IMG/VR virus record: IMGVR_UViG_3300027759_000202
Coordinates: 1-37,962 of that record
Origin: a virus
Reading direction: 5' to 3' (one strand)
Length of the DNA: 37,962 bases
Under the pieces are notes generated by a model. The model saw only the letters and a list, made by a program, of their open reading frames with translations. It was not told where the DNA came from and did no database searches. Below, piece by piece: positions 1-37,962 of the stretch (its first letter is position 1; each line of letters begins with the position of its first letter). A program made the translations under genes and the position numbers.

Positions 1-135
1 CCCGTGTCGGGCGTGCGCCACAATCCAGATGCGGTCGCGCTGGTGCGGTGCGCCAATGTCGGCAGCTCCCATAACATTCCATTTCGAGTCATACCCGAGA
101 CTGGAAAGGTCTCCAAGGACTCGCCCGATTCCTCG
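1..135. repeat. Terminal overlap, left copy (circular contig)
   Basis: Bases 1-135 match 37828-37962 with a single difference (g at 9, t at 37836), including an uninterrupted 126-base identical run. The right copy is preceded by an 11-C run, while the left copy begins inside that run with only ccc. The overlap lies in the middle of a methyltransferase gene that reads across it, so it is most simply the overlap of a circularised assembly rather than a physical phage end. The mismatch is synonymous (AGA versus CGA, both Arg), so it could be a real population variant. Confidence 0.93.
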
Positions 136-501
136 ATGAATGAGCATTGGGCTGTTTTCCACAAATACAAATCTGGGTCGAATTTCGCTAACCATCCGCG
201 CCATGTGATACCACATTGAGGAGTTTTCTCCATCAAGCCCTGCGCCTCGGCCTGCAATGGAAATGTCGGTACATGGAAAGCCGCCAGATACAACGTCAAC
301 AATTCCTCTCCACGGCTTTCCGTCAAAGGTTTGTACGTCATCCCAAATCGGGAAAGGCGGGAGAAAGCCGTCATTTTGTCGGGCGCACAGTACGCTTGCT
401 GGGTACGGTTCCCATTCAACGGCGCAGACTGTGCGCCATCCAAGGAGTTTTCCCCCAAGTATTCCTCCACCAGCGCCTGCGAATAAAGCCAGCTCATTCA
501 T
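1..501 (-). CDS. C5-cytosine DNA methyltransferase, N-terminal part (runs off left end)
   Basis: Reading leftward from ATG at 501-499 there are 167 uninterrupted codons to the edge. They carry ordered C5-methyltransferase motifs: SAM-binding ALFAGAGGG (residues 5-13), a motif II acidic residue in VEWEPYPA (28-35), catalytic motif IV GGFPCTDIS (73-81, nucleophile Cys77), motif VI FVFVENSP (111-118) and motif VIII HQRDRIW (153-159). The enzyme would transfer a methyl group to C5 of cytosine in phage or host DNA, giving protection from restriction or altering expression. The motif IV form PCTD rather than PCQ is common in compact phage enzymes. The gene lies downstream of a terminator (527-558) and continues at the right end of the window, where an 11-G tract breaks the frame. 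A start at 501 is preceded by GTGAGAT. Confidence 0.93.
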   Translation of the reverse strand, partial: MNELALFAGAGGGILGGKLLGWRTVCAVEWEPYPASVLCARQNDGFLPPFPIWDDVQTFDGKPWRGIVDVVSGGFPCTDISIAGRGAGLDGENSSMWYHMARMVSEIRPRFVFVENSPMLIHRGIGRVLGDLSSLGYDSKWNVMGAADIGAPHQRDRIWIVAHARHG

Positions 502-526
502 ATCTCACTTTCGTTATTATTTAGAG

Positions 527-558
527 GAAAAAAAAGCCGACGGGGATCAGCCGTCGGC
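527..558 (-). terminator. Rho-independent terminator after the SSB-like gene
   Basis: On the minus strand a perfect 8-bp stem GCCGACGG/CCGTCGGC with a 7-base loop (536-558) is followed by a run of eight T. It lies between the SSB-like gene and the methyltransferase and would limit read-through from the early leftward operon. A second small inverted repeat, GCGTTAG/CTAACGC, sits at 559-573 directly after the SSB-like stop codon. Confidence 0.85.
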
Positions 559-573
559 GCGTTAGTCTAACGC

Positions 574-1146
574 TTAGAAAATCTCGTCGTCCTCCACGAC
601 AGCAGCCTTGGGCGCCTGCTTACGAACTGGCTGTTGGATTGGCTCGGGTTCAGCTTCCTCGGCTACGGCATCCAATCCCGCAGGCCGGTCAACCCATGAC
701 ACCAAATCAAACTTGGGGATGCGCGTTGTGCCCTTGCCGATTTTCTCAGCCTTAGAGCCCTTGTACTCCAGCACTGGCAGCTTGCCAGGATTAGCCGCAC
801 GCTGGGCTGCGCAATCCTTGTACATGATTTCCAAGCCCATGTTGGGGCCGACACCGTTGCTAGACCATTCAGCTGCACCGATCTCTTTGTTGTACAAAAC
901 AACTTGAAATCCTCGTTTGTGCTCGGGGCTGGGCTGCGGCCCTTTCTTGCCAACTGAGTCGTCCTGCACCCAGTCGCGTACACCGACACCCAAGAGCAAC
1001 CATCCTGTCTTGATGTTGTCGATGTCAAATACAACTTTCTTGAGTTGCACTTCCTCGTTGTTATTGTTTGTCCACATATTGGCTTGTGGGGAAAAGCGCA
1101 GGTAGTTACCCGAGCCGGAGGAGCTTGATAGATTTAGCATTTGCAT
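574..1146 (-). CDS. Probable phage single-stranded DNA-binding protein (SSB-like)
   Basis: The 190-aa product has a compact N-terminal region (about residues 1-150) and a low-complexity Pro/Glu/Gln linker. It ends in the acidic tip VVEDDEIF, which resembles the acidic tip by which SSB proteins recruit partners. It is adjacent to a RecB-type nuclease and a RuvC-like resolvase in a replication/recombination cluster. These are the grounds for calling it a ssDNA-binding protein that would coat replication intermediates; I do not see a diagnostic OB-fold motif, so the assignment rests on context and the tail. An alternative start at the third codon (1140) is possible. A strong terminator follows 16 bases after the stop. 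Confidence 0.55.
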   Translation of the reverse strand: MQMLNLSSSSGSGNYLRFSPQANMWTNNNNEEVQLKKVVFDIDNIKTGWLLLGVGVRDWVQDDSVGKKGPQPSPEHKRGFQVVLYNKEIGAAEWSSNGVGPNMGLEIMYKDCAAQRAANPGKLPVLEYKGSKAEKIGKGTTRIPKFDLVSWVDRPAGLDAVAEEAEPEPIQQPVRKQAPKAAVVEDDEIF

Positions 1147-1162
1147 TTAGCTTTCAGAGTTT

Positions 1163-2245
1163 TTAAAGGGCCGTGCTCTCGCCTAGCCCACGGGATTTAG
1201 ACAGCGTAAGCCCCGACGATACTTTCGTGGTCACGCTGTCCAAAACTTGTTTCCTGTCCTTGCCGAGCAACTTGTCTGCGGCAGCAGGCGTAATGATTGA
1301 TGTCTCAAATATCTGATTCTCGGGGATGCCGCAATCTCGCAAAACTTGCGCTGCATCCGCTTCCTTAGACCATGCCCTAGTTGCACGCTTGGGCGCCATC
1401 TGCCAGCCCCTAAGTACACCGCCCTCTGTCAGCGTCTTGGTGGCTTGCTTGCGCAGGGCTGCGATAAAGTCCTCAATCAAATCGGCCTTGTCCAACAGGT
1501 CAGCCACCTGGTCAGGCGTCAATGTCTTGACGTCTAGGGTAACTGGCACCTCTGCCAATGCCTTGGTCTGCGCTGGGCAGATCATCTTAGCAGGGCAGTA
1601 TTGGCAGGCATCCTTTGATGGTGTAGGTTCTGTCGTACCCAATACCGCAGCCTTGATGGCAGGCACCAAGACAGTCTCACCCCATGCAAATAGTTCGTCT
1701 CCCGTCATCTCGTGCGTGCGGTTCTCGCCTGTCTGCGGCTGCACAATCGTGAGGCGAACAGTGTCAAACGTCTTGACCAGCTTACGCATTACGCCCAGCG
1801 CGTAAATCTTCATCTGCGCCGAATCCGCATCCACCCACATACGTCCCGTCTTGAGGTCAGCAATTTCTAGGATGGATTGGTTTAAGTTGTACGCTACAAC
1901 GTCCGCAGTCCCGCCGACCTTGGCAGCAGAGCTCTCATAGGCAACGCCGTACTGCTCCACCTTGACCGTGCCTAATTCTTGCTTAAGGTTACTGACGGTT
2001 TCAACGTGCGCTTTAGCAAACGCTGCGTTTTCCGCTGTCATTTTGACGCCTTCCACGACCTTGCCGACATAGGACTCAGGGTCTTGGTCAAGCTGCCAAC
2101 ACAACTCGGATAAGGCATGGATTGCTGTACCTATCTGCGCGGCCTCGCCTGCCGGTTCGTAGGGTACGTTCTCTGATAAACGGGCAGAGGCAGGGCAGGC
2201 TATCCAACGTGCTGCTGATGATGGGCGTAGGATCAGTTGTTTCAT
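1163..2245 (-). CDS. DUF2800 / PD-(D/E)XK RecB-like nuclease with likely Fe-S cluster
   Basis: This 360-aa protein has the Cas4/AddB-like nuclease layout of the DUF2800 family. His43 lies in GTAIHAL, the PD-(D/E)XK core is Asp115 in GGTADVV with Asp130-Leu-Lys132 in ADLKTGR, and four cysteines are placed to bind a 4Fe-4S cluster: Cys17 near the N terminus and Cys214, Cys217 and Cys223 in a CX2CX5C pattern. Such proteins trim DNA ends as exonucleases in recombination or repair. It overlaps the 65-aa gene upstream by 4 bp (ATGA) and precedes the SSB-like gene, so nuclease, SSB and RuvC form one recombination module. The predicted reaction is from family knowledge; exact polarity cannot be read from sequence. 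Confidence 0.85.
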   Translation of the reverse strand: MKQLILRPSSAARWIACPASARLSENVPYEPAGEAAQIGTAIHALSELCWQLDQDPESYVGKVVEGVKMTAENAAFAKAHVETVSNLKQELGTVKVEQYGVAYESSAAKVGGTADVVAYNLNQSILEIADLKTGRMWVDADSAQMKIYALGVMRKLVKTFDTVRLTIVQPQTGENRTHEMTGDELFAWGETVLVPAIKAAVLGTTEPTPSKDACQYCPAKMICPAQTKALAEVPVTLDVKTLTPDQVADLLDKADLIEDFIAALRKQATKTLTEGGVLRGWQMAPKRATRAWSKEADAAQVLRDCGIPENQIFETSIITPAAADKLLGKDRKQVLDSVTTKVSSGLTLSKSRGLGESTAL

Positions 2246-2439
2246 TCGCTGCTTTCGTTGATGAGTAATTGATACGCGAGGTTGCGTACCTCGGCTGATA
2301 CGGCGTGCCCCAAATCCTCGGGGTGAACAAGGCGCTTCAGGAATTCAGTTTTGTTTCTAGAGTTCTTGCGCTCGGATTCCAGTTGCTGGCCTAAATAAAC
2401 GGCGTGCTCGCGCAGTGTTCGTAGGTCGTGGAGGTTCAC
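2242..2439 (-). CDS. Small hypothetical protein, 65 aa
   Basis: I do not recognise this protein. It is mostly charged and predicted helical, with many Leu, Arg and Glu residues (for example LREHAVYLGQQLESERK). Its stop overlaps the start of the DUF2800 nuclease by 4 bp and its start overlaps the RuvC-like gene by 4 bp, so translational coupling in the recombination operon is likely. It may be a small partner of either neighbour, but nothing in the sequence shows that directly. Confidence 0.75.
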   Translation of the reverse strand: MNLHDLRTLREHAVYLGQQLESERKNSRNKTEFLKRLVHPEDLGHAVSAEVRNLAYQLLINESSE

Positions 2440-2906
2440 TTTTCACCCTTCAAATACCATGCCCCAATCAGGGCGGCATCAGCGCGGCCATCGTCTTTGA
2501 CCCGAGCAAACATCTTCTGATGCTGGGGAAACAGCTCGCACGCCCGAGCCCGTGATGCGTCCTTGCCGTAGCCCCTGCCAATCGACTTTGTCCACACTGA
2601 TGGCGTGACGTAGGTTGCTGGCAGTATCAGGGCGGCAAGTATGCCTTCAATGACCCCAAAGCTGCGCCCAAAGGAGAACATAGACGTTACACCCTGACCA
2701 GGCATAGCGTGTACCTTTTCAACGACAACGTGCCGAGGCTTATGGGCTATGAATAGGTCAGCCAGCCCCGACGCCGACACCTGCCGTTTTGTCGCCTGGT
2801 TGCGCGTCAGGGTATGCGTAGGCATATCTATGGTTTCCATGAGCTCGCCGTCGTGAAACACCGCAACAGCGCCGCTAAGACCTGGGTCGATTGACATGAC
2901 TATCAT
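2436..2906 (-). CDS. RuvC-like Holliday junction resolvase
   Basis: The 156-aa protein begins with the RNase H-fold motif MSIDPGLSG (Asp7), has the second acidic residue in HVVVEKVH (Glu63), the family signature QGVTSMFSFGRSFG (71-84), and the C-terminal acidic pair in DDGRADAALIGAW (Asp139, Asp143). These are the four metal-binding acids of RuvC nucleases. The enzyme should cut branched DNA such as Holliday junctions, helping resolve replication intermediates before packaging. Length matches bacterial RuvC (about 170 aa). It overlaps the HTH gene upstream and the 65-aa gene downstream by 4 bp each. Confidence 0.92.
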   Translation of the reverse strand: MIVMSIDPGLSGAVAVFHDGELMETIDMPTHTLTRNQATKRQVSASGLADLFIAHKPRHVVVEKVHAMPGQGVTSMFSFGRSFGVIEGILAALILPATYVTPSVWTKSIGRGYGKDASRARACELFPQHQKMFARVKDDGRADAALIGAWYLKGEK

Positions 2907-3112
2907 GCCGGTGCCTTTGCCGCAATCATTGCGTCCACGGCTTGCTCTAGCTTGACGATGTTGCTGTGCAGCGGGATCACCTTGCCGGTTGCCCAGCGCG
3001 ATAGCTGGGCTGGGTCTACGCCTGCCTGCTGGGCTATATCTGCCATACGAAACCCGTGCTCCTTGGCTTTTTGGCGCAGTGCGCCGATTGTTTGCTCTGT
3101 TGACGAAACCAT
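2903..3112 (-). CDS. Small Cro/CI-type helix-turn-helix DNA-binding protein
   Basis: A 69-aa protein with a clear helix-turn-helix around residues 20-45 (RMADIAQQAGVDPAQLSRWATGK), the hallmark of the Cro/C1 repressor family. It is the first gene of the leftward unit and faces a divergent control region, so it is the obvious candidate to control both directions. A ribosome-binding site (AAGGGG) lies before ATG 3112. It is too short for a full CI repressor with dimerisation or cleavage domain, and no integrase is present, so a Cro-like role is more likely than lysogenic repression. The operator is unknown. Confidence 0.85.
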   Translation of the reverse strand: MVSSTEQTIGALRQKAKEHGFRMADIAQQAGVDPAQLSRWATGKVIPLHSNIVKLEQAVDAMIAAKAPA

Positions 3113-3282
3113 TGTGCCTTACCCCTTAAATTGACGAATGAGTCCATTCTAGCGAGGTTTTTTGACTACAAATACAATTATTTTGCATAAACTAGGGTAA
3201 ACACCTACTAGAATACGTTGATTACTTAGTCAATTTGCATTTAGGATGCACCCTATCAACAACCGCTAACAGGAGAAAAACC
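3113..3282. promoter_or_regulatory. Divergent early control region
   Basis: This 170-bp AT-rich gap lies between the leftward HTH gene and the rightward small-gene operon, so it should hold at least two promoters. A rightward sigma70-like candidate is TTGACT (3162-3167), 18-bp spacer, CATAAA (3186-3191). An imperfect 16-bp palindrome TTGATTACTTAGTCAA (3218-3233, 12 of 16 positions symmetric) with TTGA/TCAA half-sites could be an operator. Further TTGA half-sites occur at 3131 and 3162. A strong Shine-Dalgarno (AGGAG) precedes the 3283 start. Confidence 0.55.
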
Positions 3283-3396
3283 ATGCGCTACCGCGAACAC
3301 TACACCATCCAACCCACTGCCCAAAAGTGGCTAGACGTTGCTTTGGCTACGGCCATCGGCGTCAGCTTTGCCCTCTTACTTGTTTATGGAGTTTGA
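3283..3396 (+). CDS. Small membrane protein, 37 aa
   Basis: ATG at 3283 follows a strong AGGAGAAAAACC ribosome-binding site. The 37-aa product has a polar N terminus (MRYREHYTIQPTAQKWLD) and one hydrophobic segment of about 18 residues (VALATAIGVSFALLLVYGV) reaching its end. That pattern fits a single-pass inner-membrane peptide. It is the first gene of the rightward operon and stops one base before the next start. Function is unknown; small early membrane peptides in phages often act on the host envelope, but this is inference. Confidence 0.7.
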   Translation: MRYREHYTIQPTAQKWLDVALATAIGVSFALLLVYGV

Positions 3397-3397
3397 T

Positions 3398-3664
3398 ATG
3401 TCCGAATCTATGCAGCTACAAATTGATGAGATTGTTGACCAGCTTTCCCCGCCTTCTGGCGCCGTTGGCCTAGTCACCAGCAAAGACGTGCGCGAGCTGG
3501 TGCGCAAGGCGGCAACGCAAGGCACGCTGATTGGTTACGTTGCCGGTGAACGTCTTACCAGGACGCAGACCACCCGCACGATAGCCGACCTCAACTATGA
3601 GTATGACCAGCTCAAGTCGCATTGCAAGTCGCTTGAGATGGAAATCATGGCGCTGAAACGATGA
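3398..3664 (+). CDS. Hypothetical protein, 88 aa
   Basis: The start at ATG 3398 (MSESMQLQ) is preferred over an upstream in-frame ATG at 3338, because the latter would overlap the 37-aa gene. The product is soluble and charged, with a probable helical or coiled-coil C terminus (about residues 60-88, YDQLKSHCKSLEMEIMALK). I do not recognise a family. Its stop overlaps the next start (ATGA, 3661-3664), so the two are probably translationally coupled. Confidence 0.75.
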   Translation: MSESMQLQIDEIVDQLSPPSGAVGLVTSKDVRELVRKAATQGTLIGYVAGERLTRTQTTRTIADLNYEYDQLKSHCKSLEMEIMALKR

Positions 3665-4131
3665 GAAAGCGCAGCTCATACCGCCCACGGGCCCAGTTTC
3701 CCAATCCCGTGGCTTGGGTTATCAACGGATTTAAGCCCATCTCGCAAAACGGGATTGTTAACGTGCAGATCAAGAACCATCACGCCATCGACGCGCTGCG
3801 CAAAGGCATCGCCGACCGCGAGGACATCGACGCAATCATTGGCGCCTTTAACGTTGCCGAGGCACTCCAGCGTCTTGGCATTGGTGATGAGTACAAGGAG
3901 GAGCTCAGAGAGGCACAGGACGCCCTTTACGCCGTCTCCAGGCGCGGTATAGACCGAGAGTATCGGTTTGTTGTAAAGGGTCAGGAATTGACCGCTATCA
4001 ACTTGGGCATGGAGATGCACGACGCCCAGATTGAGGTGACAACAGTTGAGGTGATGGAGAAGGCAATCGACATTGTAAAAAACGAAATCAAACACCGCAA
4101 GGCGCGGATAATATTGGAGAAAACTGAATGA
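3661..4131 (+). CDS. Hypothetical protein, 156 aa
   Basis: The largest gene of the rightward operon. The N terminus is basic and proline-containing (MRKRSSYRPRAQFPNPVAW) and the rest is mixed helical and acidic. I have an impression of similar proteins with this basic start in betaproteobacterial podoviruses, but no function is known to me. There is no signal peptide or membrane segment. It overlaps both neighbours by 4 bp. Confidence 0.8.
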   Translation: MRKRSSYRPRAQFPNPVAWVINGFKPISQNGIVNVQIKNHHAIDALRKGIADREDIDAIIGAFNVAEALQRLGIGDEYKEELREAQDALYAVSRRGIDREYRFVVKGQELTAINLGMEMHDAQIEVTTVEVMEKAIDIVKNEIKHRKARIILEKTE

Positions 4132-4322
4132 AATTTATTAGACTATTTAAAGACTACTGGCGTGAGATGACGCCTCGTGAGCTGATTATTCGAGAGATGG
4201 CGCAGGCGCATCTCGACCGCCTTGAAGCAGAAGGCGCCACCGAGTACGCGACGGCAGTGCTGGCATACAACGAAAAACGAATTGAAAGACTTAACGAACG
4301 ATTGAAGGAGTACAAGCAATGA
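4128..4322 (+). CDS. Hypothetical protein, 64 aa
   Basis: A small, highly charged, predicted all-helical protein with heptad-like spacing toward the end (YNEKRIERLNERLKEYKQ), suggesting a short coiled coil. ATG 4128 overlaps the preceding stop and its own stop overlaps the next start by 4 bp. No function can be assigned. Confidence 0.7.
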   Translation: MKFIRLFKDYWREMTPRELIIREMAQAHLDRLEAEGATEYATAVLAYNEKRIERLNERLKEYKQ

Positions 4323-4486
4323 CTGAAGCGGATAAAAAGTACATGGAGCCCAAGCAAAAAGATTGGGAGTTTGATGAGCCCGAGCCTAGCGACTACGCCA
4401 TGTTCGTGAGGCAGATTCAGGGCTTGATCGTGTGGGTAATCGTGGTGGTGGGGGCGTCCATGCTTGTAGCGGCGGTGCTGAAATGA
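4319..4486 (+). CDS. Small single-pass membrane protein, 55 aa
   Basis: ATG at 4319 overlaps the preceding stop by 4 bp. The 55-aa product has an acidic, soluble N-terminal part of about 33 residues (rich in Asp, Glu and Lys) followed by one strongly hydrophobic segment (about residues 34-54, LIVWVIVVVGASMLVAAVL) ending in Lys. That suggests a tail-anchored inner-membrane protein. It is the second predicted membrane protein in this operon. Its stop overlaps the next start codon. Function unknown. Confidence 0.65.
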   Translation: MTEADKKYMEPKQKDWEFDEPEPSDYAMFVRQIQGLIVWVIVVVGASMLVAAVLK

Positions 4487-4842
4487 CAGGCTACGAATCA
4501 AAACGCGCAGCAGCGCGGGACAGGATGATGGACGATGACGATATGAAAGAAGTATTGAAGCTGGCGCTGGAGGCGCTAATCAACTACGAAATGCTGGGAG
4601 TGCCTGAAATCGAAGAAGCCATAGCCGCCGCTAAAAAAGCTTTGGCACAGCCAGCGCAGAAGCCTGTGGCGTGGGCTGGAGTTGACTTTGACATTAACAC
4701 CACCCCACCACAGCGCCCTTGGGTTGGGCTGACAGCAGAGGAAATTCTAGACTTGTTTGATGCAACCAATGTTTACGGAAGTAAATGGATTGAATTTGCC
4801 CGTGATGTAGAAATCAAACTAAAGGAACGCAATCATGGCTGA
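4483..4842 (+). CDS. Hypothetical protein, 119 aa
   Basis: The start at ATG 4483 gives the ATGA overlap seen throughout this operon; a farther upstream in-frame ATG (4432) would bury 51 bp in the previous gene. The protein has an acidic helical N-terminal half with LKLALEALINYE, an Ala/Lys-rich linker (AAAKKALAQPAQKPVAW) and a C-terminal part with PPQRPWVGLTAEEIL. This mosaic of short pieces is familiar from betaproteobacterial phage hypotheticals. No enzymatic motif is visible. Confidence 0.72.
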   Translation: MTGYESKRAAARDRMMDDDDMKEVLKLALEALINYEMLGVPEIEEAIAAAKKALAQPAQKPVAWAGVDFDINTTPPQRPWVGLTAEEILDLFDATNVYGSKWIEFARDVEIKLKERNHG

Positions 4843-5044
4843 ATACGGACGTTTCCCGCAGGGCGCTGACTCTAAGCGCAAAGCCCTTAACTTGATGATG
4901 CCTTGGGCACCGCGCAAAAAGCTACCAGGAGAGGCGCCACCGTTATCCATCAGCATCTGGCAGCAGCCGGTCTACAAATCACCAAACATGGACACGCCAC
5001 GCGCTGGCGCCCATGACCACAAAAACATTAAGAGCAAAGTATGA
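4835..5044 (+). CDS. Hypothetical protein, 69 aa
   Basis: A small basic, proline-rich protein without membrane or catalytic motifs. It overlaps the previous gene by 8 bp and the next start by 4 bp (ATGA at 5041). The context is the rightward early-type operon. I do not recognise a family. Confidence 0.68.
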   Translation: MAEYGRFPQGADSKRKALNLMMPWAPRKKLPGEAPPLSISIWQQPVYKSPNMDTPRAGAHDHKNIKSKV

Positions 5045-5223
5045 AAAAAGAAATTACACCCACAGAGTACGAACAGAACCTGCGCGACATGGCAGCATTG
5101 TTTGCTATGACGGGGTTATTGATGCGGGAAAGGCCGTACGATTTAATTGTCCCAGTGGCGTTTAATCTAGCCGATGAATTTATGCTGGTTAGAAAAGACG
5201 GCACTCGGCAGTCCGGCGTTTGA
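5041..5223 (+). CDS. Hypothetical protein, 60 aa
   Basis: Last gene of the rightward operon. The short, mostly helical protein has a mildly hydrophobic middle (MAALFAMTGLLM) but no convincing membrane segment. Its 3' end overlaps the 3' end of the leftward lysozyme gene by 35 bp, so the two transcription units converge here without a visible terminator between them. Function unknown. Confidence 0.68.
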   Translation: MKKEITPTEYEQNLRDMAALFAMTGLLMRERPYDLIVPVAFNLADEFMLVRKDGTRQSGV

Positions 5224-5629
5224 CCAAACCTGGCAGCACTCGCCCACCGCCTTTAGTCCAGAGCATTAATTGCTCTTTGGCCCCGTCCCAATCCTGCGCG
5301 TTGATCTTACGTTTCAACGTGCTGGTTTGGAGACGGCCAATTCCAAGGTTGTAGACAAAATCCACGGCAGCGTTGCACTTACGTTCATCCGTCAATAGGA
5401 TGGGGCAGTTACGCAGTACGCCAGGCAAGTAGGTATGGTGCAGCTCGTGCAGCAATAAAGCCTCTGCATCTTGAATTGAGATCAACGCGTCTGTCAGGCT
5501 AACCTTACGCCCGTCAGAGTAATAAGTTGAGCCGTAGCCGATAGTTGGGATACCGGCTGGGCATAAGTAGGGCTTAGCCAAAAAGCCCTCGTACTGCTTG
5601 CACAGTGCGGCGGCAATCTCTAGATTCAT
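5189..5629 (-). CDS. Endolysin, GH24 lysozyme (muramidase)
   Basis: The 146-aa protein has the T4-type lysozyme signature: catalytic Glu14 in KQYEGF, Cys23 in the position often held by Asp, and Thr29 in CPAGIPTIGYGS, followed by the family C-terminal region with AAVDFVYNLGIGRLQTSTL. It would hydrolyse the glycan backbone of peptidoglycan at lysis. There is no signal peptide, so it needs a holin to reach the wall. It starts inside the stop of the 3TM holin-like gene (ATGA) and ends the leftward late unit. Cys for Asp in the triad is common in phage members of this family. Confidence 0.93.
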   Translation of the reverse strand: MNLEIAAALCKQYEGFLAKPYLCPAGIPTIGYGSTYYSDGRKVSLTDALISIQDAEALLLHELHHTYLPGVLRNCPILLTDERKCNAAVDFVYNLGIGRLQTSTLKRKINAQDWDGAKEQLMLWTKGGGRVLPGLVKRRTAECRLF

Positions 5630-6120
5630 AGCCCGCGCTTGGCCAAGGTTCTGTCGAGGAACCAGTAATTTAACGTGCCTGATACCAAAGCGGCAAAGTC
5701 AGCCGACATGATGAGTTTGAACACAGCCTCTGGAGGCGCCCCAGCCGCCCAAGCGGTATATGCAAACCAGATATGGGCAAAGCTCCATAGCAACAAAATC
5801 CAGTATGTCACCACAGGGCGGACAGACGCTGACAGGCTGGCAACCCAACCACCGGCAGCTTTTACCATATTAGCTTGCTGCTCAATGGCCGCATTAAAGG
5901 CATCCATGACCCCAACATCCACCGCAGCCTCGCGCTGGGCACCGATCTCAGCCAGCTTCTGCTGACCCCGCAAAGTTTCCAGTTGGCATTGCTGCTGAAA
6001 CATGGCCAGTTCGTGAGTGCGCTCGTTCTTCTTGTCAAGCCACTTTAAGACCTCTGGCGCTAAACGAAAGACGCCCCCAAGCAGGGAGCCAAAAATACCG
6101 CCACCTAGTAGTTCCAACAT
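5626..6120 (-). CDS. GTA-type three-transmembrane holin-like protein
   Basis: The 164-aa product has a glycine-rich hydrophobic N-terminal segment (residues 3-18), a long charged and glutamine-rich coiled-coil stretch (about 28-85), and two C-terminal hydrophobic segments around 103-125 and 135-155. This matches the layout of the GTA_holin_3TM family (PF11351) found with phage and gene-transfer-agent lysis genes. It would form lesions in the inner membrane to release the endolysin directly downstream. The 4-bp overlap with the lysozyme supports co-expression. Two other small membrane proteins in this cassette could also be the holin or an antiholin. Confidence 0.75.
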   Translation of the reverse strand: MLELLGGGIFGSLLGGVFRLAPEVLKWLDKKNERTHELAMFQQQCQLETLRGQQKLAEIGAQREAAVDVGVMDAFNAAIEQQANMVKAAGGWVASLSASVRPVVTYWILLLWSFAHIWFAYTAWAAGAPPEAVFKLIMSADFAALVSGTLNYWFLDRTLAKRGL

Positions 6121-6121
6121 A

Positions 6122-6376
6122 TCAATCCTTTCGTTTACATGGAGGGGCGTCGTCCTCGTCGTGGGATAGCTTTACGCCAGCCAGCAAGCCGATGAATCCA
6201 CCGATGATGGTCTGGAATGCGGGGCTCAACAGTTTGAAGATTTCGCTGTTGTCTACTTCCTTTGACCACAGACCGATCAAAAAAGCGCCCACCATCCCCA
6301 GCACAGAGATACACAATGTGGCACTGACCATCAGAGTCACCGCAAACGTCAACCTAGCTTTGATGTTTTCGTTCAT
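6122..6376 (-). CDS. Small two-transmembrane protein, possible second holin or antiholin
   Basis: ATG 6376 gives an ATGA overlap with the upstream gene, so this start is chosen over an in-frame ATG at 6502 that would overlap it by 130 bp. The 84-aa product has two hydrophobic segments (about residues 10-36 and 51-68) joined by a charged loop and a charged C-terminal tail (HDEDDAPPCKRKD). This is a class II holin-like layout. Its place in the lysis cassette supports a role in membrane permeabilisation or its timing. I recognise no specific family. Confidence 0.65.
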   Translation of the reverse strand: MNENIKARLTFAVTLMVSATLCISVLGMVGAFLIGLWSKEVDNSEIFKLLSPAFQTIIGGFIGLLAGVKLSHDEDDAPPCKRKD

Positions 6377-6717
6377 TTGTTTTCCCTCTTTAACGCTTTC
6401 TCGTACCCCTGTATCACTTTTGCGCGCATTAATGCGTTGTCGGATGCGCCCGACCACTCCGATAATGAGTTCCAAATATCTGCGTAATTTTGGGTACTGC
6501 ATACATTTTTATCCAGCCAATCTATCATGGCTATGCGACGTTCCATCGGATCGTGCACCGTCCATGCCACTACATACAAGTCCTGTATTGAGCAACTCTG
6601 CACCGGCTTGGGCTTGGGTTTCTCCAGCTTCTCTGGCGGCGTTGCTGAAAGGATTAACCTGTCCTCTGCCGCTGACACCGTGATCAGCATCAAAAAGATT
6701 AAGAGAAGCAAGCGCAT
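6373..6717 (-). CDS. Secreted hypothetical protein in the lysis cassette
   Basis: The 114-aa product begins with a typical Sec signal peptide (MRLLLLIFLMLITVSAAEDR, likely cut after the SAA segment), followed by a proline/lysine-rich spacer (PPEKLEKPKPKP) and a domain with two cysteines (SCSIQDLY, NVCSTQN) that could pair in the periplasm. There is no lipobox, so it is not a classical Rz1 lipoprotein. Position between holin candidates suggests a periplasmic role at lysis or superinfection exclusion; function is unknown. Confidence 0.65.
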   Translation of the reverse strand: MRLLLLIFLMLITVSAAEDRLILSATPPEKLEKPKPKPVQSCSIQDLYVVAWTVHDPMERRIAMIDWLDKNVCSTQNYADIWNSLSEWSGASDNALMRAKVIQGYEKALKRENK

Positions 6718-6726
6718 TTAGCACAG

Positions 6727-6933
6727 CTAGCCCTTGTTTACCCAATGACTGATGTAACCGATGACGCTGCTGACCGCTGATATAAAGGCCATGCCCATCC
6801 AAAAGCCGCCACGTCCCTTGTTGGCAAGCGCAAGCAGCTCCTCCATGCCGGATTCCAGCTTGTCCACTTTTTTGTCCAAGTCCTGCACCTTTTGCCAAAG
6901 AACGCCGTACTTAATGGGGTCGAAATCAGCCAT
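6727..6933 (-). CDS. XhlA-like membrane protein (haemolysin/holin partner)
   Basis: The 68-aa protein has an N-terminal amphipathic coiled coil (about residues 9-38, LWQKVQDLDKKVDKLES) followed by a short basic loop and one transmembrane segment (about 44-62). This is the arrangement of XhlA-type proteins that cooperate with holins and endolysins. Its ATG overlaps the stop of the upstream ejection-type gene by one base (TAATG). It is the first gene of the lysis cassette. Confidence 0.72.
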   Translation of the reverse strand: MADFDPIKYGVLWQKVQDLDKKVDKLESGMEELLALANKGRGGFWMGMAFISAVSSVIGYISHWVNKG

Positions 6934-8675
6934 TATGGTGCCAGTGCGTTTTGTCTGTTGCCAGCCTGCGCGGCTAGTAATGCGGCTAATTTAACTTGGT
7001 CACTTGTTCTTAGTGAGTTTGCCAATGTGTTAGCGCTTGCTGGTCTTTGAGCAAGCAATGTAGCCGCCATTCTTTGGCCTGGCGCCGAGTACAACAATGG
7101 TGACGCCGTAAGGCCGCCTAATGCCGTAGCAACTGCTGGAAACCCTGCTGCGCCAGCTCCACCCGATGCTGCAAGGGCAGCTATTAAGGCTCGGTATGGC
7201 GTACCAGAATCAGGCACCTTGTTGCCCAATGCGGTCTTTGCGCTTTCTGACAAGTCTTGCATCAACGCCTCGCCCTTGGCAAATTTACCTTTGTCCTTGC
7301 TTTTGTCCATTGCCTTTACGGCACTCTGCAATTGAGCCGGTGAGAAAATTCCTTCTTCCGATCCAAGGCCACTAGCAGCACGTTCAACGCGCTTGAAATT
7401 GGCATAACCTGTGTCTATGGCTTTTAATTCGTCAGCGAATTGGGGGTTGCTTCTTCTGACTAATTGGCGAACTTGGTCTTGAGTTTCTTTTAAAGCATCG
7501 CCAATAAGACGTTGGTCTGCATCAGTTGATGCGCTTAGACGATTAATTGTCTCGCGCAAGTCGCTCTGCACTTCCTTTAATGTCTTGCCGGTAATTGCTG
7601 CCTGTCCTTGAAACTTGCCAAGCACATTGCTGTCAACCCAATTGTTGAAGAAATTGACTGCTTTAGGATCAATTGCGCCAGTCTGAACTGCGGATTTTAA
7701 GTTAGCAATTTCAGTTTGAAATGGCGCATCTTGCATAACAGTCATCTTGGGCAACAATTTGCCGTAAGCATCGTCCAATTTATCAGATGCAAATTGCACA
7801 GCTTCACGTCCAACAACGCCTTCTGGCAATTTTTCACCAATAGGTTTAAGAGCACGATTAAATGCAGCAGTGTTGACTTGCTGCGCAGCTCTGTTTTGTG
7901 CGCTTTTAATAAAATCACCGATAACTGGTACGCTAGTTAGAGCTTCTTCTGCACGTTTATAGCCGCCACCCAAAATCTGTCCAGCAGTAGGCACAACGCC
8001 TTCTTTCATCAAAGATTGGATTTGTGGTGAAACATTTGGACTAATTACCGCTGCCGCTGGCTTAATCAAAGCATTCATAGGATTGGTGAGCTCAGATGCT
8101 TTAGACAAAGCATTAGCTACTTGGCCAACTTTCCCCGCAGTATTTGCAGTTTTAAGTGCAAGACCAGTTCCACCTAACACAGTAGAAATGTCACCTACAA
8201 CCCTAAAAGGGTCTTGCTCCATAGCCTTTTGGAATCCTGCACCCGTTCCATACGTTGTTGCATAGTCCTGGCCAATGGCGCCAGCTACATTCTGTGCGCG
8301 TTGCAATGCTTCTGGATTTCCAAGAGGGTTGTACGGCGACTGCTCAATCGCTGTTAAGCCGCGCTGTACTGGGCCTGGCAATGCTTTATATACACCTCCA
8401 GCAACAACATCACCCAAGGCTTGCGCGGTTTGCAGAGGATGGGCTACTACCTGAGACAGGCCGCCGATGGTGTTTTGGTAAAGGCTAGGCAACGCATTTG
8501 ATAGCGTTTTGCCAAAGTCGTATCCGCCATCTTGTTTTGGCGCAGCCGGAGCCGCCGACAAACCTTCAGATGCCTTGGCTTCTTGATAGGCTTTTGCAAC
8601 CGTATCAAACTCAGGCGTTCCTTTCTTGCCAGAGTTAGCAACAATCCATTGAGCGTATTGGTCAGCGGTAGCCAT
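6933..8675 (-). CDS. Probable DNA-ejection / internal virion protein, 580 aa
   Basis: ATG 8675 is chosen because GAGGT lies 9 bases upstream and the protein then starts with ATADQYAQWIVANSGKKGTP, resembling a short N-terminal module I associate with large phage virion proteins; the ATG at 8732 would overlap the upstream gene by 47 bp. The rest is Ala/Gly-rich with long helices and hydrophobic glycine stretches (AALAASGGAGAAGFPAVATALGG), typical of P22 gp16/gp20-like proteins that leave the capsid with the DNA. It follows two other probable ejection genes. No lytic transglycosylase motif is seen. Confidence 0.65.
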   Translation of the reverse strand: MATADQYAQWIVANSGKKGTPEFDTVAKAYQEAKASEGLSAAPAAPKQDGGYDFGKTLSNALPSLYQNTIGGLSQVVAHPLQTAQALGDVVAGGVYKALPGPVQRGLTAIEQSPYNPLGNPEALQRAQNVAGAIGQDYATTYGTGAGFQKAMEQDPFRVVGDISTVLGGTGLALKTANTAGKVGQVANALSKASELTNPMNALIKPAAAVISPNVSPQIQSLMKEGVVPTAGQILGGGYKRAEEALTSVPVIGDFIKSAQNRAAQQVNTAAFNRALKPIGEKLPEGVVGREAVQFASDKLDDAYGKLLPKMTVMQDAPFQTEIANLKSAVQTGAIDPKAVNFFNNWVDSNVLGKFQGQAAITGKTLKEVQSDLRETINRLSASTDADQRLIGDALKETQDQVRQLVRRSNPQFADELKAIDTGYANFKRVERAASGLGSEEGIFSPAQLQSAVKAMDKSKDKGKFAKGEALMQDLSESAKTALGNKVPDSGTPYRALIAALAASGGAGAAGFPAVATALGGLTASPLLYSAPGQRMAATLLAQRPASANTLANSLRTSDQVKLAALLAAQAGNRQNALAP

Positions 8676-8685
8676 ATTGTTTACC

Positions 8686-10188
8686 TCAAAGTCCAAGTAT
8701 CTTGTCGGCTGCTTCTCTAGCGGAGCCTCCACCAGCAGCAGCCGGTGCAGCAGGCACTAACTTAGCAGCCCTGCCAGCGGCAGTTTTAGCAGCATCAATA
8801 ACGTTTTTCAAGCGCAATTGCTTATCCAAAACCGTTGCAGGCTCATCCCCATAAGCAGGGAAGTATGAAGTCCTGTATCCCTCAAGCTGCTCCTTAGTAT
8901 ATGCAGCGCCAGTACCAAGGGTTAAAGCGGCATCAAGAATGTCTAACTGAGCTGCTTGGACTCTTTGCCTTTCAGCAGAATTAAGCAAATTTTCGCCAGT
9001 AGTAGACAACTTTCCTACGGCAGACGCAAATAAACCAGGCTTATCCGCATCTGGTTTTTCTTTCAAAGCCTGCATTAGTTGGCCTTGCGAGAATTGCAGT
9101 CGTTGCAATAACGTAGCCGCTTTGCGTTCGCCTTCAGTTGTTTGCGCATTTTTAGCCGCGCCGACCAATGGAACTCGGGCAGTTGTATCTGTTACTCCAA
9201 CAGAGCCACGGCCTGCTCCAGCCGGTGCAGCGGTTAATGGCGCGGCTGTAGTAATTGGAAAGGCTTGGCCTTTTCTATCAATACCAAATAATGCCGTTGA
9301 GCCATCAGGCTGATCCATTTTTTCAAGTTTAAAGTTAGGATTGTCTTTTTCCCATGCAAATTTCATTTTCTCAAATTGCAACTGCGCTGCGGCTGTGTTT
9401 GCAGTTTCCTTGCTAATCATGGCATCGTAAAGTCTACGTTGCGGATCGTTAGGTGGCAACGCATTACGCTCAGCCATTAATTTAGACAAATTGGTTTGCG
9501 TCACATCTTGCGGAGCTTCAAATATGTTTGTGCCTGCACCTGTAACAAGATAACGTCCCACAACGTGAGGTTTAACTAGCTCGTCACGCTGCTTTTGCAA
9601 CCTTGCAACTTCTTCTTTTGCCCGAGGGTCTATAAAGTTTTTGAGTTCTGCAATTTTCGAATCAATAGCTGCTACAGGGTCTGCGGCTGCGGGGGCAGCT
9701 TGCGGCGCCAAAGCGTTAGCTTGTCTCATAGCCGGTGCAATGGTTCCAGGCGTTTGGTCTAAGCCAAATGTTCCAGTACCTAACGCGCCGCTTACAGGCA
9801 TTGCAGGCTGCTGCGCTGGGATTGTTTGCTTGCTTTTTAGATATGCGTCGTACTTCTCAGTCTCGGCTAACTTCATCAAGCCTTCAATACCCGCTTGCTG
9901 GCGTTGCGGGTCTTTAGACCCTTGTAAAGCCTCAAAGAACTGGCGCGGCGTTAACCCTTGTTGCGACAACTTCTGCTGTAGACCAACCATGTTGGCGTGA
10001 TCTTCTTGCAGCCTTTGCAATTGAAATTCAGCAGCCTTTTGCTGTAACGCGCTGGTTTGCATCTGCTGAGCGCCAAGTTGCTGCTGCTGCATACCCTGCT
10101 GAATCTGCTGCATCTTGGCAAACTGACCCAATTGGTCAGGTATATTAAACTGCGCGCCTTGGGCGATAAGAGAATTTAGATCAGCCAT
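8686..10188 (-). CDS. Probable internal virion / ejection protein, 500 aa, Gln-rich
   Basis: The N-terminal 80 residues are strikingly glutamine-rich and helical (QIQQGMQQQQLGAQQMQ), a coiled-coil pattern seen in DNA-ejection proteins. The middle is Pro/Ala-rich and the C terminus ends in a Gly/Ala-rich stretch. It sits between the gp7-like DNA-transfer protein and the 580-aa protein, corresponding in order to the P22 gp7/gp20/gp16 group. No enzyme motif is visible and no direct homology to gp20 is claimed. Confidence 0.6.
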   Translation of the reverse strand: MADLNSLIAQGAQFNIPDQLGQFAKMQQIQQGMQQQQLGAQQMQTSALQQKAAEFQLQRLQEDHANMVGLQQKLSQQGLTPRQFFEALQGSKDPQRQQAGIEGLMKLAETEKYDAYLKSKQTIPAQQPAMPVSGALGTGTFGLDQTPGTIAPAMRQANALAPQAAPAAADPVAAIDSKIAELKNFIDPRAKEEVARLQKQRDELVKPHVVGRYLVTGAGTNIFEAPQDVTQTNLSKLMAERNALPPNDPQRRLYDAMISKETANTAAAQLQFEKMKFAWEKDNPNFKLEKMDQPDGSTALFGIDRKGQAFPITTAAPLTAAPAGAGRGSVGVTDTTARVPLVGAAKNAQTTEGERKAATLLQRLQFSQGQLMQALKEKPDADKPGLFASAVGKLSTTGENLLNSAERQRVQAAQLDILDAALTLGTGAAYTKEQLEGYRTSYFPAYGDEPATVLDKQLRLKNVIDAAKTAAGRAAKLVPAAPAAAGGGSAREAADKILGL

Positions 10189-10190
10189 AT

Positions 10191-11408
10191 TTAGCCCGTG
10201 TAGATTGATGGGTTAAGTCTACGCAACTGGTCAACCAAAGAATTGTTTTGGTACGCGCTGATCCCCGCACCAATCATGTTGTTGATTGTATTGCCAGTAC
10301 CTAAATTGCCCGCAGCTTGCGCAGCGCCTTGCTGGGTAAGCAAATTGCCAGCATTAACTCCGTAATTGCCCAGCGCACCCGATTGCTGGTTGGCGGCTGA
10401 TTGACCTACGTTCTGCAAGCTAGCCAATGGTTGCAACTGGTTAGCGCGGTTTGTTTGGTAGCGTGAAAAGGCATTCTGATATTCTTGAGAGCCCATGTCT
10501 TGGCCATAACGGGTGGCTGCTTTAATGGCACCGCCAGATATAAGACCGCCTCGAGCCGCTGCCTGACGATCCAGCGCCTTTTGTCCTTCAGACAATCGGA
10601 ATGCGTAGCCTGGGTCAGCTTGGAAATCAGACATACTGAAATCCTTGGCGTACTTGCCGTAATCGGCACCAGTTTTATTAGCGCCAAGCCCAAGCAAATC
10701 CATCAGGCGGTTTTGGCCTGTAACGCCAGCTTGGTAAAAAGGTTGGTTTAATGCTGATTGCTGTTCGTAAATGCTTTTTTGCAAATCAAGACCGCGTTGC
10801 GCTGCGTCAGACTGCGCTGCTGCTGCTTGACGTTGTGATGCTGCTTGCGCTAAGCCGCCAACTAGGCCAGCGCCTGCCTGTATAGCCGCCGGTGTTTGAT
10901 ACCAAGGCGTCGCGCCTGCTGCATTAGCCGCGCCAGGCACCGTAGCGCCTAATGTATTGGCGTAAGCACCGGCGCCAGCCGCATCAAAACCCGCTGCTTG
11001 AGCCGCAGCATTTACACCATAACCAGCCGTACCAGCGGCAGACTCAAGGGCAGCAGGAGTTAAAACGCTTGCGCCAGTAGCTCCGGCGGCGGCAGCACCA
11101 GCTTCAGCAGCTCCAGCACCGGCAGCGACCGTCCCAAGTTCAGCAGCAGTAGTACCAGCTTGCGCCAAAGCAGCTCCAGCAGTTATGCCACCAGCGCCTA
11201 CAGCATTAACGTCAATACTTGCCAAATTACCTGCGTAAGCCGCTAATTCTGCGCCGCCAGGTATGTACGGCAGACCAAAATATGCTGCTACGGCGGTAGC
11301 CGCCGCAGATGCAAGATTGTCGTTGGCCAGCACTTCGCCAATATGCCCAACAAATGAGTCTGATCGGTCAGTCCCTAGAATTTTAGATATTTCGTCCCAA
11401 AAAGGCAT
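10191..11408 (-). CDS. DNA transfer (ejection) protein, P22 gp7 / p32-like
   Basis: The 405-aa protein has a long Ala/Gly-rich N-terminal half (about 35-200). Its C-terminal half contains the conserved region DFQADPGYAFRLSEGQKALD and NAFSRYQTNRANQLQPLASL, which I recognise from proteins annotated as DNA transfer protein p32 in BPP-1-type podoviruses. These are ejected into the host during infection and help form the DNA conduit. The location just downstream of the tailspike and before two other ejection-type proteins agrees with this role. Confidence 0.78.
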   Translation of the reverse strand: MPFWDEISKILGTDRSDSFVGHIGEVLANDNLASAAATAVAAYFGLPYIPGGAELAAYAGNLASIDVNAVGAGGITAGAALAQAGTTAAELGTVAAGAGAAEAGAAAAGATGASVLTPAALESAAGTAGYGVNAAAQAAGFDAAGAGAYANTLGATVPGAANAAGATPWYQTPAAIQAGAGLVGGLAQAASQRQAAAAQSDAAQRGLDLQKSIYEQQSALNQPFYQAGVTGQNRLMDLLGLGANKTGADYGKYAKDFSMSDFQADPGYAFRLSEGQKALDRQAAARGGLISGGAIKAATRYGQDMGSQEYQNAFSRYQTNRANQLQPLASLQNVGQSAANQQSGALGNYGVNAGNLLTQQGAAQAAGNLGTGNTINNMIGAGISAYQNNSLVDQLRRLNPSIYTG

Positions 11409-11456
11409 ACGTTTCCCCTTATGTAACGCTATTAGCGTCGGCTGGAATTAAAACAA

Positions 11457-14400
11457 TCATAGCGCAGCTATCACAAAAGCCAGCAATTCTTCATAGCGCA
11501 CGCCATATATTTCGCTGCCCTCTAGCTCGTCATAGCAAAACATCCCGTAATTGGACGCTAGCAAACCCTCAGAGGCAAACGCATCGGCCAGTTCCTGCGC
11601 GTACACGCCAACGTGGATGCGGGCGCCATCGCCCTTTTTCTCTACGGCGTCGTTGTATTTAAAGGTCTTAATCAGCCCTTTGACCTTAACGGCTACGGCG
11701 CGCTCGGCTTCAGACAGAGGGCGATCCTGCTGTTTCTGACGGGCGTCGGACGTGTTGATAGTGCCGGTAGTAGCATAGACCGTTGTCCAGCGCAGCGCGG
11801 AGCCGCCTAAGACGTAAGCATTGTCGGTTAATGGGTAAAAACCTTGGATGAACCCGCCAACGGTAGTAGGCACGCAACCAACGCCAGCGGTGCCGCTGCC
11901 AAGTTTAATGTAGTCAGCCGTAGTCGTGCCGTTGCCAGCTACGCCGGTGATAGCATTGGTAATACCATTTAGGTTGATACTGTTTTTAATGTAGAGGTTG
12001 TTCCAACGAACACTGGAACTACCCAAATCAACAGCAAAGTCCGTAGCGCATGACCAAACCGCACCATTCAAGACAACCTGATTGGTGGAGTTAGTCAGGC
12101 TCATTATGGTGCCTGCGCCTGACGAAACACCAGGTACGGTGCTAAACGTGCCGATGCTGGCGCCGTTAAAGTTTTGGTTGGCCGTATAAGTATTGCCGCT
12201 TGCCAAGTTTAGCGAGATGGTGCCGGAAGTGGTGATCGTGCCGCCACTCAAGCCGGTGCCAGCAGTAATGCTAGTTACCGTGCCGCCGCCAGCCGGTGTC
12301 GCCCATGTTCCGTCATTACGCAGGAAAGTAGTCGTAGACCCTGCTGGTGCAGCAAGTGTGTAGCCGTTCCAGAAGAAGCTATTTTTAACGTAAAGATTGT
12401 TCCAACGGTAGCTCGCGGTACCCAAATTGGTAGATGCGTCTGTAAAGCCGTAAAAATTGGCACCATCCAAAACAACTTGATTGGTTGAATTGGTCAGGCT
12501 CATCTTAGTACCAGCACCTGCGGACACTCCAGGAATCGTGCTAAACGTACCAATAGATGCGCCGTTGATATTCTGGTTGGCCGTATAAGTACCACTGAAA
12601 GTGTAGTCAATAGACAAAGAGCCGCTGGCGGTAATAGGGCCGCCGGTCAGTCCACTGCCGGAACCGACGCTGGTAACAGTGCCTGTACCCGAGCCAGCAG
12701 GGATAGCCCAAGTTCCATCATTACGCAAGAACGTAGTGGCAACGCCAGCCGGCGCGGCAATAGCGTAGCCGTTCCAATCAATGACGCCGGTGCCCAAATA
12801 CAGCGACTTCCATTTAAGGGCTGCGCCGCCCAAGAAATAGGTGTCGCTAGTGACTGGCGACAAACCCAAAGCGGCTACGGCAGAGGCTACGCCGTTAAGG
12901 TTGATATTGTTGCCCGATGCCGTCATCGTTGCGGTGCCCGAGCCAATTCGGTAGGTTGTGCCGTAGATGTTGTTCCAGCTTGTACCGGCTGCGCCCAAGT
13001 CGTTGGTGTTGTTACCCGCGCCCTGCCAAGACGCAGACACAAGTCCAACGCCGTTAGTAGCGTTGGCTAAACCAATTGTGGTGCCAGTTGTAGTGATAGC
13101 GGGAATGGCAGAATACGTCCCGATGTTTACGCCGTTAAACGTTGAGTTGACCGTGGTCGTAGCGCCGATGGTAGTAACACTTTGCAGATTCTGCGAACCG
13201 CCTCCGCCGCCTGTAATATCAATTACAACTGTTGGGGTTTCGGTAACGCTGTTGTAGAAGTTGCCCAAGCCATAGATTGTGATGCCAGATACGTTGGTGC
13301 CGCCGCTGGAAATATATTTGCGTGAGCTGCTTGCAACGTATGGTGAATAGCCCTTAAAGCCATTACCAATCGTGTTGACAATTAAAGTCGCTGTAGAGCT
13401 GTTGCTGTTGACAAAAACGCAATTTGTCGTATACGCCGTGGCGCTGTTACGAGCAAACATACAGTTGCTGATGCTGCTTGTAGCGCGGGCCGCCATGCCG
13501 TTTGGTGCGTTAATGTAAACATCAGCATTGCCGACGTTTGCTTCAAAATAGACGCTTTCAAGCACCAACTGCGTTGGCAAGAAATCGGTGGCTTGGTAAT
13601 AGATACCGCCAGAGATGCCTTGGCTGCTTCCGCTTGCAGTGCCACAAAGCTCAATCACGCCGCCGTTAAAGACAATCGGGCCGCCGCCAATGATTAGATA
13701 CGCCACAGACTTGATGCCTGCAACCGTGCAGTTATTGAACTGCGTCATTGTCGGCTCAGAGAATGATGTTTTGGAAACTACAAACCCAAGGTCAGCCAAT
13801 TGCACATTGAAGTTGGATACGCTAACTCCCAAGCAATCGTTCATCACAACGCCGGTGTTATATCCAATAATGCGGATGTCAATTAATTCCCCGACCATAG
13901 GGACGTTTTTCATGTACAGACCTGTGCCAACGCCAATCGTATAAGAGCCGCTAGCGTAAGTTGTCGCGTTAAACTTCTTGATAATACTGAACTGGCCAAA
14001 GTACATTGTTAAGGCTTTGTTGTCATAGCCTGTCGTAAAATCTATCGTAATGGCACCGCCGGTAGCCGCCGCAGCGTCTGAGCGATAGTCATAGATATAG
14101 GATATGTCAGCGCCTTCACCCTTCATTGTGATGCGCCCTGGCGAGTTCTGATCGGTAGAATTGGGCCAAGTAATGCTCAAGTTTTGCGTGATCTTGTACG
14201 CTCCAGCAGGCAGCAGAACTGTGCCGCCGACACCGGCTGCGGACAAAGCGTTAATGGCAGCTTGGATGGCCGCTGTGTCGTCGGTAGTGCCATCGCCTAC
14301 GGCGCCAAAGTCTTGGACGCTAACAGTCTGACGTAACTTAGCCTGCACCGTGGTGGTGACAGCGCCGGTGCCAGCAGGCGTGTAGCTGATATTCGCTGAA

Positions 14401-14678
14401 CTAAAGGAGCCGTTTACCCCGTCAACTGACCAGATCAGTACGTCGTTTGCCGTCTTGAGCGTCAGGGTATAAGTGGAGGTGCCAAGCCAGACATTGGCCT
14501 CGCCCCGCGAATCAAGGATGATGGGATTGGTATTAGCTGACGCGCCGGTTGAATCGGTATACGTCACCAAAGGGGTGCTTGTTCCGCTGGCGTAGCTGTA
14601 CAGTTTGCCTCCGGCCAATGGATTGCCATTAGCATCAAAGAATTGCATTTTCGGGCTGGGGGTCAAGTAAGTGGTCAT
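11457..14678 (-). CDS. Tailspike/tail fibre with beta-helix domain and S74 self-cleaving chaperone
   Basis: The 1073-aa protein has an N-terminal virion-attachment-like domain (about 1-100, with PSPKMQFFDANGNPLAGGKL), a pectate-lyase-3/beta-helix domain starting at VQDFGAVGDGTTDDTAAIQA (121-140), and a repetitive shaft (about 500-950) with three GASIG/GVNIG units and two LRNDGTWA motifs. It ends in a peptidase S74 intramolecular chaperone from about 975, with the Ser-Lys pair in SDARQK (Ser977, Lys982). The S74 domain trimerises the spike and then cleaves itself off. The spike would bind, and perhaps degrade, a surface polysaccharide. Part of the shaft is shared with the fibre at 25577-27418. 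Confidence 0.9.
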   Translation of the reverse strand: MTTYLTPSPKMQFFDANGNPLAGGKLYSYASGTSTPLVTYTDSTGASANTNPIILDSRGEANVWLGTSTYTLTLKTANDVLIWSVDGVNGSFSSANISYTPAGTGAVTTTVQAKLRQTVSVQDFGAVGDGTTDDTAAIQAAINALSAAGVGGTVLLPAGAYKITQNLSITWPNSTDQNSPGRITMKGEGADISYIYDYRSDAAAATGGAITIDFTTGYDNKALTMYFGQFSIIKKFNATTYASGSYTIGVGTGLYMKNVPMVGELIDIRIIGYNTGVVMNDCLGVSVSNFNVQLADLGFVVSKTSFSEPTMTQFNNCTVAGIKSVAYLIIGGGPIVFNGGVIELCGTASGSSQGISGGIYYQATDFLPTQLVLESVYFEANVGNADVYINAPNGMAARATSSISNCMFARNSATAYTTNCVFVNSNSSTATLIVNTIGNGFKGYSPYVASSSRKYISSGGTNVSGITIYGLGNFYNSVTETPTVVIDITGGGGGSQNLQSVTTIGATTTVNSTFNGVNIGTYSAIPAITTTGTTIGLANATNGVGLVSASWQGAGNNTNDLGAAGTSWNNIYGTTYRIGSGTATMTASGNNINLNGVASAVAALGLSPVTSDTYFLGGAALKWKSLYLGTGVIDWNGYAIAAPAGVATTFLRNDGTWAIPAGSGTGTVTSVGSGSGLTGGPITASGSLSIDYTFSGTYTANQNINGASIGTFSTIPGVSAGAGTKMSLTNSTNQVVLDGANFYGFTDASTNLGTASYRWNNLYVKNSFFWNGYTLAAPAGSTTTFLRNDGTWATPAGGGTVTSITAGTGLSGGTITTSGTISLNLASGNTYTANQNFNGASIGTFSTVPGVSSGAGTIMSLTNSTNQVVLNGAVWSCATDFAVDLGSSSVRWNNLYIKNSINLNGITNAITGVAGNGTTTADYIKLGSGTAGVGCVPTTVGGFIQGFYPLTDNAYVLGGSALRWTTVYATTGTINTSDARQKQQDRPLSEAERAVAVKVKGLIKTFKYNDAVEKKGDGARIHVGVYAQELADAFASEGLLASNYGMFCYDELEGSEIYGVRYEELLAFVIAAL

Positions 14679-14680
14679 AT

Positions 14681-15043
14681 TTACCTCGGAACAAGAGTCA
14701 TTGTCGGCAGCGTTACATAGGTTGCTCGGAGTTGATCTCCTGGCGATAAACCAAACATCCCATAATAACTGCCTGTGTTAAAAAATGTAACACCATCACG
14801 GGAAAATTCCAGCTTTGAAACATTCCCGCCGCTGACGATTACGTCCACCAGCAAGTCTGATGTGTTGGTGTAAACAAACGGCGACGCGGTTACCGTAATG
14901 GCGGTAAGCGCCGCTGGGGGCTGGCCAGAGCCACTGAGTACAAACAAATTAAAGAAAAACCTATACCAAGACCTTGACATAAGGTTTGTTTGCGGGTCGA
15001 TAAACACGACACGGGCAGAAGGTATATTGGTTAAATTAAGCAT
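14681..15043 (-). CDS. Small putative virion/tail protein, 120 aa
   Basis: The protein lies between the gp10-like stabilisation protein and the tailspike, with 8-bp and 2-bp junctions, so a tail-associated role is likely. It starts MLNLTNIPSARVVFIDPQTN and has a segment SRSWYRFFFNLF; the C-terminal half looks like beta strands. It may be an adaptor between tail hub and spike. I do not recognise a named family with confidence. Confidence 0.7.
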   Translation of the reverse strand: MLNLTNIPSARVVFIDPQTNLMSRSWYRFFFNLFVLSGSGQPPAALTAITVTASPFVYTNTSDLLVDVIVSGGNVSKLEFSRDGVTFFNTGSYYGMFGLSPGDQLRATYVTLPTMTLVPR

Positions 15044-16553
15044 TCGTGGGACTCATAACAAGTTCTGCGCCCATGATTGCGATCTTAATAGGATCAGTGC
15101 CGGACAGCTCGTAAACCCTGTCGCGCAACTTGAGCGTCATACCCAGCCGACGCCAGAATATACGCCTGCCATACGCACCAATGGCGCCGCCACCAGCCCA
15201 ATGTGAATTAGACCAAGTATGGCCACCATCGTCAGACCAGCGCAGCATAAACTGAGGCTCTGGATTGACGGCGGGGGTTGTAGACGCCGCCAAAAAGTCA
15301 CCCGCCTCGGTAAGCAAATTATCGCCGCCCTCAGTAATTAAAAGCTCAACACCGGCATCAGACGGCAAATAATGGCCAGCTTGGGCGTCAAGTTGCAAGG
15401 TATGCTGTGACGTGCGCTTTAGGTTGTTTTGACCCGTAGGCAGCGCCCGCCATGACCGCAGCCACCGCTGGATTTGGTCGTAATCGCTGTAGACATCTAA
15501 GTCAAAGGCATACAGGTTGCCGTTGTTGTAGCTGCCGACAACAATCTCATTGTTGAACGAAACTTGGCAGTTTGACGGGTGGCGGGTAAATTGACCATCA
15601 ACCCATCCAGCGCGCTCGTGCCAGGCTTGGGTGGCTACGTCATAGACCCAAGTTGTGTTGGCCGATGGAAATATTAGGACGTAAAAGCTGTGGCCATCTT
15701 GCTGGTATGTGTACGCAATTGCGTCCGACATATTTTGGTATTGCTGGATTTGCCACTCTACGGCGTGCGTTGAGATGCGGGTGCCGGTGTAGCCGTTGGA
15801 ACGGTAGACGATACCCTGCCCACGGGCGTCGGCGCCCAGCCAGAATAAACCGTTGTCCATCTTGGCCACAGAGTACGGCGCGACGCAGCCAATTTCGTTG
15901 AACGCGCCTTGAATACGCTGGAGTGGGAAGTCTGCGCCTCCGGCGTTGTACCAAACCTCAATTGAACTGGTGCCAAACAACCATGCTTCACGGTGATCAA
16001 CTATCAGGGATACTAGGCCGTCAGGAGAACCCTCGGCGCTGGCAAAGTCCAACGGGTCAACTGAAGTGCCATCAAGCAACTGGGTAACCCAAACGCGCTG
16101 GCTATCGGGCTCGTTAAAAACAAAGTAGCCATCAAGAAAACCTACCGTAACCGCGCCAGGAAAATCAGGATCAGTAATCTGGGCAAACACTTCCGTGGAT
16201 GCGTTGTAGATGTAGCCTTCTGGATTGGTCGCAATAAAGATTTGCGTTCCGTTATCAGAAATACTGACTGGGCCAATTCCCATCACAGTACCTAAAAGCG
16301 TAGAAACCCAGTTGGTATTGACGCTATAGAACCCGCTGCCTGAGACTACATACGCAATCCCGTTCATTTGCCATTCGCCCCGAATGGGGCCGGTGCCAAC
16401 GGTGCATAGCTTGCGCAGACCTGGCGCCCGTTGCAAGAAACCAGGCTCTTTGCCGCCCTCTGGGACAATCTCGGGAAACAGGTTGACCATCCTGTTGTCC
16501 GCAGCATTGACGCTGCGGGCGACGTAGCTGGAACCGAGGATGGGGGTATGCAT
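15036..16553 (-). CDS. P22 gp10-like packaged DNA stabilisation / tail accessory protein
   Basis: The 505-aa product has the gp10 family start (PILGSSYVARSVNAADNRMV, NLFPEIVPEGGKEPGF) and a beta-propeller-like body with repeated aromatic strands (YVVSGSGFY, WLFGTSSIEVWYNAG, YSVAKMDNGLFWLG). In P22, gp10 closes the portal after packaging and forms the tail hub that carries the spikes. It overlaps gp4-like upstream by one base and the 120-aa protein downstream by 8 bp, giving the usual gp4-gp10 order. Length is close to P22 gp10 (about 470 aa). Confidence 0.88.
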   Translation of the reverse strand: MHTPILGSSYVARSVNAADNRMVNLFPEIVPEGGKEPGFLQRAPGLRKLCTVGTGPIRGEWQMNGIAYVVSGSGFYSVNTNWVSTLLGTVMGIGPVSISDNGTQIFIATNPEGYIYNASTEVFAQITDPDFPGAVTVGFLDGYFVFNEPDSQRVWVTQLLDGTSVDPLDFASAEGSPDGLVSLIVDHREAWLFGTSSIEVWYNAGGADFPLQRIQGAFNEIGCVAPYSVAKMDNGLFWLGADARGQGIVYRSNGYTGTRISTHAVEWQIQQYQNMSDAIAYTYQQDGHSFYVLIFPSANTTWVYDVATQAWHERAGWVDGQFTRHPSNCQVSFNNEIVVGSYNNGNLYAFDLDVYSDYDQIQRWLRSWRALPTGQNNLKRTSQHTLQLDAQAGHYLPSDAGVELLITEGGDNLLTEAGDFLAASTTPAVNPEPQFMLRWSDDGGHTWSNSHWAGGGAIGAYGRRIFWRRLGMTLKLRDRVYELSGTDPIKIAIMGAELVMSPTNA

Positions 16554-17269
16554 TAATAGTTACCAGCGTAGATGTTGAACCGCTGCCGTGTAGCCACGAT
16601 GGCGTAGGGCATGGACATAACATCGTCGGGGTTGTTGATGCGCTTGAGGTTGCGCTTGCTGGTCATGGCTATGCGCGAAACCTGTGGGCTGGGCTCAACG
16701 CCAAACTCGGGCGCAAACTCCATAGCCAAATTGTAGGTGAACGCCCGCAGGTAGCCTGGCGGGTAGTACATCACGGTGGCCAAGTTGGCGGGGCGGTCTA
16801 GCTCTTGGACGCTGACAAAATGCCATTCCAACTCGCGGGTTGGCCTTGGATAGATTGTCAGTGTAATGTCAGGAAAGCCCATATTGACCCAGCAGACTTG
16901 CGGGTATGTGGACGTAACAGTCTTAACAGCAATACCGTTGTACTGCTGCTGGTTAATAAATTTGATGCCAAAACTGACGTTGGTGCCTGGGTCGCGGTAG
17001 TAGGTGGCGTCATCTATCAAGATGGGGCGCAAGCCTACAAAGTCGCCGCTAGGGCCGAGTGTGCGGCTGATAAAGCCAGCAGGCCACAAAAAGGTTTGGT
17101 CTTGGGTAACGAAGGTGGAAAGGCGCTCGGTATTCCACGAATCAATCATCTGATTGAGCGCCATGAGCGCGTCTTGGGATACAGATGCGGAAGGGGTTTC
17201 GCCCTCGGCTAACACGCCAAGCAACCTTAATGACCGATTGATTTGGTCGCCAGCAGTGTATGTCGCCAT
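16553..17269 (-). CDS. P22 gp4-like tail accessory factor (head-to-tail adaptor)
   Basis: The 238-aa protein has the gp4 features: an N-terminal helical part with TAGDQINRSLRLLGVLAEGE and ALMALNQMIDSWNTERL, then a beta-rich region with TLTIYPRP and a helical C terminus (RAFTYNLAMEFAPEFGVEPS). In P22 gp4 binds the portal ring after DNA packaging and is the platform for gp10. Its stop and the gp10-like start overlap (TAATG), so the two are coupled. Confidence 0.85.
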   Translation of the reverse strand: MATYTAGDQINRSLRLLGVLAEGETPSASVSQDALMALNQMIDSWNTERLSTFVTQDQTFLWPAGFISRTLGPSGDFVGLRPILIDDATYYRDPGTNVSFGIKFINQQQYNGIAVKTVTSTYPQVCWVNMGFPDITLTIYPRPTRELEWHFVSVQELDRPANLATVMYYPPGYLRAFTYNLAMEFAPEFGVEPSPQVSRIAMTSKRNLKRINNPDDVMSMPYAIVATRQRFNIYAGNY

Positions 17270-17271
17270 GA

Positions 17272-17457
17272 CTAGGCTCCTTCAGTTTCAGTTCTACGAC
17301 GGCGCTTAACTTCCAGTGCGTTTACAGGAGCCGCCTCACTAATTACGGGCGTATCCAGAGTATATCGTGTCCAGCCGTTCTTTTCATCAAACTGGGCTTC
17401 AAGTTCCATCGTCGCTACTTTGCGACCGTGGACAGGATGGGACAGGTAGATTTGCAT
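17272..17457 (-). CDS. Small hypothetical protein, 61 aa
   Basis: A short protein with a beta-like N terminus (MQIYLSHPVHGRKVATMELEA) and a basic C terminus (VKRRRRTETEGA). It lies between a terminator (17462-17482) and the gp4-like gene, with only 2 bp to the latter. In this position many podoviruses carry a small head-completion gene, but nothing in the sequence proves such a role. Confidence 0.68.
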   Translation of the reverse strand: MQIYLSHPVHGRKVATMELEAQFDEKNGWTRYTLDTPVISEAAPVNALEVKRRRRTETEGA

Positions 17458-17461
17458 AAGT

Positions 17462-17482
17462 AAAAGGGGGCTTTTGGCCCCC
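17462..17482 (-). terminator. Terminator-like hairpin between head and tail genes
   Basis: Plus strand shows GGGGGC (17466-17471), a five-base loop and GCCCCC (17477-17482), flanked by aaaa on the left, so the minus-strand RNA has a GC stem followed by UUUU. It directly follows the 137-aa gene and would reduce read-through from capsid genes into gp4/gp10. Confidence 0.7.
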
Positions 17483-17487
17483 TCCTT

Positions 17488-17901
17488 TTAGCTTGCGCCG
17501 TGGATGATGGCGAAGTTAATGATGACAGCCTCAGAATATGAAGTTGCACTTAGATTGCGCAAGGTAATCAAAGCAGAGCCAGCAGCTAAATAGGAAACGT
17601 AAGTGGTGTAAGCACCAGCCGCGCTACCAGTAGTATTGCTAGAAACGCACACAATAATTGTGTCATTAATGCTGATTATGCTGTTGGTCAAGGTAAACGA
17701 CACAGCAGCTCCTCCAGCCAATGCTGCGTTGTTCATTGTGATGCGACCAGCAGACTTGTTCAGAGTTACCCCTGTTGTCTTGTCTGTTGCTTGCGTCACA
17801 GCGCCTTGTGCTGCTGCGGAATAGCCAATTTCTTGGCTAGCGTAGCAGGTAGTGAATTCGGGGTCGCTATACGCAACGCCGCTTGCTTGGGTATTTGGCA
17901 T
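17488..17901 (-). CDS. Head-associated (decoration-like) protein, 137 aa
   Basis: The start at ATG 17901 is chosen because AAAGGAAAC lies just upstream and the longer ORF would run back through a terminator hairpin. The product is small, beta-rich and Ala/Thr/Ser-rich without charge clusters (TTGVTLNKSAGRITMNNAAL), the composition of capsid decoration or head-fibre proteins. It lies one gene away from the coat gene between two terminators. The function is inferred from place and composition only. Confidence 0.6.
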   Translation of the reverse strand: MPNTQASGVAYSDPEFTTCYASQEIGYSAAAQGAVTQATDKTTGVTLNKSAGRITMNNAALAGGAAVSFTLTNSIISINDTIIVCVSSNTTGSAAGAYTTYVSYLAAGSALITLRNLSATSYSEAVIINFAIIHGAS

Positions 17902-17914
17902 GATTGTTTCCTTT

Positions 17915-17937
17915 AAAAATGGGGGCCGAAGCCCCCA
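17915..17937 (-). terminator. Strong terminator with TTCG tetraloop
   Basis: Reading minus strand, TGGGGGC-TTCG-GCCCCCA (17937-17920) is followed by TTTTT (17919-17915): a perfect 7-bp stem with the very stable UUCG tetraloop and a U run. It follows the 129-aa gene and lies just before the ribosome-binding site of the 137-aa gene, so it probably lowers expression downstream of the capsid genes. Confidence 0.85.
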
Positions 17938-17944
17938 CTTAGGT

Positions 17945-18334
17945 TTAGGCCATGCGGTACAAAGTCCAGGCGCCGTCGCCTGTCTTGCGTGCACGCCATG
18001 CGGCTGAAGTCAGCGTTGCAGAAGTAACCGTGCCAACCAAAGTCCAGCCAGTTCCCGTTGCAATAGTGAGAGTGCCTGCACCTGTGTTGATGAAGTTAAC
18101 TTCAAAAGAGCTGTTGTTTTTGGCGCTGGAAACCAGAGCCTCAACGTCAGCCACTGTAGGCAAAGTAATCGAAGCGGTTGCGCCGCTATAGATGACGATG
18201 CCGTTGGTGAGTTCAGCAGCGGTCAAAGTAGCAGCCGCCGCCTTAGAGACGGGGGTGCTTTGAACGCCCATGTTAACTTCACTCAGATTGCCGTCACCAA
18301 GTTGGTAACCGCCTGCGCCATTAGGTAGAGCCAT
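17945..18334 (-). CDS. Head-associated (decoration/stabilisation-like) protein, 129 aa
   Basis: A small beta-rich protein (MALPNGAGGYQLGDGNLSEV) lying 25 bp downstream of the coat gene, with the light Ala/Thr/Gly/Ser composition seen in capsid decoration proteins. The first third, with GVQSTPVSKAAAATLTAAEL and GATASITLPTVADVEAL, resembles domains of phage head decoration or fibre proteins. A strong terminator follows, so it is co-transcribed with coat at high level. The exact role is inferred. Confidence 0.6.
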   Translation of the reverse strand: MALPNGAGGYQLGDGNLSEVNMGVQSTPVSKAAAATLTAAELTNGIVIYSGATASITLPTVADVEALVSSAKNNSSFEVNFINTGAGTLTIATGTGWTLVGTVTSATLTSAAWRARKTGDGAWTLYRMA

Positions 18335-18359
18335 GATAAATTTCCTTCAAAAGAATTGA

Positions 18360-19568
18360 TTAACCCCAGAGACGGCAAGCCATCTGTGGACGAATGGTGC
18401 TGAAGCCATACAGAACGTCAATACGGCAAGGCATACGGTCGTTGTTGATGTCGTACTGACGAACAACGCGCAAGCTGATACCGTTATGGACAGAACGTGC
18501 AGCCATGTCAACGCCTTGGGGCAGCAACAGGTCAGCAGTAGCGAAGGTTATGGCGTCCTTGTGGTAAACCAGATTCTGTGCGTAAGCAGTAGAAGCGGCG
18601 CCTTGGAAGGTCACAGCCTTGCTGTTTTGCGGCAGAACGTCCACAGTGGCCAAGGCATGGTTAGCCGAGTACATTGGGGCGACGGTCACAGTCCAGGTGC
18701 CAGACACAGCGGTAGCGTCAACCAAAGCCACGAACTGGAACAACGAACCTGTGGTTTCACGGGTTTGTGGGTTCACAGCGAAGCAGCTTGCAATGGTAAA
18801 CACGTCGCCAGCCTTGATGGTCGTAGTCACCGAACCTTGGGTCAAGGTCAGGGTAGACGAACCTTCAGAGGTCACAGCAGCGCCAGTAGTCGTGGAGGCC
18901 GAAGCATCACGCGAACCAGTAGTGAACTGCTTGATCGACTGAGACATATTGATTTCTTCATAGCCCAGCACGCCGGTGCCCATCATGCCGTTCTTGAACT
19001 GCTTGCTGATGGTGTCGGTGGGATTGAACAAACCTTTCATGCCTTCAACCAGACCAGCGTTTGCAGCGGGGTTAACCGTTGCATAACGGGGCGACATCAC
19101 AGCAGCGTTTTCGTTCAGCTTCTGCTGGGCTTGGAGCAAGACCAACGAAGTAGAAGGAGTGGTGCCAGGAGTGCCAACGCTGTTGCCGATGGTCTTAAAG
19201 CAGTTAGCAACATCAGCGTCAATGCTGGAGGCCAACTGGCTAATACGCGGCTTCAATACGCGCTCTGCGAAGTCATCCAATTGCATGGTCAGTTCAGCAG
19301 ATGTGAAGTTGACGCCAATATGCTTTTGGTTGGCAACCGTCAAAGTGGTGAACTGCTCGTTGTCGTCCTGAACTTGCAGGGCGGCACCGTCAGTGACCAA
19401 AGCGCGGTCAGGCAGGCGAATACGCAGAGTAGAACCGATCTTGGCACCTTCAACAGCAAAGCTGTCGTCGTACTGACGGTTAACGTTACGGGTGATCACC
19501 AGATTGTTCTCGAGGATTTCGAGAGCCTTCCGTGTGATCATATCAATGGTTAGGATACTATTAGACAT
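18360..19568 (-). CDS. Major capsid (coat) protein, P22 gp5-like
   Basis: The 402-aa protein has P22 coat family features: N-terminal helix with SILTIDMITRKALEILENNL, then YDDSFAVEGAKIGSTLRIRL and a central ISQLASSIDADVANCF region, and the C-terminal segment RQYDINNDRMPCRIDVLYGF with ICRL-like end. It forms the icosahedral shell on an HK97-type fold with an inserted domain. It follows the scaffold gene by 21 bp and its length is near P22 gp5 (430 aa). Confidence 0.9.
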   Translation of the reverse strand: MSNSILTIDMITRKALEILENNLVITRNVNRQYDDSFAVEGAKIGSTLRIRLPDRALVTDGAALQVQDDNEQFTTLTVANQKHIGVNFTSAELTMQLDDFAERVLKPRISQLASSIDADVANCFKTIGNSVGTPGTTPSTSLVLLQAQQKLNENAAVMSPRYATVNPAANAGLVEGMKGLFNPTDTISKQFKNGMMGTGVLGYEEINMSQSIKQFTTGSRDASASTTTGAAVTSEGSSTLTLTQGSVTTTIKAGDVFTIASCFAVNPQTRETTGSLFQFVALVDATAVSGTWTVTVAPMYSANHALATVDVLPQNSKAVTFQGAASTAYAQNLVYHKDAITFATADLLLPQGVDMAARSVHNGISLRVVRQYDINNDRMPCRIDVLYGFSTIRPQMACRLWG

Positions 19569-19589
19569 GAAAAAAAGTCCTTAAAAAAG

Positions 19590-20354
19590 TTAGCGGTTTG
19601 CCTGCGCTTGCAATTTTCTAATCTGCCGTGCCCTTTCGGCTTCTATCCACTGCGAATCCGACATGGTCTTGATAGACCGTGGATCAGTAGTGTCAAAGGC
19701 CGGTGATCCAGTGGATCGGGCGGTAACAGGCGAGATCGGTGCTGGCGCCGACGTGGTACGTTTCACGGGAGGATCAGCAGCCAGTTTGGCCTCAATCTTC
19801 CCAATTTCTTTTGCCTGACCGAGTGGCGACATACGGGAAATACGTTCCGCGTCCTTGGGGTTAGAACCGAGGTAGTAAGCTAACTCAGGCCCAACATCCG
19901 AAGATCGGATCGTCTCTGCCATCACGTCAGTGATCGGAAGTTTGGGGTTGTACGCAACTTGTTCAAAGTCCTCGTACTTGCCGCGAGCTTCTTCTTCACG
20001 TTCGTGGTAGCTTTCAAGAATTTGCGACTGCTGCCTGGCCGCGTCCCGTTTAGCGACTAGTTCTTCTGCACGCTGAAGGGCCAATGCTTCCGCATAGGCT
20101 TCTGGTGTTTCAAACTGGTCAACGGACTGGGCGGCTGGAGCCTTCAGCGTTTGCATTTCTGCTTGGCGCTGCGCTTGTTCTCGTTCCCACTTTCGTTGCT
20201 CTCTTGCAAGGCGTTTACCAATAGCTGCGTCCAAATCTTCTTGTGTGAAGGTCTTGGGCGTTTCTACTTCCGGCGTTTTAACTTCAGTCTCAGGCGCAGC
20301 CGTTGCAACCTGATCTGGCACGGACTCAACTTCCGCTAGGATTTCATCTGACAT
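19590..20354 (-). CDS. Capsid scaffolding protein
   Basis: The 254-aa, highly charged, helical protein is rich in Glu, Gln, Ala and Arg (for example AREQRKWEREQAQRQAE) with an acidic N terminus (MSDEILAEVESVPDQ) and a basic C terminus (ERARQIRKLQAQANR) of the type that binds coat. Scaffolds guide procapsid assembly and leave before packaging. It is immediately upstream of the coat gene in the standard order. The predicted start has only a weak Shine-Dalgarno and is preceded by two palindromes (20361-20391), which may matter for control. Confidence 0.82.
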   Translation of the reverse strand: MSDEILAEVESVPDQVATAAPETEVKTPEVETPKTFTQEDLDAAIGKRLAREQRKWEREQAQRQAEMQTLKAPAAQSVDQFETPEAYAEALALQRAEELVAKRDAARQQSQILESYHEREEEARGKYEDFEQVAYNPKLPITDVMAETIRSSDVGPELAYYLGSNPKDAERISRMSPLGQAKEIGKIEAKLAADPPVKRTTSAPAPISPVTARSTGSPAFDTTDPRSIKTMSDSQWIEAERARQIRKLQAQANR

Positions 20355-20360
20355 TTTTTC

Positions 20361-20391
20361 GATTCTATAGAATCCCTGGTGAGCGCACCAG
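20361..20391. promoter_or_regulatory. Two palindromes before the scaffold start codon
   Basis: A perfect 14-bp palindrome GATTCTATAGAATC (20361-20374) is followed by a 6-bp hairpin CTGGTG-AGCG-CACCAG (20376-20391), all within the 51-bp gap upstream of the scaffold start. In RNA the two could form tandem stem-loops near the weak ribosome-binding site. TATAGA within the first could also act as a -10 element. Role not known. Confidence 0.5.
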
Positions 20392-20405
20392 TACGTTTTT
20401 GGGCA

Positions 20406-20552
20406 TTATGCCGTATCTTCTGGCGCCGGTGGCATTTGCTCTTTGGCTAAATTCTGTACTGTCTGGACAAGTTGGAACACTTCTTGGTAAGGGCGTGTGC
20501 CTAAGTATCCAAGAATTTGATTTACTAGCTCGACGGGTAAAGTAAGGTTCAT
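20406..20552 (-). CDS. Small hypothetical protein, 48 aa
   Basis: ATG 20552 follows a good AGAGGAAA ribosome-binding site and overlaps the preceding stop by 4 bp (ATGA). The 48-aa product is helical with amphipathic repeats (PVELVNQILGYLGTRPYQEV) and a proline-rich acidic end (PPAPEDTA). Its place just upstream of scaffold suggests an assembly-related role, but none is known to me. Confidence 0.68.
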   Translation of the reverse strand: MNLTLPVELVNQILGYLGTRPYQEVFQLVQTVQNLAKEQMPPAPEDTA

Positions 20553-20797
20553 GGGTTGATTTCCTCTTGAGTTACGGGAGTTGTACTATATTCCATCCAT
20601 TGCTGCTCAGATTGCATCCAAGCAAAGTCAGTTGTCTCAGTTGCGTCTGGCTTGATAGGACGTACCACCCAACCAGGCGGGCTCCACCAAACCACTTCTT
20701 CACCATCACCAGCAACAGGTGGCTCTGGCACTTCTTCCCAGCCTTCTGTGCCATCAGTTTCTGGTTTAGGAATTGATCCAAGTTTAGAGTAAAGCAT
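20549..20797 (-). CDS. Small hypothetical protein, 82 aa
   Basis: An acidic, tryptophan-rich small protein (for example WEEVPEPPVAG, EEVVWWSPPGWVV, DFAWMQSEQQWMEY). It lies between the LamG-like protein and the 48-aa gene, with 1 bp and 4-bp-overlap junctions. The Trp/Pro pattern recalls small fibre-associated proteins of phages, but no function can be assigned. Confidence 0.7.
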   Translation of the reverse strand: MLYSKLGSIPKPETDGTEGWEEVPEPPVAGDGEEVVWWSPPGWVVRPIKPDATETTDFAWMQSEQQWMEYSTTPVTQEEINP

Positions 20798-20798
20798 A

Positions 20799-22760
20799 TT
20801 AATAATCCAAGAACTGTGATGTTGGTGAAGTAAAGTTGGCGGTGTAACGAGCAGCTTTGGTTATACGCAGATCGTCTATGTAACCGTTTAACGCAGTTGT
20901 GCCGGTTCTGCTTGCCCCAACATACAAAATACTTGTTTGGTTAAAGTTATCAGTTATTGCTGTTCCGCTAGTTACATCTGACGTTCCATTAAGATATATT
21001 TTTACATTGCCAGTAGCAGTTCCAGAACGGACAACTGCAAAATAATACCAAGTTGATGCAGCTAAAGACGTAGCACCAGTAAGATTTGAAGCGGTATAAC
21101 TAAACTGAAGTTTATTTCCAGATGTTACGTTTAAGCTCCAGCCGGTTGACGCTGCGCCTTTACTGACAATTCCATACGCAACCCCAATAGCGTTTAAATA
21201 AACCCATCCTTCAATGGTAAAATCACCTGCGTTTATTTGAAGGTTTGGCGTGTCAATAGCAGTTAACCAGTCTCCTGTGCCATCAAAAGCCATTGAAGCA
21301 CCACCAAACTTAAACTGCGTGGTGCTAATCTGAGCATTGCCAACGGTTATTAAATTGCTTTGCATGGCATTGTCGTAAATGCCGCCGTTGACGTAGTTAA
21401 GCAGAATAGATGTATTTGTGATTGCTGTTAATGGCGCAGTTGGTGGCGTAAAGGCTGCGGTGTAAACTGCTGTGCCTTTTACTACCCGCAGATTAGAGAT
21501 ATAACCCGCCATAAAACTAGCAGATGAAACGCCAGAACGCCCAATAGAAGAATTATTTTGCGTAAGAGTTAAAGCTATTGTTGAAGCCGTACCTGCAACG
21601 CCATTAACATATCCAGTAACTGTTGTACCGTTATAAACCCAAGCAACATGATTCCATGTATTTACAGTTAACGCAGTTGTTGCTAATGATGTACTTGTTG
21701 ATCGAATATAACAAAGAACACCAGATGAATTAATTTGAAATCCGATTCCAGTAGTTGCGGCGGATGTTCTGGTATCAAATAATAAAATATCTTGTAATGA
21801 AGATAAATATACCCATGCTTCTACAGTAAAAGAACCCGTAAATTGAAATGCAACATTTGCACCTGCGTTTAAATAGTCCGATGTACCATTAAAATACCCA
21901 CTACCACCAATCACAGATGTGGAATATGCCGAGCCCATGCTAAAAGGGCTAAAGCGTTGGACAGATGGAGTGCCTGTAGCAGTAATAGCAAAATTGTTTG
22001 TGCTATTGTCTTTAAAATAATTTGATTGGCAAGTAAGTAAAGACGTATTGGTTATGGCTGTTAACGGTGCAGTTGGTGGCGTAAAAGCTGCGGTGTAAAG
22101 AGCAGTTCCTTTAAGAACACGAATATTACTGATATAGCCTGGAAAATATCTAGCTAACTCACTAAATTGTCTACCTATTAATGCTATTTCTGAAGTAGAT
22201 ATGTTGGTGCTATTAGCTGATGAACCTGCAGAAACACCATTGACATAAAATGTCATTGTGCTGCCTGATCTAACGCCAGCTAAATGAACCCAAGTATTTA
22301 AAGATAAAGCTGTTGGCCCATTTATTTGAGTTGCAACTGTACTTGAACCAACAAGAAAATAAGGAATAAGTGTAGATAAAACACCTATTGCAATTCCATT
22401 AGGAGATGTAGTACTATTTCCTAAAGTACTAAAAATAGCAGTAGCTGTTGATGGAGTAGCAGTTAAATATAACCATCCTTCTACAGTTAAATTACCAGTA
22501 CCAAATTGCCATGCAGCATTTGCTGCTGCGGATAAATAATCCCCTGTCCCATTAAAAGAATTACTCCAATTAGGGCCAAACGGACTTACCGAGCCTTGGG
22601 TTGGTGTGCCGTTACGGGTAATAGTAAAAGCGTTACTACTGGAATCTATAAACGTATTGTTCTGAGCGCCATTAGTTCCATTGCCGTGAAGCAATAGAGT
22701 GACGTATTTCCAAAATGGATCAAAAACATACGCCATCAAATGATGAAAAATACCACTCAT
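20799..22760 (-). CDS. Putative receptor-binding/tail protein with three LamG-like (concanavalin A-type) domains
   Basis: ATG 22760 is chosen because it overlaps the upstream stop as ATGA; a start at 22787 would overlap by 31 bp. The 653-aa protein consists of three tandem LamG/concanavalin A-like jelly-roll domains (about residues 15-225, 226-440, 441-653). Each has FNGTGDYL-type strands (NSFNGTGDYL, YFNGTSDYL, FDGTGDWL), an NLTVEGW/SFTVEAW/DFTIEGW strand, and a GYI(S/D)(N/D)(I/L)R strand near the end. Such domains bind sugars in phage adsorption proteins. The central part of the gene is visibly AT-rich compared with neighbours, suggesting recent acquisition. Confidence 0.82.
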   Translation of the reverse strand: MSGIFHHLMAYVFDPFWKYVTLLLHGNGTNGAQNNTFIDSSSNAFTITRNGTPTQGSVSPFGPNWSNSFNGTGDYLSAAANAAWQFGTGNLTVEGWLYLTATPSTATAIFSTLGNSTTSPNGIAIGVLSTLIPYFLVGSSTVATQINGPTALSLNTWVHLAGVRSGSTMTFYVNGVSAGSSANSTNISTSEIALIGRQFSELARYFPGYISNIRVLKGTALYTAAFTPPTAPLTAITNTSLLTCQSNYFKDNSTNNFAITATGTPSVQRFSPFSMGSAYSTSVIGGSGYFNGTSDYLNAGANVAFQFTGSFTVEAWVYLSSLQDILLFDTRTSAATTGIGFQINSSGVLCYIRSTSTSLATTALTVNTWNHVAWVYNGTTVTGYVNGVAGTASTIALTLTQNNSSIGRSGVSSASFMAGYISNLRVVKGTAVYTAAFTPPTAPLTAITNTSILLNYVNGGIYDNAMQSNLITVGNAQISTTQFKFGGASMAFDGTGDWLTAIDTPNLQINAGDFTIEGWVYLNAIGVAYGIVSKGAASTGWSLNVTSGNKLQFSYTASNLTGATSLAASTWYYFAVVRSGTATGNVKIYLNGTSDVTSGTAITDNFNQTSILYVGASRTGTTALNGYIDDLRITKAARYTANFTSPTSQFLDY

Positions 22761-25567
22761 GTTAGTCCCACTCCAGAAATAATCCAAATACCAGCGGAGG
22801 ACAAGCCTGATACTTTGGTAGCAGTGGCTACACCATATTGGGATAATGTTCTACTGCCCGTAGAGCCATAACCTACTAAATACATGGTGTCTGTGGTGAT
22901 AGCAATAGTGACATTGTTAGCAGATAAATTCACAAAGCTAATTACCGTACCTATTGGGTAGGCCACCGATGTAGCAGCAGGGATTGTGTAAGTAGCAGCA
23001 GCGTCCCCAGAGGCATGATAGATGTGCTTGCCACCATCGGCTAGGACAAGCGTATATGCACTTGCCTGAGCGTTCTGTGGGACGTTTAAATAGCCTACAG
23101 AGTTGGTGCCGTCTGCCGTACAGTTGCTTAAATTACCCGATGTTGGAGTGCCAAGAATTGGGGTTACAAGTGTTGGGCTTGTGCTTAAAACCGTTGATCC
23201 CGATCCTGTGGATGTTGTTACCCCTGTTCCACCATTGGCAACAGCAAGAGTGCCTGCCAAAGTTATTGTGCCGGTAGTTGTAATTGGCCCACCAGAAGTT
23301 GTCAGGCCGGTAGTGCCCCCAGATACATCAACTGAAGTAACTGTGCCTAATCCAGCAACCGTTGACCAAGTTGGGGCGGCAGCGCCATTGGATGTAAGAA
23401 CTTGTCCTGCCGTACCAACTGCGCTATATGCTTGCGCGGTGCCTGTACCGTAGGTAATACCACCAGCCGTAGGCGTAGCGGTGGTATTAGTGCCGCCGTA
23501 CAAAATTCCTACGGTGTTGCCGTTCCAAGTAGCTGATGTTATAGAACCAGGGTAAGAAAATGTATTGGTACTCCAAGACACATTGGTTGGCGCTTGATTG
23601 TGGACATCCCATGTGCCCGCAGCAGTTGCGTTAGACAACAAAATAACTTCAACATAGCCGCCGGACTGAATGGTTGCAAGCGTTGTTGATGAATTATTTT
23701 TAACAACAATCGTACCGCTAGATTGATTGTTGTTGAATAAATAATTTACTCCATTAGGCAATGTGGTGGCGTCGGGCAACTGGTATGTCTGACCGCCAGA
23801 ACCCGTAACCACATAGCTTGGCTGGGAACTTACTGTGAGTACCGTAGTTGTCCCCGCAGCAGCAACATTGACAAAACCTTCAGAAATTAAATTGACTGCT
23901 ATGTTTGAATTAGCGTCTTTGACAACAATACCACTGGCTGCATTGGTAGCATTTCCTAAAGCGGTAATAACGCCAGTGCCGGTAGTTGTTGTGGCTGGAG
24001 CTGCACCAGCTCCGCCGCCAATTACCAAAGCATTTGACGCTAAAGCAGCGCTTGTAGCCCAAGTGCTTGCGCTAGAAAAATAAGGAATACCGCCAGATGT
24101 TCCAGCTACTGTCAGCGCCAAAGTACCGCTGCTAGTAATGGGTGATCCACCAACCGAGATCAAACCGCCGGTAAAGGATTGGGCTACCGAAGTAACAGTG
24201 CCTGTGCCACCAGTTGCAGCAATAGTGATAGAACCAGCGCCGTTGGTAATGCTGATGCCGCTACCGGCAGTCAATGTCGTGCGGGTAAATCCTGTGCCAT
24301 TGCCAATGTCTAAAGCGCCGTTTGCCGGTGTAGTGGTAAGGCCAGTGCCACCGTTGGCAACCGCAACTGTACCACTTACTGTGGTTGCTGTTGCTGCATT
24401 ACCGCCAATGTTTAAGTTAGCTACAGGTGTTGTACTAGACACAACAAATGGCGCAGTTCCTGTGGCTACTGTGCTGGTTAATTGTCCTGACAAACCAAAA
24501 GTGCTAACTCCGCTAAGGCTTGATCCTGCCATTTGCAAAGACACATTGTCCCAAGTAATTGATCCACTTGGCCCTACAGTTGGGACAAGCACAAAAACTT
24601 CCCAATTATTACTAGTAGACGTTCCTTTGCAAACCGCACAAACAGCCTCGCCAGCATAAAGAGTTTTTATTTGGACGTTACCGGCATCTCTTAAATCTAA
24701 TTGAAATGATCCATTATTTATGATAATGTAACTTTGCCCTAAAACTGCTGTAGGCCCATAAGGAAGTCTAACTACTTGCCCAGAAATCGCACCTGTAAAT
24801 TCTTGATAATAAGAACTTGCATTTGTTAATGAAACAAGAGTAGTACTAAGAGCAGTTGATGTCCAACCAGCTTTAAAGTTGTTTGAGCTAACATTTACAT
24901 CGCTATCACGCAAAACAACAGAGCTTGCGCCGCTAGTACCATAAGAAGTTCCCCAAGCCGAGCCAGTAGAATTGGCAATACCAGCACCAGGATAAACCAT
25001 TCCGCCGCCGCCGCCAGTTGAATTAATAGTCTGGTTAGGCCATGTACCCGTAATAGTGACGTTAGTACCCGCAACCAATGCTGGGGTAGTTGTACCTGTA
25101 CCACCATTGGCTACTGCAACTATGCCAGTTACGTTAGCAGCGTTCCCGCTAATGTTGCCAGATACTTGTGAGCCTGGCAGGCTGAGCGCGCTTAACGTAG
25201 TAAGGCTGCTGTTGCTGCTAGCAGTAATGTTGGCGGCTGTGCCGGTGGTGTTTTGATTCAGTGTTGGTACGTCTGCCGCTTGGATCGCAGACATTGTTAC
25301 GTTGGTTCCATTGCCGCGCAGGTATGAACCAGAAGTAACGGCACCAGCCAAAGTGTTAATAGCACCTTGGGCGGTAGATGAGTTAGTACCACCTTGGGCA
25401 ACAGCAATCTGCCCCGAGATCATGCCGGTTGTAATAACGCCAGTAGAACCTGTGCCAACAATATCGCCAGACGTAGCTGGCAAATTGAGAGTTACCGCAG
25501 ACGCCGTATTAGGGCCGACTAAATCTACCGTCCCACCCAGTGCCGCTTGAAATGTAAGTTTTCCCAT
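22757..25567 (-). CDS. Long repetitive tail fibre, 936 aa
   Basis: The protein has a fibre N terminus (MGKLTFQAALGGTVDLVGPN), many triple-beta-spiral or beta-prism type repeats containing VA(N/Q)GGT(G/N) turns and SGSG/TSTGS spacers, and a distinctive C-terminal globular part (from about 830) with AQASAYTLVLADGGKHIYHAS and a final GIWIISGVGLT. The C-terminal part resembles a module common in podovirus fibres. It is one of three large fibre/lectin genes placed between portal and scaffold. A 30-residue segment near residue 155 is almost identical to one in the next fibre gene. Confidence 0.82.
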   Translation of the reverse strand: MGKLTFQAALGGTVDLVGPNTASAVTLNLPATSGDIVGTGSTGVITTGMISGQIAVAQGGTNSSTAQGAINTLAGAVTSGSYLRGNGTNVTMSAIQAADVPTLNQNTTGTAANITASSNSSLTTLSALSLPGSQVSGNISGNAANVTGIVAVANGGTGTTTPALVAGTNVTITGTWPNQTINSTGGGGGMVYPGAGIANSTGSAWGTSYGTSGASSVVLRDSDVNVSSNNFKAGWTSTALSTTLVSLTNASSYYQEFTGAISGQVVRLPYGPTAVLGQSYIIINNGSFQLDLRDAGNVQIKTLYAGEAVCAVCKGTSTSNNWEVFVLVPTVGPSGSITWDNVSLQMAGSSLSGVSTFGLSGQLTSTVATGTAPFVVSSTTPVANLNIGGNAATATTVSGTVAVANGGTGLTTTPANGALDIGNGTGFTRTTLTAGSGISITNGAGSITIAATGGTGTVTSVAQSFTGGLISVGGSPITSSGTLALTVAGTSGGIPYFSSASTWATSAALASNALVIGGGAGAAPATTTTGTGVITALGNATNAASGIVVKDANSNIAVNLISEGFVNVAAAGTTTVLTVSSQPSYVVTGSGGQTYQLPDATTLPNGVNYLFNNNQSSGTIVVKNNSSTTLATIQSGGYVEVILLSNATAAGTWDVHNQAPTNVSWSTNTFSYPGSITSATWNGNTVGILYGGTNTTATPTAGGITYGTGTAQAYSAVGTAGQVLTSNGAAAPTWSTVAGLGTVTSVDVSGGTTGLTTSGGPITTTGTITLAGTLAVANGGTGVTTSTGSGSTVLSTSPTLVTPILGTPTSGNLSNCTADGTNSVGYLNVPQNAQASAYTLVLADGGKHIYHASGDAAATYTIPAATSVAYPIGTVISFVNLSANNVTIAITTDTMYLVGYGSTGSRTLSQYGVATATKVSGLSSAGIWIISGVGLT

Positions 25568-25576
25568 GATTTCGCC

Positions 25577-27418
25577 TTATGGTGCAATGATGAACTGCGA
25601 GGCAGTCAACGCGCCTGTTGAGGGGGTGTATTTAAGTTTAGTAGACGACACAAATTCAGCGGTCAGATTGCCGCTTGTGCTGCTAGAAAACAGCGGATAG
25701 CGCACTGCGGCAGTCGTAGTGTCGTCGGTAACTGTTGCGTACTCAGTTGGGGTGCGCCAAGTGGGGGCCGATGCCCCGTTGCTTTGCAGCACATAGCCAG
25801 ATGTTCCCGCAGTCGTAAAGGCAAACGCTGTGCCGGTGCCGTAAGAAACGGCGCCCGCTGTAGGCGTTGCCGAGCCATTGGTGCCGCCGTTGGCAATAGC
25901 CAAAAGACCGCCCAAAGTAATTGTCCCCGACGTAGTGATCGGGCCACCAGTAGCAGTCAAGCCCGTTGTGCCGCCGGATACGTTGATTGAGGTAACAGTC
26001 CCAGACCCGCCACCTCCAGTAGAGTTGATCGTCTGGTTTGGCCAGGTGCCAGTAATGGTTACGTTTGTACCGGCAACCAAGGCAGGCGTTGCAGTGCCGG
26101 TGCCTCCGTTAACTACAGGCAGTACGCCAGTGACGCCGGTTGTCAATGACAGGCCGGTAGCGTTTGTCAAGGTACCGCTAGATGGGGTGCCCAAAGCGCC
26201 GCCTGGAATCAAATAATCAGTCCCAGCCGTAGCCGCGCTAATTGCCGTGCCGTTGCCTTTGAGAACGCCAGTAATGCTAGTAGTGAGTGTGATAGCAGGG
26301 GTGGTGGTAGCCGTGGCCACCGTTCCCGCAAAGCCGTTGGCTGTGACTACTGAAACCGAGGTAACAGTCCCTGACCCACCGCTGCCAGGAGGCGTAGCCC
26401 ATGTCCCGTCGTTACGCAAGAACGTGGTAGTGCTACCGGCTGGCGCAGAAATAGTGTAGGCATTCCAAAAAAAGCTGTTTTTAAGGTACAGGTTATTCCA
26501 CCGATAGGTGGCGTTACCTAGATTTGTAGACGCATCGGTAAAGCCGTAAAGGTCTGCCGCATCCAAAACCAATTGGTTTGTGGAGTTGGTCAGGGTCATT
26601 TTTGTGCCGCTACCAGAGGAGACGCCTGGCACCGTGGAAAATGTACCTATGCTGGCGCCATTGAAGTTTTGATTGGCTGTCCAAGTACCGCCGTAAGCGT
26701 AATTGATGGCCAATGAACCGCTGGTAGTGATTGGGCCGCCAGTCAGACCTGTTCCAGAGCCGACGCTGGTGACCGTACCCGTACCGCCACCGCTGCCTGG
26801 AGGTACAGCCCATGTACCGTCGTTGCGCAGGAAAGTCGTTGTGCCTCCGGCTGGAGCTGGGATCGCGTAGGAGTTCCAGCTTATATTGCCGTCGCTAAGA
26901 TACAAGCCTTTCCATTTAAGGGAGGCGCCGCCCAAATAGTACGAATTGTCTACAACAGGGCTAAAACCGGCGCCTGGAACGGCAGACGCTACAGAGTTAA
27001 GAATAAGACTATTCCCCGAGGACGCTATGGTAGCCGTACCCGAACCCACGTTGTAGTTTGTGGCGTAGACGTTATTCCAGTTTAAACCGACAGAACCTAA
27101 ATTGATGCTGTTGTTGCTCGTCCCAACCCATGCGCTGCCAGATAAGCCGACAGCGTAAGTGGAGTTGGCCAAGCCAATTATGGAGCCAACAGTTGTAACA
27201 GCGGGGACGCCGCTGTAGGTGCCAATATTGGCGCCGTTGAAGGTCGAATTGTTGGTTGTGGTTGCGCCGTTATTGGTGATGGTCTGCAATGTCTGAGACA
27301 CGCTCAAGCTAGCAACGGTGGCCTTTTTAGTGACGCCACTTTGAACCAGCGGAACTTCCTCAGACCCACTTAAAGGGGTCGTGGCTGCTGGCAGTTGGGA
27401 AATCTTTACATCTGCCAT
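25577..27418 (-). CDS. Tail fibre, 613 aa, sharing shaft modules with the tailspike
   Basis: N-terminal attachment-like segment (MADVKISQLPAATTPLSGSEEV) followed by a shaft with FNGANIGTYS, LKWKGLYL, LRNDGTWA (twice), NGASIGTFSTVPGVSSGSGT and YRWNNLYLKNSFFWN. The same ordered block of about 290 residues occurs in the tailspike at 11457-14678. The C terminus ends with KLKYTPSTGALTASQFIIAP, the kind of sequence that in other fibres precedes an S74 chaperone, but here the stop follows at once. It is 9 bp upstream of the 936-aa fibre. Confidence 0.82.
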   Translation of the reverse strand: MADVKISQLPAATTPLSGSEEVPLVQSGVTKKATVASLSVSQTLQTITNNGATTTNNSTFNGANIGTYSGVPAVTTVGSIIGLANSTYAVGLSGSAWVGTSNNSINLGSVGLNWNNVYATNYNVGSGTATIASSGNSLILNSVASAVPGAGFSPVVDNSYYLGGASLKWKGLYLSDGNISWNSYAIPAPAGGTTTFLRNDGTWAVPPGSGGGTGTVTSVGSGTGLTGGPITTSGSLAINYAYGGTWTANQNFNGASIGTFSTVPGVSSGSGTKMTLTNSTNQLVLDAADLYGFTDASTNLGNATYRWNNLYLKNSFFWNAYTISAPAGSTTTFLRNDGTWATPPGSGGSGTVTSVSVVTANGFAGTVATATTTPAITLTTSITGVLKGNGTAISAATAGTDYLIPGGALGTPSSGTLTNATGLSLTTGVTGVLPVVNGGTGTATPALVAGTNVTITGTWPNQTINSTGGGGSGTVTSINVSGGTTGLTATGGPITTSGTITLGGLLAIANGGTNGSATPTAGAVSYGTGTAFAFTTAGTSGYVLQSNGASAPTWRTPTEYATVTDDTTTAAVRYPLFSSSTSGNLTAEFVSSTKLKYTPSTGALTASQFIIAP

Positions 27419-27429
27419 TGCGGCGCTCC

Positions 27430-27696
27430 TTATTCGTACACGATTGTATATTCAATGGTACTAGCAATGTCAATGTACAGACCGTTGCTAAACCAGATAC
27501 CAGCGGGGAAGGATAAATACTGAGTACCTGCGGTCACGGTCACAGTGTTAGCTATTTTAGGGTCGCTGGTGCTAGCCGTTGCGCTATCGTACAGCGCAAA
27601 AGTTCCGCTGCTGGTAGAGGAGATAAAAATACCATACAGCTTGCCGCCGCCGATTTTGACCTGCGCGTCTGCATTGCCTTGTTTATAGAGAGCCAT
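27430..27696 (-). CDS. Small hypothetical beta-rich virion protein, 88 aa
   Basis: An 88-aa protein predicted to be mainly beta strands (GGGKLYGIFISSTSSGTFAL, ASTSDPKIANTVTVT). The composition and place between portal region and fibres fit a small structural protein or fibre cap. Junctions are 10-11 bp. I recognise similar small proteins in podoviruses but no defined function. Confidence 0.7.
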   Translation of the reverse strand: MALYKQGNADAQVKIGGGKLYGIFISSTSSGTFALYDSATASTSDPKIANTVTVTAGTQYLSFPAGIWFSNGLYIDIASTIEYTIVYE

Positions 27697-27706
27697 GATT
27701 GTTTCC

Positions 27707-28069
27707 TTATGCTAAAAAGCGGAGTTTATACAGGGTAGTCAAGTACAACTCTACGATATTATCAATGAGTTGCTGGAGCGACGAATCAGATTTATCGCAC
27801 ACTTCATAGCGAACTTTCTCGATTTCATCGAGTTGGCTCTTTAAAAAGTCAATAATGTTGGCCGTCTTGGTGGCCGAATGCAGCGTAATTGGCCCCATCA
27901 GGCCATGACGGCCTTGGTAGGCTTCTGCAAACGCATCGGCGTGGTCAATGATGGTGTCGTAGAAGGTATTGAGCGCAACGTGCTTGGAGTAGCTGCGCGT
28001 GTTCAAGTGGACGCTGTGCGCCACGTCGCGGGCTAGGAATAGCATTCCTACAAAATCTGCGGCTTTCAT
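27707..28069 (-). CDS. DUF5856-like helical protein, 120 aa
   Basis: The product starts MKAADFVGMLFLARDVAHSVHL and contains YDTIIDHADAFAEAYQGRHG, a pattern I associate with the DUF5856 family of phages, small all-helical proteins with several conserved His, Asp and Glu residues reminiscent of ferritin-like bundles. It overlaps the portal stop by 4 bp. Its role in the phage is unknown; co-translation with portal suggests a structural or assembly function. Confidence 0.7.
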   Translation of the reverse strand: MKAADFVGMLFLARDVAHSVHLNTRSYSKHVALNTFYDTIIDHADAFAEAYQGRHGLMGPITLHSATKTANIIDFLKSQLDEIEKVRYEVCDKSDSSLQQLIDNIVELYLTTLYKLRFLA

Positions 28070-30252
28070 TGTGGCATTCCCATAGGTTGTTGCTCCATGC
28101 CTTCTTGTGGCATCTCGGGGCCGGTGTCCATATCGCGCCCTGGCATCTCAGATACCAAGTCGCCAGAGGTAATCATGCCGTGGACGGTGCCCAGCACAAT
28201 GTCTTGAATCTGCTCGGGCGACATGGACGCCTGCACAGCGGAAATGCGCTGCGTCTCGGCTTGGTACGCCTTGACCTGGGCCTCAAAATCTTTGCGGTGC
28301 ATATCCTGCGCCTCAATAGACTTGCCAGCATTCACAATCATCTGGTGCATCTGCTCCATCTCTTGGCCCATCGCCTGGATTTGCTGCTCAGCGGCCTGCA
28401 ACTCGGGCGGCTTGTCGCCGTCTTGCATCAGTTTGGGGTCAATCGTCTTGGCAAACCGCTTGGCCATCTCTTGGGCGCCTGGCCAATCCATGTTCTTGAC
28501 AAACAAATCACCGGCTACCTGCCACAGTTGCGGGTTGCCCTGCAACAGTTGGCCCATCGCCTCCAAAGCCTCTTGGCGCTTGGTCGCGTAGCCTGGGCCG
28601 GTGGTGGCCACAACGTCGTACTTGCCAACGCCAGGATTGTAAATCTTGTCAATCACGATGCCCTGCTGGTCAACAATCTTCTTGACCGGCTCGGGCTGCA
28701 TCGGGTCAATTTTGACCATGCTCGTCTCGCCGTCCTCGCCAATCACCCGCGCAATGCGCTGGGTGTCGTAGATTTTGGGGATCAGGTCAATCAGTTGGCG
28801 TGTCAGGTAGCGCACGCCACGGGCTAGGTTGTCACCATAGTGGTAAGTCCCAACATCGCCTTCGCGCTGCCGCGCAAGGATAGCCTTGCCGCTGCGCTCG
28901 TTGGATGTCATACCTAAAGAAGCGTTGTACTGGCCAGTGGACGATTTAATGTCCTCAGAGGCACCAGCTTTCGCCTGCAACAGACCGCTGGAGGCCATCG
29001 GCGGCTGTGCACGCTGGGGCAACGGCAAGATGGAACCTTGTCCATCGGTTACGTCAGGGTTTACCTCCAAATACGGCCAGTTGGTCGTGTTGGCTGTTTT
29101 CCATTGGTTTTCGTAGCCCTCAAACTGGCCGCCATACCCAATAAACGGTGCTTTGGGCGCCAAAGCCAGCATCTCAGCCTCTTGGGACACCCAATAGTTG
29201 TACATCCGCTGGGCATCCTTGGCGTTACGCACTAAACCAGAGACATACAGGCGCCCGTCAACCTCAAATTCATTGCCGACAATGCGTACAACGGGGATAT
29301 ATTTACCCGCCCACTCGCGTTCTTCAAGGATTTCGTACCCGTTGATCTTGCAGTACTTGATCCGTGGCCGGTCAGACTGACGCGACTTCTTGGGCTTGCC
29401 ATAAATGGCCCGCAACTGCTTGTCCTCGGGCGTCCCGTCAAACGCCGTGGCGTTGCCAGGGTACAGATTCAAAGTGCCCTTGTCGTAATCAACGTAATAG
29501 TAGTCAGCAATACGGATCGTGTCCTCATTAAGCCACTGGGACAGGTTTTGGTCGCCTACACCCAAAGATTGCAGCGTCGTAATGGGCGCCGAATTGGGGT
29601 ACATCCGCACATAGTCGTCTTTGGTGATGTCCTCGGTGATAAAACACCACTTGGCATCCGAGCCGCACGGGTCTTGGATGGTTGGGTCCATGTAGACCGA
29701 AAACGAATTGCGAATCCGGCCAATTTTGATGTCTTGGTCAAAGGTATCGTCGCTGCAATACTCAGTCAGGAGACGGATGTAGCCTTCTCCGTAGGAGACT
29801 TGGTTTTCGCAGGCGGTGTCGTAAGCGACATCTGCGTCCGAGATGTACTCAATATGCCTGACCATGCCGTTAAATACTTCTGCGACGTCAATGTCTGCGT
29901 GGTCATCGGCTGGAATAACCTTGCCAGTTGGCCTGTTTTGACGTTGGTCATTGGTTACTTGCCGGACGTGCTGCGGCAGTTTGTTGATGGTCAAGCATGG
30001 GCGGGCGTTGATCGTCTGGCCCTGCACAGCCCCGCGAGTGGCCAATACATCAGCGGGCCATTGCCACTGGTTATCTGGGCTACCGGCGTAGAACCGCAGG
30101 TCGTCAATCTCATCTTCGCGGCTTTCGGACAACGCCGAAATCGCCATATCCAATCGGCTGCGGGCGGTGGCTAGTACGTTAGAAGTGCTGTCTTTCTGAC
30201 CGCCTCCGTTGGCTACCGCACCGGCGGCTGCTATGCCTGTGTAATCAGCCAT
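28066..30252 (-). CDS. Portal protein, P22 gp1-like
   Basis: The 728-aa protein matches P22 portal in size (725 aa) and layout: N-terminal clip/wing region with ARSRLDMAISALSESREDEI and DDLRFYAGSPDNQWQWPAD, the conserved NKLPQHVRQVTNDQRQNRP motif and a long C-terminal helical barrel rich in Gln/Glu (about 590-700). Twelve subunits would form the DNA channel at one capsid vertex and sense headful filling. It follows the large terminase and a 49-aa gene in the typical packaging order. Confidence 0.93.
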   Translation of the reverse strand: MADYTGIAAAGAVANGGGQKDSTSNVLATARSRLDMAISALSESREDEIDDLRFYAGSPDNQWQWPADVLATRGAVQGQTINARPCLTINKLPQHVRQVTNDQRQNRPTGKVIPADDHADIDVAEVFNGMVRHIEYISDADVAYDTACENQVSYGEGYIRLLTEYCSDDTFDQDIKIGRIRNSFSVYMDPTIQDPCGSDAKWCFITEDITKDDYVRMYPNSAPITTLQSLGVGDQNLSQWLNEDTIRIADYYYVDYDKGTLNLYPGNATAFDGTPEDKQLRAIYGKPKKSRQSDRPRIKYCKINGYEILEEREWAGKYIPVVRIVGNEFEVDGRLYVSGLVRNAKDAQRMYNYWVSQEAEMLALAPKAPFIGYGGQFEGYENQWKTANTTNWPYLEVNPDVTDGQGSILPLPQRAQPPMASSGLLQAKAGASEDIKSSTGQYNASLGMTSNERSGKAILARQREGDVGTYHYGDNLARGVRYLTRQLIDLIPKIYDTQRIARVIGEDGETSMVKIDPMQPEPVKKIVDQQGIVIDKIYNPGVGKYDVVATTGPGYATKRQEALEAMGQLLQGNPQLWQVAGDLFVKNMDWPGAQEMAKRFAKTIDPKLMQDGDKPPELQAAEQQIQAMGQEMEQMHQMIVNAGKSIEAQDMHRKDFEAQVKAYQAETQRISAVQASMSPEQIQDIVLGTVHGMITSGDLVSEMPGRDMDTGPEMPQEGMEQQPMGMPQ

Positions 30253-30253
30253 G

Positions 30254-30403
30254 TCATTTCTTTTTAGTTGGGGCTGGCTTGGAAGCCTCGCGCTTTACCG
30301 CATAACTTATCGCCACGGCTTGCTTGACGGGCTTGCCAGCAGCAACCTCGGCCTTCACGTTCTTGCGGAAAGCCTCTGGTGATTTCGACTTAACTAAAGG
30401 CAT
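30254..30403 (-). CDS. Small basic hypothetical protein, 49 aa
   Basis: ATG 30403 lies 1 bp after the large terminase stop; the longer in-frame start (30436) would overlap terminase by 32 bp. The product MPLVKSKSPEAFRKNVKAEV continues with KPVKQAVAISYAVKREA and a Lys/Pro-rich end. Small basic proteins of this sort are common between terminase and portal in podoviruses. It may bind DNA, but no role is established. Confidence 0.72.
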   Translation of the reverse strand: MPLVKSKSPEAFRKNVKAEVAAGKPVKQAVAISYAVKREASKPAPTKKK

Positions 30404-30404
30404 A

Positions 30405-31928
30405 TTAAGACCCCATCCATGAAGTATGTACACCACTATTTTGCGCGTTTACGCGCCTAGTGGGCTCAGTATACTCGCGGTGAGCCACAGGAAAGGCAAA
30501 CGTCACGCACAGCGCGTCGGCTGCGTCAGGTGATGCTAACCCTCGTGCTCTCATCTCTTTTTTCCCTTCAAGGAAAATAGTGCCTGCCGAATTGGGCTTC
30601 TTGGCAGGGCCAGTCAAATCCGCTTTTAACTGCCTATCGGGCGGGATACTAGCAGATTTTAGCCAATTCCTCATCTCATTCCACATTTCGGCGCGTTTAT
30701 TGCCAAAAGCAATTGACTGCTTAGCCTTATTCCCAAAGTTGACCCCGCGCACCTTATACCGCTGCTCGGTCAGCCGATCCAGTATCCCGTACCCCAGCCC
30801 GCCCTCGTCAATCACAGTCAAAACAGGCTTGAATTCCTCAATCGCCTCAATGACGCGCCCCACAATCGTCATCGTGTCCTCGCCCTGATACCGCTTAATG
30901 GCCACAAGGTCGCGGCCTTGGCGCACAACAATCACCGTCGAATCCGCGCCGCCCCGAGCTGGGTCAACCCCCACAACAATAGGCGCAGTCAAATCCTTGT
31001 ACTTGGGCCTCTTGGCGGCATCATCTACCAGCATAGGGCTAATAAACTGATCCTCGCCCGCCGACGGGAACTCACCGTAAACCTCAACTTTGGCCTGGGA
31101 GGAATCCTCGCCGTACTCGGCAATAATCTGCTCATAAATAGCTTTATCCGTGTCCTCCACAGTCCTCGCGTCTACGGTACGGCTGTTCCAGAAATCCCTT
31201 TTGGCGTGAAAGCACTCAAAGAAGTACCCCTCATTGCGCCTAGGGTTGCTAAAAGCAAACCAGTACCTATCGGGCGTGTTCTCCGTAAAGAAGCCAGCGC
31301 CCACCTCCCAAATCGGGTTAGGAATACCGCTGGACTCGTCAAATATCAGCATCATGCCGTCCTGATTATGGACGCCGGCATAGCTATCAGGATTCTCAGC
31401 AGACCACAGTTTGCCCTCGCAGGCCCAATAGCGCGTACCCTTTTTCAAGTCCCTCTCTACCAGTTCCGTCAACCAGGTAGCAGGCACCAGCTTAGTGGCC
31501 GATATCTCCCACCAATGCGAGTTAATCAACATCGCCGCCCACTTTGTGAGCTCGGCCCACGTCACAGAACGTAACTGGTTCTCGCTGTTCGCGCTAACCA
31601 CCACAGAGCCACCAATTCGGGTGGTCAGCATCCAAAGAACTAGCCAACTGACAAGTGCTGATTTACCAATCCCCCGCCCGCTGGATACCGCCTCCCGAAT
31701 GGTGTCATAGTTAACCTTACCCTTTTGCGCCTTAATGTGATTGGTTACATCACGCAAAACATCGCGCTGCCATTTCCTCGGGCCAGTAAATTTGGCTAGG
31801 GGCGTGTTCTTTACACCCCACGGGAAAGCATACAAAACAAAAGCCTCTAGGTCGTCGGCTATGGCCGGTGACCATAACTCGGTCATCAGCTTCTGTTCTT
31901 CTTCACCTCGGTAGATGGGCAGTTGCAT
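30405..31928 (-). CDS. Terminase large subunit
   Basis: The 507-aa protein has an N-terminal ATPase with Walker A SSGRGIGKSA (82-91) and Walker B MMLIFDESSG (192-201), and a C-terminal RNase H-like nuclease with VGVDPARGGADST (Asp322), VLTVIDEGGLGYG (Asp374) and SPDAADAL (Asp468, Asp471). It would pump DNA into the procapsid and cut the concatemer. Overall type resembles BcepC6B/BPP-1-like terminases. Unusually, two genes (one on the other strand) separate it from the small subunit. Confidence 0.95.
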   Translation of the reverse strand: MQLPIYRGEEEQKLMTELWSPAIADDLEAFVLYAFPWGVKNTPLAKFTGPRKWQRDVLRDVTNHIKAQKGKVNYDTIREAVSSGRGIGKSALVSWLVLWMLTTRIGGSVVVSANSENQLRSVTWAELTKWAAMLINSHWWEISATKLVPATWLTELVERDLKKGTRYWACEGKLWSAENPDSYAGVHNQDGMMLIFDESSGIPNPIWEVGAGFFTENTPDRYWFAFSNPRRNEGYFFECFHAKRDFWNSRTVDARTVEDTDKAIYEQIIAEYGEDSSQAKVEVYGEFPSAGEDQFISPMLVDDAAKRPKYKDLTAPIVVGVDPARGGADSTVIVVRQGRDLVAIKRYQGEDTMTIVGRVIEAIEEFKPVLTVIDEGGLGYGILDRLTEQRYKVRGVNFGNKAKQSIAFGNKRAEMWNEMRNWLKSASIPPDRQLKADLTGPAKKPNSAGTIFLEGKKEMRARGLASPDAADALCVTFAFPVAHREYTEPTRRVNAQNSGVHTSWMGS

Positions 31929-31971
31929 TAGTAGTCAATTTTATGTTAGGATGGAGTTTTGGAGGCCATCA

Positions 31972-32160
31972 ATGAAAAAAGTAGTTGCATACTGTGGTTT
32001 CAACTTTTCCAACAATTCAGCGTATTTGCGAATGCCAGAGGCGTTTTGGAGTCAAACCGACGCCATGAGGCTGGAAATTGTCAACCAGTTGATTGAAGAA
32101 CTGGCCAAAGAAAAAGAGCATTTGCAGGTTCTTAATCAACCTGGTACCCCAAATATTTAG
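31972..32160 (+). CDS. Small hypothetical protein on the opposite strand, 62 aa
   Basis: ATG 31972 follows GGAGG at 7-bp spacing, so this start is preferred over an in-frame ATG at 31915 inside terminase. The product (MKKVVAYCGFNFSNNSAYLR) has an acidic helical C-terminal half (LIEELAKEKEHLQVL). It is the only rightward gene inside the long leftward late unit, divergent from terminase and convergent with the 519-aa gene, overlapping the latter by 29 bp. It looks like an independently inserted moron-like gene, but function is unknown. Confidence 0.6.
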   Translation: MKKVVAYCGFNFSNNSAYLRMPEAFWSQTDAMRLEIVNQLIEELAKEKEHLQVLNQPGTPNI

Positions 32161-33691
32161 CAATGTTGTCAATTGCTTGCTGGTCTAGCTTCTCGCCATG
32201 ATGGCTTTTTAGCAAAGATGTGCGAATGTTGCTAATAGTCTTTCCTTGCGCCTGCCTTTCGGCAAATGTTTTTGGCAACATTAAATAATCTGGAACACCA
32301 ACAACATTACCTGCGGCATTTTGAAAAGAACCCATAAGTTTTGCTTTAAGGCCAGCATTGTATGAACCATGCTGAAAATCCGGCGTAACCATTTGAGTTT
32401 TGGGCTGAACTTCCAACAATGTGTGCGCCATGCCAGTTTCAGCGCCAGGCTCACTCATTACCTTGTAAATATCTTGCCAGCGTGGGAACCCTTGTTTTTC
32501 CATTGAAGCAGTAGACCCAACTTCAGCAATTGCTTTGCGTATGTTGCCTGGGCTGTATTCTTTTGTCCCTTCAGCCATAATCTCACGAATGTTTGGGCTA
32601 TCCAAACCAGGGAAATTACTATAAGGGTATGAAATTTCTTTAGTAATTGGGTCTTGGACTTTAGTGTTTCTTACCGCATCCCTAAATGAACTTAACGCTT
32701 CACGCGAAGGTTTGATAGCATTTAAAGCACCCACATAAGACTCGGCCACATGATGCGAAAAATTAATGCCGCTTGGCGCTAAATTCATCTGCACACCAAT
32801 GGTATCGCCAAGATCACTAAACTTGTTTAAATTATTAATCTTGGACGATTGCGCCGACACGTTAGAAGCCCCTCCAACGCCTTGTTGTAAATTCTCTTGT
32901 ATATACGGGTAAAGCCTGCCGCCTTGACGCTGAACAAAAGCTGGTGTTGCATCTTTCAAACCTTGCGTCAATGGAATGCCGGCAATTTGCGTGACGTTTC
33001 CACCAGTGGCTGATGTGTCCCACAAAATCGGGACAGCATATTTATTCAACAAAGTATTAGGATGCACACCAAATTCTTGCGCCACATTTAGCGAGGGCTG
33101 CACAATATCACCAGTGCCAAACAGCCTAGCCTGCTCTCGACGCATAACAGCGGGTGTATCCAAAATTGATTTGTACTTTGTCAACGCAGATTTTTCCGCG
33201 GGCGACAACATTGCCTCAGTCTTGCCAGGAAACAATGCTTCAATTGCTTTTAACTTGCCAACACGTTCAGCCATGTTTGAAGTTGTACTTTGCCCCATTG
33301 CTCCAAGCATCTCAGCAGGCAAGCCGCCGCGCTCCATGATCTGGGGAACCACCTTCTCAGCCAAGCGCTCACCGGCGCGGCCAACTGTTAACGCGCTGTT
33401 GTTAAACACTTTAGCACCAGGCCCAACCATCGGCGCCACAGCCATCATCGCGTCCAGCGCGTCATTGTTAAACCTTGTCGTGCCGCCAAGCCCTCCGGCT
33501 CCAGTGGTCAGGGGCTCGCCGTAAGACAACCTATCCAGCGTCCGGCTGATCTCAGGCGCACTTAAAAACTTAGCTATGCCCTGCATATGCTGCGTACGCT
33601 CTGGCGAGTAACTCTGCGCAAGAAAGTCGGACAACCCACCAAGGAGCGCGTTGCGTGGCGTGGCTTGGATCATGGCGTTGGATATGGGCAT
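32132..33691 (-). CDS. Putative virion-associated / ejected protein, 519 aa
   Basis: The protein starts MPISNAMIQATPRNALLGGL and has an N-terminal region about GEPLTTGAGGLGGTTRFNND followed by ALDAMMAVAPMVGPGAKVFN. Similar N termini occur in large virion proteins of aquatic podoviruses that I believe are carried in capsids, but I cannot name a family. The remainder is mixed alpha/beta with no nuclease, peptidase or transglycosylase motif I can identify. It lies between the small and large terminase genes, an unusual place. No clear Shine-Dalgarno precedes ATG 33691, and the AT-rich run at 33692-33732 lies immediately upstream. Confidence 0.65.
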   Translation of the reverse strand: MPISNAMIQATPRNALLGGLSDFLAQSYSPERTQHMQGIAKFLSAPEISRTLDRLSYGEPLTTGAGGLGGTTRFNNDALDAMMAVAPMVGPGAKVFNNSALTVGRAGERLAEKVVPQIMERGGLPAEMLGAMGQSTTSNMAERVGKLKAIEALFPGKTEAMLSPAEKSALTKYKSILDTPAVMRREQARLFGTGDIVQPSLNVAQEFGVHPNTLLNKYAVPILWDTSATGGNVTQIAGIPLTQGLKDATPAFVQRQGGRLYPYIQENLQQGVGGASNVSAQSSKINNLNKFSDLGDTIGVQMNLAPSGINFSHHVAESYVGALNAIKPSREALSSFRDAVRNTKVQDPITKEISYPYSNFPGLDSPNIREIMAEGTKEYSPGNIRKAIAEVGSTASMEKQGFPRWQDIYKVMSEPGAETGMAHTLLEVQPKTQMVTPDFQHGSYNAGLKAKLMGSFQNAAGNVVGVPDYLMLPKTFAERQAQGKTISNIRTSLLKSHHGEKLDQQAIDNIAKYLGYQVD

Positions 33692-33921
33692 AGGGCGGTT
33701 TTTACCACAAATTTATAAAAAATAAAAATTGTTTACGAACCCACCCGTTCCTTGGCCATTTCCAGCGGGCCCTACCCGGGGGGCTCGGCGGGATTGGCGG
33801 ATGGGCAGGAATCGTGCCATGCGCCCAAGGGTAGAGTTGTCCACAGGGTTATCCACAGCCCTTGTACTTAACATAACGCCCGTTGTATAAAGTACAAACG
33901 TATCAGCTGGACTTATCCACA
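33692..33921. other. Non-coding gap with DnaA-box-like cluster (possible origin)
   Basis: The gap holds an AT-rich run (33700-33732), a GC-rich stretch (about 33740-33830), then TTGTCCACA (33837-33845), TTATCCACA (33849-33857) and, inside the small terminase end, TTATCCACA (33913-33921). TTATCCACA is the perfect DnaA-box consensus. Between them lies an inverted repeat TTGTACTT...AAGTACAA (33862-33869, 33890-33897). A sigma70-like leftward pair TTGTAC/TATGTT falls in the same inverted repeat, so a promoter for the 519-aa gene is an alternative reading. The third box encodes VDK near the terminase C terminus. Confidence 0.45.
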
Positions 33922-34427
33922 ACCTTGGGCGTGATGTCGGTGACGTTATCCAGCTGCAATGTCTGCACCCTGGCCTGCGCCGCCTCGAGCGCGCCGAGCA
34001 CGCTGATGCGCTCGTCCCTCACCGTCATGTCAATGCGGTCGCCATACGTCCTCGGCTTGAGCTTGCTAGCGATCCACTTGCGCGCGTCCACCTGCATCCG
34101 CTTCTGCTGCACCCAGGCAGACGCCATAGCGCCTTCCAGCCCCTCAGGCATCTGCTCGTCAGAGAGCTCAAGTATTTCGTCGGCTAGCTTGTCTGCGCGG
34201 TTTTGAACCGCCTTCTCATAGGCAGCGTTCAAGCTGGCATCGTGCGCCAGCATAGCCTGGAACACCGTCCAGTTAGGCATTCCCTTCTCAGACAGCACCG
34301 TGCTCACGCTTTTGCCAGCCGACACCCGATCAATGATTTCACTCCAAACTGGGTGATCGGGCGGCCATTTCACTGGTCTGCCCATGATTGCACCTGTTTT
34401 TGTCATCTTTTCGGCTATTGCCTTCAT
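33903..34427 (-). CDS. Terminase small subunit
   Basis: The 174-aa protein has an N-terminal DNA-binding region (MGRPVKWPPDHPVWSEIIDR followed by GKSVSTVLSEKGMPNWTVFQ, helix-turn-helix-like) and a C-terminal part with RMQVDARKWIASKLKPRTYG, a signature of phage small terminase subunits. It recognises the packaging site and feeds DNA to the large subunit. Start could be ATG 34427 or the internal ATG before GRPVKWPP (34385). Its gene lies about 2 kb upstream of the large subunit with a 519-aa gene between. Confidence 0.88.
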   Translation of the reverse strand: MKAIAEKMTKTGAIMGRPVKWPPDHPVWSEIIDRVSAGKSVSTVLSEKGMPNWTVFQAMLAHDASLNAAYEKAVQNRADKLADEILELSDEQMPEGLEGAMASAWVQQKRMQVDARKWIASKLKPRTYGDRIDMTVRDERISVLGALEAAQARVQTLQLDNVTDITPKVVDKSS

Positions 34428-34580
34428 CGATTACCCCCAGCGCGTGCGCGTAATTTAACTAAATGTATGCAAAAAGCGCATAACGTTGCCACTCTGCCCT
34501 TTTGCCGCTGATGCTGCCACTTTGTCCGCATCCAGCACCCAAGTACCACCAACCATCGCAAAGAGGCTATTTGGCACGTT

Positions 34581-35225
34581 TTAAGCCTTCGCAAAAGCCT
34601 TTGTATCAAACAGCTTCGGCGTCCTGCTCGGCGTCACCATGTCAATATCATTTTCCATGTCATCAAACCCGCTAGGCCCGCCGACCGAAACCAGTTGACT
34701 CCCTGGCCACTGTCTCTTGAGCTCGTTGATCTGCCCCTGTGCCTGCTTGTTGACTATTATCGCAATTTCTTGGATTGTCCAAACAATTCTGTCCACAGTG
34801 CCTGGCCAAGCCTGCAAATAAACCTTCTTCGCCTTTTCGTCGGGCACCACCACAAAGATTACCCCGTCCGGCTGCCGCCATTCGATCTGGCGCACATCGG
34901 CTACCTGCTCCACGTTGTTCGCTGTCGCCCAAGCCTCCATCGCATCGTAAGCCTTACACATCCCGCTAACGGCCTTGGCCATCTTCTCATCGTCCCGAGA
35001 CTCCTGTGCCAGGTAAACGCGCTGGAGCTGCGCCCAGACCTTTTCCCGCAACTCAGTACTCACCAACCAAATCAGTCTATCAATACCCCACTTCGCATCA
35101 TGGTCTTTCTTCCGATTTTCCAGCTCCACCAAAACCGCATTCCGAAACACCTCAAACCGATCCGCTGGAAAGCTCGGCTGCCTGACCTCAATACTTGTCA
35201 AAACTTTACGCTTATTTGTAGCCAT
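34581..35225 (-). CDS. Hypothetical protein, 214 aa
   Basis: A soluble protein with an N-terminal basic stretch (MATNKRKVLTSIEVRQPSFP), a long charged helical middle (KVWAQLQRVYLAQESRDDEK) and a segment EWRQPDGVIFVVVPDEKAKK. No membrane or catalytic motif is recognised. It is the first gene downstream of the repeat array at 35303-35467 and upstream of the packaging genes, so it may be expressed from a promoter in that array. The C-terminal tail is acidic (FDDMENDIDMVT). Confidence 0.8.
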   Translation of the reverse strand: MATNKRKVLTSIEVRQPSFPADRFEVFRNAVLVELENRKKDHDAKWGIDRLIWLVSTELREKVWAQLQRVYLAQESRDDEKMAKAVSGMCKAYDAMEAWATANNVEQVADVRQIEWRQPDGVIFVVVPDEKAKKVYLQAWPGTVDRIVWTIQEIAIIVNKQAQGQINELKRQWPGSQLVSVGGPSGFDDMENDIDMVTPSRTPKLFDTKAFAKA

Positions 35226-35229
35226 TACA

Positions 35230-35418
35230 TCATCCTAAAAAACACAACCTCGGGCATTTGGTAATTTGCCAAATGGGAGCGTATATTAAGACATACGCTC
35301 TCCCATTTGGCAAAACTGCACCAAATCTATGCAAACCACCATTTTTCTCCATTTGGCTCACCATTTGGCATCCATTTGGCATCCATTTGTCCCATTTGTC
35401 CCATTTGGCAAATTTCAC
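35230..35418 (-). CDS. Possible small ORF through the repeat array (62 aa)
   Basis: A GTG start at 35418 follows AGAGGAAAA, and the stop lies 4 bp before the 214-aa start, a layout that would fit a real gene. However, its sequence is dictated by the DNA repeats (KWDKWDKW then out-of-phase MPNGCQM), because the repeat spacing (9, 11 and 12 bp) shifts frame. I list it only because of the ribosome-binding site and tight junction; the DNA-level repeat function is more likely. Confidence 0.2.
   Translation of the reverse strand: MKFAKWDKWDKWMPNGCQMVSQMEKNGGLHRFGAVLPNGRAYVLIYAPIWQITKCPRLCFLG
35265..35314. repeat. Long inverted repeat ending in CCATTTGGC
   Basis: TTTGCCAAATGGGAGCGTAT (35265-35284) and its near-complement ATACGCTCTCCCATTTGGCAAA (35293-35314, with a 2-base insertion) flank an 8-base loop. 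The arms each contain one CCATTTGGC element, one inverted and one direct. It lies 40 bp upstream of the 214-aa start, so it could be a hairpin, a two-sided operator or part of an origin. Confidence 0.8.
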
Positions 35419-35467
35419 GTTTTTCCTCTCATCCGTCCATTTGGCTCACCATTTGGCTCCATTTGTC
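35303..35467. repeat. Array of CCATTTG(G/T)C direct repeats (iteron-like)
   Basis: Ten direct copies of the 9-mer start at 35303, 35349, 35361, 35372, 35383, 35392, 35401, 35437, 35449 and 35459, with CCATTTGTC at 35383, 35392 and 35459 and CCATTTGGC at the others. One inverted copy is at 35268. The core run has spacings of 12, 11, 11, 9 and 9 bp, about one helical turn. A 21-bp unit containing two copies and the TCA spacer occurs twice (35349-35369, 35437-35457). The array fills the gap between primase-helicase and the 214-aa gene, as expected for protein-bound origin iterons or a multi-site operator. Confidence 0.8.
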
Positions 35468-35507
35468 ACTAATCAAATCTGTAACCTTTTTAGCCACCCG
35501 AAAACGG

Positions 35508-37499
35508 CTAAAAGTCCCCGCCATTTTGGTCACTATCATCCCAAATCACCCACACAAAAGGATCAAAAACCTCCACCCTTTTGGCGTTCTGAAGGCTCTG
35601 GACGCACCTCGTAAACCGCCTTTTGATGCCTGCTTTGTCCATCTGGGCCACCTCAAACGCTTGCTGCCACTGCTCGGTGTAGATTGATTTATTGCGCTTT
35701 CCGTCAATTATCCGCATCTCCCCAAACTCCGAAATCGCTTTGTGCAAGGCGTCCAGCGCCTGCTTTTGGATGCCGCCAGCCCCCGTTCTTAGTGGCGGTG
35801 GCTTCGGTTTCTTGTGTTGTTCGTCAATCATTTCCTGATGCTCCCTGACCGCTAATGACAGGGATTCGCCCAGGTTTAGCCCACCGCTGGTGTCAATTTG
35901 CACCATCTCAAACCCGAATTTGATGTTGTCCTGGCCATCCTTTTGCTTACTGATGGTGATGATTCCCTGCCCCGCTACACCTTCCTTCTTGACTGTTACG
36001 TCAAGTTTCTGCAGCTCCAGTTGCGTGTCCACGGCGCCTAATAATGAGCTGTGACCGCGCAATCCTTTGGTCGCATCCTTGCCTGAGTGGTGCAAAACCA
36101 TGAGCGCGCAGTTAAGTTTGCGCTGCATCCGACCCGTGTTATGGATAAATGCACCCATGTCCTGAGAGTCGTTCTCATTGCCACCGCCAAACGCCCTGGC
36201 CAGCGTATCTATCTGCACCAGCCGCAACTGAATGCCTGTCTGCTCTATCAGGTTGTCAATTGACTCCATCAATAAATTGAAGTCGTCGGCGCTTGATCTG
36301 AGGTTGAGCTGGTGCCTAATGACGTAAATCTCTGCCCCGTCCTGCGTCTTGTTGTGTATCTTGCAAGCTTTTATACGCGCCCCAATACCGCCATGACCCT
36401 CGCCAGCAATATAGATAACGGCGCCGGCTGCTGCAATCTCGTTGCCCATCCACTGGCGTCCTGTAGCCACAGCCTCGGCTATGTCCAGCGCCACAAACGA
36501 CTTGTAACTGCCTGGCGGGCCGTATAAGGCTGCAAATCCCTTGTCTGGCAATACGTTTTCAATGATCCAACTTACCGGCTCGTCCTTGATAGTGTCCCAT
36601 GCCTCGATGTTGAGCAATTGCGGCGTCGGGTTGTAGGCATCCATGTCAGGCATGGGCTCTGATGTTGGGGCTGGGGCTGGCTCCTCTGCCGGTTCAGTAA
36701 TGACTGGCGACTTCTTGGCTAGGCTTGCAAGCTCCGTCCTTGTCCCCGCCATGTCGTTTACCCACTCATAGGCATCATCACCCTCTACCATAAGATTAAG
36801 GTCTAAGTACCTGATTGATTTAGCCACGGATAAGAGCTTGGCTATAGCCTTTTTCGCGTATGCTCTGCCTGGCTCGTCATTGTCAGGCACTATCACAACG
36901 TTTGCGCCCGCGAAATACTGGGTAATGTCCTCGGGCCATGACCCTGCACCCGTATGACTTGTGGTGGCCACCGCGCCAATGCTGATTAGCGCATCGGCTG
37001 CCTTCTCGCCTTCTACCAAATAAATTGCGCGTCCCGCTGCCTTGGCTTGCAGCATCTCAGGCAGGCGGTAGGGCACGATTCTGGTGTCCTTGAGCCCCGC
37101 CGTCCGCTTGCCTTGCGCGTCCACTCTGTGGATTGAGTACGTCTTACCCTTGGCGTCTGCCGTCTTGTACCGGCGCTTGGTAAACAAAACGCTGCCGTCC
37201 TCTGCCGTGTACTCCCACTCCTGCTGCAGCGTTGGCGCCTGGTGCTGGGTAAAGCTAATCTCCTCCCGCTTGGGCGTTGTGGGCAGCAGATTGCGCTCGC
37301 GTACCGAGTCAAACACGTCCCGCTGGTCGCAGCCGCCGTGACAGTGGAATAAGATTTTGCCCTCTGATTCTGAGATAGACAGGCTAGGGTTCTTGTCCCC
37401 GTTGCCTCTGCCGTGGCCAGGTACGGGGCATGATGCCACCCATGATCCATTGACCTTCTTGGCGTTGCCCAGCGCCTTGGCTATTGTTTCTGTGTCCAT
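35508..37499 (-). CDS. DNA primase-helicase: zinc-binding, TOPRIM and RepA/AAA-type helicase
   Basis: The 663-aa protein begins with a zinc-ribbon (Cys24, His29, Cys53, Cys57, in SCPVPGHGRG and FHCHGGC), then a TOPRIM fold with YLVEGEKAADAL (160-171) and VIVPDNDEPGR (202-212). After a Pro/Glu-rich linker (270-285) it has a RepA/AAA-25 helicase with Walker A YGPPGSYKSF (326-335), Walker B LVQIDTLARAFGG (427-439) and MVLHHSGKDATKGLRG (467-482). It would synthesise RNA primers and unwind the fork; the phage carries no polymerase I can see. A strong AGGAGGAGCC precedes ATG 37499, which overlaps or abuts the methyltransferase stop codons. Confidence 0.93.
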   Translation of the reverse strand: MDTETIAKALGNAKKVNGSWVASCPVPGHGRGNGDKNPSLSISESEGKILFHCHGGCDQRDVFDSVRERNLLPTTPKREEISFTQHQAPTLQQEWEYTAEDGSVLFTKRRYKTADAKGKTYSIHRVDAQGKRTAGLKDTRIVPYRLPEMLQAKAAGRAIYLVEGEKAADALISIGAVATTSHTGAGSWPEDITQYFAGANVVIVPDNDEPGRAYAKKAIAKLLSVAKSIRYLDLNLMVEGDDAYEWVNDMAGTRTELASLAKKSPVITEPAEEPAPAPTSEPMPDMDAYNPTPQLLNIEAWDTIKDEPVSWIIENVLPDKGFAALYGPPGSYKSFVALDIAEAVATGRQWMGNEIAAAGAVIYIAGEGHGGIGARIKACKIHNKTQDGAEIYVIRHQLNLRSSADDFNLLMESIDNLIEQTGIQLRLVQIDTLARAFGGGNENDSQDMGAFIHNTGRMQRKLNCALMVLHHSGKDATKGLRGHSSLLGAVDTQLELQKLDVTVKKEGVAGQGIITISKQKDGQDNIKFGFEMVQIDTSGGLNLGESLSLAVREHQEMIDEQHKKPKPPPLRTGAGGIQKQALDALHKAISEFGEMRIIDGKRNKSIYTEQWQQAFEVAQMDKAGIKRRFTRCVQSLQNAKRVEVFDPFVWVIWDDSDQNGGDF

Positions 37500-37502
37500 T
37501 AT

Positions 37503-37962
37503 TTAGGCTCCTCCTGAGAGGATTCGCCATGCAGTTGCTGCGCAAAGTGGGACTTGTCCATTTCCAATGGCTTTAAGTCTGTCCACCCTAGCGGCCACCC
37601 CATTAGCCACTCTACCCACGTTGGGTTCAAAGGCCCACCAGCCTGTGCCGCTAGGGGGATTTCGTTCCTCTTGTACTCCGAGGGATTTCCACCGTCTTTG
37701 TGCATTCTGGACACTGGTGTTGGCCATAGTCTGGGATTGTTCACTTGGTCCACCAGTCTGATTTGTACGGGCTGACCATTCGCTCGATGATTCTTGCCTT
37801 GCTTGAGTATTCCAGATGTCCCCCCCCCCCGTGTCTGGCGTGCGCCACAATCCAGATGCGGTCGCGCTGGTGCGGTGCGCCAATGTCGGCAGCTCCCATA
37901 ACATTCCATTTCGAGTCATACCCGAGACTGGAAAGGTCTCCAAGGACTCGCCCGATTCCTCG
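37503..37962 (-). CDS. C5-cytosine DNA methyltransferase, C-terminal part (frame broken at the G11 tract)
   Basis: This continues the gene whose start is at 501. From the edge the frame gives motif VIII HQRDRIW and then AHARH before the G tract at 37820-37830. As written, with 11 G, that frame soon stops at 37741 (195 aa in total). If the tract were 10 G, it would join the frame ending at 37503, which contains ANTSVQNAQRRWK, EPNVGRVANGVAARVDRL and motif X KAIGNGQVPLCAATAW, giving 274 aa. If 9 or 12 G, it would join the frame ending at 37499, which contains LNPTWVEWLMGWPLGWTDLK, another methyltransferase-type tail (275 or 276 aa). The stop of that frame overlaps the primase start (TAATG). Confidence 0.75.
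   Translation of the reverse strand, partial: EESGESLETFPVSGMTRNGMLWELPTLAHRTSATASGLWRTPDTGGGDIWNTQARQESSSEWSARTNQTGGPSEQSQTMANTSVQNAQRRWKSLGVQEERNPPSGTGWWAFEPNVGRVANGVAARVDRLKAIGNGQVPLCAATAWRILSGGA
37820..37830 (-). other. 11-G homopolymer in the methyltransferase gene
   Basis: Plus strand shows eleven consecutive C (37820-37830); the coding strand therefore has G11. The tract lies directly after motif VIII. Its length sets the downstream frame: 10 gives the motif X tail, 9 or 12 gives the NPTWVEWLMG tail, 11 gives early stop. The left contig end begins inside the same run. It could be a sequencing or assembly miscount, or a slippage hotspot. Confidence 0.9.
37828..37962. repeat. Terminal overlap, right copy
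   Basis: Identical to 1-135 except position 37836 (t here, g at 9). See the left copy; joining the two gives one circular molecule of about 37,827 bp with an uninterrupted methyltransferase N terminus. Confidence 0.93.

Follow-up and report, generated by a model that had tools for sequence, protein, structure and literature searches.

The locus examined here, in the IMG/VR virus record IMGVR_UViG_3300027759_000202, raises the question of why three DnaA boxes are packed into 85 bp of a phage genome and what they serve. The window, that is, the whole stretch of DNA that was analysed, is 37,962 nucleotides long. The boxes are TTGTCCACA at positions 33837 to 33845 and two copies of TTATCCACA at 33849 to 33857 and 33913 to 33921; all three are on the plus strand, as the original prediction had described them (same orientation, two exact consensus sites), and exact TTATCCACA occurs in the whole window only as these two copies (33849 and 33913). 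The last codons of the small terminase gene contain the third box, a point that had been overlooked. The DnaA-box consensus TTWTNCACA is not enriched over the whole window (3 found versus 3.9 expected). When TTGTCCACA is included, 6 sites are present in 38 kb, 3 of them within 85 bp, and such a group was reached by 0/400 first-order Markov sequences, which confirms that a chance origin of the cluster is improbable. The cluster also withstands the two objections that had been raised with it, equal density elsewhere in the genome and absence from relatives: such sites are sparse outside it (0.03 to 0.11 per kb in nine genomes, the window among them), and the boxes are kept at fixed positions in relatives. 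The unusual feature is the clustering of the boxes, not their total number in the window. The DnaA cluster itself therefore stands, whereas a replication origin, the function originally assigned to it, is not the best explanation; the boxes appear to be arranged around a XerC/XerD site and not around a DNA-unwinding region.

Between the second and third boxes lies a 36-bp imperfect palindrome (33862 to 33897; arms complementary at 14/17), which was likewise overlooked. It holds a dif-like core of 28 bp on the minus strand, ACTTTATACAA CGGGCG TTATGTTAAGT (33866 to 33893), in which an 11-bp XerC-type arm (ACTTTATACAA; 33883 to 33893), a 6-bp centre (33877 to 33882), and an 11-bp XerD-type arm (TTATGTTAAGT; 33866 to 33876), the last near-invariant in relatives, form an imperfect dyad. 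The dif site of Rhodoferax ferrireducens, as given in Table 1 of Carnoy and Roten (2009; PMC2731167), is ACTTGATACGA TGTATA TTATGTTAAGT. The arms of the window core are identical to it at 20/22 positions and the centre at 1/6, so that CGGGCG differs from TGTATA at 5/6; each of the remaining 47 published dif sites in that table has at least five arm mismatches to the window core. Judged by its sequence, the core is almost certainly a Xer site, and the three DnaA boxes appear to be part of a larger element, the module, built around this putative dif-type XerC/XerD recombination site. Chromosomal dif, as treated in the same source (PMC2731167), has the same 28 bp in an 11-6-11 arrangement, is intergenic, and shows a XerD arm that is more conserved than the XerC arm, as in the phage site. 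Unlike chromosomal dif, the phage site always has a different hexamer, is flanked by phased DnaA boxes, and adjoins terminase genes on a phage.

A TerS search of IMG/VR returned 140 relatives, and among the best 80 of these 140, which were kept, the core lies directly after terS in 80/80; the same core rule found 0/240 on shuffled loci. A pattern scan with the arms only gave at least 120 stretches, from which 119 cores were taken for analysis (L117 to L234 and L020). The modules pooled from the fetched loci numbered 209; 197 had full flanks, and 85 were left at 85% identity. All 85 non-redundant cores show the 11-6-11 layout, which the search rule itself demands. For 82 of them, the closest of the 48 published dif sites is that of Rhodoferax, and the arm mismatches number 1 to 5. 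The centres mismatch TGTATA at 2 to 5 of 6 positions in 85/85 cores, with none at 0 or 1, and they vary among cores (TGACCA, CGACCA, CGGGTG, CGGGCG, TGTCCA, and others). A hexamer equal or nearly equal to that of the host dif, as in a chromosomal dif or the attP of a dif-integrating phage, was thus not found in this set. The arms are asymmetric, with a C-A opposition at pair 9/20 in 84/85 cores, and the retention of this asymmetry fits two different recombinases rather than a hairpin. An RNA hairpin or terminator was rejected: in most cores, positions 5/24, 7/22, and 9/20 do not pair, and no compensatory changes are seen. The KOPS-like sequence GGGNAGGG occurs three times in the window, once near the module.

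The boxes keep fixed distances from the core. When offsets are counted from the start of the core and in its orientation, modules of type A have boxes at -28 and +48, and those of type B at +38, +79, +94, +104, and +117/118. The window has the type A pair (33913 to 33921 at -28 and 33837 to 33845 at +48) plus a box at +36 (33849 to 33857) that is found in close relatives only. Among the matches listed in the arms-only scan, at least one box is at a canonical offset in 114/119 cores, and 335/351 boxes are at such offsets; the five listed cores without a canonical box are L156, L183, L205, L211, and L165, the last of which ends at a contig edge. Shuffled flanks never gave two boxes at the same offset, and a canonical box is still present in 27/31 modules after stricter thinning of the flanks. 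The offsets are unchanged in inverted modules (L120, L136, and L220), and the boxes keep them even where the flanks, which are mostly unconserved outside the boxes, have diverged. The core is present in exactly one copy in each of the nine genomes examined. Beside the core there are, by sequence, phased candidate sites for a host DNA-binding protein, as expected of a site of the cer and psi type. At cer and psi, as outlined in PMC5357621, host XerCD acts together with DNA-binding proteins of the host that occupy an accessory region of about 180 bp; the phage module would share with these sites the host XerCD, the host accessory proteins, and the resolution of directly repeated copies. It differs from them in that its accessory sites are DnaA boxes, located on the XerD side (type B) or on both sides (type A).

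The module is placed between the terminase genes. In the window, terS (33903 to 34427, minus strand; PF20901 Sf6_terminase, phrog_1482) precedes it, and terL (30405 to 31928, minus strand; phrog_2) follows after a 519-amino-acid open reading frame without a family match (32132 to 33691, minus strand). This reading frame is missing from many relatives, in which terL comes directly after the module. Both terS and terL were detected at 72 of the 85 non-redundant loci, and the core lies between them in 72/72; the rest comprise four loci with terS only, one with terL only, and eight with neither. The 72 loci consist of 56 that are P22-like and 16 with an SU10-like terL, and the module is inverted relative to terL in 7 of the 72. 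The two terL types are only about 30% identical, and the SU10-like lineage was recognised through SU10 capsid, portal, and adaptor families in open reading frames of G018 and G008; the placement of the core is shared by two unrelated podophage lineages. In L183, another terL is present downstream of the core. A pac site bound by TerS is an unlikely identity for the element, as the conserved letters are those of dif arms and DnaA boxes, they are common to phages with just about 29% identity between their TerS proteins, and the module also occurs in inverted form.

The constant position between terS and terL would be like that of lox in P1 if pac is placed as in P22. In P1, loxP lies beside pac and is repeated in the terminal redundancy, and Cre acts on it in circularisation and dimer resolution. 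The shared feature would be a recombination site near the start of packaging; the recombinase proposed for the phage site is that of the host, whereas that of P1 is phage-encoded. For P22 itself, PMC8575938 describes pac in the centre of terS and packaging that runs toward the terS 3' end. The contig ends in our set do not cluster sharply at terS, in a search that itself demanded terS on the contig.

Bases 1 to 135 of the window match bases 37828 to 37962 as a direct repeat with one mismatch seen, and a cytosine-methyltransferase-like gene reads across the window ends; the genome is therefore complete at about 37.8 kb. End repeats close three of nine records (about 135 bp with a mismatch in the window, 55 bp in G008, and 85 bp in G018). 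A tyrosine recombinase (PF00589) had no match in 15/15 genomes searched, and a serine recombinase, ParA, and an S24 repressor (PF00239, PF13614, and PF00717) were found in none of 17/17. Use of host DnaA by the phage, which had also been proposed, is supported indirectly, because relatives retain the boxes at fixed positions and because a search of 17 IMG/VR genomes for a DnaA domain-IV protein found none; 16 of these genomes are known core carriers, and one (G014) was outside the core check. A phage-encoded DnaA-like protein as the ligand of the boxes was set aside, since the only one found, outside these 17 genomes, is in MW202483, which has no core. We infer that the host belongs to the Comamonadaceae because of the dif arms, which agree with those of Rhodoferax at 20/22 positions in the window, and the freshwater relatives. 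An inovirus-like contig ends in a dif-type site (L235:6393-6420) with the arms of the phage and the centre TGTATA, as expected for a filamentous phage that integrates at dif; its presence suggests that the sampled habitats contain bacteria whose dif is of this kind.

The explanation that we prefer, with a probability of roughly 0.6, is that the module is a phage-borne Xer site which recombines only with its own copies and lets host XerCD circularise or monomerise the genome, with DnaA as an accessory factor or timer. It draws on arms that track the dif of the host group, a centre that is never that of dif, box offsets that are fixed, and the placement between terS and terL. Packaging would start at pac in terS and proceed toward the terS 3' end, as in P22, so that the Xer site would be packaged first and be present twice, once at each end of a headful genome. 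In the injected DNA, host XerCD may recombine these two direct copies and close the genome without a phage recombinase or RecA; alternatively, it may resolve dimers later. Because pdif sites recombine only when their spacers are identical or nearly so, as reported in PMC13141974, a centre that is never that of dif points to exchange between copies of the phage site, and it would thereby avoid integration at dif. The pdif sites of Acinetobacter plasmids, as presented there, likewise have dif arms and variable, GC-containing spacers and recombine between sites with identical spacers; in contrast, the phage has a single site per genome, which does not bound mobile modules and is accompanied by DnaA boxes. 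DnaA at the boxes may build or license the synapse in a role like that of ArgR and PepA at cer, and it would perhaps be titrated off as the phage multiplies, leaving concatemers intact for packaging. Of all the steps in this mechanism, the part assigned to DnaA is the least secure. A point against the proposal is that headful packaging would suffer if concatemers were resolved efficiently, unless resolution were timed.

The nearest rival is dimer resolution in an episomal state, in which the phage would be maintained like a plasmid, as a circular episome, and the site would resolve multimers at cell division like cer, psi, and pdif. We consider this unlikely. In its favour, the centre is plasmid-like and unlike that of dif, the RepA-like primase-helicase gene adjoins an iteron-like array, three records close on themselves, and a ParA-like partition protein is encoded on the contig L211, which has boxes next to its core. 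However, the 17 genomes have neither ParA nor an S24 repressor, a small Cro-like HTH protein is the only one of its kind found, and no core-bearing plasmid was found in PLSDB. L211 (core at 8318 to 8345, minus strand, with the centre TGTTTG) has genes of the DnaB and DnaG types together with the ParA-like partition gene and an inverted pair of DnaA boxes directly beside the Xer core; it is possibly a phage-plasmid.

An attP for XerCD-mediated integration at the host dif, as in CTXphi or VGJphi, would explain arms that match a host-type dif in genomes that lack an integrase (15/15). Filamentous phages integrate by this route (PMC2731167 and PMC5357621), and the IMEX phages CTXphi, VGJphi, and TLCphi, as described in the latter source, likewise lack an integrase and exploit host XerCD. 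Moreover, TGnnnA centres share bases with TGTATA, and VGJphi is stated to tolerate partial homology. Nevertheless, those phages integrate at dif with a centre that matches at least in part, whereas the phages here have other centres, with 2 to 5 differences in every non-redundant core, and no prophage was seen: a TerS scan of 84,980 species genomes gave no chromosomal prophage and only two MAG contigs, and when the arms of the phage site were sought with TGTATA as the centre, one contig emerged, that of the inovirus. A scan with generic proteobacterial arms (TNCGNATAA-N6-TTATGTTAAAT) gave at least 120 loci, at which terL was sought with three queries and misses are likely; among the matches listed, none of 33 cores with dif-like centres (TGTATA, TCTATA, and TATATA) is on the 5' side of terL within 2.5 kb, compared with 35 of 87 cores with other centres. 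Integration at dif is therefore improbable as the function of the site. One of the two TerS-matching MAG contigs (L114; 9.9 kb), from a genome labelled Acidimicrobium, carries the core with boxes at +38, +79, and +118; it reads as DNA of a phage from this group and is probably in that genome through a binning error.

A DnaA-dependent replication origin, the function first proposed, is quite improbable. Conserved clusters of DnaA boxes are indeed present, and the AT-rich run noted about 100 bp from them exists at 33707 to 33735. However, the box offsets are fixed to the Xer core even in modules that are inverted relative to the adjacent genes, and the AT-rich run lies outside the module, as the leader of the downstream gene; in the P22-like relatives inspected, it abuts the start codon of the next gene and is not among the features that the modules have in common. 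The cumulative GC skew, proposed as a check for a minimum, shows no consistent minimum, maximum, or switch at the core. Iteron-like arrays are present at a syntenic place 1.2 to 1.5 kb away in 5/9 genomes: in the window, seven CCATTTGGC repeats, candidate iterons (35303 to 35465), lie beside the gene of a primase/RepA-like helicase (35508 to 37499), and arrays of other 9-mers are found at this place in G004, G008, G012, and G013. The array beside the primase-helicase gene is a better candidate for the origin than the DnaA cluster. Least probable of all is DnaA-regulated transcription or mere titration of DnaA with a Xer-like core that is bound and not recombined, for although DnaA can act as a transcription regulator and the module is upstream of terL and the late operon, the module occurs in both orientations relative to terL (7/72 inverted), and binding alone does not require the retention of a 6-bp centre with two distinct arms.

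Returning to the preferred reading of a phage Xer site worked by host XerCD, we consider that many freshwater phages that encode no recombinase probably use such a site for host enzymes to close or separate their genomes. Closure of the genome in virulent headful phages is usually ascribed to homologous recombination. If the reading is true, there would be a host-encoded, site-specific route of closure, marked by a 28-bp motif beside terL and readable directly from metagenomes; arms that track the host dif would serve as a host predictor, XerCD would be named as a host factor of infection, and DnaA as a Xer accessory factor would be a new link between the control of replication initiation and site-specific recombination. 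A broader idea, which we advance tentatively and with more doubt than belief, is a class of "host-borrowed lox" sites in widespread recombinase-less tailed phages, with arms that follow the host dif, a different centre, a position beside the packaging start, two copies per pac-initiated genome, and closure by host XerCD; in betaproteobacterial phages, DnaA would be a new Xer accessory factor whose titration times closing against the keeping of concatemers. In the open-licence literature that was searched, we found no paper describing such a terminase-side phage Xer site.

Sites beside terminases also occur with other arms and without these boxes. Among the matches listed in the generic-arm scan, 12 of 13 cores with the centre CACCCA are before terL at about 186 bp, and this group has fixed boxes of its own near -134, -122, -111, -100, +91, and +113; DnaA boxes of any kind are near 27 of the 120 cores listed, and generic CGCATAA arms with a box at +38 were not found. 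By DNA similarity, PLSDB plasmids and isolated phages gave only short matches to the core or module. A dif-profile scan of 13 named phage records (9/13 only around terL) found no core in 11, including DSL-LC05 and Rhodoferax phage P26218, and weak repeats of lower score in MW202483. These three related P22-like phages lack the element, so phages of this kind can do without it. Phage C72C1 (OQ984150; L380:2847; L386) has TTGTCGCATAA CGTCCA TTATGTAATCT between terS and terL, no DnaA boxes at this core, and no annotated integrase. C72C1 and most generic-arm sites are free of boxes, so a Xer site next to terminase genes does not in general need them. The podophage MW202483 carries a gene (31423 to 31719; L238) for a stand-alone DnaA domain-IV protein (PF08299).
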